A DNA stretch of 64,000 nt, taken from Acidobacteriota bacterium. Its GTDB lineage: Bacteria > Acidobacteriota > Vicinamibacteria > Vicinamibacterales > 2-12-FULL-66-21. A model generated the notes under the pieces. The model did no database searches. It saw only the letters and a list, made by a program, of their open reading frames with translations, and had not been told where the DNA came from. How positions within the stretch are numbered: position 1 is the first letter of the stretch; every line of letters starts with the position of its first letter. Position numbers and translations under genes: made by a program. Shown in pieces: positions 1 through 64,000 of this stretch. The stretch covers positions 1-64,000 of the forward strand of contig QHWT01000064.1 of NCBI GenBank assembly GCA_003222675.1, given 5' to 3'.

Positions 1-2
1 GA

Positions 3-740
3 TTCGAGGAAAAGCCGGATGCGGCGCGCCTCACCGAGCTGAAGAGCAGCGCCCCGAAAGGATCGACAGTTGGCGGGCTCTCTCCTGAAAAGCCGTTCGT
101 CGCATCGATGGGGATTTACGTGTTCTCGCGCGAGGTGCTGCTCGACACGCTGCAGCGACCCGGGATTGATTTCGGCAAGGAGATCATCCCGGCAGCGCTC
201 CGCTCGCTCAATGTGCACTCGTACCTGTATCGCGGCTACTGGGCCGACGTCGGAACAATCGACGCCTTCTACGACGCGAACATCCAGCTGACGCAACGCG
301 GCGCCCCCTTCAACTTCTTTCACCCGCACCGCCCGATCTACACGCACCCGCGGTTCCTGCCGTCGACGCGGACGTACGACTCCACCATCGACGCGTCGAT
401 CATCGCTGAAGGATGTTTCCTGGATCGATGCCGCATCTCGGCATCCGTGATCGGAATCCGCACACACGTCGGCACCGGCACGTCCATCACGCGATCCGTG
501 CTGCTCGGGGCGGACTATTACGAGGAGGAAGGCGCGGCGGGTGACGACGTCGAACTCGGCATCGGCCGCAACGTCGTCCTCGATCGCGTAATCGTCGACA
601 AGAATGCCCGCATCGCCGACGGCGTGCGCCTGGTGAACGATCAGAACGTCACGAATGCCGACGGCGAGGGTTGGTGCATTCGCGACGGGATCATCGTCGT
701 GCCGAAAGGCGCGGTGGTCAGATCGGGCACGGCGAGTTGA
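3..740 (+). CDS. glgC: Glucose-1-phosphate adenylyltransferase, C-terminal part
   Basis: This is the last 245 codons of ADP-glucose pyrophosphorylase, cut by the left edge of the window. The enzyme makes ADP-glucose from glucose-1-phosphate and ATP for glycogen synthesis. The visible part begins with the FEEKP motif of the sugar-phosphate site, continues with the GIYVF and GYWADVGTIDAFYDAN segments typical of GlgC, and ends in the left-handed beta-helix of hexapeptide repeats that carries the allosteric site. The reading frame is open from base 3 to the TGA at 738-740. Family assignment is secure. The start and catalytic N-terminus lie outside the window. Confidence 0.93.
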   Translation, partial: FEEKPDAARLTELKSSAPKGSTVGGLSPEKPFVASMGIYVFSREVLLDTLQRPGIDFGKEIIPAALRSLNVHSYLYRGYWADVGTIDAFYDANIQLTQRGAPFNFFHPHRPIYTHPRFLPSTRTYDSTIDASIIAEGCFLDRCRISASVIGIRTHVGTGTSITRSVLLGADYYEEEGAAGDDVELGIGRNVVLDRVIVDKNARIADGVRLVNDQNVTNADGEGWCIRDGIIVVPKGAVVRSGTAS

Positions 741-1031
741 AAGGTGAACAGGCGGCGCATTCCCGAGTCACCTACCATCTCGCGCAAAGACCGCAGAGCG
801 GTTTTCTTGTCCGTACTCAATAGCAGCGTCCGTCGGTGCTCGTATTCGAAGCCACCGCGAAGCTGCCGTCCGGTCGGCGCGCTTTCGCGCACTCCAGGTG
901 CCCCGCAAGTCATCCCATTTCTCGTCCCGCGACTGTCCGGCGGTACCGAAGTCGAACAAATGCAAACCTTTCGACAGGATTCCCGTCTAACGCGCATGGA
1001 TGGATGAGAGCGAAGCACGGACGGAGGTCCT
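741..1031. other. Intergenic gap between glgC and the HExxH gene
   Basis: This is 291 bases in which I see no convincing gene. The open frames here lack a ribosome-binding site and have unlikely composition (Arg/Ser-rich). No terminator with a T-run was found. The only functional signal is the GGAGG just before the next start codon, at 1023-1027. Confidence 0.5.
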
Positions 1032-1544
1032 ATGCTCTCGCTCTTGCCGGCTCTGTTTTGCGCGGGACTCATTACGTCCTCGTTACCTCAGTCGAAAACC
1101 GATCTCCTCGAATCTCCGTACCGTCACGTGCGGACGACGAACCTGCGCGTCCGGTACCTGCTGGAGATGGGCGTCAGGCGGTCTGCCACGTTCGCGTCGC
1201 TCCTCGCCCGGCTGAACGCCAGCGACGTGATCGTGTATATCGAGCAGACCGACGACATGCCGAAGACGCTCGAAGGCCGGCTGATGCTGCTGCCGTTGGC
1301 GAACCACCAGCGGTACCTGCGCATTCAAATCAACCGCACCGGCACACCCACCGAGCTCATCTCGCTCATGGGCCACGAGCTGCGTCACGCGATTGAAGTC
1401 GCGGACGCCACCGACGTGCGCGACGAACGCGCGCTGGAGCGGCTGTATCAGCGCATCGGCATGCCGAGCGCAGCGCTCCACACCTACGATACCGACGCCG
1501 CACAGACGACGGGGAGACGGGTGAGGAAGGAATTACTGACCTAG
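1032..1544 (+). CDS. Small exported protein with HELRH zinc-site motif
   Basis: The 170-residue protein starts at an ATG preceded by GGAGG at 1023-1027. Residues 1-20 look like a short signal peptide. Residues 115-122 read HELRHAIE, a HExxH zinc-binding motif of the gluzincin/metzincin type, but no third zinc ligand can be assigned with confidence. The rest is mixed and unrecognised. Similar small HExxH proteins are frequent in Acidobacteria, though none has a defined substrate that I know. It may be a periplasmic zinc peptidase or a degenerate relative. It stands alone, followed by a short tandem-repeat gap and the convergent sixA gene. Confidence 0.6.
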   Translation: MLSLLPALFCAGLITSSLPQSKTDLLESPYRHVRTTNLRVRYLLEMGVRRSATFASLLARLNASDVIVYIEQTDDMPKTLEGRLMLLPLANHQRYLRIQINRTGTPTELISLMGHELRHAIEVADATDVRDERALERLYQRIGMPSAALHTYDTDAAQTTGRRVRKELLT

Positions 1545-1550
1545 ACGATC

Positions 1551-1616
1551 AATGTTCAATGTTCAATGTGCAGTGTTCAACGAAAACATCAGTGAGCATT
1601 CAGCATTGGACATTGA
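1551..1616. repeat. Heptamer tandem repeat pair (TGTTCAA and facing CATT-rich arm)
   Basis: Bases 1551-1581 hold repeats of TGTTCAA with a 7-base period. Bases 1592-1616 hold imperfect facing copies (CATTCAG, CATTGGA, CATTGAC), so the two halves could pair as a long imperfect hairpin. It lies in the gap between two convergent genes. It belongs to the short-repeat class found throughout this window. Confidence 0.65.
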
Positions 1617-1646
1617 CCCTCCATGCAACGAGCGCAGCGTGTTTTG

Positions 1647-2147
1647 TCAGGCGAGGCTTCGTAGCATTCTGGGCATGGCGAACCAGCGCAGCGCGCCGAC
1701 ACCTTTCGGGGGCAGCACTTCGAAATCGATTCGGCAGACGCCCCCTTTCTTGAACTCGAGCGGCGCTTTCGCGCCGATCAATTGCGCGGCAAGCTCTCCA
1801 AGGTTCGGTTCATGGCCGACGAGCGCGATGCGCTCCTTGCGCGCGTGGCGGCCGATTTCCTGGATCACCGCGGCGGGAGTGCCCGCCGGCGCGAGCGCGT
1901 CGGACGCCGCGACAGGCGGCTTGCTCTTGAGGATCTCGGCGATCACGTCCGCCGTCTGGCGCGTGCGCACCAGCGGGCTCGTGATGATTTGGTCGAATGT
2001 CACGCCAAGCGCAACAAGGCCTCGCGCTTCCTTTCGCAGCTTCGTAATCCCGCTACTCGTCAGCGGCCGCTTGGAGTCATCGGGCCAATCCTCGCCGCGA
2101 TCCTCGGCGACGCCGTGGCGGACGAGATAGAGTTCCAGCATCGCCAT
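1647..2147 (-). CDS. sixA: SixA-type phosphohistidine phosphatase (histidine phosphatase superfamily)
   Basis: The 166-residue protein has the RHG motif at residues 10-12, whose His11 is the expected phospho-acceptor. A second histidine sits in the VGHEPNLG segment at His112, and arginines lie in SPLVRTRQTA. This is the small SixA form of the histidine phosphatase superfamily, which in E. coli removes phosphate from histidine phosphotransfer proteins. Its start codon overlaps the stop of the CHAD gene (TGATG at 2145-2149), so the two are translationally coupled. SixA-CHAD pairing beside an exopolyphosphatase suggests a role in phosphate or polyphosphate biology rather than phosphorelay control; that is inference. 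Confidence 0.88.
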   Translation of the reverse strand: MAMLELYLVRHGVAEDRGEDWPDDSKRPLTSSGITKLRKEARGLVALGVTFDQIITSPLVRTRQTADVIAEILKSKPPVAASDALAPAGTPAAVIQEIGRHARKERIALVGHEPNLGELAAQLIGAKAPLEFKKGGVCRIDFEVLPPKGVGALRWFAMPRMLRSLA

Positions 2148-3097
2148 CAGCTTCGGCTGCCCGCGGTCCGCCGCCGCGCCGGCAGCGCCATCTTGGCAGC
2201 TCGCGACCGCCGCGGCGCAGTGAGGCGCACGGCCACCTGCAATCGCGAGGTCTCGAGCGCCTCACGCAGCAACGGAAGCATCGCAATATAGCGACCGTGC
2301 AGATGACGACATTCGTCTTCGATGCGACGCGCGAGCACCGCAAGACCGACGTCGGGCGTATCGCGCTGCGCTCCGCGGGGAGCCGCCGCAACCGCCGCGA
2401 CATGATGCTGCAGCACTTGCAGATCGTGGAGCCTGCCGAGCGCATCCTGCACACGCTTCAACGTCCGCACCGTCGCAGCCGCGGGTGCGGCGCCGCTCTC
2501 AGTGGCAATCTCTACCGCATAGCGGAGCTTCTTCGCCGCGATCCGCACCTGGTGCAGCGCTTCGGGTGCGTAGATCTGGCCGGCCTGCTCGATCGCTCGA
2601 TCGAGCCGCCGGGCGCGTTTGGCGATTCGCGAGGCCAGCGCGGCGCGCCAGTTGTGGCCTGGCGTTGGTGCGAGGAGCGCCAGTCGGACGGACTCGAGGC
2701 GCTTCGCGAGCTTATCGCCGTTCACGTCTGCAAGCCGTTCGTGCATCCTGGCACGCCGGCGCTCGCGCTCTTCGATGACATGGGCGCGCACGTCGACCAC
2801 CGCCGGGCGCGAAACGCCGGGCTTCTCTCCCATTTCCTCCAGCAGTTGAAGCGTGACGTCGAGCTCGCGCACCGTGCCGAGCGCACGCGTCAGCCGCCTG
2901 ATTTTTCTGCGCGCCTTGCCGCGTTTGCTGCCATTGAGGCCGTCGGTCAGCACCGGCACGGCCTCGCGCAGCCGCCGCGACGCGACGCGCGCCTGATGCA
3001 CGCCGATATCGTCACCCGCGATCGCCCGGGGCAAATGGCGGTGCAATGCGCGAGTGCGGCGTTCGAGGAGGCGGACCAGGTTGGGTGAACGGTTCAT
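2147..3097 (-). CDS. CHAD domain protein (putative polyphosphate-binding)
   Basis: This 316-residue protein is built almost entirely of a CHAD domain (conserved histidine alpha-helical domain). It shows the two diagnostic repeats: VHQARVASRRLREAV near residue 35 and LHQVRIAAKKLRYAV near residue 200. CHAD proteins are known to bind polyphosphate through a basic helical surface and to localise to polyphosphate granules. I chose the ATG at 3097 because the repeat signature begins soon after it; an upstream extension to 3151 has no family support. The gene is divergent from ppx/gppA with 95 bases between starts, and it overlaps sixA by the TGATG junction. Confidence 0.9.
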   Translation of the reverse strand: MNRSPNLVRLLERRTRALHRHLPRAIAGDDIGVHQARVASRRLREAVPVLTDGLNGSKRGKARRKIRRLTRALGTVRELDVTLQLLEEMGEKPGVSRPAVVDVRAHVIEERERRRARMHERLADVNGDKLAKRLESVRLALLAPTPGHNWRAALASRIAKRARRLDRAIEQAGQIYAPEALHQVRIAAKKLRYAVEIATESGAAPAAATVRTLKRVQDALGRLHDLQVLQHHVAAVAAAPRGAQRDTPDVGLAVLARRIEDECRHLHGRYIAMLPLLREALETSRLQVAVRLTAPRRSRAAKMALPARRRTAGSRS

Positions 3098-3192
3098 GGT
3101 AGGATTGCGGCCGGCTCGACGGAAGGCCAGTATATATCGCAGGTGTAACAAGCAAGGACGCCGCCAGCCGGGCCGTTTCGGCTCCCGCCTTC
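3098..3192. promoter_or_regulatory. Divergent promoter region between CHAD gene and ppx
   Basis: The 95-base gap separates the divergent starts at 3097 and 3193. A TATATAT stretch near 3131-3137 is the only clear AT-rich element and could act as a -10 site. No PHO-box-like array like that before pstB is visible here. Shared control of the sixA-CHAD and ppx sides is plausible from the geometry alone. Confidence 0.35.
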
Positions 3193-4863
3193 ATGCGTAT
3201 TGCCGCCATCGACATTGGAACGAACTCCATCCACATGATCGTCGTGCAGGTCCGCCCAGACCTGTCCTTCGAAGTCATTGATCGGGAAAAGGAAATGGTT
3301 CGTCTGGGCGCGGGAGGTCTTGACGGACGCAGTCTCACGCCCACGGCCATCAGGGCTGCCCTGCAGACACTTGCCAAGTTCAAGCGTCTCGCGGATTCGC
3401 ACAAAGTTGACGAGATTGTGGCTTCGGCGACCTCTGCCACTCGCGAAGCTGACAACGGCGGCGATTTCATCGCGGAGGTGGAACGGCAGACCGGCATACG
3501 GATTCGCGTGATTTCGGGGGCAGAGGAGGCGCGCCTCATCCATCTCGCGGCGGCTTACGGAGTCGATATTGGCGGCAGCCCCGCCGTGGTGATTGACATC
3601 GGCGGCGGAAGCGTCGAGATCACCCTCGGATCCGCGACCCATCTGACGCAGGCTGAAAGCTTCAAGCTCGGCGTCATCAGGCTCACGGAACGCTTCGTGA
3701 AGTCGGATCCGCTTTCCGATCGTGACGAGCGCCGGCTCGTCAAACATATAAACCAGGAACTCGGGTCGTACGTTGACGGCATCGCAGGACGCAAGTTCGA
3801 GCGCGTGATCGGCACGTCCGGCACAATCTTGAGCCTGGGAGCGCTCGCACTGAACGAAGAAGGCGGCACCAATCCGGAGGAGCTGCGGAATCGGCGCGTC
3901 GCGGCGAAGACGATCCACCGAATCAGGAAGCGGCTCAGCAGCGTCGATTTGGAAGCGCGCCTTCACATACCCGGCCTCGACCCGCGCCGCGCGGATATCG
4001 CGGTGGCGGGGTCGATTCTGCTCGATACGATCCTGCGTCACCTCAACACGCAGCACTTGACGCTCTGCGATCTCGCGCTGCGTGAAGGGCTCGTGCTCGA
4101 CTACATCCACCGCAACACCTTTCGCATCCGCAAGGTGGAGCGCTACCCCGACGTGCGCCGCCGGAGCATCGTGGAACTCGGGGAGCGCTGCCGCTACTGG
4201 GCGGAGCACGCGCAACAGGTCGCGCGACTCGCGGTGTCCTTGTTCGATCAGACGCGCGCGATGCACAAGCTCGGCGATCGGGAGCGCGAGTGGCTCGAGT
4301 ATGGAGCGCTGCTGCACGATGTCGGCGTCCACATCAGCTACGAGAAGCACCATCGACACTCGTACTACCTGATCAAGAACGGCGACCTGCGCGGGTTCGA
4401 TCCCGCGGAAATCGAGATCATCGCGCTCATCGCGCGCTACCATCGACAAGCGGCGCCGAAGAAATCCCACGACGGTTACGGCACGCTCAAAGGCGCGGAG
4501 CGCCGAACGGTCCGTGCGCTCTCGGCGATGGTCCGGCTGGCCGAAGGCCTCGATCGCAGCCACTCGCAAGCGGTCTCCGGCGTTGACGTGTTCCCACGCG
4601 GCGACGCTTACTTCGTGCGCCTGCGCGCATCGGGAGACGCGGAACTCGAATTGTGGGCGGCGGTTCGCCACGCGGCGCCGCTCGAAAAGATGCTCGGCCG
4701 CCCGATTCGCTTCGAAGTGTCGGGACGAGAGCACAAGGAACGCAGATCGAATGTTGAACAATCTGACCACGCCGCACGAGTATCCCGGAAAGCTGTTCGT
4801 CGTGGAGGGCATCGACGGGTCGGGAAAGACGACGCAGCTGGCGCTGCTGGCGAAGTGGCTTAG
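3193..4863 (+). CDS. ppx: Ppx/GppA exopolyphosphatase with C-terminal HD domain
   Basis: The 556-residue protein opens with MRIAAIDIGTNSIHMIV, the phosphate-1 motif of the ASKHA fold. It has the DIGGGSVEIT phosphate-2 motif near residue 135 and a C-terminal HD-type domain (LLHDVGVH, His375-Asp376) typical of long Ppx/GppA enzymes. These hydrolyse polyphosphate ends or pppGpp. The last 37 codons run in a second frame through the start of the next gene (113-base overlap with the ATG at 4751). The residues there (RRGGHRRVGKDDAAG) do not look like a family C-terminus, so a frameshift near 4750 or a natural read-on tail is possible. Exopolyphosphatase is favoured over GppA by the CHAD, PstB and PhoU neighbours. 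Confidence 0.92.
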   Translation: MRIAAIDIGTNSIHMIVVQVRPDLSFEVIDREKEMVRLGAGGLDGRSLTPTAIRAALQTLAKFKRLADSHKVDEIVASATSATREADNGGDFIAEVERQTGIRIRVISGAEEARLIHLAAAYGVDIGGSPAVVIDIGGGSVEITLGSATHLTQAESFKLGVIRLTERFVKSDPLSDRDERRLVKHINQELGSYVDGIAGRKFERVIGTSGTILSLGALALNEEGGTNPEELRNRRVAAKTIHRIRKRLSSVDLEARLHIPGLDPRRADIAVAGSILLDTILRHLNTQHLTLCDLALREGLVLDYIHRNTFRIRKVERYPDVRRRSIVELGERCRYWAEHAQQVARLAVSLFDQTRAMHKLGDREREWLEYGALLHDVGVHISYEKHHRHSYYLIKNGDLRGFDPAEIEIIALIARYHRQAAPKKSHDGYGTLKGAERRTVRALSAMVRLAEGLDRSHSQAVSGVDVFPRGDAYFVRLRASGDAELELWAAVRHAAPLEKMLGRPIRFEVSGREHKERRSNVEQSDHAARVSRKAVRRGGHRRVGKDDAAGAAGEVA

Positions 4864-5446
4864 CGCGGCTGGCCACCCGGTGTTCATGACCGAGTGGAAT
4901 TCATCGGCGCTGGTGAAAGCGGCGACAAAGGCCGGCAAGAAGAAGAACGCGCTGACGCCGATGACATTCAGCCTGCTCCACGCGACCGACTTCGCGGACC
5001 GGCTGCTCTATAACATCATCCCGCCGCTCAAGGCCGGAATGATTGTGCTCGCCGACCGCTACTCGTACACGGCATTCGCGCGCGATGCGGCGCGCGGCGT
5101 TGATCGGCGCTGGGTGCGCGAGCTTTACAGCTTCGCGGCCAAGCCGGACATGGCGGTGTACTTCCGCGTGCCGATCGACGTCTCGGTAGACCGCCTGCTC
5201 GCGCGGCGCGTGAAGCTGAAATTCTATGAAGCCGGACTCGACATGGGCTGGAGCACGAACGCCGTGGAGAGCTTCCGCATGTTCCAGGGCAAGGTGCTCG
5301 ACGAGTACGACCGCCTTGTCGAAGAGTACGGCCTGAGCGTCGTCAACGCCATCGGCAGCATTACCGAGCAGCAGCGCGTGTTCCGCAAGCTCGTGTCGCA
5401 GCACCTGGAGATCGAGAATCATGAACAGCTCGACGAATCCGCCTGA
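4751..5446 (+). CDS. Thymidylate-kinase-like P-loop protein, copy 1
   Basis: The 231-residue protein carries a canonical P-loop GIDGSGKTT at residues 20-28 and the DRY motif of thymidylate kinases (LADRYSYTAFAR). The middle and C-terminal parts differ from housekeeping Tmk, with a segment RRVKLKFYEAGLDMG where the LID is expected. I place the start at the ATG at 4751 inside the ppx gene; everything upstream in this frame is ppx shadow. The next gene is a diverged paralogue that overlaps it by 26 bases. Dedicated dTMP synthesis by two tandem copies in a polyphosphate locus seems unlikely, so a polyphosphate- or nucleotide-linked kinase role is inferred but unproven. Confidence 0.82.
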   Translation: MLNNLTTPHEYPGKLFVVEGIDGSGKTTQLALLAKWLSAAGHPVFMTEWNSSALVKAATKAGKKKNALTPMTFSLLHATDFADRLLYNIIPPLKAGMIVLADRYSYTAFARDAARGVDRRWVRELYSFAAKPDMAVYFRVPIDVSVDRLLARRVKLKFYEAGLDMGWSTNAVESFRMFQGKVLDEYDRLVEEYGLSVVNAIGSITEQQRVFRKLVSQHLEIENHEQLDESA

Positions 5447-6176
5447 GCCCACGGAGGGCAGCCGGGCGGGCCACTATTACAGCTACGGCATTCCGTACCT
5501 GTCGATCGACAACTATCCGGGAAAACTGATTGCGATCGAAGGGACCGACGGCGTCGGACGCTCCACGCAGATCCGGCTGCTGCGTGAATGGCTCGAGATC
5601 CAGGGCTACGGCGTCATCGAGACCGGCTGGACGCGATCGGAGCTGATGCAGCCGACGATTGAGGTCGCCAAGGGGAGCAACACGCTCAACAAGCTGACGT
5701 TCGTGCTCCTCTACGCGACCGACTTCGCAGACCGCCTCGAAAAGGAGATCATCCCGGCGCTGAAAGCGGGCTTCATCGTGCTGTCGGACCGGTACATCTT
5801 CACGGCGCTCGCGCGCGCGGGCGTGCGCGGCGTGGATCGCGCGTGGATCAGAAATCTCTACGGCTTCGGCATCGCGCCGCACCTGGTCTTCTACCTGCGC
5901 ATCGATGAAAAGACGCTGATCCGGCGCGTGCTGCAATCGCGCGGCATGGACTACTGGGAATCGGGCATGGACCTGAAGCTCGGCGACGATATCTACGAAA
6001 GCTTCCGGGCGTACCAGAAGGCGCTGTTGAAAGAGTACGGCTCAATGGCGGACGAGTTCGGGTTCCGCGTGCTCGACGCGCGACGCAAGGTGGAAGTGAT
6101 CCAGGACGAGTTGCGGAGACAGATCGCGGGATTCCTTGCTGAGGCTGACGTGCCGGCTGCCGTCAGAACTGAGTAG
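5421..6176 (+). CDS. Thymidylate-kinase-like protein, copy 2, with altered P-loop
   Basis: The 251-residue paralogue of the preceding gene has an extra ~30-residue N-terminus (GHYYSYGIPYLSIDNYPGK). Its P-loop reads GTDGVGRST at residues 41-49, so the invariant Walker A lysine is arginine (Arg47). The LSDRYIFTALAR motif and the shared blocks ATDFADRL, RGVDRxWxRxLY and ESFRxxQ are kept. Loss of the lysine usually abolishes or weakens ATP hydrolysis, so this copy may be a regulatory or heterodimer partner of copy 1. It starts 26 bases before the stop of copy 1, which suggests coupled translation and fixed stoichiometry. The function is not known. Confidence 0.8.
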   Translation: MNSSTNPPEPTEGSRAGHYYSYGIPYLSIDNYPGKLIAIEGTDGVGRSTQIRLLREWLEIQGYGVIETGWTRSELMQPTIEVAKGSNTLNKLTFVLLYATDFADRLEKEIIPALKAGFIVLSDRYIFTALARAGVRGVDRAWIRNLYGFGIAPHLVFYLRIDEKTLIRRVLQSRGMDYWESGMDLKLGDDIYESFRAYQKALLKEYGSMADEFGFRVLDARRKVEVIQDELRRQIAGFLAEADVPAAVRTE

Positions 6177-6268
6177 AGAGGTGAGGAAACGGGAATGCCA
6201 GGTGGCCCCAAATGCCGGAGGCCACAAAGAGCGCGGCATTCGGCATCCGGGATTGACCAGCGTCAGAT

Positions 6269-6307
6269 GTTACACGTCCGTTACAGGACGGTAACGGACG
6301 TGAAACG
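6269..6307 (+). promoter_or_regulatory. PHO-box-like array of four 11-bp repeats upstream of pstB
   Basis: Four hexamers, GTTACA, GTTACA, GTAACG and GAAACG, start at 6269, 6280, 6291 and 6302. That is exactly every 11 bases, each followed by a 5-base spacer. This is the geometry of PhoB/PhoP binding sites (for example the TTAACA-N5 repeats of Bacillus and the 11-bp direct repeats of Streptomyces). The region is also a strong palindrome: ACGTCCGTTAC at 6274-6284 faces GTAACGGACGT at 6291-6301. A TAGCAT hexamer (6317-6322) follows 9 bases after the array, so the array takes the place of the -35 element, as in PhoB-activated promoters. Confidence 0.75.
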
Positions 6308-6316
6308 GGCTATCCC

Positions 6317-6322
6317 TAGCAT
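6317..6322 (+). promoter_or_regulatory. Candidate -10 element of pstB
   Basis: TAGCAT lies 9 bases after the PHO-box-like array and 6 bases before the ATG at 6329. If used, transcription would start at or next to the start codon, giving a leaderless message. There is no ribosome-binding site before 6329, which agrees with this. Confidence 0.45.
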
Positions 6323-6328
6323 GGGCTG

Positions 6329-7204
6329 ATGGCTGCCCCCGCCGTTTCATCCGAGCGCCCGACCATGGTTCCCGACATGCGTGCGGCGCTTGCGGCACGC
6401 GCCGAAGGGCGAATGGGCGGAGCGCGCGGCAACGGCACCGCCGGATCCACCGACAAGATCATCGTCCGGGATCTCAATTTCTATTACGGCACGAAGCGCG
6501 CGCTCGAGAACATCAACGTCACGATTCCTGCCAGACGCGTCACCGCCTTCATCGGTCCGTCCGGGTGTGGCAAGAGCACGTTCCTGCGGACGCTCAACCG
6601 GATGAACGACATCATCACGGGCTCACGCGTGGAAGGGGAAATCCGGATCGACGGACGCGACATCTACGACCGCGGTACGGACGTGGTGGCTCTGCGGCGC
6701 CGCGTCGGGATGGTGTTTCAGAAATCGAATCCGTTTCCAAAGTCGATCTTCGAGAATATCGCGTACGGGCTGCGGCTGAACGGGATGGCCGGAAGCCGAT
6801 CCGAGCTGGCCGGGCGCGTCGAACAGAGTCTCGAGGCGGCGGCGATCTGGGATGAAGTCAAGGATCGGCTCCATGAGTCCGCGCTGGCGCTCTCCGGCGG
6901 GCAGCAGCAGCGGCTCTGCATCGCGCGCGCGCTCGCCATCGCACCGGAAGTCCTCTTGATGGACGAACCGGCATCCGCGCTCGACCCGATCGCCACCCAG
7001 CGCATCGAGGAATTGATCTACCAGCTCAAGGCGAACTACACGATTGTCATCGTCACGCATAACATGCAGCAGGCGGCGCGCGTGTCGGACAACACCGCAT
7101 TCTTCTGGCTGGGGCGGCTCGTCGAATTCGGTCCGACCGATCGGATTTTCACGAACCCGGCCGAGAAGCTGACCGAAGATTACGTGACTGGACGATTCGG
7201 ATAA
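6329..7204 (+). CDS. pstB: Phosphate ABC transporter ATP-binding protein PstB
   Basis: The 291-residue ATPase energises high-affinity phosphate import. It has Walker [10 protein letters not shown] at residues 76-84, a PstB-type Q-loop ([17 protein letters not shown]), the signature [16 protein letters not shown] and Walker [14 protein letters not shown]. These exact variants are specific to PstB. The ATG at 6329 leaves an ~40-residue Ala/Gly-rich N-terminal extension before the domain; the ATG at 6365 is an alternative start. The PstS, PstC and PstA partners are not in the window, so the gene is separated from its transporter but followed by phoU. The 11-bp array upstream suggests induction by phosphate limitation. 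Confidence 0.96.
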
Positions 7205-7364
7205 TCGAGGCATTCGAAGAAGACGAAGGACTCGAAGAAGCCGGAAGAAATCGAAACGAGATTCGCTCTTATCTTTGAATCACATTCCATCCCTTCGATT
7301 TATTGAAGGTTGATTGTCCTTCGATTCGTTCGATCGGTCCTTCGGCCTTCGATGTGAAACAGAC
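7205..7364. repeat. pstB-phoU gap with facing GAAG/CTTC short repeats
   Basis: Bases 7211-7255 are rich in TCGAAGAAG-type units, and 7298-7352 hold the facing CCTTCGAT-type units. The gap could therefore fold into a long imperfect hairpin. It resembles the other paired low-complexity repeats in the window and lies inside the presumed pstB-phoU transcription unit. Confidence 0.5.
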
Positions 7365-8042
7365 ATGGCGACATCCAGCGTTCCGCACTTCCAGGAAGAG
7401 CTCGAGCAACTCAAGGCGCGCCTGCTCGAGATGGGCGGGCTGGCCGAGGACCGCGTGCGCTCTGCGGTGAAGGCGCTCGTCGACCGTGATGCGTCCCTGG
7501 TCGATGCGGTGCTTGCAGGCGACCAGCCGATCAACCAGCTGCACATCGAGATCGACGGTCGCTGCTTCAGGATGCTTGCGCTGCACCAGCCGATGGCGGT
7601 CGATCTGCGCGCCATCATGTCCGCCGTCAAGATCAACACCGATCTCGAGCGCGTCGGAGATCTTGCCATCAACATCGCCGAAGCGGTGCTGCGGTACCTG
7701 GGACATGCACTGGTCAAAGAGCTGATTGACATTCCGCGAATGTCGGACATCGCCCAGGCCATGCTGCGCGATGCGCTCGACGCGTACGTGCGGCGTGACA
7801 TGATGCTCGCGCAGGCGGTGCTCGATCAGGACGACACGCTCGATGCCTTGAAGACGGAGGTCTTCCGCGAGCTGTTGACGTATATGTTGCGCGACGCGCA
7901 GACCATCGAGCCGGCGCTCGATCTGATCCTCATTTCCCGGCACCTCGAACGAATCGGCGACCACGCGACCAACATCGCCGAGGACGTCATCTTCATGGTT
8001 TCCGCGCGGGACGTCCGACACCACGCCAGCGACCTCAAGTGA
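7365..8042 (+). CDS. phoU: Phosphate uptake regulator PhoU
   Basis: The 225-residue protein consists of two three-helix PhoU repeats. Each has the conserved metal-binding core: LERVGDLAINIAE in the first half and LERIGDHATNIAEDVIFM in the second. PhoU dampens the PhoR/PhoB response and PstSCAB activity when phosphate is sufficient. I chose the ATG at 7365 because the family begins shortly before PHFQEELEQLK; an in-frame start at 7314 would add residues encoded by the repeat-rich leader. It follows pstB in the same direction with a 160-base gap. Confidence 0.95.
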   Translation: MATSSVPHFQEELEQLKARLLEMGGLAEDRVRSAVKALVDRDASLVDAVLAGDQPINQLHIEIDGRCFRMLALHQPMAVDLRAIMSAVKINTDLERVGDLAINIAEAVLRYLGHALVKELIDIPRMSDIAQAMLRDALDAYVRRDMMLAQAVLDQDDTLDALKTEVFRELLTYMLRDAQTIEPALDLILISRHLERIGDHATNIAEDVIFMVSARDVRHHASDLK

Positions 8043-8163
8043 TTTGGTGATTTGGTCATCTGGTGATTTGCTGATTGGTGACCGAGGATCCGGAGATCCC
8101 CATCGCCAGTCATTCATTCGACGGCAAATCACCCACTCCTGAAATCACCAAATCACCAAATCC
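8041..8163. repeat. Octamer tandem repeat pair (GATTTGGT / ACCAAATC)
   Basis: Just after phoU, GATTTGGT-like units repeat with an 8-base period (8041-8080). The facing complement AAATCACC repeats at 8137-8163, so a 15-base perfect stem (GATTTGGTGATTTGG against its complement) closes a ~90-base loop. Related units recur near 10575, 34083, 47265 and 50583. A role in transcription termination or RNA stability is possible but unproven. Confidence 0.65.
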
Positions 8164-8169
8164 TATAGA

Positions 8170-8352
8170 ATGGTTGGGTTGCGCACACCGGAAGCTTTGT
8201 GCGTGTATTGCCGCCAGCGTCCCATCGATCCCGCGTGGCAGCCGTTCTGCAGCGAACGCTGCAAGATGGCCGATCTGGGTCGATGGCTCGGCGGGGAATA
8301 CTGCGTGCCGACGGACACACCGGCGTCCGAAGCGGATGAGGAAGAAGAGTAG
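8170..8352 (+). CDS. yacG: DNA gyrase inhibitor YacG-type zinc protein
   Basis: This 60-residue protein has the CVYC and FCSERCKMADLGRWL motifs that define YacG, with four cysteines in a Cx2C...Cx3C zinc finger and the conserved W/L-rich turn after it. YacG of E. coli binds GyrB and inhibits gyrase. An acidic tail (ASEADEEEE) ends the protein. The start at 8170 directly follows the short-repeat gap, without a ribosome-binding site. The citrate synthase gene begins 14 bases downstream, so they may be co-transcribed. Confidence 0.85.
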   Translation: MVGLRTPEALCVYCRQRPIDPAWQPFCSERCKMADLGRWLGGEYCVPTDTPASEADEEEE

Positions 8353-8366
8353 CGCCCCCCTCTGTT

Positions 8367-9653
8367 ATGGCCGACACGCTCACCATTACCGACAACCGCA
8401 CCGGCAAGCAATACGAGATTCCGATTCAGGACGGCACCATCCGCGCGACCGATCTGCGCCAGATCAAGGTGAGGGCAGACGAGTTCGGGATGATGACGTA
8501 CGACCCCGCGTTCATGAACACCGCCGCGTGTCGCAGCAAGATCACGTACATCGACGGCGACAACGGGATTCTCGAGTATCGCGGCTATCCGATCGAGCAG
8601 CTGGCCGAGCACAGCGACTTCCTCGAAACGGCATACCTCATCCTCTTCGGCGAGCTCCCGACCGCGCAGCAGTACGAGCGGTGGTCGCGCGAAATCACGC
8701 TGCACACGATGCTCCACACGAACATCGCGAAGCTGATGGAGGCGTTCCGCCACGACGCGCACCCGATGGGTATGTTCCTTAGCACGGTCGGTGCGCTCTC
8801 GACGTTCTATCCCGATGCGAAGGACATCTTCTCAGAGGCCTCGCGGCGGCTGCAGACGATCCGCCTGATCGCGAAGGCGCCGTCAATCGCCGCGTATGCG
8901 TTCCGCCATTCGATCGGCCGCCCGTACAACCAGCCGGACAACGAGCTCGGCTACGCGGGCAACTTCCTCAACCTGCTCTTCCGGATGACGGAGCTGGAGT
9001 ACCAGCCGAACCCGGTGCTCGAGCGCGCGCTCGACGTGCTGTTCATCCTCCACGCGGATCACGAGCAGAACTGCAGCACCAGCACGATGCGCGCGATTGG
9101 CAGTTCGCACGCGGATCCCTACTCCGCCATGGCGGGCGCGGCAGCCGCGCTCTACGGACCGCTGCACGGCGGCGCGAACGAGGCGGTCCTGCGCATGCTC
9201 AACGAAATCGGGTCGATTCAGAACGTGCCGGCGTTCATCAAGCGCGTGCAGGCGGGCGAAGAGCGCCTCATGGGGTTCGGCCACCGCGTTTACAAGTCGT
9301 ACGATCCGCGCGCGAAGATCATCAAGAGAATCGCCGACCTCGTATTCGAGGTCACCGGCACGAACCCGCTGCTCGAGATGGCGCTGGAGCTCGAACGGAT
9401 CGCGCTCGAAGACGATTACTTCGTCACCAGGAAGCTCTATCCGAACGTCGACTTCTACTCGGGCCTCATTTATCAGGCGATGGGCTTCCCTGTCGACATG
9501 TTCCCGGTGCTCTTCGCCATTCCGCGCACCGCGGGTTGGATTGCGCAATGGGAGGAGATGCTGACGGATCCCGACCAGAAGATCGCGCGCCCGCGGCAGA
9601 TCTACGTCGGGTACTCGAAGCGGGACTACGTATCCAGGGAAAAGCGCAAATGA
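8367..9653 (+). CDS. gltA: Citrate synthase (type II)
   Basis: The 428-residue protein matches the length of hexameric type II bacterial citrate synthase. It contains the signature region LMGFGHRVYKSYDPRA, the HADHEQNCSTST active-site segment and the GPLHGGANEAVL segment with its catalytic histidine. It condenses oxaloacetate and acetyl-CoA at the entry to the TCA cycle. An N-terminal beta-rich domain (residues 1-60) typical of type II enzymes is present. The stop TGA overlaps the start of the following peptidase gene (ATGA at 9650-9653). Confidence 0.96.
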   Translation: MADTLTITDNRTGKQYEIPIQDGTIRATDLRQIKVRADEFGMMTYDPAFMNTAACRSKITYIDGDNGILEYRGYPIEQLAEHSDFLETAYLILFGELPTAQQYERWSREITLHTMLHTNIAKLMEAFRHDAHPMGMFLSTVGALSTFYPDAKDIFSEASRRLQTIRLIAKAPSIAAYAFRHSIGRPYNQPDNELGYAGNFLNLLFRMTELEYQPNPVLERALDVLFILHADHEQNCSTSTMRAIGSSHADPYSAMAGAAAALYGPLHGGANEAVLRMLNEIGSIQNVPAFIKRVQAGEERLMGFGHRVYKSYDPRAKIIKRIADLVFEVTGTNPLLEMALELERIALEDDYFVTRKLYPNVDFYSGLIYQAMGFPVDMFPVLFAIPRTAGWIAQWEEMLTDPDQKIARPRQIYVGYSKRDYVSREKRK

Positions 9654-10528
9654 GGGCGGCCGCCGTTGCCGTGTTCGCGTTGAGCGCCTCGCTCCCGGCG
9701 CAGGCGCCCGCCCCGAAGTTCGATGGTGGCCGCGCCTACGAGGACGTGCGGCAGATGGTCGCCATCGGGCCGCGTCCGTCGGGCTCCCCCGGCATTCAGC
9801 AGACGCGCGACTACATCAAAAAGCAGCTGACGGCCGCGGGTCTGAAGGTCGAAGAGCAGCCCTTCGATGCAACCACGCCGCTCGGCCCGATCCACATGGT
9901 CAACCTGCGCGCCACGCTCGCCGGCCAGGCGCAGGACGGCGGGAGGATTGTTGTCGGAGGGCACTACGACACGAAGCTGTTTCGTGATTTTCCATTCGTC
10001 GGCGCGAGCGACGGCGGGTCGAGCGCCGCATTCCTCCTCGAGCTCGCGCGCGCGCTGAAGGGACGCGTCAACTCGCTGCCGATTGAGCTGTTGTTCCTCG
10101 ATGGCGAGGAAGCCGTGATCGAATGGCGAGGGACGGACCACACCTACGGCAGCCGCTATTACGTGCAGGAGGCACGGCGCGCCGGCACCGCCAAGGACAT
10201 CCGTGCCTTCATCCTCGTCGACATGATCGGGGATCGGAGTCTCGACATCCGGCGCGAGCAGAACTCGACGCGATGGCTGACGGATGCCGTCTGGGACGCC
10301 GCGCGCCGGCTCGAGCGCCCCGAATTCCTCGACCAGACCACGCCGATCGAAGACGATCATCTCGAGTTCCTCTCGGCCGGGATCCCCTCGGTGGACATCA
10401 TCGACCTGGACTACTCCGCCTGGCATCAGCCGGAGGATCGCCTCGACCGCGTAGCCGCGGGAAGTCTTCAGGCGGTGGGCGACGTGGTGATTGCGGCGCT
10501 GCCCGCGATCGAGAGCCGGCTGAAGTAG
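9650..10528 (+). CDS. Secreted M28-family protein, glutaminyl-cyclase-like
   Basis: The 292-residue protein starts with a short signal peptide (residues 1-19). It has the M28 zinc residues GHYDT (Asp107), ASDGGSSA (Asp121) and FLDGEEA (Glu153-Glu154). The sequence after the glutamates, VIEWRGTDHTYGSRYY, and the late DLDYSAWHQPEDRLD resemble animal and bacterial glutaminyl-peptide cyclotransferases more than aminopeptidases. The likely activity is therefore N-terminal pyroglutamate formation in the periplasm, though a peptidase cannot be excluded. Translation is coupled to citrate synthase by an ATGA overlap. The functional link between the two is not obvious. Confidence 0.8.
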   Translation: MRAAAVAVFALSASLPAQAPAPKFDGGRAYEDVRQMVAIGPRPSGSPGIQQTRDYIKKQLTAAGLKVEEQPFDATTPLGPIHMVNLRATLAGQAQDGGRIVVGGHYDTKLFRDFPFVGASDGGSSAAFLLELARALKGRVNSLPIELLFLDGEEAVIEWRGTDHTYGSRYYVQEARRAGTAKDIRAFILVDMIGDRSLDIRREQNSTRWLTDAVWDAARRLERPEFLDQTTPIEDDHLEFLSAGIPSVDIIDLDYSAWHQPEDRLDRVAAGSLQAVGDVVIAALPAIESRLK

Positions 10529-10530
10529 GC

Positions 10531-10641
10531 CGGGTCTTTAGCAGACTGCTGAAGAAGAAGAAGACAGCCTGCGGGATTTGGTGATTTCTGGATTGGGTAA
10601 TCTGGTGATTGTGCTTCGCACGCGCTCCCGCGCGTGCGTCT
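10531..10641. repeat. Dispersed ~110-bp element, copy 1
   Basis: This copy is nearly identical to 47223-47330. It runs from CGGGTCTTTAGCAG through a GAAGAAGAAGACAGCC stretch and GATTTGGTGATTTCTGG to a hairpin with arms GCACGCG and CGCGTGC (10617-10636). It sits between two convergent genes. It has no coding capacity, so it looks like a non-autonomous mobile or REP-type element that may double as a bidirectional terminator. Confidence 0.8.
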
Positions 10642-10694
10642 CCCTAGAGATCCCGCTCAGGGCGGCTCCAACGAGCCGTCTGAGAAGCGCCGGC

Positions 10695-11909
10695 CTACAA
10701 GGCCGACCGCGCGATTTCCTGCTCGATTTCCTGGTGTGTGAGGACGGTCGACGAGGCCTTCGCCTTTGCAAAGATTCGGTCCACCAGTCCCTCGGTGACG
10801 GGAATGCCGCGCCGTTCCAGCCAGAACACGACGTTCGACTTTCCCGACATCGGCCCAATGTCGATCTGCTGCTCGCGGCCGATGAGGCTGGCTGGCACGC
10901 CCGAGTACACGGCGTCGATGAGTTCCGCATCCTTCTTGCGATAGGCCTTGATGACGGCGGCGGCGTGCACGCCCGTCGCCGTCCGGAACGCGTCGCGACC
11001 GACGATCGGATAGTTGGGCGGAATCGGCACGCCGGTCGCGGCCGAGACCGTTTCGCAGTACTCGCACAGCGCCGACAGGTCCCGGTCGATGTATCCCATG
11101 AGCACGAGGTTCATCAGGAGCGTGTCCATCGGCGTGTTGCCGACGCGCTCGCCGATGCCGATGGCGGCGCCGTGCAGGCGCGTCGCGCCCGCGTCGAGCG
11201 CCGCGAGCGAATTGCTCACGGCGAAATCGCGATCGCGATGGCCGTGCCAGTCGATCCCGACGCCGCCACCACATTCGTCGACCACGGTTTTGATGAACCG
11301 TACGACTGCGGCTGCGCCCGCAGGCGTCGAGTGACCGGCGGTGTCGGCGATGCAGACACGCTTGGCGCCCGCGCGGATGGCCGTCGAATACAAGGCACGC
11401 AGCGTATCGGGATCGGCGCGGGTCGTATCCTCCGTCACGTACATGACGGTGAGGCCCTCACTCACCGCAAAGCCGATTGCCTCCTCCGTCAGCTTCAGCA
11501 GCTGATCCAGCGTCCAGCCTTCCGCGTATTGACGCAGCGGGCTCGATCCGATGAACGTGCAGCACTCAATCGGGATTCCCGCCCGCTGGGACACTTCGGC
11601 AATCGGCCTGATGTCAGCGATCACCGTGCGCGCCGCGCAGTTCGCCTGCACCTTCAGGCGCTGATTCGTAATCTCCCGCGCGAGCCGCTCAACGTCGCGG
11701 ACGACGTGAGGGCCGGCTCCGGGCAATCCGATGTCGGCCGTATCGATGCCGAGTCGATCGATCAAGTGCAGGATCTTCAGCTTCTCGTCGATCGAGGGAC
11801 ACCTGACCGATGGCGACTGCAGTCCGTCGCGCAGCGTCTCATCGTCGAGCAGGACGGTTACCGGCTTCTGATCGCTGCGGCGATTCCAGTCGTAAATCAG
11901 CGGATGCAT
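10695..11909 (-). CDS. LeuA/homocitrate-synthase family acyltransferase
   Basis: The 404-residue protein is a DRE-TIM metallolyase. It has the DDETLRDG motif near residue 22, GLPGAGP substrate-loop residues, an HGHRD metal-binding segment near residue 225 and HGAAIGIGERVGN. Enzymes of this class condense acetyl-CoA with a 2-oxo acid (2-isopropylmalate, homocitrate or citramalate synthases). The regulatory LeuA dimer domain is absent, so feedback inhibition by leucine is not expected. No leuBCD genes are nearby, so the substrate cannot be stated; the IYDWN N-terminus resembles a separate LeuA-like subfamily seen in Acidobacteria and Myxobacteria. Confidence 0.82.
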   Translation of the reverse strand: MHPLIYDWNRRSDQKPVTVLLDDETLRDGLQSPSVRCPSIDEKLKILHLIDRLGIDTADIGLPGAGPHVVRDVERLAREITNQRLKVQANCAARTVIADIRPIAEVSQRAGIPIECCTFIGSSPLRQYAEGWTLDQLLKLTEEAIGFAVSEGLTVMYVTEDTTRADPDTLRALYSTAIRAGAKRVCIADTAGHSTPAGAAAVVRFIKTVVDECGGGVGIDWHGHRDRDFAVSNSLAALDAGATRLHGAAIGIGERVGNTPMDTLLMNLVLMGYIDRDLSALCEYCETVSAATGVPIPPNYPIVGRDAFRTATGVHAAAVIKAYRKKDAELIDAVYSGVPASLIGREQQIDIGPMSGKSNVVFWLERRGIPVTEGLVDRIFAKAKASSTVLTHQEIEQEIARSAL

Positions 11910-11983
11910 TGTCTATCCGAGATGCGATGTGCGAGGTGCGACTCGCGGCCGCAAGCCTGAAGTCCGAGCCCTGAAGCCAGGCA

Positions 11984-12265
11984 TCACGCGTCCGTGCGTC
12001 GAACGTGCCGATATGTCCGCATGGTTACGATGCCCGCAAGGAAGACGCCGAGCGCCCACGCGGTCGAGAAGGCAATCGCATCGACCTGGCCGCGGTGCAG
12101 CGCCGTACGCATATCGACACCGGCGCCGAGGCCCGCCTGCGCGAGCGCCGTATCCAGCAGGTAGCCTCGCACCGTGTCGTGCATGCGCATGTCGTATACG
12201 CCGTTCCACACGACGAACGCGAGGGCGAACCAGAGGATTAACAGCCGTTTCTCGATGCGGGTCAT
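11984..12265 (-). CDS. Small two-TM membrane protein, unknown
   Basis: The 93-residue protein has two predicted membrane segments: LLILWFALAFVVWNGVYDM near the N-terminus and AIAFSTAWALGVFLAGIVT near the C-terminus. A hydrophilic loop (DTVRGYLLDTALAQAGLGAGVDM) lies between them. No family is recognised. It lies downstream of the SpoIIE-type phosphatase gene, from which it is separated by a pair of REP-like palindromes. Composition and the ATG start support a real gene. Confidence 0.6.
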   Translation of the reverse strand: MTRIEKRLLILWFALAFVVWNGVYDMRMHDTVRGYLLDTALAQAGLGAGVDMRTALHRGQVDAIAFSTAWALGVFLAGIVTMRTYRHVRRTDA

Positions 12266-12277
12266 CGTGGATCATGA

Positions 12278-12337
12278 CTTCCGGCTGAAGCCGGAAGCCG
12301 CGTCGTTGATCTCGTGGCTTCCGCCTTCAGGCGGAAG
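12278..12337. repeat. Pair of REP-like palindromes in opposite orientation
   Basis: Two perfect hairpins, CTTCCGGCTGAAGCCGGAAG (12278-12297) and CTTCCGCCTTCAGGCGGAAG (12318-12337), are separated by 20 bases. The pair has further outer symmetry (GGAAGCC facing GGCTTCC). This is the layout of a BIME made of two inverted REPs. A third unit of the same family lies at 56962-56983. It sits directly after the stop of the phosphatase gene. Confidence 0.75.
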
Positions 12338-12338
12338 A

Positions 12339-13946
12339 TTATCCGCTGTATCTCAACACCAACGCGGTGATGTCGTCGTTCTGCGGAGCCCCCTTGGTGA
12401 ACGCCCGAACGTCGGTGAAAATCGCCTGCAGCATTTCCGGGGGCTCCGAGGCCGTGTGCTTCTGAGCGGTCTGGACGATGCGCGTTTCGCCGTACTCTTC
12501 GCCGGCAGCGGACAATGCCTCCGACACGCCGTCGCTGAAAACGATCAGCCAGTCGCCCGGCGCCAGCTGCACCGTCTCCTCGGTGAACGACGCGGCCTCG
12601 AAGAGGCCGACGATCGGTCCGCCGACTTCCAGCCGCCGCACGCCGCCCTTGGCGATGATCAGCGGCGGATTGTGACCGGCGTTGGTGTAGGTGAGCCGGC
12701 CGTCGGGCTCGAGCGATCCATACATCAGCGTCACGAACCGCGACTCGATCCCGCGTCGATACAGCGCGAGGTTTACGCGCGTGATGGTCTGCGACGGCCG
12801 GTCGTTCGATGCGGCCTGCGCGGCGAAGATCCCCTGCATCATCGCGCTCAGCAGCGCGGCGGGGGGTCCCTTGCCCGCCACGTCGCCAAGCGCGAAGCCG
12901 AACGCGCCGCCCGGCAGGTCGACGTAATCGAAGAAGTCGCCGCCGATCGATCGGCACGGGAGCGACGCCGCAGCCGCGCGGAAGAAGGCGCCGATGCGGC
13001 CCGATTTCGGGAGGAGCGCCTGCTGGATCTCGGCCGCAATCCGCATCTCCTGCTCCATGCGCGCCTTCTCCATCGTCTCGCGATAGAGCCGGGCGTTCTC
13101 GATCGCCACGGCCGCCTCGGTGGCGAGCGTTTCGAGCGCCGCGCGCGTGGAGTTCGAGAGGATCGTCGCCTGCTCGCGGCTGTCGAGATACAGGACGCCG
13201 ATTCGGCGATCCTCGCTGACGGCGTCCGCCTTGTCGAGATAGCGCACGAGACGCAGCGGCACGCAGTGGACGTTTCGAATGCCGAGCGCGACTGTGCCCA
13301 TGTGCACGTTCGCGAGCTCGCCGTCGAGGAGATTTCCGACGATCTTCGGCTCGCCCGTCCGAAAGACTTCTTCCGGGATCTTGCGGCTGACGGCGAAGCT
13401 GGTGCCGGGCAGCGTGAGACGCCCGCGGCCGCGGGCCATCTTGAACTCCAGCTCGTTCTCGGCGTTCGCCAGCATGATGAAGCCGCGCTCGGCGCCGCTC
13501 ACATCGATCGCCGAATCGAGCACCAGCGCCAGAACATCGTCGAGCACGCGGCCGCTGCCGAGCGCCCGGAGACCGTCGAGAAGCGCCGCGATCTGCCGCA
13601 GGTCGCCGATCGCCGTTGTCGTCGCACGATCCTGCGAGGGGGCCGTGTCCGCGACGAGGAACACCATCTCGGCGCCGCCGCTGCGGCCAAGACGGATGCG
13701 GTCGCCGTGGCTGAGCGTCTGCTCGGTGACCTGCTGATCGTTGACGTACGTGCCGTAGCGCGAGTTGCGATCGCGGATGATGAATGCCTTGTCGCCGGCC
13801 GCAATCTCCGCGTGATCGCGGGAGACTTCACTGCCCGCAAGGCGCAGATCGTTCGTCTCGCGGCGGCCGATCTCGAAGAGGGCCTTCGAAATCGGCACGA
13901 TCCGGCGGCCCAGGGCGTCGGTCACTTCGAGTCGGGCATCGGGCAC
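12339..13946 (-). CDS. FHA-GAF-SpoIIE (PP2C) serine phosphatase
   Basis: The 535-residue protein has an FHA domain (residues ~1-100, with GRRETNDLRL and SRYGTYVND), a GAF-like domain (~115-290) and a short coiled coil (~290-310). It ends in a SpoIIE/RsbU-type PP2C phosphatase (~320-535) with GGDFFDYVDL and SDGVSEA metal-binding aspartates. Such proteins dephosphorylate anti-anti-sigma factors or other Ser/Thr phosphoproteins; the FHA domain would recruit it to a phosphothreonine partner. No STAS or anti-sigma gene is adjacent, so the target is unknown. The start is a GTG. Confidence 0.9.
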   Translation of the reverse strand: MPDARLEVTDALGRRIVPISKALFEIGRRETNDLRLAGSEVSRDHAEIAAGDKAFIIRDRNSRYGTYVNDQQVTEQTLSHGDRIRLGRSGGAEMVFLVADTAPSQDRATTTAIGDLRQIAALLDGLRALGSGRVLDDVLALVLDSAIDVSGAERGFIMLANAENELEFKMARGRGRLTLPGTSFAVSRKIPEEVFRTGEPKIVGNLLDGELANVHMGTVALGIRNVHCVPLRLVRYLDKADAVSEDRRIGVLYLDSREQATILSNSTRAALETLATEAAVAIENARLYRETMEKARMEQEMRIAAEIQQALLPKSGRIGAFFRAAAASLPCRSIGGDFFDYVDLPGGAFGFALGDVAGKGPPAALLSAMMQGIFAAQAASNDRPSQTITRVNLALYRRGIESRFVTLMYGSLEPDGRLTYTNAGHNPPLIIAKGGVRRLEVGGPIVGLFEAASFTEETVQLAPGDWLIVFSDGVSEALSAAGEEYGETRIVQTAQKHTASEPPEMLQAIFTDVRAFTKGAPQNDDITALVLRYSG

Positions 13947-13962
13947 AACGGGAGTTTATTAC

Positions 13963-13996
13963 AGGTCCGAGGTCCGAGGTCCGAGGTCCGAGGTCC
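13963..13996. repeat. GGTCCGA heptamer tandem repeat
   Basis: Nearly five head-to-tail copies of GGTCCGA lie just upstream of the phosphatase gene start. The same heptamer occurs in reverse orientation at 18850-18905 and again at 61517-61625. Confidence 0.8.
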
Positions 13997-14040
13997 GCTC
14001 GTGACTCATGGCTCATGCCGGTTCAGTGGCTCGAGCCTCG

Positions 14041-14334
14041 CTACCGTCGCCGCCGCACGATGCGGATGACGAGGCTGAGAAGAGCGACCGCGGTGAGGAC
14101 ACCGGCGATCGTTTCGAGCCGAGTGGCTTCGGGACCCGGGCCCATCGAGCGCCCGGCCATGCCGAGATACAGGGCGAGCAACAGCAGCACGACGAACGCG
14201 ACGATCGACAGCAGGCCGCCGCGTCGCGATCGAATCTGCACAGGCCGCCGCACGGGATCGGTCGTCGCCGTCCCGCAGCGGTAGCACACGATCGCTTTGT
14301 CTGCGATCTCCGTCCCGCACTGGCGACATTTCAT
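14041..14334 (-). CDS. Small zinc-ribbon membrane protein
   Basis: The 97-residue protein begins MKCRQCGTEIADKAIVCYRCG, a two-CxxC zinc ribbon of the double-zinc-ribbon class. Two membrane segments follow (LSIVAFVVLLLLALYLGMAG and LETIAGVLTAVALLSLVIRIV) and it ends in an RRRR tail. The ATG at 14334 is chosen because the ribbon starts at once; an upstream extension crosses the GGAAGGCGCCTTCC palindrome. The function is unknown. It lies between the phosphatase and the metal transporter permease. Confidence 0.75.
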   Translation of the reverse strand: MKCRQCGTEIADKAIVCYRCGTATTDPVRRPVQIRSRRGGLLSIVAFVVLLLLALYLGMAGRSMGPGPEATRLETIAGVLTAVALLSLVIRIVRRRR

Positions 14335-14347
14335 CGGGAGATCATAA

Positions 14348-14400
14348 AAGAAAGAAGACGGAAGAAGGAAGGCGCCTTCCGTCTTCTGTCTTCTGTCTTT
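14348..14400. terminator. Hairpin GGAAGGCGCCTTCC with flanking AAGAC/GTCTT arms
   Basis: The gap after the permease gene contains AAGACGGAAG facing CTTCCGTCTTC around a GGAAGGCGCCTTCC palindrome. This is a stable stem suitable for ending the znu-like transcript. No long T-run follows, so intrinsic termination is uncertain. Confidence 0.4.
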
Positions 14401-15236
14401 CATGCTCTCTTAATTGCCGGCCGGACTGCAGCCATCAGCGCGAGTACGATTCCGAATGTGCACACGATGGTGGCGCCGGTCGGCAGATCGAGCTGCAGCG
14501 ACAGCCAGACCCCCAGCGCCGACACTATCGTGCCCATCGTCCAGCCAATCGCGAGCCGCGGACCGATGTTCTCGGCGTAAAGCATTGCGGCCACGGATGG
14601 CACGATGAGATAGCAGAAAACGAGGAGCACGCCCGCCATCGCGACAGATCGTGTCACCACGAAGCCGAATGAAACGTAGAAGAGAAAATCCCAAAGCCTG
14701 AGATTCACTCCGGAGGCTTCCACCGCCTCGGGATTCATCGAAATAGCCAGAAAACGCTTCCGGTACACGAAGTGGAACGCACCGATCACCGCATAGAGCG
14801 CCGCCGTCTGCCACACCTCCCTCCACGACACCGAGAGCAGGTTCCCGACCAGCATGTCCTTCAGGTGCTCTCCTTCAGACGTGGATTTGCTCAAGGCGAG
14901 AATCGTCGCCGCCGACGCGACGGCGTACGAAATCCCGATGATCGCCTCTTGTGGAATTCGTGCCCGACGGCTGCGAATGGTCGCGAACATTGCCGCGCCG
15001 ATGAACGTGAACACAAGGGCGACCCAGTAGACCGACGGCGAATGCGGATCGCCGTCCGACCAGGGCAACAGGATCGCGACGGTGGCGCCAAACGCAGCTA
15101 TCTGCGCAAGCGAGAGGTCGACGAAGATGACACCTCGCTCGACGACGTGGACGCCGAGATACGCGTGAATGCCCGCAATCACCAGGCTCGCGACGAATGG
15201 CGCCGCCAGAAACGACAGGATGTCCCAGTTCATCAT
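14400..15236 (-). CDS. Metal ABC transporter permease (ZnuB/MntB family)
   Basis: The 278-residue integral membrane protein of the ABC-3 family has about eight membrane segments. The typical N-terminal FVDLSLAQIAAFGA and central MLVGNLLSVSW segments are visible. It would form the channel for zinc or manganese import. It follows the substrate-binding protein by 2 bases, so they are an operon. The usual ATPase subunit (ZnuC) is not found on either side within this window. Confidence 0.9.
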   Translation of the reverse strand: MMNWDILSFLAAPFVASLVIAGIHAYLGVHVVERGVIFVDLSLAQIAAFGATVAILLPWSDGDPHSPSVYWVALVFTFIGAAMFATIRSRRARIPQEAIIGISYAVASAATILALSKSTSEGEHLKDMLVGNLLSVSWREVWQTAALYAVIGAFHFVYRKRFLAISMNPEAVEASGVNLRLWDFLFYVSFGFVVTRSVAMAGVLLVFCYLIVPSVAAMLYAENIGPRLAIGWTMGTIVSALGVWLSLQLDLPTGATIVCTFGIVLALMAAVRPAIKRA

Positions 15237-15238
15237 CG

Positions 15239-16168
15239 CTACCTGGCTTCCGTGGCCTTGATCGCGGCGACCAATTTGCCGATGTCGTAGTCGAACAGCT
15301 TGAAGTAATCAGTGACTTCCTTCTCGCCGCCGACGGACGGTGCAAGCGTGACGACCTGCGCGCCAGTCTGAGCAGCGATCGAGTTGGGTGTCTTCGGATC
15401 GAAGTACGGCTCGACGATGATGATCTTGACGTTGTCTTTTTTCATCTCCTGGATTAATTCGAGCGAGTGCGATGGCGAGGGGGGAATGCCCGGCTTGGGC
15501 TCGACGTACCCCATGACGTCGAGGCCGAACTCATCGGCGAAATTCGGCCACGATCGATGATAGGTCACGACTTTGAGTCCTTTGTATGGCGCCATCGTGG
15601 TTTTCCACCGTTGCTCCGCGTCGGCGATACGGCGTTCGAAGTCCGCCTCGCGTTGCGCATAGACGGCAGCGTTGCCGCCGTCGAGCTCCGACAGCTTGGC
15701 CTGAATGGCCTTCGCGATTCGCCGGCCGTTGTCTGCGTCGAGCCAGTAGTGTGGGTTGCCCTGCGGGTGTACGTCCCCCATGGCCCGAGTGATCTGGCCG
15801 GTCGGCAGGTCGAGAATCTTCGCTGTAAGAGACGCGTCGAGGTATCCCTGCGCGCCCGGTTGAATTTTCTGGTTGCGCGATTGAGTGATGAGCGGGGGCA
15901 GCCATCCAATTTCGAGCTCGCGGCCAACGACGACGAGGAGGTCCGCCTTGTTCAATCTGAGGATGAAGCTCGGCTTGGCTTCCACGAAATGTGGATCCTG
16001 GTATCCCTTCGCGAGCGACTCCGTCTCTACCTTGTCGCCCGCAACTTCTTTGACGATTGCCTCGAGGTCCTGCGTCGTCGCCACGACTCTGAGTGCGGCG
16101 CGCGCCTGCGCCGCGTCCGCCAGAAGGATCGCGGTGAACGCGATCGCTCCGATTATCAGTCTCTTCAT
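15239..16168 (-). CDS. Metal ABC transporter substrate-binding protein (ZnuA-like)
   Basis: This 309-residue periplasmic protein has a signal peptide (residues 1-23, ending DAAQARA) and the cluster A-I fold. Ligands include His in QDPHFVEAKPS, HPQGNPHYWLD, VTYHRSWPNF and an aspartate in EPYFDPKTP. The short linker lacks the long His-rich loop of zinc-only ZnuA proteins, so manganese or zinc are both possible. I chose the ATG at 16168; an ATG at 16174 and one at 16183 are alternatives. It is followed by the permease. Confidence 0.9.
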   Translation of the reverse strand: MKRLIIGAIAFTAILLADAAQARAALRVVATTQDLEAIVKEVAGDKVETESLAKGYQDPHFVEAKPSFILRLNKADLLVVVGRELEIGWLPPLITQSRNQKIQPGAQGYLDASLTAKILDLPTGQITRAMGDVHPQGNPHYWLDADNGRRIAKAIQAKLSELDGGNAAVYAQREADFERRIADAEQRWKTTMAPYKGLKVVTYHRSWPNFADEFGLDVMGYVEPKPGIPPSPSHSLELIQEMKKDNVKIIIVEPYFDPKTPNSIAAQTGAQVVTLAPSVGGEKEVTDYFKLFDYDIGKLVAAIKATEAR

Positions 16169-16182
16169 GATCATGGTCCTCA

Positions 16183-17541
16183 CTAGAACACGTGCGCGCC
16201 GTGCGCGCCGATGGAAAACAGGAACTGGAACAGCAGCTCGTTGGCGTCGACGCCCTCGGCGTACCTCGTGCGGCGCAGCTGACCGCGCACCTGACTGAAT
16301 TCGCTCGGCCAGTACGTCAGCAGCAGCGACCCGCTCTTGTCCTGCAGCAACGGATCGGCGGCTCGATCCGAGAAGTCGTACCGGGCGCCGGCGAACCAGC
16401 GCTGCGCGAACTGATATTCGCCGCTCACGTACGCGCCGAACGCGTTCGCCTGTTCCGGCTGCCGCCGGCTCCAGAAGAGTTCCGTGCGTCCGATGAAACG
16501 CCGGTAAATCGCGCGGCGCAGCGGACGATACCGGACAGTCGCGTCGAGTCCATAGATGGTCGTGGTGAAGCCTGGCCCCACGTCATTGTGGCCGTAAGCG
16601 ATCGAGGTGCCGACATCCAGGTTCGTGCCCTCGGTGATATCGCGATAGCCGCGCAGGCGGCCAACATAGGCAAGGTTGCCTCGCTTGTGGCTCGTGAACA
16701 GGTGGTCGTTCCCCTGGTAGATCTCACCGGTCGCCTCCAGGAACAGCACCGGGTTGAGAATGAGCTTCGAAACGGAAAGGCCCGAATCGTTCAAACCTTC
16801 CTCGCCGCCAAGCAGGTTGGCCATCGGGAGCGGCACATCCACCCACGGCAGCACGTGACTGTGCTGCGTGTTGACCTTGCCGAACTGCGCTTTCATCTTC
16901 CCGACCTTGACGAGCAGGCCGCCGGGCACCGTCGGGAACGTGATGAAGCCTTCCTCTATCTCGAGACCCTCTGGACTCGCCGACAGGAAGAAGTCTGCGC
17001 GCGCATACGGATCGACGATCGCCTGGAAGCTCGCCTCGGCTTCCTGCAACCGCAGCGCGGGAAGCGGCGCGACGTCGTTCCTTCCAGCCGCGCCGACGAA
17101 GTTACCGATCACGGCCATATCGGGATTGAAGATCTTGGACAGCGCGGACGTGCTGCCGTACACAGGCAGCGAGCCTTCGGGTCCGCCGGCGCCCGCCGCA
17201 CCGGGCGGTACGGCGACGCCGCCCGCCGGAGGCTGCTGGACGGTTGGCGGCTCGGCACCCGGAGCCGCTGGAGCCGTCGGGGGGGCTGCCACCGCGGGTG
17301 GCGTGGGGAGCACCGCCACTGGCGGTGTCGTCGGCGCCGCGGCCGCGGCCGGCTGCTGCTCGAGCGCGGCGACCTTTTCTTCGAGCGCTTTCACCGCCTG
17401 CTGCAGCCGCTCGAGCTCGGCGCGCAGATCCGCGGTAGTTTGCGATGAGGGTGCCTGCGACTGCGCAGACGCGGGCATCGCCAGGCAGAGCGCGGCGACG
17501 AACAGGCGGATGACCTGATTCACACGGAATGATTGCAACAC
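16183..17541 (-). CDS. Outer-membrane beta-barrel protein with N-terminal coiled coil
   Basis: The 452-residue protein starts at a GTG (17541) that follows AGGAGG at 17547-17552 with a 5-base spacer. After the signal peptide there is a coiled coil (LRAELERLQQAVKALEEKVAALEQ), then a Pro/Ala-rich linker of ~80 residues, then a ~290-residue beta-barrel region with alternating aromatic strands and a C-terminal Phe. This architecture fits a trimeric or porin-like outer-membrane protein. Its position just upstream of the metal-binding protein suggests it lets the same metal cross the outer membrane; that is inference. Confidence 0.75.
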   Translation of the reverse strand: MLQSFRVNQVIRLFVAALCLAMPASAQSQAPSSQTTADLRAELERLQQAVKALEEKVAALEQQPAAAAAPTTPPVAVLPTPPAVAAPPTAPAAPGAEPPTVQQPPAGGVAVPPGAAGAGGPEGSLPVYGSTSALSKIFNPDMAVIGNFVGAAGRNDVAPLPALRLQEAEASFQAIVDPYARADFFLSASPEGLEIEEGFITFPTVPGGLLVKVGKMKAQFGKVNTQHSHVLPWVDVPLPMANLLGGEEGLNDSGLSVSKLILNPVLFLEATGEIYQGNDHLFTSHKRGNLAYVGRLRGYRDITEGTNLDVGTSIAYGHNDVGPGFTTTIYGLDATVRYRPLRRAIYRRFIGRTELFWSRRQPEQANAFGAYVSGEYQFAQRWFAGARYDFSDRAADPLLQDKSGSLLLTYWPSEFSQVRGQLRRTRYAEGVDANELLFQFLFSIGAHGAHVF

Positions 17542-17617
17542 GACCACCTCCTCGTCCTCGATGGACGGGCACGCGGAATGAGAAAATCGCCGGCCGGGCA
17601 ACGGCCAGCGTCTCGCC

Positions 17618-17923
17618 TCAAGCAACCGCTGCGGGGAATGGTGGTGGCGAACGGCCGGATGAAGGTGAGGGCGCGCGCGAGGGGATCAGCGTCAACGGGA
17701 CTTCGTCGGCGCGTCCCACGTCGCCGAGCGTCATCGGCGCTGCCGCGGGGTCGGGACGGCTCTCGTCTGCGGACGTGCCGACGTGGCACGTCCAGCAGTG
17801 CGTGCTCGACTTGAGATGGCACGCCAGATCGTGGTGCGCGAACGGCAACATCGCGAGCGCAAGGACGTACGCCGCTGCGACCAGCTTCATCAAGAAGCCC
17901 AGCTGATGCCGGGTAGGGGTCAC
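17618..17923 (-). CDS. Small exported Cys/His-containing protein (DUF2946-like)
   Basis: The 101-residue protein has an N-terminal hydrophobic segment (LVAAAYVLALAMLPFA). This is followed by HHDLACHLKSSTHCWTCHVG, a cluster of three cysteines and four histidines that could bind a metal. A Pro/Ser-rich tail follows. It is the first gene of the presumed metal-uptake block (this gene, barrel protein, binding protein, permease), which supports a metal-related role. The match to DUF2946 is loose and based only on size and pattern. Confidence 0.6.
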   Translation of the reverse strand: MTPTRHQLGFLMKLVAAAYVLALAMLPFAHHDLACHLKSSTHCWTCHVGTSADESRPDPAAAPMTLGDVGRADEVPLTLIPSRAPSPSSGRSPPPFPAAVA

Positions 17924-18010
17924 GATCTGATTATAGCTGTAAGCAGTCGGCGGTCTGCGACTCGCGGTCCGCGGTAATCTTGCCGGCAGCGGCAGACTGC
18001 AGACTGCCTA

Positions 18011-18136
18011 CCGCGTCCCGCGTCCCGCATCCCGCGTCCCGCATCCCGCGCCCCGCGTCCCGCGTCCCGCGTCCCGCATCCCGCGTCCCGCGTCCCGCAT
18101 CCCGCATCCCGCATATTGCATACTGCATACTGCATA
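18011..18136. repeat. CCCGCGT/CCCGCAT heptamer array, then GCATACT heptamers
   Basis: About 14 head-to-tail heptamers of CCCGCRT type run from 18011 to 18113 and switch to TGCATAC units that end at 18136, only 7 bases before the rhomboid ATG. The array replaces any normal promoter and ribosome-binding site. A second array of the same heptamer is at 40297-40410. Confidence 0.85.
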
Positions 18137-18143
18137 CGACACG

Positions 18144-18803
18144 ATGTTCCCCATCAGCGACGTCATCCCGTCGCGCACGGTCCCCGTCGTCACGATCGGG
18201 TTGATCGCTGTAAACGCGCTGGTGTTCCTGCACGAGTTGCTGCTGCCATCCGTGGCGCTCGAGTTATTCACACAGCACTACGCGTTGATCCCCGCGTGGT
18301 TCAGCTGGCCGACAGTGTTTACGAGCATGTTCCTGCACGCCGGTTTCTGGCACGTGCTGCCGAACATGGTGTATCTCTGGATTTTCGGGGACAACGTTGA
18401 GGATCGGCTCGGGCACGGCCGCTACCTGGTGTTCTACGTCGCGACAGGCGTCATGGCGGCCATCGCGCAGCTCGCGATCAATCCGAATTCGACCGTGCCG
18501 ATGATTGGCGCGAGCGGCGCGATCGCGGGCGTGATGGGCGCCTATTTCGTGCTGTATCCGCAGTCGCGCGTGCTGACTGCAGTGTTCGTCCTGATCTTTT
18601 TCGATGTCGTGGAGATTCCGGCAATCTTCTTTCTCGGTCTGTGGTTCCTGCTGCAGCTATTGAGCGGTGTCGGATCGCTCGGCGTGAGCAACGCCGCCGG
18701 AGGGGGCACCGCGTTCTTCGCGCACATCGGCGGCTTCGTGGCGGGGGTGATCGTCGGTTTGATCGTCCGCTCGCGCGATCGCAGGTGGCAGCTGGAAGGT
18801 TGA
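18144..18803 (+). CDS. Rhomboid family intramembrane serine protease
   Basis: The 219-residue protein has six predicted membrane segments. The rhomboid catalytic pair is present: Ser124 in GASGAIAG and His194 in HIGGFVAG. The conserved FTSMFLHAGFWHVLPNMVYLWIFG block also includes the L1-loop WR-equivalent region. Rhomboids cut membrane proteins within or near their transmembrane segments. Its upstream region is entirely made of heptamer repeats, so how it is expressed is unclear. Confidence 0.93.
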   Translation: MFPISDVIPSRTVPVVTIGLIAVNALVFLHELLLPSVALELFTQHYALIPAWFSWPTVFTSMFLHAGFWHVLPNMVYLWIFGDNVEDRLGHGRYLVFYVATGVMAAIAQLAINPNSTVPMIGASGAIAGVMGAYFVLYPQSRVLTAVFVLIFFDVVEIPAIFFLGLWFLLQLLSGVGSLGVSNAAGGGTAFFAHIGGFVAGVIVGLIVRSRDRRWQLEG

Positions 18804-18849
18804 CCCGCCTTCGCCGCTTCGCGGCTTCGCGCGGCAAGCGGTAGTGCGA

Positions 18850-18947
18850 GCCTCGGACCTCGGACCTCGGACCTCGGACCTCGGACCTCGGACCTCGGAC
18901 TCCGGACCCCGGACCTCGGATTTCGCGCCTCGCGCCTCGCGCCTCGC
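18850..18947. repeat. CTCGGAC heptamers followed by GCGCCTC heptamers
   Basis: Bases 18850-18905 hold about eight copies of CTCGGAC, the reverse complement of the GGTCCGA unit at 13963. After a short transition, bases 18925-18947 hold three copies of GCGCCTC. The array lies between the convergent rhomboid and caspase-fold genes. Confidence 0.8.
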
Positions 18948-18951
18948 GTCA

Positions 18952-19920
18952 TCACGTCTTCTGCTTTCTCCGAATATCCCGCGACGCTCTGGCGAGCTCG
19001 ATCATCAAGCGCTCGAATTCCTTCTGGTAGTCCTCTGGCGTCATCAACAAACGGCGTTGTTTGAGATCCTCGACGTCGAGTTCGAGCGTCGCGCGCTTCT
19101 GCAGCAGCGCCAGCAGCTCCTCGTCGGTCGGCGCGGCGCCCACGATATCCGCATCGAGGTACGACCTGCTCGCGACGGATCCGTCGTCGCCCTCTCCTCC
19201 CGCTTCCCGGCCAATACCGTCGCCCGTGTCGTCGAGCAGCGCGCGCTCGGTGGCGAGCTGGCCTCGCTGCTCGTAGTAGCGCCGCACGCCGAGGCTCGAT
19301 GCAAGGAACGCTTCCCAGATCGAGACGCGCCCGTTTTTGTCGATGTCGGCATGTGGATCCGTGAGCGCTTTGATGAAGTACTCGGGAAAGACCGTGTCGA
19401 AGCGCTGCGCCGGAGAATCTGTCGCGGTGATCACGATTCGCCGGGGGCCCGCCAGCCGCTCGAGATACGGAAAGCTCGCGGCGGTCGAATCGACGACGAC
19501 GAGGCGGCCGGGAAGTGGTTTCATCAACGCCGCCCATTCGGCGCCCGAAAGGTCGGGGCCGACCAGGTTGAACTTTGCTTCGAGACCATCGAACGTGCCG
19601 TGCCCGATCAGGAATATCAGGAGCAGGTCGTCGGCGCCGAGCTTTGAGCGCAAGCTGTCGATGGCCCGCCGCACGCCTGCCGCGGTCGCGGCGTGGTCCG
19701 CGTCGCCCCCATCGAACAGTGTCTCGATGTGTCGGTCGTCAATCTTCAACTGCTCGCGCAATGCCGTGACGAGTGACTGCCGCCACCTGCCGTACTGATC
19801 CGCATACGACGCGTCGCCGTTCGCGCCCGATACGATCAACACGTAGCGCTCGGCCGCCACCGCAGGCGCTGCCCCCGACAGCGCGAGCGCACCGAGCAGA
19901 AGTGTCGCGCGCCAGGTCAC
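18952..19920 (-). CDS. Exported caspase/C13-fold protein with EF-hand loop, catalytic Cys absent
   Basis: The 322-residue protein starts at a GTG whose last bases overlap the TGA of the previous gene (GTGA, 19917-19920). Residues 1-23 are a signal peptide. The fold resembles C13/caspase-type peptidases: YVLIVSGANGD, then LLIFLIGHGTFDG with the expected histidine (His107). However, the segment where the nucleophile is expected reads VVVDSTAAS, with no cysteine. Residues 192-203 (DIDKNGRVSIWE) form a textbook EF-hand calcium loop. The C-terminus is a charged coiled coil. It is the last gene of the MoxR-BatA block. A calcium-responsive pseudo-protease or scaffold is inferred. Confidence 0.75.
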   Translation of the reverse strand: MTWRATLLLGALALSGAAPAVAAERYVLIVSGANGDASYADQYGRWRQSLVTALREQLKIDDRHIETLFDGGDADHAATAAGVRRAIDSLRSKLGADDLLLIFLIGHGTFDGLEAKFNLVGPDLSGAEWAALMKPLPGRLVVVDSTAASFPYLERLAGPRRIVITATDSPAQRFDTVFPEYFIKALTDPHADIDKNGRVSIWEAFLASSLGVRRYYEQRGQLATERALLDDTGDGIGREAGGEGDDGSVASRSYLDADIVGAAPTDEELLALLQKRATLELDVEDLKQRRLLMTPEDYQKEFERLMIELARASRDIRRKQKT

Positions 19921-22121
19921 CGTAATCCCCAGCTCCGCCGAAGCAGCCACTCGGCGGCGAGCAACAGCGCGATGATCGCGAACGACCATCCCGTGTGCCA
20001 CAGATCGCGGCGGACGGCCAGCGCGGCGGCAGGCACTCCTGTGCGCAGGCGGTCGACGAGAGTTGCTTCGTCGCCTGCAGCCAGCACCTGTCCGCCGGAC
20101 GCGCGCGCCACACGGGACAGTGTGTCCTCGTTGAGGCGCGGATCGGTCATCTCGGGATCGACGCCTCCGACGAGGACCGCACTGGTCGCGGAGCCCAGCG
20201 TCGCCGACCGCGCGCGCGCCTCGGCGGCGACGCGATAGACACCCGCCTGCGCCGCGTGCACCGTCGCGCGGTAGCGTCCCGACTGAGACACGTCGGGCTG
20301 GGCGCGAACGGTCTCGACGCGGCCGCCCGGTCCGGTGACGCGCACGTCGACAGTGGCGTCGCGCTCAGGCGCATACGATGAATCGCGCGCATTGATGACG
20401 ATCGGCACATCGCCCGGTGTCGCCGCAACGGGCGCCAGCAACGAGACAGTGTCGGGCGCTCCCTGGCCGAGCCAACGCGCGGCTTGCCGCCAGAACCGGT
20501 CGTACGACGGATCAGACGCGGGGAGCATCATGCGCCAGCGCCAGAACGCTTCGCCGGTGAACACCATCGAGCGCCCTTCGCCATAACGCTGCACCGCGAC
20601 GAGCGCGCGCGGCACGCCGCCCGGCCCTCCCGTCACCGCCAGCACGCTTGCACCGCGGCGGGGCCCTCCGAGCGGGGACACTGCCGCCAGCGGCGGCACG
20701 GACGCCCATCGTTTCAGGTTGTCTTCCGGCGTCGCCGCCAGCTGCATCAGAGGATGGTCCTCGCCTGCGCGCGTCAGCGCGACACGATTCATACCGGGAG
20801 AGGCGGTCGCCTGCTGAACGCCGCTGACGCGATCGGTCAGCTCCAGCGGCACGACATCCTCGAGCGCCGTGCCTCGAAATCCCTGACGCTGGAACGCGCG
20901 CGCGCCCAGCACGAGCAGCCCGCCGCCCCGCTCCGCAACGAACGCGCGTGTCAGCTCGAGCTGATCGCTCGACAGCATGTCGGGATCGACGTTGGCGAGC
21001 ACGACAACGTCGTAGCCGAACAGCGACGCGCGCACCTTCGGGAACCCACCCGTCAACGCGTCGGCGCGGGACTTGACGGCTTGCACGTAAAAAGTATCGG
21101 CGCCGCTCTCGTCGCGACCCTTGCGGACGACGGCGTCCACTTCGAGTCCGCGATCGCCGGCCCACGCGCGGCGAAGGAAGCTGTGCTCGAACCCGGGCGC
21201 CCCTTCGACGAACAGCACACGTCGCGGACGCGCGGCCGCCGGCACGAGCGCGCTGCGCGCGTTGTTCTCGGCGACGATCTCGTCGCCTGCCGCCGGCACT
21301 TCGACCGTATAGACGGTGGGCACGTCGCGGTTGGGCGACACGCGGAATGTCTGGGTCACGGGGACGCCGTCAGCCGCGGGCGTCACCCGCCGCAGGTCGA
21401 TCGCCCGGCCGTTCTCGAGCAGCCGCAGCTCGATCGGTGCCGCGCCGTAACCGTGCGAGACCGCCGACACCGCGACGTCGACGACGGCGTCGCTCAACAC
21501 CGATTCTGCCGCCGTGACGCTGACGACCTCGCGATCTCGCGGCGACGCCTTCGGTCCGATGCCCACTGCGTAGATCGGCGCGCCGGTCGCTGCGGCCGCA
21601 ATTGCATCAACGTCGCCATTGTCTCCGCCGTCGCTCACGAGGACGATGCCGGCGACGGGGCGACCGCGGTAGCGGTCCCTCACCGCCTGCAGCGCCCGGC
21701 CGAGACTCGTGCGCCGATCGGTCGCCGATAACGTCGCAGGTTCGGCTGCGGACACGTTGTCGCCAAAGCGCAGGAGTTCGGCATGAAAGCGGGGCGCGAT
21801 CGCGGGCAGCAACTGGCGCTCGAGCAGGCCGCGCGCCACATCGATCCGCCGGCGTCCTCCATCCACGTCCGCAAGTCCCATGCTGCGCGACGCGTCGATG
21901 AGGATCGGGACGATTGCATCGTGCGTGTCTTCGCTCGCGCGCGTGACCGGACGCATCAGGCAGAGGATCAACCAGAGGAGTGTGATGAGACGAAGCGCCG
22001 AGAGGGCATGACGACGACGGGCTGACAGCGGCACGCGGCGATACGCGAGCCACGCAACAAGCGCAGATGCGGAGATTACCAGCAGGAGGGCCCACCCGGG
22101 CAGCGGATTCGCGAACGTCAT
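19917..22121 (-). CDS. VWA-domain membrane protein with GATase-like region
   Basis: This 734-residue membrane protein has two N-terminal membrane segments (residues ~10-60). A von Willebrand A domain has the MIDAS motif DASRS near residue 77 and a second MIDAS element SDGGDNGD. A central class I glutamine-amidotransferase-like region (VLFVEGAPGFEHSFLRRA onward) is followed by a beta-rich part and a C-terminal membrane anchor (WSFAIIALLLAAEWLL). It is a paralogue in architecture of the BatA-like protein upstream in the same block. A 150-base hairpin-rich gap separates it from the DUF4175 gene. Confidence 0.85.
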   Translation of the reverse strand: MTFANPLPGWALLLVISASALVAWLAYRRVPLSARRRHALSALRLITLLWLILCLMRPVTRASEDTHDAIVPILIDASRSMGLADVDGGRRRIDVARGLLERQLLPAIAPRFHAELLRFGDNVSAAEPATLSATDRRTSLGRALQAVRDRYRGRPVAGIVLVSDGGDNGDVDAIAAAATGAPIYAVGIGPKASPRDREVVSVTAAESVLSDAVVDVAVSAVSHGYGAAPIELRLLENGRAIDLRRVTPAADGVPVTQTFRVSPNRDVPTVYTVEVPAAGDEIVAENNARSALVPAAARPRRVLFVEGAPGFEHSFLRRAWAGDRGLEVDAVVRKGRDESGADTFYVQAVKSRADALTGGFPKVRASLFGYDVVVLANVDPDMLSSDQLELTRAFVAERGGGLLVLGARAFQRQGFRGTALEDVVPLELTDRVSGVQQATASPGMNRVALTRAGEDHPLMQLAATPEDNLKRWASVPPLAAVSPLGGPRRGASVLAVTGGPGGVPRALVAVQRYGEGRSMVFTGEAFWRWRMMLPASDPSYDRFWRQAARWLGQGAPDTVSLLAPVAATPGDVPIVINARDSSYAPERDATVDVRVTGPGGRVETVRAQPDVSQSGRYRATVHAAQAGVYRVAAEARARSATLGSATSAVLVGGVDPEMTDPRLNEDTLSRVARASGGQVLAAGDEATLVDRLRTGVPAAALAVRRDLWHTGWSFAIIALLLAAEWLLRRSWGLR

Positions 22122-22184
22122 TATTAACGAAGCGGCGCCTCGACCTGCGGAAAATGAAGCGGCGGTGGCGCCGCTTCGTTAATA
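22122..22184. repeat. Perfect 18-bp inverted repeat before the VWA gene
   Basis: TATTAACGAAGCGGCGCC at 22122-22139 faces its exact complement at 22167-22184 across a 27-base loop, starting one base from the VWA start codon. A second stem (GCGCGGCCG facing CGGCCGCGC, ~22187-22210) and a third weaker one (CTTGCAC facing GTGCAAG) fill the rest of the gap. These could block ribosome access or end transcription from the DUF4175 gene. Confidence 0.75.
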
Positions 22185-22269
22185 GTTGCGCGGCCGCGGT
22201 TCGGCCGCGCCTAAGCCGGCCTTGCACGACCTGCGCATGCTCGTTCACGTTCTCGCCGTGCAAGCACGG

Positions 22270-25200
22270 CTAGCTGGGCTTCTTCTTGGCCAGCGCCTCG
22301 AAATAATTGGCGATGCGGCGCTGATATTCATCAGGCACTCGATCGCTGCCGCCCGCGCGCAGGCGGTCCGCCGTCAGGCGCGAGAGCTTGTCCGCGACCC
22401 CCGCCTCGTAGCGCTCGAGGGCGCGCGTGACGTCCTTGCGCAGCCCGTCCCATTGCGCGTAGTCCTGCTTCCAGGCTTCGGTGCCGGGCGCGGACCGGCT
22501 CCACTCGTGCTGCTCCGGCGTCGATCCCCCCGCGCCCGATTCGGGCGCGCCGCGCTGGAGGCGATCCACCATGTCGCGCGTGCGCTGCGCTTCGCGCGTG
22601 TATTCCTGCTGAAGGCGCTGGAGATCGCCCGATGCACTGCCGCGCTCCCCGTCCGTTGACGGCTGCGATCCGCGCCCGCCTCCGCCGCGCGGCGCCTGCT
22701 TCGCCGCCTCATCGCGTTGCGCTTGGGTCACCTGCTGCTCGAGCCGCGCCAACCGTTCCCGCGCATCCCGCACGTGGTCGAGCTGATCGGCGAGGCGCTG
22801 CGCGTCCCCTCTGGCGCCGCCCGCGTCGACGCCATTCAGCCGGCGCGCGACGCGATCGAGCGCATCGGCGACCTGCTGCTCGGCACCCGCGGTCGCTTTC
22901 GACGGCTGGTCGCGCATCTCGCGCGCCGCGGCCCGCATGCGTTCGCCGAGTTGCTGCGATTGCAGATCCCGCGCCGCTTCATTCACCGTGGCGCGATCGG
23001 AGGCGGCGCTCTTTGGATCGGTGCCGAGCCTCCGTGCGGACTGCTGCAGCGCATCGACGCGATCGGCAAGCTGCTCCTTCTCGCCTGCCAACCGACGCCG
23101 CGCGTCGACGGTGCCGCCTCCTTCACGATCGAGGCGATCCGCTTCCCGCGCGATCCGGCGCTGCGCCTCGGCGACTTGCTGCGATTCGAGCTGCAGGTCT
23201 CCGAGCGCACGGCGCCGCGTGTCGGGAGAACCGGCCTGCATCCGGCTCTCGAGATCGCGCAGCTGCCGCGCCGCTTCTTCGCTGCGGGCGGCCGCCGACG
23301 CCGGATCCTGGCGCGCCAGCTGCGATGCCGCGTCGCGCATCTGCTCCGCCGCGTCTCGCAGCGACGAGGCGCCGCCACGTTGCGTCTGCTGGCCAGGCTG
23401 CAGCCGTCCTGACTGCTGCTGACCAGACTGCTCTTGGCCGGACTGTTTTTTGCCGGGCCGCTGCTGATCAGACTGTTGCGACTGCTGCGCCATCTGCCGC
23501 GCGAGGCTCTCCGCCTGCTGACGGAGCTGTTCCTGCTCCCGCGTCAGCTTCTCGAGCTGCCGCTTCAACTCCTCGGCTGACAGGCCTGGGTTCGTCATCT
23601 CGCGTTGTCGACGGCCGAGCTCCTCCTGCCGCCGCGCGAGATCCCGGATGCGATCCAGCGCGCTCTCGTCACCCTTTTGACCCTCGGGCTGCTGTTCGAT
23701 CTGCGACTGCGTCTCGTAATTTGTGCGCTGCTGCCGCTTCAATTCCCGATCGAACAGGTTGGACAGATCCTGCCCTTGCCGGCCGTTGCCGCCGCTGTTC
23801 GTACCGCTGGCCTGCTGCATCACCTGCCGCCGGCGCACGTCTGCCTGCGCCTTCAGCAGCCCGTTGAGGGCTTCCATCTCGTGCGGGATCGCTTCGCCGG
23901 TCCTGCGTGATTCGAGCTGCGCGATCGCCCGCGTCATCGCCGCCACTGCTTCCGCTACAGGATCGCTGCTACCGCCGGACGCCGGTTGGCGCGTGGAGAT
24001 CTGCTGCGGGAACCCGCGCCGCCGCGGCCGCAGCGCTCCAGCCGCCTGCTGGGCGCGGGCCTTGAGCTCCGACTGCGCGTCGGCGATCGCTTTGACGTCC
24101 GTCGCGGACCGCCCTGCGGCCGAGCGCCGCTCCAGGTTCCACGTTGCGCTGATGATCTCCTTCTGCGCGGCGACCAGGCTTTCGAGCTCGGTGCCCATCG
24201 CTCCCGCCATCGCCTGGCTCTCGGCCGCTGCGTACTCCTCGTTGAAGGGCTTTACTTCGAGAAAGAAGATCTCGCTTCGCGTGAGGGTGGACTGCTTGCC
24301 GCGCGCGACGTCGCGCGCACGCGCGTAATACGTGATCACATCGCCGGGCTTGACGCCGAGATCTTCGGCGGCCACCATACGCGACCCGATACGCGATACG
24401 TCCGTGCCGCCAATAGTCGTGAACGGGACCACGTGCTCGGAGCCGCCCGCGACGGCATACACCATCTCGAAGCTCGCGATTCCATAGTCATCGTCTGCGC
24501 GCGCTTCGATCGTGACCTCTTCGAGCGGCGTGATTTGCTGATCTCCGGCCGGCCGCAGCACATGGACTTCCGGCGGTCGATCGTCCATCAAGCGAATGAA
24601 GTATTCCGTGCCCTCTGAGTGGAGCCCGTCGGCGTCGGTAAGCGCGACGCGATATGCCGCCTCGTCTGCGAGGGTCAGCGTGGACTCATACGTGCGGTCG
24701 TCGACGCGGACGAGAGGCGCGGCGGGCTTACGCTCGGAGAGCGCAAGCCGCCCTTCCTTCACGGGCTTGTCGGTCTGGACGCGCACGCGCACGCGGGTGC
24801 CGGCAGGTCCAAAGATGTCGCCGCCGTCGCGTTCCTCGCGCGGACGCAGGCCCGTAAACGAAGGGAACTCGTAATGAAGATCGATGCGCCGGACGCGCGC
24901 GGGAAAGAGCGCGGTGACGCCGTACTCGCGCGAGGCGGCCGCGCCGGCGTGCACGCGATAGGTGAACGATCGATCGACGGCGTTAATCCTGAGCTCGTAT
25001 CGTTCCCCTGCCTGCACCATTGCGACGCTGCGCGTCTGGCCGTTCGACACGAGCGTCAGCGTGGGGACGACGTGCGTCAATGTCCCCGCGCGAGCGTTCA
25101 GGCTTGCCGCGATCGTCAGCGGTCGGCCGGCCGGCACGCGCACGTCTCCCGGTTGCACCGTCACGACGATGCTCCCAGGCAAATAACGCAGCCGCGCCAC

Positions 25201-25719
25201 CTCGAACGCCCGGAACAGCAGCGGCGTCGCGAACACCACGACGAATGCGAGCGCGGCCGACGCGAACAGCGCGTTCCTGGCCCTGCTGCCGAGCGACGCG
25301 CCGTCGAAGATGCACGCGAGATCGATCTCGCCAAGGCGCTCGACTGCGCGGTCAATCACGAGTGACCCGAAGGTATCGGATGCCGCGCCGCGCCGTGACG
25401 CGTCGACGGCGGACACGATCGCGTCATCGAGCTCCGGGCACCGTTCTTCCACGAAACGCGCCACCCTCGCGTCGTCTGGTCGATGCCGAAATGGCCAGAT
25501 CAGGAACGACGCGGCGATCGCGATCAGAGTAAGCGCGGCGATCGACAACAGCAGCGCCGCGGCGTCCGGGGGGTGCAGCCAGCGATCTGTCAGTGCTGCC
25601 GCCCCAATCACGGCAGCCGCGGTGCCGAAGATCCGCGCCAGGAGCTGCAGAGCCACCGCGATGAACCATCGCCTGCGGATGGCGTTCAAGAGACGGTGCA
25701 GTTCAGCATGCGGAGTCAT
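22270..25719 (-). CDS. DUF4175 family membrane protein
   Basis: The 1149-residue protein starts at an ATG in an ATGA overlap with the BatA-like gene (25716-25719). Two membrane segments near residues 25-75 are followed by a third at ~165-190, then a beta-rich extracytoplasmic region (~190-480). A very long helical, Gln/Arg/Glu-rich coiled coil (~500-1100) includes LKRQLEKLTREQEQLRQQAESLARQM. This is the DUF4175 family that accompanies MoxR-BatA loci. The coiled coil would span a long distance outside the membrane, and a structural role in an envelope complex is likely. Confidence 0.85.
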   Translation of the reverse strand: MTPHAELHRLLNAIRRRWFIAVALQLLARIFGTAAAVIGAAALTDRWLHPPDAAALLLSIAALTLIAIAASFLIWPFRHRPDDARVARFVEERCPELDDAIVSAVDASRRGAASDTFGSLVIDRAVERLGEIDLACIFDGASLGSRARNALFASAALAFVVVFATPLLFRAFEVARLRYLPGSIVVTVQPGDVRVPAGRPLTIAASLNARAGTLTHVVPTLTLVSNGQTRSVAMVQAGERYELRINAVDRSFTYRVHAGAAASREYGVTALFPARVRRIDLHYEFPSFTGLRPREERDGGDIFGPAGTRVRVRVQTDKPVKEGRLALSERKPAAPLVRVDDRTYESTLTLADEAAYRVALTDADGLHSEGTEYFIRLMDDRPPEVHVLRPAGDQQITPLEEVTIEARADDDYGIASFEMVYAVAGGSEHVVPFTTIGGTDVSRIGSRMVAAEDLGVKPGDVITYYARARDVARGKQSTLTRSEIFFLEVKPFNEEYAAAESQAMAGAMGTELESLVAAQKEIISATWNLERRSAAGRSATDVKAIADAQSELKARAQQAAGALRPRRRGFPQQISTRQPASGGSSDPVAEAVAAMTRAIAQLESRRTGEAIPHEMEALNGLLKAQADVRRRQVMQQASGTNSGGNGRQGQDLSNLFDRELKRQQRTNYETQSQIEQQPEGQKGDESALDRIRDLARRQEELGRRQREMTNPGLSAEELKRQLEKLTREQEQLRQQAESLARQMAQQSQQSDQQRPGKKQSGQEQSGQQQSGRLQPGQQTQRGGASSLRDAAEQMRDAASQLARQDPASAAARSEEAARQLRDLESRMQAGSPDTRRRALGDLQLESQQVAEAQRRIAREADRLDREGGGTVDARRRLAGEKEQLADRVDALQQSARRLGTDPKSAASDRATVNEAARDLQSQQLGERMRAAAREMRDQPSKATAGAEQQVADALDRVARRLNGVDAGGARGDAQRLADQLDHVRDARERLARLEQQVTQAQRDEAAKQAPRGGGGRGSQPSTDGERGSASGDLQRLQQEYTREAQRTRDMVDRLQRGAPESGAGGSTPEQHEWSRSAPGTEAWKQDYAQWDGLRKDVTRALERYEAGVADKLSRLTADRLRAGGSDRVPDEYQRRIANYFEALAKKKPS

Positions 25720-27551
25720 CTGGATCCCACGAAGCATTCAGCGACGAGCGCCACCAGCAGCAACATGAGGCCATACCGCCAATATCCCTGGCGCGATTCC
25801 GCTTCTTCCGCGGCGCGCGCGGGCTGCGACGAGGGACGCGCGGGGGCCCGCGCGATCAGCGCGGCGAACTCTGCGGGCGTGACGCGATCGATATCGCTCT
25901 CGCGCACGTCGACGTTGACGGCGAGGGTGCGCCCTTCAGCCTGGATAATTCCCGGCCGTGCGGGCACGCCCGCCGGGACGTCCGCCACGAGATACCCTGC
26001 CGTCTCGGGCGCGCGCGCGCCGAGATAGCGGACGGTCTCCTGCGCGAATGGCACGAACGCCGGATGCAGCGGAAAGTCGTTCCAGCGCCGATCGAGGTCC
26101 GACGTGAACAGGACAATCCGTCCCTGGGCGGCGGCGCGCTCGACGAGCGCCGGCATACCCTGGGTGTAGCTGGCGATCACGCGCCACGACCCGCCGGGCT
26201 GCAGCTGCCAGGCGTGCTGAAACGACACCTGGCCCAGGTTCGCAGCAACCGCGTCGAACGGCCTGAAGATCGGATGGCGCAGATCACTGACGGCGAGCAC
26301 GCCCGCGTCTCCGCGATCGCGCGCGACGAGCGCCGGCTGCCAATCGAGGACGGTCGAGAGCACGGAAGGATCGACGTCGGGTGCCGCCGCGATCAACAAC
26401 CCGCCGCCCGCGCCAAGAAACGTGCGCAGCGAATCGCGAACGCGGCGGTCCAATCCATGCGTCGACAGGATTGCGATGACCGAGTACTGCGCGACGTCCG
26501 CCGGCGTCATCGCTGCGAATTCAGGTCCGTGCGCGGTGCGCACGGCGAACCCGGTGCCGCTCTCATCTTCTGCTTCGAGCGCGCGCGCGAGGTAAAAGCC
26601 CGAGGTCGATCCAGGGCCGCCGACGACGATCAGCACGCGCGGCCTGCCGCGCGGGTCGGTCAGCGCATAGCGGACGTTGTCTCCGCTGAACCCGTCGGGA
26701 TCGGAAACGGCGACGTCGACCGCCGCGCGTGAGGCCATGTTGTCAAAGGGCACGTCGAGCGACGCCGCCGGCGGAACCGTGACGCGGCGCGTAACCTCGG
26801 TTCTGCCGGCTACCTCGAGCCGCACGTCGGTCTCGCGTGGCGCGGCGCCGAAATTCCTGATCGTCGCCAAGAGGCGCCGGGTCTCCGGTCGAATCTCCGT
26901 GACGGCAAGATTGCTGGACGCGCCGCCGGCGTCGCGCACGGCGAGATCGATTTCTTGCGGGAGCGCAGCGGTGCTGCCGTCGAAACCGCTCCGCTGCAGA
27001 TCGCCCACGATGACGAGCCGCCCGGGCGACTGATCCGGCAGCAGATCGGACGCCTTGTCGAACGCCGATGCGTAGCGCGTGGCGGCAAAGGACGGCGTGA
27101 TCTCGTCGATCGCGAGTCGCGCGTCGGCTGCCGCGCCGGTCGGCGCCACCACATCCGCACGCTGATCGAACGCGATCACCAGAACGCGATCCGCTCCGGC
27201 CTCGTCAACTGCCTGCCGTGCGAGTGCCCTGGCCCGCTCCATCACCCCTGGTGCCGACATGCTCAACGATCGATCGATAGCGATCACTGTCGTGCGAGTC
27301 GACGACCGGGCGCCCGCGAGGTACGGGCGCGCGAACGATCCGGCAAGGAGCAGCAGCGCGGCCACGCGCGCGAGCAGCAGCAGGATGTCGCGCAGCCGGC
27401 GGCGCCGCGATCGCTCGATCGGGCTCACGCGCAGCAGCCGCACGGCCGTGAACGGCAGCGGCGGCGCCACGTCACGCCGCAGCAGGTGCAGCACGATCGG
27501 CAGCGCAATCAGCGCTGCGCCGACGAGGTAAAGAGGTGAGAGAAACGACAT
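25716..27551 (-). CDS. BatA-like aerotolerance VWA protein
   Basis: The 611-residue protein begins MSFLSPLYLVGAALIALPIVLHLL, the aerotolerance BatA N-terminal domain with two membrane helices. A VWA domain with MIDAS DRSLS near residue 92 follows, then a GATase-like segment (VLIVVGGPGSTSG) and a C-terminal membrane helix (GLMLLLVALVAECFVG). I start at the ATG at 27551 where the family begins. VWA proteins of this kind are handled by MoxR AAA+ chaperones, whose gene is two places upstream. Confidence 0.87.
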   Translation of the reverse strand: MSFLSPLYLVGAALIALPIVLHLLRRDVAPPLPFTAVRLLRVSPIERSRRRRLRDILLLLARVAALLLLAGSFARPYLAGARSSTRTTVIAIDRSLSMSAPGVMERARALARQAVDEAGADRVLVIAFDQRADVVAPTGAAADARLAIDEITPSFAATRYASAFDKASDLLPDQSPGRLVIVGDLQRSGFDGSTAALPQEIDLAVRDAGGASSNLAVTEIRPETRRLLATIRNFGAAPRETDVRLEVAGRTEVTRRVTVPPAASLDVPFDNMASRAAVDVAVSDPDGFSGDNVRYALTDPRGRPRVLIVVGGPGSTSGFYLARALEAEDESGTGFAVRTAHGPEFAAMTPADVAQYSVIAILSTHGLDRRVRDSLRTFLGAGGGLLIAAAPDVDPSVLSTVLDWQPALVARDRGDAGVLAVSDLRHPIFRPFDAVAANLGQVSFQHAWQLQPGGSWRVIASYTQGMPALVERAAAQGRIVLFTSDLDRRWNDFPLHPAFVPFAQETVRYLGARAPETAGYLVADVPAGVPARPGIIQAEGRTLAVNVDVRESDIDRVTPAEFAALIARAPARPSSQPARAAEEAESRQGYWRYGLMLLLVALVAECFVGSR

Positions 27552-27820
27552 CGTGTTTGCATTTCTCAATGCGCGTGGGGCCCACCCCTTTCGATCGCGT
27601 CGGGGCCCCACCCCCGACGCGTGCCGCTACGCCCATTCGGGCTACGCGGCGGCTGAAGGCTCTCACGCGCTCGCGCTCGACGGCGCGACGCCTGTCAGTT
27701 CCAGCCGAAGGCTGTCCCGCCGAAGCGCCTTGCGCGAAGGCGGACGTCGACTCGGTCCGGCCGCAGGCGCTCCTCAGTGCGCCTGGGGCGGCCTCCTGCC
27801 TCCTGCCTCCTGCCTCCTGC
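27552..27820. repeat. GC-rich gap with CTGCCTC heptamers
   Basis: The 269-base gap between the DUF58 and BatA-like genes contains the stem CGTCGGGG facing CCCCGACG (27598-27620). It also holds five head-to-tail CTCCTGC heptamers at 27789-27823. I see no gene in it. It interrupts an otherwise tightly spaced gene block. Confidence 0.6.
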
Positions 27821-28738
27821 CTACTTTCTCCTCGACCTCGCATCCAAATATGCCAGCAACGCGAAATCCAGCGGCTTCGATGTATCGAGCATCAGGTAGT
27901 CGATCCCGACACCGCGCAGCTCGCGCTCGTAAAACGCTCGCATCTCCTCCAGCGCCTTGAGATAACTCGCCCGCACGCGGGAGGGATCCGCCGTGATCTC
28001 GTCGGCGCTCTCGATATCCGTGAACCGCGCAGCGCCCTTGAATGGAAACCGCAGCTCGTGAGGATCGAGCAGCTGGAAAACAATGACGTCGGTCCCACGG
28101 TGGCGCAGATGCTTCAGGCCGCGGACCACCGTGTCGGGCTCATCGAGCAGATCGGAGATCAGCACCGCGAGGCTCCGCTTCACGAGCGCTTCCGCAAGCT
28201 GATGCAGCGGGCGGCCGACATCCGAACGATCGCCCGGCGACAGCTTCTCCAGCGCGAGCAGGATCGCGTGGAGGTGGCCCGGCCGGGCGCTCGCCGGTAG
28301 GCGCGCCAGAATCTTCTCGTCGAAGGCGATCAGCCCGGTCGCGTCGCGCTGGCGGTTCATCAGGTATGCCAGCGATGCGGCCAGCACGCTGCCGTACTCG
28401 AGCTTGCTGGTCGGCGCACCGCCGCGGTACGTCATCGACTTGCTGACGTCGAGCAGGAGATGACAATCGAGATTCGTTTCCTCTTCGAACTTCTTGACGT
28501 AATGACGATCGCTTCGCGCGTAGACCTTCCAGTCGAGGGTGGACAGATCGTCGCCGGGAAGGTACTGCCGGTACTCGGCGAACTCGACGCTGAATCCTTT
28601 ATACGGACTCCGGTGCAGTCCTGAGAGGAATCCCTCCACGACCGTACGGGCCTTCAGCTCCATGGTCGCGAGCCGCGCGATGACGGCCGGATCGAGGAAC
28701 CGGAGATCGCGGTTCGGGGCAGTGGCGGGCATGAACAC
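27821..28738 (-). CDS. DUF58 domain protein
   Basis: The 305-residue protein is a DUF58 protein with the diagnostic GDDLSTLDWKVYARSDRHYVKKFEEE block (in shorter pieces GDD, DWK, KxFEEE) near residues 62-87. A VWA-like fold with MIDAS DVSKS follows near residue 98. DUF58 proteins are the usual partners of MoxR ATPases. It lies directly downstream of moxR, separated by a 9-mer tandem repeat. ATG codons at 28738 and 28732 are both possible starts. Confidence 0.9.
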   Translation of the reverse strand: MFMPATAPNRDLRFLDPAVIARLATMELKARTVVEGFLSGLHRSPYKGFSVEFAEYRQYLPGDDLSTLDWKVYARSDRHYVKKFEEETNLDCHLLLDVSKSMTYRGGAPTSKLEYGSVLAASLAYLMNRQRDATGLIAFDEKILARLPASARPGHLHAILLALEKLSPGDRSDVGRPLHQLAEALVKRSLAVLISDLLDEPDTVVRGLKHLRHRGTDVIVFQLLDPHELRFPFKGAARFTDIESADEITADPSRVRASYLKALEEMRAFYERELRGVGIDYLMLDTSKPLDFALLAYLDARSRRK

Positions 28739-28740
28739 CT

Positions 28741-28791
28741 TCCGTGTGATCCGTGTGATCCGTGTGATCCGTGCGATCCGTGCGATCCGTG
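28741..28791. repeat. TGTGATCCG 9-mer tandem repeat
   Basis: Five to six head-to-tail copies of TGYGATCCG fill the 55-base space between the moxR stop (28794) and the DUF58 start (28738). No ribosome-binding site is left between them. Confidence 0.8.
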
Positions 28792-28793
28792 GT

Positions 28794-29804
28794 TCACATT
28801 CCGCTGCGCGGCGCCGGCACCGCCTCGAGAAGACGATCGACGAGGACGTCGGACGTGACTTTTTCCGATTCCGCGTAGAAGTTTGGAATGATGCGGTGAC
28901 GCAGGATCGGGTGCGCGAGCGCGCGCAGGTCGCCGACCGACACGTGGTAGCGTCCGTTCATCAACGCACGCGCCTTGGCCGAGAGGATCAACGACTGCGA
29001 CGCGCGCAGCCCGGCGCCCCACTTGACCCAGTCCTTCACGAACGGCAGATTCTGCTGGCGCCCGGGACGCGACGAATCGACGAGCCGCACTGCGTAGCGC
29101 GCAATCTCTTCGGCGACGACGACCTGGCGCACGAGCTGTTGGTACTCGAGGATCTCCGCGCCGCTCAGCACCCGGTTAGGCGCCGGCGGACGGGCACCGG
29201 TCGTCTGCGTCACCACCGTCACCTCGTCGTCTTCGCTCAGATACGACACGACGACGTTGAACATGAACCGATCGAGCTGTGCTTCGGGCAGCGGGTACGT
29301 GCCCTCGAGCTCGATCGGATTCTGCGTCGCGAGCACGAAGAACGGCCGTTCGAGCGGATACGTGCGCCCGGCGGCGGTGACGTGATACTCCTGCATCGCC
29401 TCGAGCAGCGCCGCCTGGGTTTTCGGCGGCGTGCGGTTGATCTCGTCGGCGAGCAGGATCTGCGCGAAGATCGGCCCCTTCACGAAGCGCAGGCTGCGGT
29501 GCCCGCCGTCTTCGTCGAGCACCTCGGTGCCGGTGATGTCGGCCGGCATGAGATCGGGCGTGAACTGGATCCGCTTGAACGAGAGATCCAGGATCTCGGC
29601 GAGCGTCTTGATCAACAGCGTCTTCGCCAGGCCGGGCACACCCGTGATCAGGCAATGGCCGCCGGTGAAGAGGGCCATCAGCACCTCGTCGATGACCGCG
29701 TCCTGGCCCACAATCACCTTCCGGATCTCGGCAAGGATGCGGTCGCGTCCGAGCGCGACGCGTTCGGCTACGGCGGTGAGCCCCGCCTGCGAGGTCGTTT
29801 CCAT
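28794..29804 (-). CDS. moxR: MoxR family AAA+ ATPase
   Basis: The 336-residue ATPase has Walker A GVPGLAKT at residues 55-62, Walker B LLADEINRTPPKTQAALLEAMQE and the sensor-1 region FVLATQNPIELEG, all characteristic of MoxR. MoxR proteins act as chaperones for metal or cofactor insertion and for VWA-domain protein assembly. I choose the ATG at 29804, because further upstream lies the 71-bp tandem repeat. It is the driver ATPase of the VWA/DUF4175 block downstream. Confidence 0.94.
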   Translation of the reverse strand: METTSQAGLTAVAERVALGRDRILAEIRKVIVGQDAVIDEVLMALFTGGHCLITGVPGLAKTLLIKTLAEILDLSFKRIQFTPDLMPADITGTEVLDEDGGHRSLRFVKGPIFAQILLADEINRTPPKTQAALLEAMQEYHVTAAGRTYPLERPFFVLATQNPIELEGTYPLPEAQLDRFMFNVVVSYLSEDDEVTVVTQTTGARPPAPNRVLSGAEILEYQQLVRQVVVAEEIARYAVRLVDSSRPGRQQNLPFVKDWVKWGAGLRASQSLILSAKARALMNGRYHVSVGDLRALAHPILRHRIIPNFYAESEKVTSDVLVDRLLEAVPAPRSGM

Positions 29805-29810
29805 AATCAG

Positions 29811-30021
29811 ATCGGGGCTCCGCCCCGAACCCCGGCTCGTCGCTCGCGGGGGCCCCTGCGCCCCGCTCCGCTCCTTCTCACGTGGGGCTCCGCCCCACAC
29901 CCCGGCTCGGTCGCTCGCGGGGGCCCCTGCGCCCCGCTCCGCTCCCTCTCACGTGGGGCTCCGCCCCACACCCCGGCTCGGTCGCTCGCGGGGGCCCCTG
30001 CGCCCCGCTCCGCTTCCTCGC
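29811..30021. repeat. Three tandem copies of a 71-bp GC-rich unit
   Basis: Units begin near 29811, 29880 and 29951; the two complete ones are 71 bases long and almost identical, the first lacks one base. Each unit contains a GTGGGGCTCCGCCCCAC palindrome and a GGGGGCCCC palindrome. The array lies between the DUF4159 gene and moxR and would be transcribed with them. It can be read as Pro/Arg-rich peptide in several frames, but nothing supports translation. Confidence 0.85.
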
Positions 30022-30089
30022 GGGCGCGCTGTGCGCGCGACCGTTGTGCCGAAACAACGACGGAATTCGGAATATGGACGGCATAACGG

Positions 30090-30881
30090 TCAGTGCGTCA
30101 GCGAGTAAACGATTTCGTTGATTTCCATCCGGTAGGCTTGCGCGGTGTACTTCACGTAGCCCGGAAATTCGGCGACGTTCGACCACTCCCAGCCGTCGCC
30201 CATGTCGGTGTTCCAGTTGATCAGCACCATGGCGCGGCCGTTGTCGTCCTCGATCGCGCGGAGCGTTGCGATGTACCCGCCCTTCTCCCACGTGCGCCCC
30301 TGCAGAAACGATCCGAGGCCGGGCGTCTGCGGAAATCCATCGAGCTTGTAGAAGCAGCTGAAGATCGGATGGTCGTTCGGAAGATCGATGATCCTGCGGT
30401 CCGGGAACACGCGCTTCAACTCGCGTTCAACGTTCGCCCACTCGATTGGCCCGTGGAAGTCGTCGAACGTCAGCGTGCCGCCGCGCAGCAGGAACTCGCG
30501 AAGGATGGGCACTTCGGTCTCCTTCAACCGCAGGTTGCCCCCTTCCACGATGTAGATCCACGGATACTTCCAGAGATTGGGATCCTCGATCGTGATGTTC
30601 ACGGGATCGTTCACCTGGATCGATGTCGCGGTCCGCACGCGGCGCGACAGGTTCCACTCGGCCGCGGGCGCGTCGATGTACCACGGCTCATCGTACATGC
30701 TGAACCCGCGCCCCATCGTCCAGGCCGTGTAGCGAATCCGAGCGAACGTCCATTGCAGGCCGGCGAAGCGGAGGTCGGGCGCCGCCGGCGTCGGGGGCGG
30801 CTGCGCCGCGGCGCGCGGCGCCACGATCCACGCAAGCGCACAGACGAGAACGGCGGTGGCGGCGCCGAGCGACAGCTTCAC
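30090..30881 (-). CDS. Exported DUF4159 protein
   Basis: The 263-residue protein starts at a GTG in a GTGA overlap with the upstream TPR gene (30878-30881). A signal peptide (residues 1-26) precedes a DUF4159 domain: FARIRYTAWTMGRGF near the start, then a GATase-like core with LREFLLRGGTLTFDDFHGP and DHPIFSCFYKLDGFPQ. DUF4159 proteins are part of the MoxR-BatA neighbourhood in many bacteria, often as the C-terminal domain of BatA-type proteins; here it is separate. No enzymatic residues are evident. Confidence 0.87.
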   Translation of the reverse strand: MKLSLGAATAVLVCALAWIVAPRAAAQPPPTPAAPDLRFAGLQWTFARIRYTAWTMGRGFSMYDEPWYIDAPAAEWNLSRRVRTATSIQVNDPVNITIEDPNLWKYPWIYIVEGGNLRLKETEVPILREFLLRGGTLTFDDFHGPIEWANVERELKRVFPDRRIIDLPNDHPIFSCFYKLDGFPQTPGLGSFLQGRTWEKGGYIATLRAIEDDNGRAMVLINWNTDMGDGWEWSNVAEFPGYVKYTAQAYRMEINEIVYSLTH

Positions 30882-33424
30882 CGCGAGCCCCCGATCGCGT
30901 TCAGCAGGAGCTCCTGCGCGCGCTCGAACGTCGGTGCGATCTCCAGGGCGGCCAGCGCTTCCTTCTTCGCATCCGCCGCCTGGCCGGCGAGGAGATAGCT
31001 CTCGCCGAGGTCGCAGTGCGCGGCCGCCTTGTCCGTCGCGCCTGACTGGAGCGCCGCGCGGAATTCACGCGACGCGATCGTCGCATCGCGGCGCTTCAAC
31101 GCGATCCGTCCCCACCCGATGTGCGCGGTGGCGTCGAAGGGATCGAGCGAGACGACGCGCGAGACCGCCAGCGTCATCAACCGCTCGTCGTGCGCCGCCT
31201 CTGCGAGCGTCCACAGCTTGCGCGCGGCTTCGACGTTCGTGTGGTCGACAGCAAGCAGCGCCTCGTATTCTTTCAATGCGCGCGGACGATCGCCGAGCTT
31301 TTCGGCGAGCGCGGCCATCAGCGCGTGCGGGCTTTCGGCGCCAATCGCCGCGGGCACGAGCGATGCGGCGCGCTCGAGCGGCGCGTACGCCGCGGCATCT
31401 CCCGCGGACGCCAGCGCCTCGCCGAGCGCAACCTGCGCGATATAGCTGTCAGGGTTAGCCGCAGCGGCCGTCTTCAGCACGTCTACCGAGCTCGCATCCA
31501 CCGGCTTTTGCGCATCCGCCAGCGCTTTCCGCATCGTCCCGAACTTCTCCTCGAGTGCGCGGTCGAAGGTGACCTGCAGATCGTCGATGGACACGTTCAG
31601 CGAGCGCTTCAGCGCGGCTTCGGTATCGATGCCATCGGCAAAGGACCGAACGAGCGCGGGGAGCGCCGGCGCCCCTCGCGACGTGACGATGTGGTCCACC
31701 AGCAGCGAGGCCTCGTAATACGCCAGCGAGATCGTGTCGGGCCGCGTGAACCCGGCGTTCAGATCGCGCAGCTTCAGGACCTTGTTCGCGTTCATCGCCC
31801 GCGCGAAGGTGACTTCCATGTCCCGCCCCCACTCGGGACGCTGAACGCCCTCCTCATAGACCGAAATCCCCTCGGTCAGCCACCGCGGCACGCGCTGCTT
31901 CGACATCTGCAGCGTGACCACGTGCGCGAGCTCGTGCCAGAGCGTCGCCTCCCAGCTGAACATGCCAGGCGGACGCGCCTTCGGAGAATCCATCGTGACG
32001 ACGCGGCCGAAGCACGCGCCGAGCGCGCCAATCATGCCGGGCAGCCCGAGGTTGCGCACCGCGAAGTCGTCGTGATGCGGAAAGATCTCGATCAGGATCG
32101 GCCCCCTCGGCGTGAACCCGTAACGCGCCGAGAGCGTCTTGAACGCGGACTGCGCGAGCGGAACGGCGTACTCGCGAAGCACCGGCGCTTCGTCGCGGTG
32201 CATCTTGAAAATCAGATCGCCTTCCTGCACGGTGACGAACTGATCCAGCGTGTCGAGCAGCGCGAGGAGGTTGTAGGTGACGACATCGAATGGATCGGCG
32301 TGGAAGGCGCGATCGAGCGCGCGGCGCGCGCCAGGCTCGTCGCCCGTGCGCATCAAATGCATGCCGAGATCTGCCGCGGCCTGCGCGTCGGACGGATCGA
32401 GCGCGAGCCCCTTCTCGGCGAGCGTGACGGCTTCATCGAATCGATAGTGGCTGGCCGCCTGCTCCCCGGCAATCCGGTAGATCTCTCCATACGACGGATT
32501 GATGTCGAGGACCTTCGAGACCTCGCGATCGAAGGTCGCGTGGTCGTCGCGCACATATGCGATTGCCGCCAGCAACGAGTGCGCCTCGAGATCTGACGGG
32601 TTGATTGCGAGGACCTTGTCGATCTCTTCTTTCGCCTTGTCGACGCGATCTTCATCGAGGTGCAGCGACGCGAGAAGCAGGTGCGGCTCCGCGAGACCAG
32701 CATCGATCTCAATCGCGCGGGCCGCGCTGGCCGCGGCGGCCGGCGGGTCTTCGTCTTCGAGCACGCGCGCAAGGCCGGCATGCGCGGGCGCCCATTGCGC
32801 GTCCGCCTGCAACGCCGCCTGGAACGATTTCAGCGCCTCAGGTTTGTTGTACTTCTCGAGGAACAGGCGCCCCCACGACGTCTGCACCGCTGCGGGATCG
32901 GCACCCACGCGTTCGGCGTCGCGATAGAGGGCGTTGGCGTCGCGCGGACGGCCGAGCGCATGCGCCGCGCGCGCGCCGCGGAGCAGCAGCGCGGGTTCAG
33001 CGGTCGACGATCCTCGACGATAGACCGCCGTCAGCAGCGGCGCCGCGTCGCCGTCGCGCCCGATGATGTGATAGAGCAGCGCCAGCTCGAGCGCCGCGTC
33101 GCCACCGGGCTCGCGCAACGCGAGCGGCTCGAGGATCGACTGCGCCTCGCCATACTTGCCCGCATCAATCGCGAGCTGCGCCAGCACGACCGCGCCTGCC
33201 GGATCGTTCGCACCGCGCGCCCGCGCCAGGTTCTCTGCCTCGGCGCGCTGACCGTGCGCAATCGCGGCGGCCGCGGCGCTCGCAAAATCGCGCTGCGCAC
33301 CTTGTTGAGAGAAGACGCGCGAGGGACGCACGGCCGAGCCGGCAAGTCCGAGACACACCGAAAGTATGACGACGACAAGAGGCCGTCTCGGCACCGGCAA
33401 GTGGCCCGCGCGAGAGTCCGGCAT
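30878..33424 (-). CDS. TPR protein with MA-clan (gluzincin) peptidase domain
   Basis: The 848-residue exported protein has a signal segment (residues ~13-40), about ten tetratricopeptide repeats on the N-terminal side and a gluzincin domain in the middle. That domain reads LWHELAHVVTLQ at about residue 497, with the third ligand supplied by RWLTEGISVYEE. More TPRs lie at the C-terminus. A TATAAT at 33437-33442 lies 12 bases before the ATG at 33424, so I prefer this over the GTG at 33448. It is the first gene of the DUF4159-MoxR-DUF58-BatA block and probably acts on, or assembles with, its envelope products. Confidence 0.85.
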   Translation of the reverse strand: MPDSRAGHLPVPRRPLVVVILSVCLGLAGSAVRPSRVFSQQGAQRDFASAAAAAIAHGQRAEAENLARARGANDPAGAVVLAQLAIDAGKYGEAQSILEPLALREPGGDAALELALLYHIIGRDGDAAPLLTAVYRRGSSTAEPALLLRGARAAHALGRPRDANALYRDAERVGADPAAVQTSWGRLFLEKYNKPEALKSFQAALQADAQWAPAHAGLARVLEDEDPPAAAASAARAIEIDAGLAEPHLLLASLHLDEDRVDKAKEEIDKVLAINPSDLEAHSLLAAIAYVRDDHATFDREVSKVLDINPSYGEIYRIAGEQAASHYRFDEAVTLAEKGLALDPSDAQAAADLGMHLMRTGDEPGARRALDRAFHADPFDVVTYNLLALLDTLDQFVTVQEGDLIFKMHRDEAPVLREYAVPLAQSAFKTLSARYGFTPRGPILIEIFPHHDDFAVRNLGLPGMIGALGACFGRVVTMDSPKARPPGMFSWEATLWHELAHVVTLQMSKQRVPRWLTEGISVYEEGVQRPEWGRDMEVTFARAMNANKVLKLRDLNAGFTRPDTISLAYYEASLLVDHIVTSRGAPALPALVRSFADGIDTEAALKRSLNVSIDDLQVTFDRALEEKFGTMRKALADAQKPVDASSVDVLKTAAAANPDSYIAQVALGEALASAGDAAAYAPLERAASLVPAAIGAESPHALMAALAEKLGDRPRALKEYEALLAVDHTNVEAARKLWTLAEAAHDERLMTLAVSRVVSLDPFDATAHIGWGRIALKRRDATIASREFRAALQSGATDKAAAHCDLGESYLLAGQAADAKKEALAALEIAPTFERAQELLLNAIGGSR

Positions 33425-33436
33425 GGATCTGAGGCG

Positions 33437-33442
33437 ATTATA
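33437..33442 (-). promoter_or_regulatory. TATAAT -10 element of the TPR/gluzincin gene
   Basis: A perfect TATAAT on the minus strand ends 12 bases before the ATG at 33424. The message would have a leader of only about 5 bases. No -35 consensus is visible. It probably drives the whole MoxR-BatA block. Confidence 0.5.
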
Positions 33443-33592
33443 GACCACGCAAATGAGCGCTCTAGCAGACTCCGTGCCGTTAAGACGGTCCGCTGACGCA
33501 AGCGGTTTTCGAGTGACGGCTGACAGTTGTCGGCCGAACCGCGGACTAATAGGCGGGAACTGGAAACTGGTGACCGGTAACGCGCAGCTCGT

Positions 33593-35023
33593 TCAGAAGA
33601 GCGGGCGCCACGTGAAGAAGATAGCGGCGACCAGTCCCTGTCCAAGCGCGAATGCGGTGACGAATGGGAGGACGAAGCGCCGCGGCAGGATCGCCGCGAG
33701 CGCCAGGAAGGCCGGAAACAAGGTCGACGTGAGACGTCCCATCGACAGCACGCCACCGGCGAGCACCGGCGGAACGATGTTGATGATGACGAAGACCGCG
33801 GCGCTCAAACCGAGACGGCGGAACACGGGCCAGAGCATCACCAGCGCGAATACGAACGCCAGCGCGTTCAGCGTGTCGTACGGCACGAGCATCAGCGCCC
33901 GCGCGAGGCCTTCATCGTCGATCCGTGCGAGCCCGCGCGCCAGCGGCGCCAGTCCTTGAAACGATCGCCCCCATGCTTCGTGCAGCCGCGCCCACCCGAA
34001 CCAGGATCCAGTGAGATCGTGCACATATGCGCTGTAGGCCAGCATTCCGAGTCCCGCGGCCGACGCCGACAGAATTGATTTCGTGATTTGGTGATCCGGT
34101 GATCTGATGATGGTGCGATTGCGCCAGAGGTCCTCGGCTATGAGGCACGCGAGCGCCACGCTGAGGAAGCAGCCGTTCGGCCGCGTCAGGCCAACCAGCG
34201 CGCCCCACGCGGCGGCGCGCACCCACTCGTGGCGGCGGAAGTGATAGAACGCTGCGACAGATCCCAACAGGAACAGCGCTTCCGTGTAAGGCAGGCTGAA
34301 GAAGATCGCGAACGGATATGCCGCGAGCAGCGTGACCGCGTCGGCCGCGTGCGCTTCGCCGATTGTGTCGCGCGCCAGCCGCGCCAGGTACGACGCACCC
34401 CACACAAATGTGACGATTGAGAGGATCGCGCCTCCCCACAGCGCCCGCGCCATGCGCCGTTCCCAGGGGACGCCTCCCTCGAACGCCCCCACAAGATAAC
34501 CAACCACGCGCATCGCGAACGGATACGCGGGAAAGAACGCGACGTTCTGCTGACGATCGAAACGTGCCTGGAAGTGATAGCCGTTGATCGCAATGTCGCC
34601 GTACCAGCCCGCGTCGTAGCGCGCCGGCAGATTCATCACCGGATCGCCAGAGAGCTGAAACCCGACCTCCGTGCTGAAGCCAATCGCCAGCACCGCGAAG
34701 TAGCCGGCGACGAGCACCGCGATGCGTGAGAACCACGCCGTGGTAATGACCGCCGCAGACGGATCGTCGCGCAGGGTGCGCGCCCACGCCACGGCGCGGC
34801 CATGGAGCGGCGGCGACGGAAAGGCAGCGTGCCGGACGGCGATGATGGCGAGCGTGATGAACGCGAGCCGCAGCGGCGACCGCGCCGAGAGCCGGACGAA
34901 GCCGACGTGGGTGGAGAACCCGCCGAAGAGCACGACCGCCAGGGTGACGACGAACGCGGCGAGCGCGAGCGCATCGAGGATGCGGACCCACGACGGCAGT
35001 CGTGGTGCATCTCGCTCGGCCAT
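33593..35023 (-). CDS. PIG-V-like mannosyltransferase family membrane protein
   Basis: The 476-residue protein has about eleven membrane segments and a luminal-type loop LPARYDAGWYGDIAINGYHF near residue 133, whose acidic and aromatic residues fit GT-C transferases of the PIG-V/GPI-mannosyltransferase type. The segments VAFFPAYPFAMRVVGY and GLTRPNGCFL also match that family. Its donor is presumably a polyprenyl-phospho-sugar. The start ATG at 35023 overlaps the aminotransferase stop (TGATG). The stretch IRSPDHQITKS (near 34076-34110) is encoded by the same octamer repeat seen in intergenic gaps, so a repeat seems to have entered the gene in frame. Confidence 0.75.
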   Translation of the reverse strand: MAERDAPRLPSWVRILDALALAAFVVTLAVVLFGGFSTHVGFVRLSARSPLRLAFITLAIIAVRHAAFPSPPLHGRAVAWARTLRDDPSAAVITTAWFSRIAVLVAGYFAVLAIGFSTEVGFQLSGDPVMNLPARYDAGWYGDIAINGYHFQARFDRQQNVAFFPAYPFAMRVVGYLVGAFEGGVPWERRMARALWGGAILSIVTFVWGASYLARLARDTIGEAHAADAVTLLAAYPFAIFFSLPYTEALFLLGSVAAFYHFRRHEWVRAAAWGALVGLTRPNGCFLSVALACLIAEDLWRNRTIIRSPDHQITKSILSASAAGLGMLAYSAYVHDLTGSWFGWARLHEAWGRSFQGLAPLARGLARIDDEGLARALMLVPYDTLNALAFVFALVMLWPVFRRLGLSAAVFVIINIVPPVLAGGVLSMGRLTSTLFPAFLALAAILPRRFVLPFVTAFALGQGLVAAIFFTWRPLF

Positions 35024-36195
35024 CAATGTCTGGTGCCGGCCCGCAGCACGCCGTCGAGCACGTCCAGCCCGCGTTTCATCTCGTCCAGCGTGCCGATCGA
35101 GATCCGCGCCATACGCGTCAACGGCGGAAAGAGACGGCCGATCAGGAGATCCTGCTTCGCGCAGGCATCGATCACAGGCTGGACGTCGCGGCGGAGGTCG
35201 ACCATGACGAAGTTGGTATGCGATTCGCCCACCTCGTAGCCAAGCTTGCGGATCGCATCAATGGTGAACTGGCGAACCTCACGGTTGCGGGCGCGCTCCG
35301 CCGCAACGTGCGCGGCATCGGTGAGCGCCGTCATCGCCGCGGCAGACGCGAGCACGTTGACGCCAGCGTTCCACTTGAAGGCGCGGAGCGGTGCAAGCGT
35401 ATCGGGTTGCGCGATCGCGTAGCCCACGCGGAGGCCAGCCATCCCGAACACCTTTGAAAACGTGCGCGACACGATTACCCGCGGGTTCTGCCGCGCGATT
35501 GGCACAGCGGTGCGATACGACGGATCATCGACGTACTCGTGGTACGCCTCGTCGATCAGGATCCTCGTCCGCGGCGAACGGCGGCCGACGTACGCGATGA
35601 AATCGTCGATCGCCGATGCACCGTGCACGGTGCCCGTTGGATTGTTTGGATTACAGAGGAACACGAGCCCGGCGTCCGACGCCTGGTCGGCCATCGGCTG
35701 GAGATCGAGCGCCAGCGATCGGTCGACGGGAACTTCGATCACTGCTGATCCCGACGCGCGCGCCTGGCCGGCGGGCGCTTCGAATGTCGGCAGCCCCGTC
35801 ACGAGCGGGCGATCGGGCGACGTGTAGCCAAGCACCGCGATCCGCAGAATTTCTCCCGAGCCGCAGCCGACAAGCACGTGATCGTCGGGGACACCCTGCG
35901 CGCGCGCAATCGCGGCCTGGACATGGCGCTCCATGTCGTACGGATAGCGGTTCGTCTCGCCGAACGCGGCGCCGATCGCCGCGAGGACGTTCTCGCCAGG
36001 ACCAAGCGGATTCTCGTTGCTGTTCAGACGGAGCGCCGTCACCGATCCCGATACCGATGACGATCTCGCGCCGGGCGGAAGTCCGCCCAGCGATTCGTGG
36101 CCGCGCGCCGCGAGCATGTCCGCCGGCCTCAGTGCGGCAGCACCGACTCCGGATAATCCGAGCGCGCGAATGAACGATCGTCGCGTGGTGAACAT
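35023..36195 (-). CDS. HisC-like PLP aminotransferase with Tat signal
   Basis: The 390-residue protein is a class I/II aminotransferase of the histidinol-phosphate group. It has NENPLGPG, CNPNNPTG, DEAYHEYVD and SRTFSKVFGMAGLRVGY with the PLP lysine at Lys248. Unusually, its N-terminus is MFTTRRSFIRALGLSGVGAA, a twin-arginine signal, so the folded enzyme should be exported. It is not next to other his genes. A TAAAAT hexamer lies 9 bases before the ATG. Substrate is unknown; a biosynthetic role in histidine is doubtful given the signal and context. Confidence 0.87.
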   Translation of the reverse strand: MFTTRRSFIRALGLSGVGAAALRPADMLAARGHESLGGLPPGARSSSVSGSVTALRLNSNENPLGPGENVLAAIGAAFGETNRYPYDMERHVQAAIARAQGVPDDHVLVGCGSGEILRIAVLGYTSPDRPLVTGLPTFEAPAGQARASGSAVIEVPVDRSLALDLQPMADQASDAGLVFLCNPNNPTGTVHGASAIDDFIAYVGRRSPRTRILIDEAYHEYVDDPSYRTAVPIARQNPRVIVSRTFSKVFGMAGLRVGYAIAQPDTLAPLRAFKWNAGVNVLASAAAMTALTDAAHVAAERARNREVRQFTIDAIRKLGYEVGESHTNFVMVDLRRDVQPVIDACAKQDLLIGRLFPPLTRMARISIGTLDEMKRGLDVLDGVLRAGTRH

Positions 36196-36207
36196 CGTGC
36201 GCGCATT

Positions 36208-36714
36208 TTACTGCGCCTGCCGGAGCGCTTGTTCCTCTATTCTGATGCGCTTCAACATCAGCGCCGCGAACCCGATGACGGCGGGAATGCCTGCGATCAC
36301 CGCGTGCATCGCCATCGCGGTGCCGGCAAGCTCACCAGCAACCGCCACGTAGTTGGGATGGCGCAGCCATCGGTAGGGCCCTCGCAAGCTTCGTGATGAG
36401 CCTGGCGGCACCAGCACGCGGAACGTCCATCGATCTCCAAGCGATGCAATCGCCCAATACTTGAGGATCTTTGCGGCCGTGAACACCGCGGCGCCGACAA
36501 CGGCGCCAGGATCGAGCGTCACGCCGCGGAGGGCGCCTTCGGTGATCATCGCAAGGAACGTCGCCGGATACGCGATCAGCATCGCGCCATACACGTCGCC
36601 CGACGGTTCGAGCGCGCCCATCGCGCGAAGTCGACGCTCGTGGCGCGCGGACACCCGCGCCTCCACCAGCATCGGCAGGAATACGGGGACGAGCCACAGA
36701 ACGGGGACACTCAC
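36208..36714 (-). CDS. Isoprenylcysteine methyltransferase-like membrane protein
   Basis: The 168-residue protein has four to five membrane segments and the ICMT/PEMT signature GPYRWLRHPNYVAVAGELAGTAM. A DRWTFRVLVPPG segment precedes it. Such proteins use SAM to methylate carboxyl or hydroxyl groups of lipids and polyketides. No ATG precedes the first membrane segment; likely starts are the GTG at 36714 or 36726, which lie inside a 72-bp palindromic element, and an ATG further in would delete half a helix. It follows the FAD oxidoreductase gene on the same strand. Confidence 0.75.
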   Translation of the reverse strand: MSVPVLWLVPVFLPMLVEARVSARHERRLRAMGALEPSGDVYGAMLIAYPATFLAMITEGALRGVTLDPGAVVGAAVFTAAKILKYWAIASLGDRWTFRVLVPPGSSRSLRGPYRWLRHPNYVAVAGELAGTAMAMHAVIAGIPAVIGFAALMLKRIRIEEQALRQAQ

Positions 36715-36769
36715 AGTTCTTCCCACAAGCGAACACTTTTTGCCGCAAAAGTGTGAGTGTCCCCGTTCT
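36698..36769. repeat. 72-bp nested palindrome (MITE/REP-like)
   Basis: AGAACGGGGACACTCACA at 36698-36715 faces its exact complement at 36752-36769. Inside, ACACTTTT (36733-36740) faces AAAAGTGT (36747-36754). The element lies between the oxidoreductase and the methyltransferase and provides the GTG start of the latter. It has the shape of a small non-autonomous mobile element. Confidence 0.8.
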
Positions 36770-36790
36770 GAGCCGGCGGAAGTGTGACGG

Positions 36791-37924
36791 TCACCGTTTC
36801 GAAAGATCGCCCGCAAACGCGATCGTGCGGCGCAGCAGGACGGGCGCGGACGAGGCCGCAAAGCCGGCGAGCTCCAGGCCGGCGCGGGACGCAACGACCT
36901 GCCGCAGCACGCGATTGAACCGCCACTTCCCTGCGAACTCGCCGCGCCGCAACCGGGCGAGCGTTCGATGCGGCGTGCGCACGTGGCGCGCAAGCGCCGC
37001 GAGCGCAACGTTCGCCGCCAGCTCCGCGCCGACGACGGCAAAGCGCAGCCCGTCGCCCGTCATCGGATCGATGAAGCCCGCGGCATCACCCGCCAGGAGC
37101 AGGCCCGGCACGCCGGCCGCGGAGGCATCGACGGCCAGCGGCCCGAGGACGATCGGCGGCGAAACCATGCGGGCCGAGCTCACCCGGTCCGCGAGCTGCC
37201 AATCGCGAGAGATCGCCTCACGCAACGCGCGCGGCGGATCGTCGAGGCCGCGCTGGTTCGCGGTCACGAGGCACACGTTCGCCGCGCCCGTGCCGAGCGG
37301 CGCCACGCCGATGTACCGCCCGTGCCTGACGTGCATCTCGCCATACGCCGTCAGCCCTGTGATGCCTTCGAAATATGCGCCGACGGCCCACCGCCGCGGC
37401 CGCAGCGGATGCCGCGTCAATTTGAGCGCCAGCGCAAGACGCGATCGCCGGCCGTCCGCCGCGATGACGAGCGGCGAGGGGATCCGGACGTCGCGTCCAT
37501 CGCGACCGGCGATCACGATGCCACGGACCTTCTGTCCGCGTTCGTTCTCGAGCAGCGGCGCCCGCACCAGCACGCCCTCTTCGACGCGCGCCCCCGCGGC
37601 GGCGGCCTCCTCGATGAGCGCGTAGTCCAAATCCCGCCGCGGCAGCGCGAGGCCGCGCACCTCGCCGTACTCCCCGAGGACCTCTACGCCCCCTTCACCG
37701 GTGACGAGCATGCCGTGCACCTCGATCGCGCGCGACTCGAACCGCGAGGTGAGGCCCAGTCGCCTCAACGCCACCATCGTGCCCGGATTGATCGTGTCCC
37801 CGCACAACTTGTCGCGCGGAAACCGCGCGCGATCGACGACGAGCACTCGCGCGCCTCCCCGTGCGAGCAGCGTGGCCGCCACGCTCCCCGCCGGTCCGGC
37901 GCCGCAGACAATCACGTCAAACAC
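36791..37924 (-). CDS. FAD-dependent oxidoreductase, geranylgeranyl-reductase type
   Basis: The 377-residue flavoprotein opens with VIVCGAGPAGSVAATLLAR, the GxGxxG FAD site. It carries the PRDKLCGD active-site segment and GDAAGFIDPMTGDGLRFA, features of the geranylgeranyl reductase/monooxygenase family (PHBH fold). It overlaps the ketoacyl synthase gene by 8 bases and precedes an ICMT-like methyltransferase. The synthase-oxidoreductase-methyltransferase order is like small lipid or polyketide pathways, so it probably hydroxylates or reduces a long acyl or isoprenoid product. Confidence 0.88.
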   Translation of the reverse strand: MFDVIVCGAGPAGSVAATLLARGGARVLVVDRARFPRDKLCGDTINPGTMVALRRLGLTSRFESRAIEVHGMLVTGEGGVEVLGEYGEVRGLALPRRDLDYALIEEAAAAGARVEEGVLVRAPLLENERGQKVRGIVIAGRDGRDVRIPSPLVIAADGRRSRLALALKLTRHPLRPRRWAVGAYFEGITGLTAYGEMHVRHGRYIGVAPLGTGAANVCLVTANQRGLDDPPRALREAISRDWQLADRVSSARMVSPPIVLGPLAVDASAAGVPGLLLAGDAAGFIDPMTGDGLRFAVVGAELAANVALAALARHVRTPHRTLARLRRGEFAGKWRFNRVLRQVVASRAGLELAGFAASSAPVLLRRTIAFAGDLSKR

Positions 37925-39197
37925 GGCCGAGTACTATCGCGCTGTTCTTGGAACCAAATCCGAGGCAGTTGCAGAGCGCCGCCTGGGCCGATGCGTTGCG
38001 GCCGGTGTTCGGGATGAAGTCGAGGTCGCAGGCGGGATCGCGTTCGCGCTGATTGATCGTCGGCGGCAGGAATTCGCGCGACAACGCGAGCGCTGACGTC
38101 ACGATCCCAGCCGCGCCGCTCGCTCCCTGCGGATGGCCGATCATCGACTTCGTCGACGAGCCCGGCACTGCGTCAGCCCTCGATCCCAACAGCTCGCGCA
38201 CGCAGCGCGACTCGACTGCGTCGTTGAGCACGGTGGACGTGCCGTGGAAGTTCACGTACCCGATCTCTTCAATCGGACGGCCGGCACGTTCGATTGCCAG
38301 CCGCATGGCGCGGACGATCTGCTCGCCGTTGGGGTCCATCTGCACGCGGTGATATGCGTCGCATGTGGATCCGTAACCCTCGACTCGCGCGTAGATCGTC
38401 GCGCCGCGTGCGCGCGCGCGATCTTCGCGCTCCAGCACGACCATCCAGGCCCCTTCGCCGAGCACGAACCCATCGCGCCCGCGGTCGAACGGCCGCGAGG
38501 CCTCTCCGGGAACGTCGTTGTACTTCGTTGCGATCGCGCGCATCTTCGAGAAGCCGAAGATCATGCCGGGCGTCACGCAGGCGTCGGCCCCGCCTGACAA
38601 CATGATCTCGGCGTCGCCGCTGCGGATCATGGACGTGGCGTAGCCGATCGCGTCGGTGGAGCTCGTGCAGCCCGTCGACACCACGTGGCTGATGCCGTGC
38701 AATTCGAGGGCGATCGAAATCTCGCTCGAGATCATCCCGACGATTGAGACCGGGATGGCGTAGGGGGTGACCCGCTTCCAGCCGTCGGTGAAGAACTCGT
38801 AGTAACTCCGTTCCGCTACGTCGATGCCGCCGGCGCCGCTGCCCACCAGCACCCCGGCGTCCGGCTCGTTCAGCCGCAGGCCCGCGTCCTGCCACGCTTC
38901 GAGCGCTGCGATCACGCCGATGAGCGACGCGCGCGAGTACCGCCGGGGATCCGCGCGCCCCCCTCCGTCACCATTGCCCTGCGCCCGCTCGTCGATGACC
39001 GGCGCGTCCTCGATTGTGAGCGCGGGCACCGGCGCCGCTACCGTGCACGGGAAGGCTGAGGCGTCGAATTCGATGATGGGTCGCGTGGCGCTGCAGCCGC
39101 GGCTGATGTGGTTCCAGAAACGTTCGCGGCCGACGCCGTATGGAGAGACCACGCCGATCCCGCTGATGACGACGCGCGGCGAACCGTTGAGCGCCAT
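37917..39197 (-). CDS. Beta-ketoacyl-ACP synthase II family
   Basis: The 426-residue protein has the KAS II catalytic set: Cys177 in STGCTSSTDA, His318 in NFHGTST, Lys350 and His355 in KSMIGHPQGASG. It elongates acyl-ACP with malonyl-ACP. An insert near residues 70-85 (RAQGNGDGGGRAD) is poorly conserved. No acyl carrier protein, KR or FabD gene is next to it, so it is not the housekeeping fab cluster. The oxidoreductase and methyltransferase downstream suggest a dedicated secondary lipid. Its start is 18 bases from the divergent start at 39216. Confidence 0.92.
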   Translation of the reverse strand: MALNGSPRVVISGIGVVSPYGVGRERFWNHISRGCSATRPIIEFDASAFPCTVAAPVPALTIEDAPVIDERAQGNGDGGGRADPRRYSRASLIGVIAALEAWQDAGLRLNEPDAGVLVGSGAGGIDVAERSYYEFFTDGWKRVTPYAIPVSIVGMISSEISIALELHGISHVVSTGCTSSTDAIGYATSMIRSGDAEIMLSGGADACVTPGMIFGFSKMRAIATKYNDVPGEASRPFDRGRDGFVLGEGAWMVVLEREDRARARGATIYARVEGYGSTCDAYHRVQMDPNGEQIVRAMRLAIERAGRPIEEIGYVNFHGTSTVLNDAVESRCVRELLGSRADAVPGSSTKSMIGHPQGASGAAGIVTSALALSREFLPPTINQRERDPACDLDFIPNTGRNASAQAALCNCLGFGSKNSAIVLGRV

Positions 39198-39202
39198 GTC
39201 TC

Positions 39203-39208
39203 TATAAT
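39203..39208 (+). promoter_or_regulatory. TATAAT -10 element in the divergent gap
   Basis: A perfect TATAAT ends 7 bases before the ATG at 39216, implying a leaderless transcript of the NnrU-type pseudogene. The 18-base gap to the divergent synthase start at 39197 leaves no room for a classic promoter there, so the synthase promoter must lie within the opposite gene or overlap this site. Confidence 0.5.
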
Positions 39209-39215
39209 CCCCCAG

Positions 39216-39894
39216 ATGACGAGGCGGCGACCCGGCATCGGCGCGCTCATGTGTGCGTGGACGGGTGCGGCGGCCTTCCTGGCCTCGCTCCTCGTCTTCC
39301 TTTATTTATATGGCATCACATATGGTCGCGCCTCGGACGCCGGCCCAGCCGGGCGCGGGGTTGTCATCGACATACTCCTGTTCAGTCTCTTCGCGCTGCA
39401 CCATTCCCTTCTCGCGCGTGCTAGCCTGAAGCGTAGAGTCGAATCAGTCGTCCCCACCTCGCTCGAACGTTCCACCTATACCTGGACCGCCAGCGCGCTG
39501 TTCGTGATTGTCTGCGTATCGTGGCAGCCGGTGGATGGGCTTCTCTATTCGCTTCCCGGAGCGTGGCGCGCCGCAGGATACGCGGCGCAAGTAGCCGGAC
39601 TCGCAATGATTGTCGCCGGCGCCTCCGCCATCGATGTGCTCGATCTCGCAGGGGTCCGTCAAGTCCTCGATGCCCGATCGGGCAAGATCTCAGCGCACAT
39701 GCCGTTGAAGACGGACGGCGCCTACCGCAGCGCCCAACATGACCGGCACTCGCGCCGTCTTCGCCATAGTCAGCACGCTGTATCTCGCGGTAGCAGTCCC
39801 GTTCGAGGAACGATCGCTGGTCGACGTGTTCGGCGAGTCGTACCAACGTTATCAGCGCGCAACGCGATGGAGAATGCTGCCGGGAATCTGGTAA
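39216..39894 (+). pseudogene. NnrU/ICMT-like methyltransferase broken by an internal deletion
   Basis: The first frame encodes an NnrU-like membrane protein up to MPLKTDGAYR (about residue 170), then runs out of family sequence. In the +1 frame, from 39739, the proper C-terminus reappears: MTGTRAVFAIVSTLYLAVAV, EERSLVDVFGESYQRYQ and RMLPGIW, ending at TAA 39892-39894. The part missing in between is the GPYRxVRHPxYLGW motif that binds SAM, so about 20 codons plus a frame were lost at ~39730. The gene is probably non-functional. A sequencing or assembly error cannot delete a specific motif so cleanly but should be checked. Confidence 0.8.
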
Positions 39895-39898
39895 TTGC

Positions 39899-39955
39899 GT
39901 AATTTGGAAATCGGGTAATTCAAATTCTCAATTACCCGATTCTCAATTACCCGAT
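39899..39955. repeat. AATTACCCGATT repeats with inverted copy
   Basis: TCGGGTAATT (39911-39920) faces two head-to-tail copies of AATTACCCGAT on a 16-base period (39930-39955), making a hairpin between two convergent genes. It is AT-rich compared with the surrounding DNA. Confidence 0.7.
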
Positions 39956-39956
39956 C

Positions 39957-40229
39957 TCAGAGAAACACCAGCGACTGGTGCGAGGGGATTTCGAACCTGC
40001 GCTGACACTGGCGGCACACGACGGCATCGTCGACGCGGATGAGATAGTTGCGCAGCTTCCCGAACAAGGCGCCGTCGCGTTCGTCCGCCCCGGGCGGCAG
40101 GCGGTCCTTCTTCGTGCGCCGGATCCAATGCACCTGGTATTCGTCGCGATGGCGACACTCCGGACAGGTCAGCGTTGCCGGTTTCGTTTCCGCTTTCTCG
40201 TGGAAGAATTCCCGCTCCTGCAGCGCCAT
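39957..40229 (-). CDS. Small zinc-ribbon protein, unknown
   Basis: The 90-residue protein begins MALQEREFFHEKAE and has two CxxC pairs (CPEC at 22-25 and CRQC at 72-75) expected to hold one zinc. It contains a basic middle segment, IRRTKKDRLPPG. It resembles no named family that I can state. I choose the ATG at 40229 because upstream sequence in this frame is only heptamer repeat. Possibly a nucleic-acid-binding or ribosome-associated zinc ribbon. Confidence 0.6.
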   Translation of the reverse strand: MALQEREFFHEKAETKPATLTCPECRHRDEYQVHWIRRTKKDRLPPGADERDGALFGKLRNYLIRVDDAVVCRQCQRRFEIPSHQSLVFL

Positions 40230-40296
40230 ATGACGATCATAACAAATGGTTGTCGGACGATGGAGGTCGGAGGACGGTGGACTGATTATCGATGAC

Positions 40297-40410
40297 GCAT
40301 CCCGCGCCCCGCATCCCGCGCCCCGCATCCCGCGCCCCGCGCCCCGCGCCCCGCATCCCGCGCCCCGCGCCCCGCGCCCCGCGTCCCGCGCCCCGCGTCC
40401 CGCGTCCCGG
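40297..40410. repeat. CCCGCGC/CCCGCAT heptamer array
   Basis: About 16 head-to-tail heptamers (CCCGCRY) occupy the gap before the M28 peptidase gene. They are the same unit as at 18011-18113. The array would encode PRPASRA-type heptads if read, but there is no start or ribosome-binding site. Confidence 0.85.
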
Positions 40411-40441
40411 GAGTTATTGCCATTGCGATAGACTCGTAAGA

Positions 40442-42016
40442 GTGTCGTTGAAGCGCTCGTTCGCAATCGTGCTCGTCTGGATGGCGTTGGTCGCGCCAGG
40501 TCCGGCCGAAGTACGGCTGCCGGATGGCGCCGAGCGGGCCGTGGGCAGCATGTCGGCCCAGGCACTGCACGCGATGGTGGAGACGCTTGCGAGCGATGGA
40601 TTCGCGGGTCGCGGCGTCGGACATGAAGGCAACCGCACCGCCGAAGCGTTCATCGCGCACACGCTCGAAGAGAGCGGCGTTCCGCCTGGCGCTGTTGACG
40701 GGACGTACTTTCAGCCCGTCGAGCTCTATCAACCGGCGCTCTCCGGCGACGCGCGACTGAGCATCGAAGATGCGCGCGGCAATCGCGTGGCGTCCTTCGT
40801 CGCCGGCACGGAGTTCTATCCGTTGCCGGAGACAGGCGACCGGGTCGTGCGCGCGCCGCTCGTGCTCGCAGGGTACGGCATCTCCGCGCCCGACGTGCAC
40901 CACGATGATTACGCGCGCTTCGACGCCCGCGGCGCCATCGTTGTCGTGCGGGACGGCGCACCGGACACGCTGCAGACATCCACGCGCATCCCCGAAGAGG
41001 AGCGTCTCGAGCTGACGAGCCTCGAGCGAAAAATGAGGGACGCCCAGGCGCATGGCGCTGCCGGGCTTCTGATCATACGCAGCTACATGCCGGAGCTGCG
41101 CTCCGTCTGGCCCGAGCACCCGTCTGTGCGAACGTCATCGTACCGGCTTCTGTCGGATTTGCGCTTGCATCCCGCACCGCTCGGTGCGATCTCCGACAAG
41201 GCGGCTGGGCCGATCGTCCGCGCGCTGGAGGCGCGGAACTCGCTCGTCGCCGTCTTCGCGCCGGGTCTTGCCGCCGAACGCGTGACGGTGCACAACGTGC
41301 TGGGGTTGATTGAAGGGCGCGACCCCGGGCGCCGCGGCGAGATGATCGTGGTCGGCGCGCACATGGACCATGACGGCATTGACGCCGAGGGGCACATCTA
41401 CAACGGTGCGGACGACAATGCGTCGGGCACGGCGGCCGTGATGTCTGCCGCGGCTGCGCTCGCACGCGCCGCGACCGCCGGCGATCGACCCGCGCGGGCC
41501 ATGTTGTTCGCGCTATGGAACGGCGAGGAAAAGGGCTCACTCGGCGCTGAACGCTTCGTCGACGCGCCTGAACCGCACCGCAAGGTGATCGCGAACCTGA
41601 ACCTCGACATGGTCGGACGCGACGAAGACATCCCGGATCCGTCGGACTGGCGGTTCAACGGGTTTTCGAAGACGGATGCCGCCTCGAACCGCAACACTCT
41701 GCACCTGCTCGGCTATTCGTATACGTCGGACCTTGCGGGTGCCGTGCTCGAAGCGAACGAGGCGGTGGGGCTCACGATTCGCGAAGACTACGACAGGGGC
41801 GCGCAGAACCTGCTGCAACGATCGGATCAGTGGCCGTTCCTCGCGCACGGCATTCCCGCCGTGTTCCTGACGTCGGGGTTGCACCCGGACTATCACACGC
41901 CGCAGGACGACACCGATCGCATCGATTTCGCCAAGTTGGAGCGCGTTGCCAGATTGACCGCGCGAGCCGCGTGGATCGTCGCCGAGGGCCCGGCGCCGCA
42001 GATCCGACGCAGATAG
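40442..42016 (+). CDS. Secreted M28 metallopeptidase with PA domain
   Basis: The 524-residue protein starts at a GTG (40442) directly before a signal peptide (SLKRSFAIVLVWMALVAPGPA). A PA-like domain (~120-260) is inserted before the zinc peptidase domain. The M28 ligands are GAHMDHDG, NGADDNASGT, WNGEEKGS, LNLDMVGRDE and HPDYHTPQDD. It should be a periplasmic or secreted aminopeptidase. A TAGACT hexamer ends 7 bases before the GTG, which again suggests a leaderless message. The stop is followed after 10 bases by the lon start. Confidence 0.9.
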   Translation: MSLKRSFAIVLVWMALVAPGPAEVRLPDGAERAVGSMSAQALHAMVETLASDGFAGRGVGHEGNRTAEAFIAHTLEESGVPPGAVDGTYFQPVELYQPALSGDARLSIEDARGNRVASFVAGTEFYPLPETGDRVVRAPLVLAGYGISAPDVHHDDYARFDARGAIVVVRDGAPDTLQTSTRIPEEERLELTSLERKMRDAQAHGAAGLLIIRSYMPELRSVWPEHPSVRTSSYRLLSDLRLHPAPLGAISDKAAGPIVRALEARNSLVAVFAPGLAAERVTVHNVLGLIEGRDPGRRGEMIVVGAHMDHDGIDAEGHIYNGADDNASGTAAVMSAAAALARAATAGDRPARAMLFALWNGEEKGSLGAERFVDAPEPHRKVIANLNLDMVGRDEDIPDPSDWRFNGFSKTDAASNRNTLHLLGYSYTSDLAGAVLEANEAVGLTIREDYDRGAQNLLQRSDQWPFLAHGIPAVFLTSGLHPDYHTPQDDTDRIDFAKLERVARLTARAAWIVAEGPAPQIRRR

Positions 42017-42026
42017 GGAACGATTC

Positions 42027-44495
<2,469 letters not shown>

Positions 44496-44573
44496 ACGCG
44501 CACCGAAACAAGAGGTCAGAAGACCAGGACTCTTTTGGATGACGGTGCTCCTGATCTCCTTGTCTCCCGCTCG

Positions 44574-45674
44574 ATGAGCGCGATTGCGTTTTACATCTCA
44601 GGCCACGGATTCGGCCACGCCTCGCGGCAGATTCAAATCATCAACGCCGTCGCCGCTCGACTGCCCGCCGTCCAGATCTTTCTGCGCACGTCGGCCGCGC
44701 GCTGGCTGCTCGATCGAACGATCACGCCGCCGTTCATTGTCGATCCCGAGCCTTGCGACATCGGCGTTGTCCAGATCGACAGCCTGCGCCTCGATGCGGG
44801 CGCAACGATCGAGCAGGCGCGCGAGTTCTATCGCACCTTCGGCGAGCGGGCAGAGATCGAAGCCGCGAAGCTGCGCGCGCGCGACGTCGCACTCGTCATC
44901 TCTGACGCGCCGCCGCTGGCCAGCGCGGCCGCCGCCGCAGCCGGCGTCCCGTCGATCGTCGTCTCGAACTTCACGTGGGATTGGATCTATGAGGAGTACC
45001 GCGAGCACCTGTCGAGTGCGCCCGAGCTGATTCCGACGATTCAGGAGGCATATCGCCACGCTCGCGCGGCATGGCGCCTGCCCATGCACGGCGGCTTCGA
45101 AACGTTCCAGACGATCGTGGACGTGCCGTTCGTCGCGCGTCACGCGCGCCACGAACGCTTGGAAACGCGCACGCGCCTCGGCCTGCCGGCGACGGGTCGG
45201 CGACTCGCGCTCTTGTCGTTCGGTGGTTACGGCGTCAGCGACCTCGACCTGCCGTCGCTCGACTGCCTGGACATGTGGGAAGTCGTCGTCACCGGAACGA
45301 CGGCGCCGGGATCGATCCCGCGGGGTGTCCACTTCATCTATGAACAGGATATTTACGATCGCGGCCTGCGCTACGAAGATCTCGTGCACTCGGTCGATGC
45401 CGTCGTCACGAAACCGGGCTACGGGATCATCTCCGAGTGCATCGCGAACGAAACCGCGATCGTGTACACGTCGCGAGGGCGATTTCCGGAATATGACGTT
45501 CTCGTCCGCGAGATGCCACGATATCTGCGGAGCGCGTACATTCATCAGGACTGCCTGCGCGCAGGGCAATGGCGCGCGGCCCTGAATGCCGCGTCAAGCG
45601 CTCCGGCCCCGCCGGAGCATCCGCGCACCGATGGCGCCGCAGTCATCGCTGAAATGATTGCGGCGATCATGTAA
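44574..45674 (+). CDS. Glycosyltransferase family 1-like protein (MurG/Glyco_trans_1_3 fold)
   Basis: The 366-residue protein begins AFYISGHGFGHASRQIQI, a GHGxGHAxR motif found in the acceptor domain of MurG-like transferases and L-arabinokinase N-termini. The C-terminal part contains VVTKPGYGIISECIANETAIVY, the donor-binding KxGxGxxxE pattern. It is GT-B like and soluble. I chose the ATG at 44574, where the Rossmann strand begins. Donor and acceptor are not predictable from context. Confidence 0.75.
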   Translation: MSAIAFYISGHGFGHASRQIQIINAVAARLPAVQIFLRTSAARWLLDRTITPPFIVDPEPCDIGVVQIDSLRLDAGATIEQAREFYRTFGERAEIEAAKLRARDVALVISDAPPLASAAAAAAGVPSIVVSNFTWDWIYEEYREHLSSAPELIPTIQEAYRHARAAWRLPMHGGFETFQTIVDVPFVARHARHERLETRTRLGLPATGRRLALLSFGGYGVSDLDLPSLDCLDMWEVVVTGTTAPGSIPRGVHFIYEQDIYDRGLRYEDLVHSVDAVVTKPGYGIISECIANETAIVYTSRGRFPEYDVLVREMPRYLRSAYIHQDCLRAGQWRAALNAASSAPAPPEHPRTDGAAVIAEMIAAIM

Positions 45675-45861
45675 TTCGAAGCGTCATTCACTGTCACCTA
45701 CGACTTCACGCAGAGGTCGGAGAGCAGTGCAGAGCGTTTTTTGACGTACACGATTTGAAGCTCTCCGCGAGCTCGGCGTGAGTACGTCCGTGGCACGCGA
45801 CCGCAGTCGCGTACGATCTCATCTTCGTGATAAAACCCTTGTCCGTGTCTCAAGGAGTCGC
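45675..45861. other. Gap between glycosyltransferase and M24 peptidase genes
   Basis: The 187-base gap holds no gene that I can support. The AAGGAG at 45852-45857 is the ribosome-binding site of the next gene. No tandem repeat or terminator is obvious here, which is unusual for this window. Confidence 0.45.
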
Positions 45862-47181
45862 ATGTTCAGTCGTCGATCCTTTCTCTGGTCCTCCACCGCC
45901 GCCGTGATCGTCAGCCGCGCACCGCGGCTCTTCGCGCGCGATGCGCAGCGCGCCGAGCGCGCACCGATCGAGTCGGGACCGCTGCCAGCGTCCATCGCAG
46001 CGCTCACGTCGATGCGCGACCAGGCGCGGCCGATCACGAACGACGAACGGCGGAAGCGAATCGAGCGCGCGAAGGCGTTGATGGCGCAGTCCAAGATCGA
46101 CGCGCTGATGCTCGCCGGCGGCACGTCGATGGCCTACTTCATGAACATGCGCTGGGGCGGCAGCGAACGGCTGTTCGCGGTGGTGATCCCGCTCAGGGGC
46201 GACCCGTTCTTCGTCTGTCCTGCCTTTGAACGGGAGCGCGCGGAAGAACTGATCGCGCTGGGCCCGTTCGGCAGCGATCAGGCGGACATCCGCACGTGGC
46301 AGGAGGACGAGAGCCCGTTCCTGCGCGTCGCCCAGGGATTGAAGGATCGCGGCATCGCGACGGGACGCCTGGGCGTCGAAGAGACCGTGAAGTTCGTGTT
46401 CGCCGACAGCGTCGCGCAGGCGGCGCCGCAGCTGAAGGTCGTCAGCGGCACGCCGATCACCGGCGGCTGCCGGATGATCAAGGACGATCACGAGATCGCG
46501 CTGATGCGCCTCGCGTCGCAGGCGACGCTGAAAGTGTACGAGGCCGTGTTCCGCGCGCTCGAGCCGGGCATGACGCAGAACACGGTTTCGGGATTGATCG
46601 GACAAGCTTATCGCCGCGTCGGCTTTCCCGGTGAAGCCAGCGTGCAGGTTGGCGGGTACACGGCACTCCCCCACGGATCAATCCAGCCGCAGGTGATCAA
46701 GACAGGCTCGATCGTCATGCTCGATGATGGCTGCACGGTCGAAGGCTACCAGTCGGACATCACGCGGACCTTCGTCATCGGCAAGGCAACCGACAAAATG
46801 AACAAGGTGTTCGACATCGTAAAGCAGGCTCAGACCGCCGCGCTCCGCGCCGCGCGTCCCGGCCTGCCGCTCGAGCAGCTCGATGCCGTCGCGCGGAAGG
46901 TTATCGTCGACGCGGGCTACGGGCCGGGCTACAAGTACTTCACGCACCGCCTCGGGCACGGCATGGGCATGGACGGACACGAGTGGCCGTACCTCGTGAA
47001 GAACAACATGTTCGGCTGGGAGAAGGCGCTGACGCTGCAGCCCGGCATGGTCTTCAGCGACGAACCGGGGATTTACATTCGCGGGGAGTTCGGCGTGCGA
47101 CTCGAAGACGATATGCACGTGACGGGCGATGGCGCAGAACTCTTCACGCCTCAATCAGAATCGCTGGAGAAACCATTCTGA
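45862..47181 (+). CDS. Tat-exported M24 peptidase (Xaa-Pro aminopeptidase-like)
   Basis: The 439-residue protein has a twin-arginine signal (MFSRRSFLWSSTAAVIV). It has a creatinase N-terminal domain and a pita-bread M24 domain with all five metal ligands in order: Asp in MLDDG, Asp in SDITRTF, His in HRLGHGMGMDGH, Glu in SDEPGIY and Glu in VRLEDDM. It should cleave Xaa-Pro bonds outside the cytoplasm. AAGGAG stands just upstream of the ATG. Downstream is the second copy of the ~110-bp dispersed element. Confidence 0.92.
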   Translation: MFSRRSFLWSSTAAVIVSRAPRLFARDAQRAERAPIESGPLPASIAALTSMRDQARPITNDERRKRIERAKALMAQSKIDALMLAGGTSMAYFMNMRWGGSERLFAVVIPLRGDPFFVCPAFERERAEELIALGPFGSDQADIRTWQEDESPFLRVAQGLKDRGIATGRLGVEETVKFVFADSVAQAAPQLKVVSGTPITGGCRMIKDDHEIALMRLASQATLKVYEAVFRALEPGMTQNTVSGLIGQAYRRVGFPGEASVQVGGYTALPHGSIQPQVIKTGSIVMLDDGCTVEGYQSDITRTFVIGKATDKMNKVFDIVKQAQTAALRAARPGLPLEQLDAVARKVIVDAGYGPGYKYFTHRLGHGMGMDGHEWPYLVKNNMFGWEKALTLQPGMVFSDEPGIYIRGEFGVRLEDDMHVTGDGAELFTPQSESLEKPF

Positions 47182-47185
47182 TCGC

Positions 47186-47340
47186 CGGGTCCAAAGACCC
47201 GGCCTGCCATCGAACTGTAGGGCGGGTCTTTAGCAGGCTGCTGAAGAAGAAGACAGCCCTACGGATTTGGTGATTTCTGGATTGGGTAATCTGGTGATTG
47301 TGCTTCGCACGCGCTCCCGCGCGTGCGTCTAGAGACCCGC
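47186..47340. repeat. Dispersed ~110-bp element, copy 2, with flanking palindrome
   Basis: Bases 47223-47330 match 10531-10641 with few changes. Here the ends form a perfect 9-bp inverted repeat (GGCGGGTCT at 47221-47229, AGACCCGCC at 47333-47341). A further GGGTCCAAAGACCC hairpin precedes it at 47190-47203. It again sits between convergent genes. Confidence 0.8.
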
Positions 47341-47345
47341 CGGGG

Positions 47346-48035
47346 CTATTTCACGCACGTCACCAGCGACCAGATCTTCGGGACGTTCACCTTTTCAATC
47401 GACACGGGCTTCAGATCCGTCTGCGCGACGAACGCGGGCAGGTCCAGGTCCGACTTGAAGCCGATGTGAACGGTGAAAGGAGAGATCAGGCGTTCGATGC
47501 GCGAGAGAATCGGGTTGGGACTGAGGAAGTGGTTGAGAAAGATGATCCGTCCGCCAGGTCGGCATACACGACGCATCTCCTGCGCGACTTTCACGGGATC
47601 GGGGACGACGCTGATCAAGTACGGCGCGTAGACGATGTCGAAGGCATTGTCGGCGAACTTCAGGTCGGCGGCATCCATCTGCAGCAGACGGACGGGCGCG
47701 GCGTCCTTGCGCGCGGCGCGCTCGCGCGCCTTCTCGAGCATGGACGACGAAAAATCAATCCCCGTGACGGTCGCTTCGCGTGGATAGAGCGAGAGATTGA
47801 TCCCCGTGCCGACGCCAACCTCGAGCACGCGCTCCCCCGGCTGAATGTTCATCCGCTCGATGGCTCGAAGGCGCCCGGGGTGCAGTGTGGGACCGAAGAT
47901 GAGATCGTAGACGTTCGCGAGCTTGTCGTAGACGCCTTCGACGAAATCGTTTTCAACGGCGGCGACGGAGAGCGCCCGTGTGGCCGCATCACCCGTCACG
48001 TTTTCAGTCTCTGTCTTGCGCTCGAATAACGCCAT
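47346..48035 (-). CDS. SAM-dependent methyltransferase, PmtA/UbiE-like
   Basis: The 229-residue methyltransferase has motif I VLEVGVGTGINLSLYP, the post-motif I aspartate in VTGIDFSSSM and a VYAPYLISVVPDP motif. The N-terminal VYDKLANVYDLIFGPTLHPGR resembles bacterial phosphatidylethanolamine N-methyltransferases of the PmtA type. It may make phosphatidylcholine or methylate a quinone. The ATG at 48035 is preferred over 48155, which would run through the upstream gene. Confidence 0.82.
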   Translation of the reverse strand: MALFERKTETENVTGDAATRALSVAAVENDFVEGVYDKLANVYDLIFGPTLHPGRLRAIERMNIQPGERVLEVGVGTGINLSLYPREATVTGIDFSSSMLEKARERAARKDAAPVRLLQMDAADLKFADNAFDIVYAPYLISVVPDPVKVAQEMRRVCRPGGRIIFLNHFLSPNPILSRIERLISPFTVHIGFKSDLDLPAFVAQTDLKPVSIEKVNVPKIWSLVTCVK

Positions 48036-48054
48036 CGCAGAAGCGCTGACTATA

Positions 48055-49899
48055 TCACGCGCCCAGCGCGTCAATAACCCCGAGCGCCACATCGATGGCC
48101 TTCGGTGTCGCACTGATTTGCACGCCCTGTACCAGGGGACGGATCTGCCCGGCAATTTCGCGCGCGATCGTCAAACCCTCTTCGGCGGCTCGCCCGTTTG
48201 TCTCGGCCCGCCTCATCCGCTCGATGACGGCGTCGGGTACGCGGACGCCCGGGACTTCGTTCGCCATGTACTCGGCGTGTCGCGTGCTTTCGAGCGGCAG
48301 GATTCCGGCGATGATCGGCACATCGTGCGTTCGAACACGCACGATGAACGCCTCGAACTCCGCCAGATCGAACACCGGTTGCGTCATCGCGAACTCGGCG
48401 CCCGCCTGCACCTTGTAGGCGAATCGCCGCAACTCTTCGTCGAGGTTGAAGGCGCCCGGATTCACCGCGACGCCGATGTGAAATGCGGTGGGCTCGCCAA
48501 TCGGCTGCCCGCCGATGTCGAGACCGCGATTCAACTGCGCGACGACATTCGTGAGCCCGATCGAGTCGACGTCCTGAACCGCGGTCGCGTCGGGATAGTC
48601 GCCGATGCGCGGCGGGTCGCCCGTGACGAGGAGCACGTTGCGCACGCCCATCGAGTGCGCGCCAAGCAGATCCGACTGCATGGCGAGCAGGTTACGATCG
48701 CGGCAGGCGTAGTGAAGGATCGTCTCCACGCCCGCCTGCTGCTGCACGAGCAGCGCGGCGGCCAGCGCGCTCATGCGCGCGCTCGCGCGCGGACCGTCCG
48801 GAACGTTCACGAGATCGATGCCGCGGATCTTCAGCTGCCGTGCCTGCTCGATGAGCGCGGCGGCCTGATAGCCGCGCGGCGGCAGCAGCTCCACGCTGAT
48901 TGGAAAGCCGCCGCGCGCGAGTGTGTGCGCCATGCGCGACTTCTGCGCACGCAGTACGGGCGTCACCGCCGGCTTGCGCGTGACGCCGCTCGCGGGATCC
49001 CGCTTCTGACGGATTGCCGCCGGCGCCAGCGCCCGCACGGCCATCTTGATATGGCGGATGTGATCCGGCGTGGTGCCGCAGCAGCCGCCCACGAGGCGCA
49101 CGCCGCTGTTGATGAACCGGCGCGCATAGGACGCCATGTATTCCGGCGAGCACAGGTAGAGGTTCCGCCCCTCGATCTCGCGCGGCCGGCCCGCGTTCGG
49201 TTGCGCGGACAGCTTGACGTGGGCAACGTGCGACATCCGCTCGATCGTCTCGAGCATCGCGGCCGGTCCCACGCTGCAGTTCAGGCCGACCACGTCCGCG
49301 CCCGCCGCTTCGAGCTGGGGCACGAAGGTTTCGGGTGCAACGCCGTCCAGGCTGTTGCCGTCCTCTTCCGTCGTCATCTGCGCGACGATCGGGAGCGCGC
49401 AGACGCTGCGCACTGCGCGAATCGCGGCGCCGATCTCGTTCACGTCGCGAAACGTCTCGAGGACGAAGAGATCGACGCCCCCCTCGACCAGCGCACGCGC
49501 CTGCTCCCGGAAGTACTCCTCGGCCTCGTCGACACCGGTCTTCCCCCACGGCTCCACGCGAATGCCGAGAGGACCGATCGCGCCGGCCACATACACACTG
49601 TCGCGGGCCGCGTGACGCGCGATGCGCGTCCCCTGCACGTTGATCGCGTGCACACGATCCGCCAGGCCGAACGCCCCGAGCTTCACGCGATTCGCGCCAA
49701 ACGTGTTCGTCTCGATGACGTCCGCGCCGGCACGCGCGTAGGCCTGGTGCACTTCCGCCACGAGATCGGGCTGCGTCAGGTTCAACTCGTCGAACGACCG
49801 GTTCAAAAACACCCCGCGCCCGTACAGCATCGTCCCCATCGCGCCGTCACAGACCAGCACGCGCGTGTCGAGTTCAGTCCGGAAGTCAGGCAGTGCCAT
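48055..49899 (-). CDS. Bifunctional homocysteine S-methyltransferase / 5,10-methylenetetrahydrofolate reductase
   Basis: The 614-residue fusion has an N-terminal homocysteine methyltransferase domain with the zinc cysteines Cys208 (GLNCSVGP) and Cys273-Cys274 (GGCCGTTP). Its C-terminal MetF-like TIM barrel (from about residue 320, ISVELLPPRGY and NVLLVTGDPPR) reduces 5,10-methylene-THF with a flavin. It resembles YitJ of Bacillus. It could couple methyl group generation to methionine synthesis without cobalamin. It overlaps the phosphoesterase gene by 14 bases. Confidence 0.93.
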   Translation of the reverse strand: MALPDFRTELDTRVLVCDGAMGTMLYGRGVFLNRSFDELNLTQPDLVAEVHQAYARAGADVIETNTFGANRVKLGAFGLADRVHAINVQGTRIARHAARDSVYVAGAIGPLGIRVEPWGKTGVDEAEEYFREQARALVEGGVDLFVLETFRDVNEIGAAIRAVRSVCALPIVAQMTTEEDGNSLDGVAPETFVPQLEAAGADVVGLNCSVGPAAMLETIERMSHVAHVKLSAQPNAGRPREIEGRNLYLCSPEYMASYARRFINSGVRLVGGCCGTTPDHIRHIKMAVRALAPAAIRQKRDPASGVTRKPAVTPVLRAQKSRMAHTLARGGFPISVELLPPRGYQAAALIEQARQLKIRGIDLVNVPDGPRASARMSALAAALLVQQQAGVETILHYACRDRNLLAMQSDLLGAHSMGVRNVLLVTGDPPRIGDYPDATAVQDVDSIGLTNVVAQLNRGLDIGGQPIGEPTAFHIGVAVNPGAFNLDEELRRFAYKVQAGAEFAMTQPVFDLAEFEAFIVRVRTHDVPIIAGILPLESTRHAEYMANEVPGVRVPDAVIERMRRAETNGRAAEEGLTIAREIAGQIRPLVQGVQISATPKAIDVALGVIDALGA

Positions 49900-50581
49900 G
49901 GAATTCGTATTCGAGCGAACGGCTGTCGATCAGCAGGTACGAGCGCGCGACGAGGTCCAAGCCGATCGATCGGACGCCTTCCCGCTCCTGTTCACTGAAG
50001 CGGTGATGATGGCCGAACAGGTGCAGGCGCGGCTGCATTGCCTGGAGCACCTCGTTGATCTGACTCTTTCCCGCATCCGGACCGCGCCCGCCCGGCAACG
50101 GCCTGAACGGTTTCGCCGCTTCGTGCGTCAGAAGGAGGTCGACGCCGCTGAGCGCTTTGGATGCCTCGACGTGCTCGCGGACAAAGTGGCGCCGCTTATC
50201 GGCGAGTTCCGTCGCCCGCGCGCTCCCCTTCTTTGGGTGCGGCAGCGCCAATGCCGGCGTTTCGTACCACGTCGGGGCGAATGTTCCGCCGAGTCCTGCG
50301 ATCCGCACGTGATCGCCGGGTCTGAAGAGCCCGCCTATATCGAGGGCCGTGCCGTTGGGAATGTACCGCAGATCCAGCGGCAGATCGCCGGCGGCGATCG
50401 CATCGAAATTGTCGTTGTTGCCGTGGATCCAGTAGACGGGAGCGCCGAGCGGCTCGTATCGCCCCTCATCGGTCGCGATGTCGCCTACGCACAACCAGAA
50501 CGGCACCTCCGGATGCCGATCGATCACGCGGCGCGCCTCTTCAAACGCGCCGTGAATATCCCCTAGCGCCCCGAACAGCAT
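49886..50581 (-). CDS. Calcineurin-like metallophosphoesterase
   Basis: The 231-residue protein shows the five metal-binding motifs in order: GDIHG, GDIAT, GNND, THEA and GHHH. It is soluble and single-domain. Substrates of such enzymes range from nucleotides to nucleic acids and cannot be set here. I choose the ATG at 50581, because further upstream is the short-repeat gap. It is upstream of the fused methionine enzyme. Confidence 0.88.
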   Translation of the reverse strand: MLFGALGDIHGAFEEARRVIDRHPEVPFWLCVGDIATDEGRYEPLGAPVYWIHGNNDNFDAIAAGDLPLDLRYIPNGTALDIGGLFRPGDHVRIAGLGGTFAPTWYETPALALPHPKKGSARATELADKRRHFVREHVEASKALSGVDLLLTHEAAKPFRPLPGGRGPDAGKSQINEVLQAMQPRLHLFGHHHRFSEQEREGVRSIGLDLVARSYLLIDSRSLEYEFHGTA

Positions 50582-50708
50582 TTGGTGATTTGTAGTCTTG
50601 GCGATCCGGTGACGTGGTTTCGCGCGGCTCCGGCCGCCCCTGAAAGCACACGCGCAAACGCGTGCGATGCTCAATCACCAGATCATCCGATTGCCAAATC
50701 ACCAAGTC
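50582..50708. repeat. Octamer repeat pair (ATTTGGTGATTTG / CAAATCACCAAG)
   Basis: The gap between the nuoI and phosphoesterase genes begins with TTTGGTGATTTG units and ends with CCAAATCACCAAG. Between them are GCGCGGCTCCGGCCGC and ACACGCGCAAACGCGTGC hairpins. It is the same type as 8041-8163. Confidence 0.6.
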
Positions 50709-51134
50709 CTATTTGTTCACGCTCGCGGGCACCAGCAGGTCGGTCTTGTCCCAGATGAAGTCCTTGTTGCTGTAGACCGCGAGCTCGTAGTCCTTACCCA
50801 TGAAGATCGCAGACACCGGGCAGGCTTCCTCGCAATACCCGCAGAAGATGCAGCGCGTCTTGTGAATCTGGTAGACCTTCGCGTAACGCGGACCGGCCTG
50901 GACGCTGCCGTCGTTTTCGGCGGCTTCCAGGTAGATCGCATCAGCCGGACACGCTACGGCGCACAGGCCGCACGCGACGCACTTCTCGAGCCCGTTCTCA
51001 TCCCGCATCAGCACCTGCTTGCCGCGCCATTTCGGGAACACCGGGATTTTCTCGTCCGGGTAGTTGACGGTGATCTTCTTCTTGAAGATGTGCTTGAAGG
51101 TGGTCGCAAAGCCGACGATGAACGCACGGATCAT
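50709..51134 (-). CDS. nuoI: NuoI-type 8Fe ferredoxin subunit of NADH-quinone oxidoreductase
   Basis: The 141-residue protein has two 4Fe-4S clusters, with cysteines at 52, 55, 58, 62 and 95, 98, 101, 105 (CVACGLCAVACP and CIFCGYCEEACP). The N-terminal KHIFKKKITVNYPDE and RGKQVLMRDENGLEKC blocks are diagnostic for complex I subunit NuoI. No other nuo gene is nearby, so it stands apart from the operon. It may serve complex I from a distance or be a second copy. Confidence 0.9.
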   Translation of the reverse strand: MIRAFIVGFATTFKHIFKKKITVNYPDEKIPVFPKWRGKQVLMRDENGLEKCVACGLCAVACPADAIYLEAAENDGSVQAGPRYAKVYQIHKTRCIFCGYCEEACPVSAIFMGKDYELAVYSNKDFIWDKTDLLVPASVNK

Positions 51135-51149
51135 ATCCAGTGATCATAG

Positions 51150-51340
51150 CAAATCGTGAATCCCTGATCCCTGATCCTGAATCCCTCATCCACAATCGAC
51201 CATCGTCCGTCGCGGATCGCGAATCCGGGTGGGCGCATCTCGCGCGCGGTGTAGCCATTCGCGATGGGGGATTTAAGACTCTCGATGCAGGATTGCGGAT
51301 CAGGGATCCCGGATCAGGGATAAGGGATTGGCGATGCTAT
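51150..51340. repeat. ATCCCTG heptamers facing GGATCAGGGAT units
   Basis: Bases 51157-51191 repeat ATCCCTGA units on a 7-base period, and bases 51294-51330 hold the facing GGATCAGGGATC units; the two could form a large hairpin. It lies between the divergent nuoI and lytS-type genes and covers the lytS-type promoter region. Confidence 0.7.
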
Positions 51341-51343
51341 ACT
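51338..51343 (+). promoter_or_regulatory. TATACT -10 element of the LytS-type gene
   Basis: TATACT ends 10 bases before the TTG at 51354, at the edge of the short-repeat array. No ribosome-binding site is present. Confidence 0.45.
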
Positions 51344-51353
51344 TACAGCCAGC

Positions 51354-52673
51354 TTGGAAAGCCAGTCGAAGCTGTTGTCGAGTGAGCAGGTTGTCCTGAC
51401 CACGCTCATGGCGAAGCTCGCCGTCGGGGCGGTGCTCTCGACGATGCTCGTGCGTTTTCCGTGGTTCCGGAAGATCCTGCTGACCGAAAAGCGCGATTGG
51501 CCCGAACGGCTGATCTTCGCGGCGAGCCTCGGGTTGCCCCTGACGGCAGGCGTCCTCTGGCGCGTCCTCCTGAACAACAACGCCGCCGACCTCACGTTGT
51601 CGGGCGCGTTCCTGGCGGGTCTCCTCGCCGGCCCGTATGCCGGCGCCATCGTAGGCGCGATGGTTGGCATTCCCGCATTCGCTGCCAAAGAATTCGCCGC
51701 GCTGCCCTTCGCCGTCGGCTGCGGATTTGCGGGTGGCGGGTTGCGCGAGATCTGTCCCCCCGAAGCGATCTGGCACTTCTCCCCACTCTTCTTCACCGGA
51801 CTCCACCGGCACGTGTGGAAACTGGTGCGTCGGTTCGAGATCGACTGGGTCGTGATCCTGCTCGCGGTGCCGATCGGGCTGGAGATCATCCTCCAGGCTG
51901 TCGGCTATCGCTGGCCGACGCGCGTGTTCGTGATCCCGGGCCAGACGCCGGTGCTGTGGTTGTGTGTGATTTTCGCGACCGTGCTGTCGGTCGCCATTCC
52001 GATCAAGATCTGGAACAGCGCGCGCATCGAACACCGGCTGCAGGAACAGGAGAAGCTCCTGATGGCAGCGCAGCTCGACGCGCTCGCGAGTCAAATCAAC
52101 CCGCATTTCCTCTTCAATACGCTGACGTCGATCTCGTCGCTCATTCGATCGCAGCCCGAGACGGCGCGCACGTTGATCGTGAAGCTCTCGGGCCTGCTCC
52201 GGCGATTGCTGCGCAGCCAGGAATACTTCGTGCCCCTGCGCGAAGAGCTCGAAGCCATCGATGAGTATCTCGACATCGAGAGCGTCCGCTTCGGCCCGAA
52301 GCTCCGGGTGGAGAAGCACATCGATCCGTCCACACTCGACCTGATCGTTCCGAGCATGCTGCTGCAGCCGCTCGTCGAGAACTCGATCAAGCACGGGTTG
52401 TCGCAGAAGATCGGTGAAGGGTGCATCACGATCCGGAGCTCGCGCGAAAACGGCCACGCGATGATCGACGTCATCGACAATGGCCTCGGCGTGCCGGCGG
52501 GCGACGCCGCGCGGGCAAAAGGCACTGGCATCGGGCTCCGGAACGTCAACGAGCGCCTGCGCGTGATCTACGGCGCGAATTACCAGCTCCAGCTCGATAG
52601 CGTACCCGGCGAAGGCACCTGCGCGCGGATCGTCATCCCGGAGCTCGAGGCGCCCGCGCGTATCACCGCCTGA
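51354..52673 (+). CDS. LytS family sensor histidine kinase
   Basis: The 439-residue kinase has five to six N-terminal membrane segments of the 5TM-LYT type. A linker helix (ARIEHRLQEQEKLLMAAQLDAL) leads into the His_kinase region with ASQINPHFLFNTLTSISSL, in which His is the phosphorylation site. The ATPase domain shows VENSIKHGL, DNGLGVP and GIGLRNVNERL. The start codon appears to be TTG. It is followed after 2 bases by its LytTR response regulator. Confidence 0.9.
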   Translation: MESQSKLLSSEQVVLTTLMAKLAVGAVLSTMLVRFPWFRKILLTEKRDWPERLIFAASLGLPLTAGVLWRVLLNNNAADLTLSGAFLAGLLAGPYAGAIVGAMVGIPAFAAKEFAALPFAVGCGFAGGGLREICPPEAIWHFSPLFFTGLHRHVWKLVRRFEIDWVVILLAVPIGLEIILQAVGYRWPTRVFVIPGQTPVLWLCVIFATVLSVAIPIKIWNSARIEHRLQEQEKLLMAAQLDALASQINPHFLFNTLTSISSLIRSQPETARTLIVKLSGLLRRLLRSQEYFVPLREELEAIDEYLDIESVRFGPKLRVEKHIDPSTLDLIVPSMLLQPLVENSIKHGLSQKIGEGCITIRSSRENGHAMIDVIDNGLGVPAGDAARAKGTGIGLRNVNERLRVIYGANYQLQLDSVPGEGTCARIVIPELEAPARITA

Positions 52674-52675
52674 AC

Positions 52676-53467
52676 ATGCACGAACACGACCTCAGGACCG
52701 TCGTCGTGGACGATGAGCAGCTGGCGCGGGAGGAATTGTGCTTTCTCCTGCAGCAGCTCGGGGGCGTCGAGGTCGTCGGCCAGGCCGGGAACGGCGTCGA
52801 AGCGTTGCGTGTCATCGAAGAGCATCAGCCCGATCTCGTGATGCTGGACGTGCAGATGCCGGGGATCACCGGCTTCGAGGTCGCGCGGCGCGTCGTGCAG
52901 GCGGGCCTCGAATCGCAGGTGGTGTTCGTTACGGCGTTCGACCAGTACGCCATCGAGGCCTTCGATGTGAACGCGGTTGATTACGTGTTGAAGCCGGTCG
53001 AACCAGCGCGGCTGACGACCGCGGTCGAGCGGGTCAGGCGCCGGTTGTCGGCCGAGCGGACCGCGCAGAAACCGTTGTCCGGCGAGGAATTCGATCGGCT
53101 GTTGCAGGCGCTGTCGGAGCGCCACGAGCGCCGCGAACAGCTCGCCCTCAAGGTGGCCGAGCGCTTCCTGCTGGTCCATACCGACGAGGTGGTCCATGCT
53201 TCCGTGGAGGACGATCAGATCCGGGTTGTAACGAACAGCTTGTCTGGAACGTCCAACTATCGGACACTGGATGAACTGCAGGCGCGGCTGGATCCTGCGG
53301 TATTCTGGAGAGTGCACCGGTCGCACCTCGTCAACATCAACAAAATCAAGGAGATCGTCCCCTGGTTCAGCCGGAATTACATCCTGAAGATGAAGGACGG
53401 AAAGGGGACCGAGATCCCGGTGAGCCGGTCGCAGACGCGCCGTCTCCGGGAGTACCTGAAGCTATGA
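52676..53467 (+). CDS. LytTR-family response regulator
   Basis: The 263-residue protein has a receiver domain with phospho-acceptor Asp58 (LVMLDVQMPG). A linker (residues ~125-155) joins it to a LytTR DNA-binding domain (~160-263; FWRVHRSHLVNINKIKEI). Partner of the adjacent LytS-type kinase. Its stop overlaps the start of the signal peptidase gene (ATGA at 53464-53467), so the three genes are one operon. Targets are unknown. Confidence 0.94.
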   Translation: MHEHDLRTVVVDDEQLAREELCFLLQQLGGVEVVGQAGNGVEALRVIEEHQPDLVMLDVQMPGITGFEVARRVVQAGLESQVVFVTAFDQYAIEAFDVNAVDYVLKPVEPARLTTAVERVRRRLSAERTAQKPLSGEEFDRLLQALSERHERREQLALKVAERFLLVHTDEVVHASVEDDQIRVVTNSLSGTSNYRTLDELQARLDPAVFWRVHRSHLVNINKIKEIVPWFSRNYILKMKDGKGTEIPVSRSQTRRLREYLKL

Positions 53468-54177
53468 GCACGACCAACGACATGCCCTTCGAGACGCCGT
53501 ACGAAACGCCAGAGCCCGATCGCTTCCAGGAGCCGGTGGTCGAAGCCTATGCTCCGCCGCTGCCGCCCGAGATGATCGTGCCGGGCGACCAGGGCGCCGC
53601 GGTTGCGGCCGCGCCCGCCGCGGACCCGCGCCTCGCGCTCGATGGAAACTCGGCGTGGCTGACCCGACTCGGCGACGAGCTGATCGCGTGGTTCAAGACG
53701 CTCGCATCCGCCGCCGTCTACGCCACGCTGATCGTCACGTTCGGCTTCCAGGTGGCGCGCGTCGAAGGCATGAGCATGGCGCCGACGCTGCAGGATCAGG
53801 ATCGCCTCATCGTCAACAAGCTCGCGTACCGGGTGGGCGACCCGCACGTCGGCGATATCGTGATGTTGTACTACCCGCTGAAACCGGAGAAGTCGTTCGT
53901 GAAGCGGGTCATCGCGGAAGAAGGGGATCAAGTCCGGGTCGTCGACGGCCGCGTGTACCGAAACGACGTGCCGCTCGACGACAGCTTCGTGCCGCCCGAG
54001 TACCGCAGCCATGATGACTGGGGCCCGCAGGTGATCCCGGAGGGCTACTACTTCGTCATGGGCGATCACCGGAACAACAGTTCCGACAGCCGTCATTGGG
54101 GATTCGTGCCGAAGAAGTACATCATCGGCAAGGTGCAGCTCCGGTGGTGGCCGCTCGGACACGCGCGCGTCTTCTGA
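53464..54177 (+). CDS. lepB: Signal peptidase I
   Basis: The 237-residue protein has an acidic, Pro-rich cytoplasmic N-terminus of ~70 residues, one membrane helix, and the Ser-Lys dyad: Ser104 in EGMSMAPTL and Lys147 in SFVKRVIA. Box E is MGDHRNNSSDSRHWG. It removes signal peptides after Sec or Tat export. It is co-transcribed with the LytS/LytTR pair by an ATGA overlap. Confidence 0.96.
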   Translation: MSTTNDMPFETPYETPEPDRFQEPVVEAYAPPLPPEMIVPGDQGAAVAAAPAADPRLALDGNSAWLTRLGDELIAWFKTLASAAVYATLIVTFGFQVARVEGMSMAPTLQDQDRLIVNKLAYRVGDPHVGDIVMLYYPLKPEKSFVKRVIAEEGDQVRVVDGRVYRNDVPLDDSFVPPEYRSHDDWGPQVIPEGYYFVMGDHRNNSSDSRHWGFVPKKYIIGKVQLRWWPLGHARVF

Positions 54178-54261
54178 TCGCGGAGTCCTGAGCTGCCCCA
54201 GCAACCGAGCCGCCAGAAGGCGGTCTCCAGCGTTCTGCTTCGGGTCCTGGTTCTGAACCTG

Positions 54262-55071
54262 ATGGTTGCCGGCGCGAAACTGATCCTCGGTTACGCGACC
54301 GGCACCGTCAGCGTCCTGTCCGACGGCTTTCATTCACTCACCGATGCCGCGTCGAACATCATCGGCCTGGTCGGCATGCGCGCAGCGCATATGCCGCCAG
54401 ACGCCGACCATCCTTACGGTCACCGCAAATACGAGACGCTTGCCGCTGCCGCGATCTTCATGTTCCTGCTGCTCGCGGTCCTCGAGATCGGCCGCGCCGC
54501 GCTGAAAGGCCTGAGCGCGCCGGCGCCGCTCGTCGTCACGTGGCTCAGTTTCACAGTGATGATCGTCACGCTCATCATCAATCTCTCGGTCGTGCGCTAT
54601 GAGGCTGGGGAAGCGAACCGCCTGAACAGCGAGTTGCTGCACGCCGATTCGATGCACACGCGAACGGACGTGTACGCCACGATCGGCGTCCTCGTGTCGC
54701 TGACGGGAGTCTGGCTGGGATTTCCGCTACTCGATCCGATCGGCGGCATCGCAATCGCAGTGGTGATCGCGCGCGCCGGGTACCAGATCGGCCGCGACAC
54801 GTCACGGATCCTGTCGGACCGGGTGATGATCGAGGAGGAGGACATCCGCCGCGTGGTGATGAGCGTGCCTGAAGTCCTCGGCTGCCACCAGATTCGCTCG
54901 CGCGGCACGTTCGATCACGTCTTCCTCGATCTCCACGTCTGGTTCCCCGCCGAGGCGACCCTCCGTCACGCCCACGAAGTCTCGCACGTCGTGAAGGATC
55001 GGCTGCTGGAGAAATACCCGCAGATCGCCGACGCGATCATTCATATAGAGCCGCCGCCGTATGAACGGTGA
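54262..55071 (+). CDS. Cation diffusion facilitator (CDF) transporter
   Basis: The protein has the CDF metal sites: SDGFHSLTDAASN in helix 2 and HADSMHTRTDVYAT in helix 5, then a cytoplasmic ferredoxin-like domain ending IADAIIHIEPP. It exports zinc, cobalt, iron or manganese. From this ATG (54262) the first helix is too short. The frame is open back to the lepB stop, and a CTG at 54193, with GGAG 7 bases before it, would give the missing ~23 residues (AVSSVLLRVLVLNL). The true start is therefore likely upstream and non-ATG. Confidence 0.85.
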   Translation: MVAGAKLILGYATGTVSVLSDGFHSLTDAASNIIGLVGMRAAHMPPDADHPYGHRKYETLAAAAIFMFLLLAVLEIGRAALKGLSAPAPLVVTWLSFTVMIVTLIINLSVVRYEAGEANRLNSELLHADSMHTRTDVYATIGVLVSLTGVWLGFPLLDPIGGIAIAVVIARAGYQIGRDTSRILSDRVMIEEEDIRRVVMSVPEVLGCHQIRSRGTFDHVFLDLHVWFPAEATLRHAHEVSHVVKDRLLEKYPQIADAIIHIEPPPYER

Positions 55072-55085
55072 CGTGGATTAACCAG

Positions 55086-56909
55086 TTAAGCCCCGTATAT
55101 CGCTTCGATTTCCTCCTGCCAGTTCTGTTCGATTGTCTTGCGGCGGATCTTCAGCGTGGGCGTGAGCTCGCCGGAGTCAATCGTGAACTCTCGCGGAAGC
55201 AGACGGACCTTCTTGATGCGCTCGAACTGCGAGAGCTCCTGGTTGAGCGCCTCGACGATCTCCTCGTAGAGCGCGACCACGTCCGGTCGTTCCACCAACT
55301 CCTCGCGAGGCGCCGCAGGACGGCCGAGGTCGCGCAGCCGCCGGTCCAGCGCCGCGAAGTCCGGAACGATCAGCGCGGCAGCAAACTTTCGGCGATCGCC
55401 GAGGACCATCGCTTCGGCGACGAGCGGGCTGCGCTTCAGCATCGACTCGAGCGGCTGCGGCGCGATCTTCTTCCCGCCTGACGTGACCAGCAGATCCTTC
55501 TTCCGATCGGTGATTGTCAGGTAGCCGTCGGCATCGAGCGTGCCGATGTCCCCCGTGTGAAACCAGCCGTCGCGCAGCGCTTCCGCCGTCTCTGCCGGCT
55601 TGTTGTAGTAGCCGGCCATGATGTTCGGCCCGCGCGCGAGGATTTCTCCGTCCGGCGCGATGCTGATCTCAATGCCCGGGATCGCACGGCCGACCGTGCC
55701 GGCACGGGCGGCGCCCAGGGGGTTCCCCGTCAGCACCGGCGAGGTCTCAGTCAGTCCGTACCCTTCGGTAATCGGCAGCCCGATGCCGTGGAAGAACTCG
55801 GCGACCGCGAGCGGCAGCGGCGCGCTGCCCGAGATCATCGTGTGCAGGCGGCCCCCCACGTTGTCGCGGATCTTCGACCAGATGAGCCGCTCCGCCAGTA
55901 CCGCTTGCAGCTTGCCCAATCCGGACAGGCGCCGGCCGCTCATTTCCGCTTTCGCGCGCGCGTTCGCGACCTTGAGGCCCCACTGGAACAACGTGCGCCG
56001 CGGCTGCGGCAGCGTGTCCCCTTTCTGCCGGATGCGCGCCTCGAACTTCTCGTAGACGCGCGGCACGCCCGTCATCAGCGTCGGCCTCACGATCTGGATG
56101 TCGCGGCTGACCGTCTCGAGCGATTCCGCGAACACGATGGTGATCCCGTTGTAGAGGCCGACGTAAGCGAGCATCCGCTCGAACGCATGGCTGAGCGGCA
56201 GGAACGACAGCGCGACCTCGTCGTCGCCAATGCGCAGGATCGTCTGCGCGGCAATGACGTTCGAGGCGAGATTGCCGTGCGTGAGCATCGCGCCCTTCGG
56301 CTCTCCCGTGGTCCCTGACGTGTAGATGATTGCCGCCAGGTCCGACGGCTTCACCTCGCGCGCATCATCGCGGAACGAGCGGCCGACGCCCCACTGATTG
56401 AGGAGTTGGCTGTGGCCACGCTCGACGACGGACGCAAGGGACAACACGGACGGCGCGGCCAGCGCAATCTCGTCAAATACGATCACCGCCTCGATTGCCG
56501 GCAGGTCGTGCCGCACACGCTGGATCTTGTCGAGCTGTTCCTGCGAGGAGACGAACGCGAGGCGCGCGGCGGAATCCGCGAGGATGTAGCGCGCCTGCGA
56601 CTGAGACAACGTCGGATACACCGGCACGCTGACCGCCCCGTACACGAGCAGCGCGAGATCCGCGAGCAGCCATTCCGGCCGGCTCTCCGACATGATCGCC
56701 ACGCGATCGCCGGGACTCACGCCGAGCGCGCGCAGCCCCAGCGAGAGATCGCGGAGCCGTTCGAACCATTCCTTTGTGGACTCGCCGCCGACGTGCCCGT
56801 CGCGGACCTGTCCGACGAGCAGCGGCTTCGGATACCGGCCGCTGACGTGAAAGGGAAGATCGGCGATGGTCGCCAGCTCGGGGGCGGGTTCCGCGGCGGG
56901 TAGGGTCAC
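55086..56909 (-). CDS. fadD: Long-chain fatty-acid CoA ligase (AMP-binding)
   Basis: The 607-residue enzyme has the AMP-binding motif IYTSGTTGEPKGAMLTH, the GYGLTETSPV A5 motif and the GWFHTGDIGTLDADGYL hinge region, with a catalytic lysine near PTLKIRRKTI. Its length and FLPLSHAFER block match the eukaryotic-like FACS group used for long fatty acids. It activates fatty acids with CoA. It converges with the CDF gene and is followed downstream by no partner gene of beta-oxidation. Confidence 0.93.
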   Translation of the reverse strand: MTLPAAEPAPELATIADLPFHVSGRYPKPLLVGQVRDGHVGGESTKEWFERLRDLSLGLRALGVSPGDRVAIMSESRPEWLLADLALLVYGAVSVPVYPTLSQSQARYILADSAARLAFVSSQEQLDKIQRVRHDLPAIEAVIVFDEIALAAPSVLSLASVVERGHSQLLNQWGVGRSFRDDAREVKPSDLAAIIYTSGTTGEPKGAMLTHGNLASNVIAAQTILRIGDDEVALSFLPLSHAFERMLAYVGLYNGITIVFAESLETVSRDIQIVRPTLMTGVPRVYEKFEARIRQKGDTLPQPRRTLFQWGLKVANARAKAEMSGRRLSGLGKLQAVLAERLIWSKIRDNVGGRLHTMISGSAPLPLAVAEFFHGIGLPITEGYGLTETSPVLTGNPLGAARAGTVGRAIPGIEISIAPDGEILARGPNIMAGYYNKPAETAEALRDGWFHTGDIGTLDADGYLTITDRKKDLLVTSGGKKIAPQPLESMLKRSPLVAEAMVLGDRRKFAAALIVPDFAALDRRLRDLGRPAAPREELVERPDVVALYEEIVEALNQELSQFERIKKVRLLPREFTIDSGELTPTLKIRRKTIEQNWQEEIEAIYGA

Positions 56910-56961
56910 TGCCGGAATTTTAGCAAACCGCGCGGCGACGCCCGAGCGCGTAGCGCTTCTC

Positions 56962-56983
56962 CTTCCGCCTAAAGGCGGAAGCC
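56962..56983. repeat. REP-like palindrome CTTCCGCCTAAAGGCGGAAG
   Basis: The hairpin lies between the moaC and acyl-CoA ligase genes. It is the same family as the pair at 12278-12337 (shared CTTCCGSCT arms and trailing CC). Confidence 0.7.
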
Positions 56984-57016
56984 ACCGGATTCTGATCGTG
57001 GATCAGGGACATGGGA

Positions 57017-57535
57017 TTAGCGATTGCTGCGTTTCCACGTTCCCGATTTGCCGCCGGTTTTCTCCATCAATCTGATCTCGCCAATCACCATGCCTTTGTC
57101 GACGGCCTTCACCATGTCATACATCGTCAGCGCGGCGACCGAGACGGCAGTGAGCGCCTCCATCTCAACGCCCGTCGCTGCCGTCGTCCGCACGCGGGCC
57201 TCGATGTCGTAACCGCCGCGGGCCGGCGTGATCTGCACGTCCGCATGCGAAATCGACAACGGATGGCACAAGGGAATCAACGAGGACGTCTGCTTCGCCG
57301 CCATGACGCCGGCGAGCCGGGCTGTTTCGAGGGGGTCCCCTTTTGTCATCCCGCCGCCGCGTACCTGACGGAGCGCTTCGGTTGACATGGCGATGTAGCC
57401 ACGCGCAATCGCCTCACGCGCGGTCGGTTCCTTCTCGCTCACATCGACCATGTGAATGCGCCCGGCTGAATCCATATGCGACAGGCGCGGTTTCCTGCCC
57501 CCAGACTTCTGGCTCCTGCGTGCTGTGCTATTCAC
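57017..57535 (-). CDS. moaC: Cyclic pyranopterin monophosphate synthase MoaC
   Basis: The 172-residue protein contains all MoaC motifs: [47 protein letters not shown] and [27 protein letters not shown]. It converts the GTP-derived 3,8-cyclo intermediate to cPMP in molybdenum cofactor synthesis. The first ~20 residues are not conserved; an ATG at 57475 is a second possible start. The GTG start at 57535 overlaps the rex stop by 8 bases, so it follows rex in an operon. Other moa genes are absent. Confidence 0.95.
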
Positions 57536-58211
57536 CCGACTCTCCTTGCGCGAGAAAGAACGAGAGGCTCTCGAGCGACACCGTCAGGTCCAGGCTTTTC
57601 AGCTTCACTCCGCGCGGCACCTTGAGGGCACCGGGCGAGAAGTTGAGGATCGCCTTCACGCCTGCGCCGACGACGATGTTGACGACGTGCTGCGCGGACG
57701 CTGCCGGAACCGCAATGACGGCGACCTGGACCGCCTCGCGCTTCACGATCTTCCTGAACTCCCGGATATCGTAGATGACGACCCCGCCGCGGGATCGCCG
57801 GCCGATCTTGTCCTTGGTCGTGTCGAACAACGCAACGATCTCGAAGCCGTCATCACGAAAGCCGCCGTAGTCCGCGAGCGCGAGCCCGAGGTTGCCCGCG
57901 CCCATGATGGCGACGCGAACGCCCCGATCGAGACCGAGAATCTGCCGGAGGTGCCGCCGCAGCTCCGTAACGTAGTAACCAATGCCGCGAACGCCGAATT
58001 CGCCGAAGTACGCGAGGTCCTTGCGGATCTGCGCCGCGTTGAGGTGAAACTGCTCGGCGAGGGCCTGCGATGAAATCGTCCGCACGCCGGAGGTCTCCAG
58101 CGCATTCAGGCATCGCAGATACACCGACAGGCGATTCGTCGTCAGCTCGGAAACCGGTTCGACTATCGCGCGCGGCCGCTCTTCCGGCGGGAGCTTGTTC
58201 TCCCTGGTCAC
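57528..58211 (-). CDS. rex: Redox-sensing transcriptional repressor Rex
   Basis: The 227-residue protein has the winged helix with [21 protein letters not shown] and [27 protein letters not shown], and the NAD(H)-binding fold with [16 protein letters not shown]. Rex represses fermentative and respiratory genes when NADH is low. A ~20-residue N-terminal extension ([13 protein letters not shown]) precedes the usual start. The GTG at 58211 follows a TATAAT by 8 bases, so the message is likely leaderless. Confidence 0.95.
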
Positions 58212-58219
58212 AAGCGGAA

Positions 58220-58225
58220 ATTATA
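58220..58225 (-). promoter_or_regulatory. TATAAT -10 element of rex
   Basis: A perfect TATAAT on the minus strand ends 8 bases before the GTG at 58211, giving a leader of at most about two bases. The upstream bases are GC-rich with no -35 consensus and no Rex-operator palindrome seen. Confidence 0.5.
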
Positions 58226-58430
58226 AAGGCGGAGCGGGGCGCGGGTGCGGGGTCCGGGGCGCATATCCGGGGTAGATGGCGCGACCGGGCCACTGGCGAT
58301 GCCATCACGTCGCGCGCCTGGCGCATCGCGGCCCGCCCCTCGCGGGCCGCGCCCGCAACCCGCGCACCCCCGCGTCCCACACCCCGCACCCCGTCTCCGC
58401 GGCTCGCTCCTCGCGCATCGCTCCTCGGGG

Positions 58431-58436
58431 TAATAT
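58431..58436 (+). promoter_or_regulatory. TAATAT -10 element of the OPT gene
   Basis: TAATAT ends 9 bases before the ATG at 58446. Bases 58226-58430 upstream are a very GC-rich gap with CCGCACCCC-like units and no gene. Confidence 0.45.
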
Positions 58437-58445
58437 CACCCCCCT

Positions 58446-60380
58446 ATGGCACACACGACCACGACCTCCGCGGCGCCACGCGTGACGACATTCCAGCCTT
58501 ACGTGCCCGCTACGCAGTCACCGGCCGAGTTCACGGCGAAGGCCGTGGTCCTCGGCGTGCTGTTCGGCCTCATCTTCGGTGCGTCCACGGTGTATCTCGG
58601 GCTGCGCGCGGGCCTGACGGTCAGCGCGTCGATCCCGATTGCCGTTCTGGCGATTTCCGTGTTGAAGCGGCTCGGCGGCTCCACGATTCTCGAGAACAAC
58701 ATCGTGCAGACGATCGGGTCGGCGGGCGAATCGGTGGCGGGCGGGGTCGTGTTCACGATCCCTGCACTGATCTTCCTCGCCCCGAACGGTCCCGCATACT
58801 TCAATTACTTTCAAATCATGATGCTCTCGTTCGCGGGCGGCATCCTCGGCGTCCTCATGATGGTGCCGTTGCGGCGGGCGCTGATCGTGAAAGAGCACGG
58901 CGTGCTGCCATACCCTGAGGGGACCGCGTGCGCGGACGTGCTCGTCGCCGGCGAGCGCGGCGGGCGGCTGGCCACGATGGTCTTCTCCGGCCTCGGCATC
59001 GGCGCGCTCTGGAAGGCGCTGTCGTGGGTATTCAACGTGTTCCTGCAGGTCATCGGGTTCACGCTGCCGCGCACGAGCCAGTTCCCGAACGCGACACTGA
59101 ACGTGGACATCTCGCCTGAATACCTGGGGGTCGGTTACGTGATCGGGCCACGCATCGCGGGAACCATGTTCGCCGGCGGCGTCCTCTCGTGGCTCGTGCT
59201 GCTGCCGCTCCTCTCGATCCTCGGGGCGTACATCACGGTGCCTTTCCCGCCGATTCATCCGAACTTCGCGACGAATCCCGCGACGGGCGCGCCGTTCCTG
59301 ATCTCGGAAATGAACGCGGGCCAGTTGTGGAGCGCGTACATCCGCTACATCGGCGCCGGCGCTGTGCTCGCGGCAGGACTCATTACGCTCGCACGCACGG
59401 TTCCCACGATCTATGCCTCGTTCCGCGAAGGCATCAGGGATTTCGGCGGCGGCGGCGCCGCCCCCATTCGCACCGAGCGCGACATGCCCATGGTGATCGT
59501 CATCGGCGGATCGCTCCTGCTCGCGCTGTTCCTGACCGTCGCGCCGCGAATGCCGACGCAGGGCAACGTGCTTGCCGCAGTCCTGGTGATCGTCTTTGGA
59601 TTCTTCTTCGTCACCGTGTCGTCCCGGATTACGGGCTTGATCGGATCATCGTCGAATCCGATCTCCGGCATGACGATCGCCACGTTGATCCTCACGTGCC
59701 TGCTGTTCGTCGGGCTCGGCTGGACCGGAGATTACTACTCGCCGATCGCGCTGTGCGTGGGCGCTGTGGTCTGCATCGCCGCGGCGAACGCGGGCGCGAC
59801 CTCCCAGGATCTCAAGACCGGGTACATCGTCGGGGCAACGCCGATTTATCAGCAGATCGGGCTGCTCCTCGGCGTGATCACGTCGGCCTTCGTGATCGGC
59901 ATGACGACGCTGTATCTGCACAAGGTGTTCACGATTGGATCGCAGAGCATCGCGGCGCCGCAGGCCACACTCATGGCAACGATCATCAAAGGTCTGCTCA
60001 GCCACAACCTGCCATGGGGGCTGGTGCTCGTCGGCGTGTTCGTCGCCGTCACGCTCGAGTTGTGCGGCATTCATTCGTTGTCGTTTGCCGTTGGTTCGTA
60101 TCTGCCGATCGCGACCACCGCGCCGATTTTCGCGGGCGGCCTCGTACGGTGGTGGGTCGAGAAGAAGACGGGGATCGCCGAAGAGTCTGAAGTCGGCGCC
60201 GGGAGGTTGTTCCTCTATGCGATCCTTGTGGGGACGAATACGATCGGTCCGTTCCAGGTTGTCGGCGACGTCATTCCCGCGCTGCACTCGGCCGGACTGG
60301 TCGGGCAACTCGCGTCATGCGCGCTGTTTCTCGCATTGGCGATCGTGACGGCCCGCGCCGCGCAGAAGAAGATTACATAG
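58446..60380 (+). CDS. OPT family oligopeptide/metal-chelate transporter
   Basis: The 644-residue protein has about 15 membrane segments and belongs to the OPT family. Conserved segments are FGASTVYLGLRAGLTVSASIP, ENNIVQTIGSAGESVAGG, LPYPEGTACADVLVAGE and CVAIAAANAGATSQDLKTGYIVGATP (shorter pieces). Bacterial OPT proteins take up short peptides or, in some cases, iron or nickel chelates. The start follows the short ATG at 58446 with no ribosome-binding site. The next gene begins 2 bases after its stop. Confidence 0.92.
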   Translation: MAHTTTTSAAPRVTTFQPYVPATQSPAEFTAKAVVLGVLFGLIFGASTVYLGLRAGLTVSASIPIAVLAISVLKRLGGSTILENNIVQTIGSAGESVAGGVVFTIPALIFLAPNGPAYFNYFQIMMLSFAGGILGVLMMVPLRRALIVKEHGVLPYPEGTACADVLVAGERGGRLATMVFSGLGIGALWKALSWVFNVFLQVIGFTLPRTSQFPNATLNVDISPEYLGVGYVIGPRIAGTMFAGGVLSWLVLLPLLSILGAYITVPFPPIHPNFATNPATGAPFLISEMNAGQLWSAYIRYIGAGAVLAAGLITLARTVPTIYASFREGIRDFGGGGAAPIRTERDMPMVIVIGGSLLLALFLTVAPRMPTQGNVLAAVLVIVFGFFFVTVSSRITGLIGSSSNPISGMTIATLILTCLLFVGLGWTGDYYSPIALCVGAVVCIAAANAGATSQDLKTGYIVGATPIYQQIGLLLGVITSAFVIGMTTLYLHKVFTIGSQSIAAPQATLMATIIKGLLSHNLPWGLVLVGVFVAVTLELCGIHSLSFAVGSYLPIATTAPIFAGGLVRWWVEKKTGIAEESEVGAGRLFLYAILVGTNTIGPFQVVGDVIPALHSAGLVGQLASCALFLALAIVTARAAQKKIT

Positions 60381-60381
60381 C

Positions 60382-61515
60382 ATGGTGCGCGGGATGCTCG
60401 CGCTGTCCGCAACGCTCGCGGTGCTGCTCGCCGGCCCCTGCGCGAGCACTGTGCACGCGCAGCCGCCGACTCGTGTCACAACGACCGTCGACGCGCTGAT
60501 TGCCACGCCCGTGTTCTTTCACAGCAAGCAGGTCGTCGTCCGCAGCGGCGTCGTGGAGAGCGGCGGGCTCACGCAACTGGCCAACACGCGCAAGCCGGTG
60601 TTCGTCCTGTGGAGAGAACCGACGACGCCCCGCAGCGATGCGGAGATCCGCGGCGAGTTCTGGGACATCGGGCGGCTGCAGCCGGATGATTCGCGGTTCT
60701 CCGCAGTCGATTTCAAGCCGCTGCTGCAGGCCGCCAGCGGCGGACAATGGCCCGCGCGCGAGCAGGTGTTCGTGCTGCTGGCCGCCACGAGCGTCGAGTC
60801 GCCACTGCCGGCCGAGCCGTTGATTCGTGCGCTGGCCCTGGCGCCGGATCGCTATCAGGATCGCGCAGTGACCGTCACGGGACGCTTTCGCGGCGCAAAC
60901 CTCTACGGCGATCTCCCGCAGCCGGTGAACAAGAGCCGGTGGGATTTCGTCCTTCAATCCGCTGACGCGGCCGTCTGGGTCACAGGCATGCGCCCGCGCG
61001 GCAAAGGATTCAATCTCGATCCGATGGCCCGCGTCGACACGGGACAGTGGCTGCAGGTGACGGGCACGCTCCGTCACGACGGGGCGCTGACATGGATTGA
61101 AGCCGGCAACATCGCGACCGGATCCGCGCCTGCCGAAACGCCAATCGACGTCGTGATCCCGTCGACGCCGCGCGAAATTCCGCCGCACGTCGTCTTCACC
61201 GCGCCGATCGACGGTGAAACGACCGCCGACCGCGCTGCGCCGATCCGCATCCAGTTCTCACGAGACATGGATCTGCGGTCGTTTCGCGATCACCTCAAGG
61301 TCAGCTACACCGGTGCGGTCCCCGAGGGCGGACCTGCCCAGCCGCCGGCCTTCACCTATCGGTACCTCGACGCCACTCGTGCACTCGAGATCCGCTTCGC
61401 CGAGCCGCTCGACCGCTTCCGAGCCGTAAAAGTGGAGCTCACGGAGGGAGTCGTGAGCGCGGTCGACAATCAACCGCTCGCGGCGTGGTCGTTCACGTTC
61501 ATCACGGGATCCTGA
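60382..61515 (+). CDS. Exported protein with C-terminal Big_5-type Ig-like domain
   Basis: The 377-residue protein starts with a signal peptide (residues 1-26, ending TVHA). Two OB-fold-like beta segments (DALIATPVFFHSKQVVVRSGVV and APDRYQDRAVTVTGRFRG) suggest nucleic-acid or ligand-binding folds. An Ig-like SbsA/Big_5 domain (from about residue 270, PPHVVFTAPIDGETTADRAAPIRIQFSRDMD) ends it. It follows the OPT gene in the same transcript and may act with it at the envelope. The function is unknown. Confidence 0.7.
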   Translation: MVRGMLALSATLAVLLAGPCASTVHAQPPTRVTTTVDALIATPVFFHSKQVVVRSGVVESGGLTQLANTRKPVFVLWREPTTPRSDAEIRGEFWDIGRLQPDDSRFSAVDFKPLLQAASGGQWPAREQVFVLLAATSVESPLPAEPLIRALALAPDRYQDRAVTVTGRFRGANLYGDLPQPVNKSRWDFVLQSADAAVWVTGMRPRGKGFNLDPMARVDTGQWLQVTGTLRHDGALTWIEAGNIATGSAPAETPIDVVIPSTPREIPPHVVFTAPIDGETTADRAAPIRIQFSRDMDLRSFRDHLKVSYTGAVPEGGPAQPPAFTYRYLDATRALEIRFAEPLDRFRAVKVELTEGVVSAVDNQPLAAWSFTFITGS

Positions 61516-61516
61516 C

Positions 61517-61626
61517 GCGGTCCGAGGTCCGAGTTCCGTTCAATCCGAGGTCCGAGGTCCGAGGTCCGTTCAATCCGAGGTCCGAGGTCCGAGGTCCGTT
61601 CAATCCGAGGTCCGAGGTGGTCCGAG
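61517..61626. repeat. 30-bp higher-order repeat of TCCGAGG heptamers
   Basis: After two partial copies, the array contains three 30-base units, each made of TTCAA plus three TCCGAGG heptamers and TCCG, with TTCAA at 61539, 61569 and 61599. It combines the GGTCCGA unit seen at 13963 and the TTCAA unit seen at 1553. It lies just upstream of the DUF4126 promoter. Confidence 0.85.
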
Positions 61627-61674
61627 GCGCGTTCTGCGAGGCGCCGTGCCTGAACCCTTAGCCGCATTCAGGCG

Positions 61675-61680
61675 TAATAT
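61675..61680 (+). promoter_or_regulatory. TAATAT -10 element of the DUF4126 gene
   Basis: TAATAT ends 6 bases before the ATG at 61687, so the transcript probably starts at the ATG itself. Confidence 0.5.
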
Positions 61681-61686
61681 TGCTTG

Positions 61687-62274
61687 ATGGACGTTCTCAC
61701 GACGTTCGGCCGGACGCTTGGGTTCTCGTTTGCCGCGGGGATCAACCTCTACGCGACCGTGGCGATCCTCGGCCTGGCGAGCCGATACGGGTGGGTGAGC
61801 CTGCCGCCGCAATATCAGGTCTTCGACAACAACTGGATCATCGGCGGGGCTATCCTCCTCTATGTGGTCGAGTTTTTTGCAGACAAGATTCCCTGGCTGG
61901 ATTCCGCCTGGGACGCGGTGCACACGCTGATCCGTCCGATCGGCGGCGCGCTGATCGCGATCGCCACGATCGGTGACGTGTCACCCGGTACGCAGACGCT
62001 GGTCGGACTCCTGGGCGGCGTGCTCGCGACGAGCACGCACCTGAGCAAGACCGGCACGCGCGCGGTCGCGAACGCGAGCCCGGAACCCTTCACCAACTGG
62101 ATTCTCAGCATCGCGGAAGACCTCTTCGTTGTCGGGCTCGGCGCGCTGGCGCTGAAATTCCCGGCGGCGGCCGCCATCGTCGTGATCGTCTGCGTCCTGC
62201 TGATGATCGTCTTTGCGACGTGGATCATTCGCGCGGTGAAGCGCCGGTTCGCGCGGCCAAGTCCGGCCGTGTAG
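61687..62274 (+). CDS. DUF4126 family membrane protein
   Basis: The 195-residue protein has about five membrane segments and the DUF4126 pattern FAAGINLYATVAILGL, EFFADKIPWLDSAWDAVHTLIRP and STHLSKTGTRAVANASPEPFTN. The Asp/Lys motif FADKIPWLD is in a membrane-adjacent loop. No function is known for this family. I chose the ATG at 61687; a TTG at 61684 just upstream is not needed. Confidence 0.85.
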   Translation: MDVLTTFGRTLGFSFAAGINLYATVAILGLASRYGWVSLPPQYQVFDNNWIIGGAILLYVVEFFADKIPWLDSAWDAVHTLIRPIGGALIAIATIGDVSPGTQTLVGLLGGVLATSTHLSKTGTRAVANASPEPFTNWILSIAEDLFVVGLGALALKFPAAAAIVVIVCVLLMIVFATWIIRAVKRRFARPSPAV

Positions 62275-62290
62275 GCCGATCTGTGGTGTA

Positions 62291-62380
62291 GGCCGGGTTT
62301 TCAGACCCGGCTCGGCTGCCGTGCCGCGCGTTCCGATGCGAGCAGCGCGCACGAGGTGGGTCCAAAGGCCCGTCCTACAA
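62291..62380. repeat. Palindromic element with GTAGGCCGGGT/ACCCGKCCTAC ends
   Basis: The gap has an inner hairpin CCGGGTTTTCAGACCCGG (62293-62310). Imperfect terminal inverted repeats start with GTAGGCCGGG (62288) and end at CCCGTCCTAC (62370-62379). The ends resemble those of the elements at 10527 and 47186, and the gap is again between convergent genes. Confidence 0.6.
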
Positions 62381-62409
62381 CTTCACCTTGGATCGCCTCG
62401 CGTGTCGTG

Positions 62410-63138
62410 TCACGCCTCCAGCATTCGCGCAACTTCTCCACGCACGCGCGCGACGAGCTCGTCACGCTGCTCGATGCCCAGCCCCGCGGTTTCGATGGGC
62501 GCGCCCAGACGCACCTGCACCGTCACGGGGTAAATAATCAGGCTTCCTTTGCGCATCGCGTTCCGCGCGCCCTTGATCGCCACCGGCACGATCGGCGCCT
62601 GCGCTTTGAGCGCCATGATGAAGCCTCCCTTCTTGAACGGGAGCAGCTCGCCAGTGCGGCTGCGCGTGCCTTCAGGAAAAATCAGAAACGAATTGCCCGC
62701 CCGCAGTGCATCGGCAGCACGCTCGATCGCCGGCAGGCTCTGGTCGCGGTTGCCACGTTCGAGCGGGACGAATCCGGCAAGGTCGAATGCCCGCACGAGG
62801 ATGGGAAGCTTTCGCAGCTCCGCCTTGTAAAGGATCCTCAGTCGCGGGAATAGCTCGTGGAGGACGTCGAAGATCAAACACGGCTCTACATTGCTCGCGT
62901 GATTGACGGCGTACACCGCCGCGCGATCGTGCTGCAGGTGCTCGAGGCCGTGGCGCTCCATCCGGACGCCGCTCAGGAACAAACCCAGGCGCACGCCCCA
63001 GAGGCCGACGCTGTAAAGCAGCCGCGGACTCCCGACGATGAGCGCGATCAGCAGGAACGGCGGCCCCATCAGCAACACGTACAGCGCGACGACGACATAC
63101 GTGACGATCGATCGGATCGCCGCGATGACGGTGCTCAT
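62410..63138 (-). CDS. plsC: 1-acyl-sn-glycerol-3-phosphate acyltransferase
   Basis: The 242-residue protein has two N-terminal membrane helices and the LPLAT fold. Motif I is NHASNVEP with His80 but Glu85 where the family has aspartate (HX4E in place of HX4D). The motif PEGTR at residues 155-159 and FKKGGFIMALKAQAPIVPVAI are normal. It makes phosphatidic acid for phospholipid synthesis. I begin at the ATG at 63138 because upstream residues are not conserved. Confidence 0.88.
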   Translation of the reverse strand: MSTVIAAIRSIVTYVVVALYVLLMGPPFLLIALIVGSPRLLYSVGLWGVRLGLFLSGVRMERHGLEHLQHDRAAVYAVNHASNVEPCLIFDVLHELFPRLRILYKAELRKLPILVRAFDLAGFVPLERGNRDQSLPAIERAADALRAGNSFLIFPEGTRSRTGELLPFKKGGFIMALKAQAPIVPVAIKGARNAMRKGSLIIYPVTVQVRLGAPIETAGLGIEQRDELVARVRGEVARMLEA

Positions 63139-63295
63139 AGGTTCGAGGCGCGATGCACGATCGGCCACGCCGAAGCCGTGAAGCGGCGGAGGCGAGAGTC
63201 GCGCGCTCCCATTCTCTGGTGACTCCGCGCCCATTCTCTCCTCTCGCTACCGCTTTGAGACGGAAGATCTGCATGGGGCGGATGATTCGCGTACA

Positions 63296-63329
63296 ACAAA
63301 AAGGGGCCGAAGGATAACCCCTCGGCCCC
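63296..63329 (-). terminator. Rho-independent terminator of the carD-type gene
   Basis: On the minus strand, GGGGCCGA and TCGGCCCC form an 8-bp perfect stem with an 11-base loop, followed by TTTTTGTT. It lies 22 bases after the stop of the CarD-type gene and is the clearest intrinsic terminator in the window. Confidence 0.85.
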
Positions 63330-63351
63330 GGGAATCAACCGCCGGAGCGGT

Positions 63352-63930
63352 TTACGACGCCTTCGCGGTGCGGCGTGCGCTGATCCGGGTGGTCGGCGCC
63401 GCTTTCGCGGCCTTCGCGCGAGCAATCGATCGGTTCTTGGTGAGGAAGCAGCGCTCCAGCGCGCGATCCACCTTCTGCTCGATCGCCTCCGACTTCTCGT
63501 GCGAGACTTCCGAAATCTCCGAGATGACGAGGAACTTCGCGCGATCGAGCATCCGCTTCTCGCGGAACGAGAGATTCTTCGATCGCGCCAGGAAGGTGAG
63601 GCTCTTCAACACCTCGACCACGTCGTAGATCGATCCGGTGCGCATGCGATCCGAATTGTCCTTGAAGCGGCCCTTCCAGTTCTGGTGATTGTCGATCTTG
63701 CCGTCGCCGAGCAGCCCGAAGAGCCGCTCGATTTCTCCGTCGCCGATCGCGCGGCGAAGGCCGACGCCGTCGACGTTATCCACGGGCACGAGCACGGTGG
63801 TTTCGTTTGCCACCATCCGGAGATGGTAGAAGCCGCACGTGGTACCGAGGATGGTTTTGGTTTCTATTCCCTGAACGACGCCGAGTCCATGGTTTGGGTA
63901 AATGACCTTGTCACCAACCTGGAATGTCAC
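63352..63930 (-). CDS. CarD/CdnL family transcription regulator
   Basis: The 192-residue protein begins TFQVGDKVIYPNHGLGVVQGIE, the Tudor-like RNA-polymerase-interacting domain of CarD/CdnL. A helical C-terminal part (KSLTFLARSKNLSFREKRMLDRA) follows, then a basic, Ala/Lys-rich tail. CdnL proteins bind the RNA polymerase beta subunit and stabilise open complexes at rRNA promoters. I chose the GTG at 63930, where the family starts; a TTG at 63948 is an alternative. A TATACT at 63992-63997 lies about 60 bases upstream and may be its -10. Confidence 0.92.
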   Translation of the reverse strand: MTFQVGDKVIYPNHGLGVVQGIETKTILGTTCGFYHLRMVANETTVLVPVDNVDGVGLRRAIGDGEIERLFGLLGDGKIDNHQNWKGRFKDNSDRMRTGSIYDVVEVLKSLTFLARSKNLSFREKRMLDRAKFLVISEISEVSHEKSEAIEQKVDRALERCFLTKNRSIARAKAAKAAPTTRISARRTAKAS

Positions 63931-64000
63931 ATGTCCCCCACACAGCAAGCAGGTAAGTCGGAAGGGTGAGCGAGCCCTAAGCAGTCCCTTCAGTATACAG

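Follow-up and report, generated by a model that had tools for sequence, protein, structure and literature searches.

The PhoP box of Bacillus subtilis has the consensus TT[ACT]A[CT]A, repeated with 5 bases between the units. PHO boxes are defined by tandem 11-nt units with a species-specific consensus (PMC4415409), and in E. coli a -35 element is replaced by the box (PMC4971064). The array described here lies upstream of pstB in an Acidobacteriota bacterium of the order Vicinamibacterales, within a window (the whole 64,000-nt stretch of DNA that was analysed) that is part of contig C38 of the 7.16-Mb genome. With a probability of roughly 0.93, we propose that the array is a PHO box, that is, a set of tandem, head-to-tail 11-bp operator units for a PhoB-type response regulator, which precedes the -10 element and takes the place of the -35 element. 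It stands between a thymidylate-kinase-like gene (end at 6176) and pstB (start at 6329), and the following features were assigned at the locus:

6269..6279, + strand: putative PHO-box unit 1 (GTTACACGTCC), sequence read directly; homologous unit 1 in relatives
6280..6290, + strand: putative PHO-box unit 2 (GTTACAGGACG); TT[TA]AC here in nearly all other sites
6291..6301, + strand: putative PHO-box unit 3 (GTAACGGACGT); GAAAC/T here in most relatives
6302..6312, + strand: putative PHO-box unit 4 (GAAACGGGCTA), from the sequence and the alignment of relatives
6317..6322, + strand: candidate -10 element TAGCAT (TANNNT), starting 15 bases from the start of unit 4
6329..6331, + strand: pstB ATG; the predicted transcription start is the 7th base after the -10 element
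6329..7204, + strand: pstB, phosphate ABC transporter ATPase (TIGR00972, 401.8 bits against a cut-off of 343.2)
7365..8042, + strand: phoU (TIGR02135, 223.9 bits against a cut-off of 130.25)
6269..6306, no strand: inverted repeat with arms 6269-6284 and 6291-6306 (15/16 pairs), judged incidental

On direct reading, the units begin with GTTACA (6269), GTTACA (6280), GTAACG (6291) and GAAACG (6302), followed by the spacers cgtcc, ggacg, gacgt and ggcta, respectively, while tccc lies between unit 4 and TAGCAT, giving a 9-base gap from the fourth hexamer to TAGCAT. The sequence-only reading that preceded this analysis had placed four hexamers at these positions in 11-base steps and a TAGCAT -10 candidate 9 bases further on, and its coordinates and gap are correct. 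Its description of the four as GTTACA-type hexamers holds for the periodicity of GWWAC, the element common to all four units, and not for the literal GTTACA, which is present in only two of them. The + strand of the window contains 103 copies of GWWAC, and the commonest spacing of GWWAC pairs is 11, with 5 pairs; no other spacing in the range 7 to 15 has more than 2. Four consecutive copies at 11-base steps occur once, whereas about 4e-7 such runs per window are expected from the product of frequencies. Periodicity that arose by chance at an ordinary, constitutively active promoter would fit the weak profile match of this pstB site taken alone, but it has to face this low expectation as well as the missing -35 element, and it is refuted by the conservation of the array across families and genera; we consider its probability negligible.

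PstB has approximately 43 variable residues ahead of its conserved core, and pstB is followed by phoU in most relatives too. In this genome, pstB-phoU lies apart from porin-pstSCA and phoB, which are located on another contig (C26). Between ppx and pstB, two thymidylate-kinase-like genes stand in tandem (window 4751-5446 and 5421-6176, + strand) and are 42% identical to each other. With the dTMP kinase model, whose cut-off is 83 bits, the second reaches 78 bits. About 14 of 30 relatives keep the pair upstream of pstB, at 75-90% identity. The genes at 1647-4863 of the window, which encode a SixA-like protein of the histidine phosphatase family, a CHAD-domain protein and an exopolyphosphatase, form a polyphosphate neighbourhood adjoining pstB-phoU, and the pstB-phoU gap (window 7205-7360) contains low-complexity runs of repeated TCGAAG/TTCGAT-like sequence.

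For comparison, pstB relatives were drawn from 80 family and order genomes and further contigs, including Acidobacteria MAGs such as Luteitalea; many of the genomes compared are MAGs. The array is present at the same place in 29 stand-alone pstB loci of Vicinamibacterales, and the gap-free alignment of these sites, which was anchored on units 2-3 and not on the -10 element, reads KTTAC / TT[TA]ACA / GAAAC / GAAAY in 11-base steps. Of the 27 pstB sites that come from other genera, 19 have TANNNT starting at +15 from unit 4 and three have it at +16, and it is found almost nowhere else in these aligned sites. The consensus of this putative PHO box can be written as KTWACnCnGAA-TTWACAc-N4-GAAAC-N6-GAAAY-N10-TAnnnT. 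In leave-one-out scoring, all 29 sites, including the weak scorers L111, L102 and L135, lie above the 22 pstB loci without the array, nearly all of which have pstB inside a pst operon. The pstB site of the window scores 19.4 bits when its own genus is left out of training and beats 300 of 300 local shuffles (P = 1/301). It is weak (11.1 bits in the window and 17.3 bits, respectively) with two search profiles, R1, derived from 26 pstB sites of relatives with the own genus and the -10 element left out, and R2, which comprises 65 sites with the -10 element included, and it is not among the matches of the genome-wide searches. Its assignment rests on orthology and geometry.

The same DNA had also been described as a near-perfect palindrome with 16-base arms and one mismatch. 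This inverted repeat is real, with 15 of 16 arm positions complementary, and it is rare in the window, which would suit a dimeric repressor or activator acting on a 16-base palindrome. However, the other pstB sites show only 3-11 of 16 pairs (11 within the same genus), a wider set averages 6.7, and the direct repeats and the distance to the -10 element are retained where the palindrome fades. The conserved two-fold symmetry of a palindromic operator was not found among these sites, with only the own site reaching 15/16. The symmetry arises because unit 3 reads GTAAC, the reverse complement of GTTAC, which alone goes far towards creating the palindrome. We judge the palindrome to be private to this genome and incidental, and a role of the inverted repeat as the signal to be extremely unlikely.

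Within the window, no TTGACA-like -35 element is found at the usual distance, where positions 6294-6299 read ACGGAC, and the consensus of the sites at the -35 position is ACnnnn, not TTGACA. The earlier proposal that the array takes the place of the -35 element of pstB is supported by this lack of a -35 and by the fixed distance of the -10 element across the sites. The -10 element ends at +20 from unit 4, and the transcript start is expected at +27. Of the 29 pstB sites, 13 have an ATG at +27/+28, in every case in frame with PstB; among the 58 other sites, 20 have one there, compared with a background of 1.5% per position elsewhere. Because the start codon so often sits at the predicted transcript start, as it does at pstB of the window, we predict that the pstB mRNA is leaderless. 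A TANNNT element about 12 bp before the start codon serves as a criterion for leaderless genes, which are predicted to make up an average of 13.3% in three Acidobacteria genomes (PMC3160421); the first T of TAGCAT lies 12 bp before the pstB ATG. Leaders are longer for the porin, pstC and pit genes.

In the own 7.16-Mb genome, the best three matches of R1 all fall on the 20-kb contig C26, at the pst/pho locus: one precedes phoB (C26:16353) and two precede porin-pstSCA (C26:11269 and C26:11187), in the gap between pit/DUF47 on the minus strand and porin-pstS-pstC-pstA. The phoB site (L130:7354-7394) has TACGCT at +15 and an ATG two bases past the expected leaderless start. No box was seen directly before the own pstS; the box stands before the porin gene that opens the operon. 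Three successive array matches occupy C26:11147-11307 (L130:2140-2310) in the gap from pit/DUF47 to porin-pstSCA and perhaps serve both directions. The fourth R1 match in the genome (C50:62336, E 1.27) is not located before a phosphate gene and has no -10 element, and we regard it as a chance match. The literal GTTACA-N5-GTTACA, suggested earlier as a search motif, did not prove useful: it occurs exactly once in the 7.16-Mb genome, and with two mismatches allowed it shows no excess over the reversed control in the own genome, so that the pair in its literal form serves poorly for searching a genome, although the array itself is real. The next-best match of this search (C79:5079) is close to a long ORF for which no connection with phosphate was seen.

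Across the 80 relatives and the own genome, R1 yielded 59 matches outside the training set. By first gene, these new sites precede phoB (19), pstS (17, where three pstS-type proteins were confirmed with TIGR02136 and others without a BLAST match to the own PstS were assigned by resemblance to these), porin-pstS (8), pstC (5), pit (2), pstB (1), phoU (1) or other genes (6). In all, 53 of the 59 stand before phosphate genes of the kinds named, and at 18 bits or more the share is 43 of 44. The own PstS is recognised by TIGR00975 and poorly by TIGR02136. With the C50 match left out, 48 of 58 new sites carry TANNNT at +15 from unit 4, against a background of 0.3% per position (nominal binomial P 2e-112, which ignores the relatedness of the genomes), and four further sites fit the -10 spacing once shifted by one 11-base unit. 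Where a genome has a pstSCAB operon, the box stands before pstS and not before pstB, which indicates that the array follows the promoter, not the gene. Conservation before orthologous pst genes, the test put forward with the sequence-only reading, was examined here, and within the order the array is conserved before pstB and also before pstS, pstC, porin-pstS, phoB, pit and phoU. One relative carries an array before a TonB-dependent-receptor-like gene (L225, G048:C333:9580-9620), a candidate new member of the phosphate regulon.

The genome encodes both a PhoB-like response regulator and a PhoR-like kinase, each a best-hit assignment below its NCBIfam equivalog cut-off: the closest NCBIfam model to the own phoB (L130:7415-8110) is TIGR02154 PhoB (225 bits against 296), and the best PhoR/PnpS-like kinase of the genome (269 against 334) lies at C26:8499-9374, in the same locus as phoB. 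With 69 histidine kinase matches in the genome and many OmpR-family members binding tandem direct repeats, another regulator of the OmpR/PhoB family, unconnected with phosphate, might use the array. However, the targets are phosphate genes with few exceptions, and in 19 cases the gene is phoB itself, the usual autoregulation, which makes such a regulator very unlikely.

At E <= 0.001, R2 found the module in 16 of 199 genomes across the phylum, 14 of them Vicinamibacterales. One of the two matches outside the order precedes a porin-like gene adjoining pst genes (L254), and the other is near lipid-type genes. The latter match to the promoter module (L255:1501-1554), in a different class of the phylum, lies between two genes and a PHP-like gene. 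We take the two genes to resemble betaine-lipid synthesis genes, with only weak methyltransferase matches in NCBIfam, and a link of this match to lipid remodelling under phosphate starvation is possible. Judged by the R2 matches, the detailed consensus is largely a feature of the order, and other classes may use other boxes.

At the level of sequence, the array shows 11-bp head-to-tail units, a position upstream of phosphate genes, among them pst genes and the gene of the regulator, and a fixed -10 spacing without a -35 element. The original suggestion that its periodic geometry matches PhoB/PhoP sites is supported by this conservation, by the association with phosphate genes, and by the fixed -10 and missing -35 elements. 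The promoter is best described as a putative PhoB-activated promoter of the ordinary kind with a consensus of its own. Considering the mechanism in E. coli, we propose the following hypothetical sequence of events, in which (i) phosphate scarcity would lead a PhoR-like kinase to phosphorylate PhoB; (ii) PhoB~P would bind the four units on one helix face and recruit RNA polymerase to TAGCAT at 6317; (iii) transcription would start on the pstB ATG at 6329 or no more than a base or two away from it, yielding a predicted leaderless pstB-phoU mRNA; and (iv) pstB-phoU would be tied to the separate porin-pstSCA and phoB by the same operator. More tentatively, and with slightly less than an even chance in our estimate, Vicinamibacterales may possess a rigid module that locks a four-unit PHO box, a -10 element without a -35 and the start codon into about 60 bases, so that PhoB alone would set the transcription start and the leaderless translation start of pstS, pstB and phoB, the distal TTWACA and proximal GAAAY units being specialised, perhaps for ordered binding.

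The literature searched, itself a limited collection, held no publication combining the pho box, PhoB and Acidobacteria, and within these limits a PHO box is apparently undescribed before in Acidobacteriota. The model offers a searchable operator and promoter for the phosphate regulon of an abundant, largely uncultured soil order, and the shared operator links the two parts of a split pst system (pstB-phoU and porin-pstSCA). It also helps to fix start codons and predicts phosphate-starvation-responsive genes from sequence alone.

Compared with the PhoP box of B. subtilis, the array shares the 11-bp period, and the TTTACA and TTAACA of the relatives fit the Bacillus consensus; in contrast, the two promoter-proximal units read GAAAC/T, and units 1 and 2 of the window begin with G. 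The earlier statement that the hexamer differs from both the E. coli and the Bacillus consensus holds for E. coli CTGTCAT, whereas for Bacillus GTTACA is the local form and the order consensus (KTWAC, TTWACA, GAAAC/T) comes closer to the PhoP box than claimed. The PhoP units of Streptomyces (GTTCACC; PMC4415409) resemble the array in occurring in a GC-rich genome as 11-nt units of multi-unit operators, but differ from its GTTAC/TTAAC/GAAAC. The leaderless genes of PMC3160421, in which TANNNT stands about 12 bp ahead of the start codon, resemble pstB, where the -10 element is additionally locked to a putative activator array. The PhoB-dependent pho box promoters of E. coli (pstS, phoB and phoA) share with the array the tandem 11-nt direct repeats, the box near the -10 element replacing the -35 element, and the position before pst genes and phoB (PMC4415409, PMC4971064, PMC10294691). 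The CTGTCAT unit of E. coli is not seen in the array, which has KTWACnCnGAA, TTWACAC, GAAAC and GAAAY instead, together with predicted leaderless transcripts; since the consensus varies between species (PMC4415409), this mismatch is not defining outside E. coli and its relatives.
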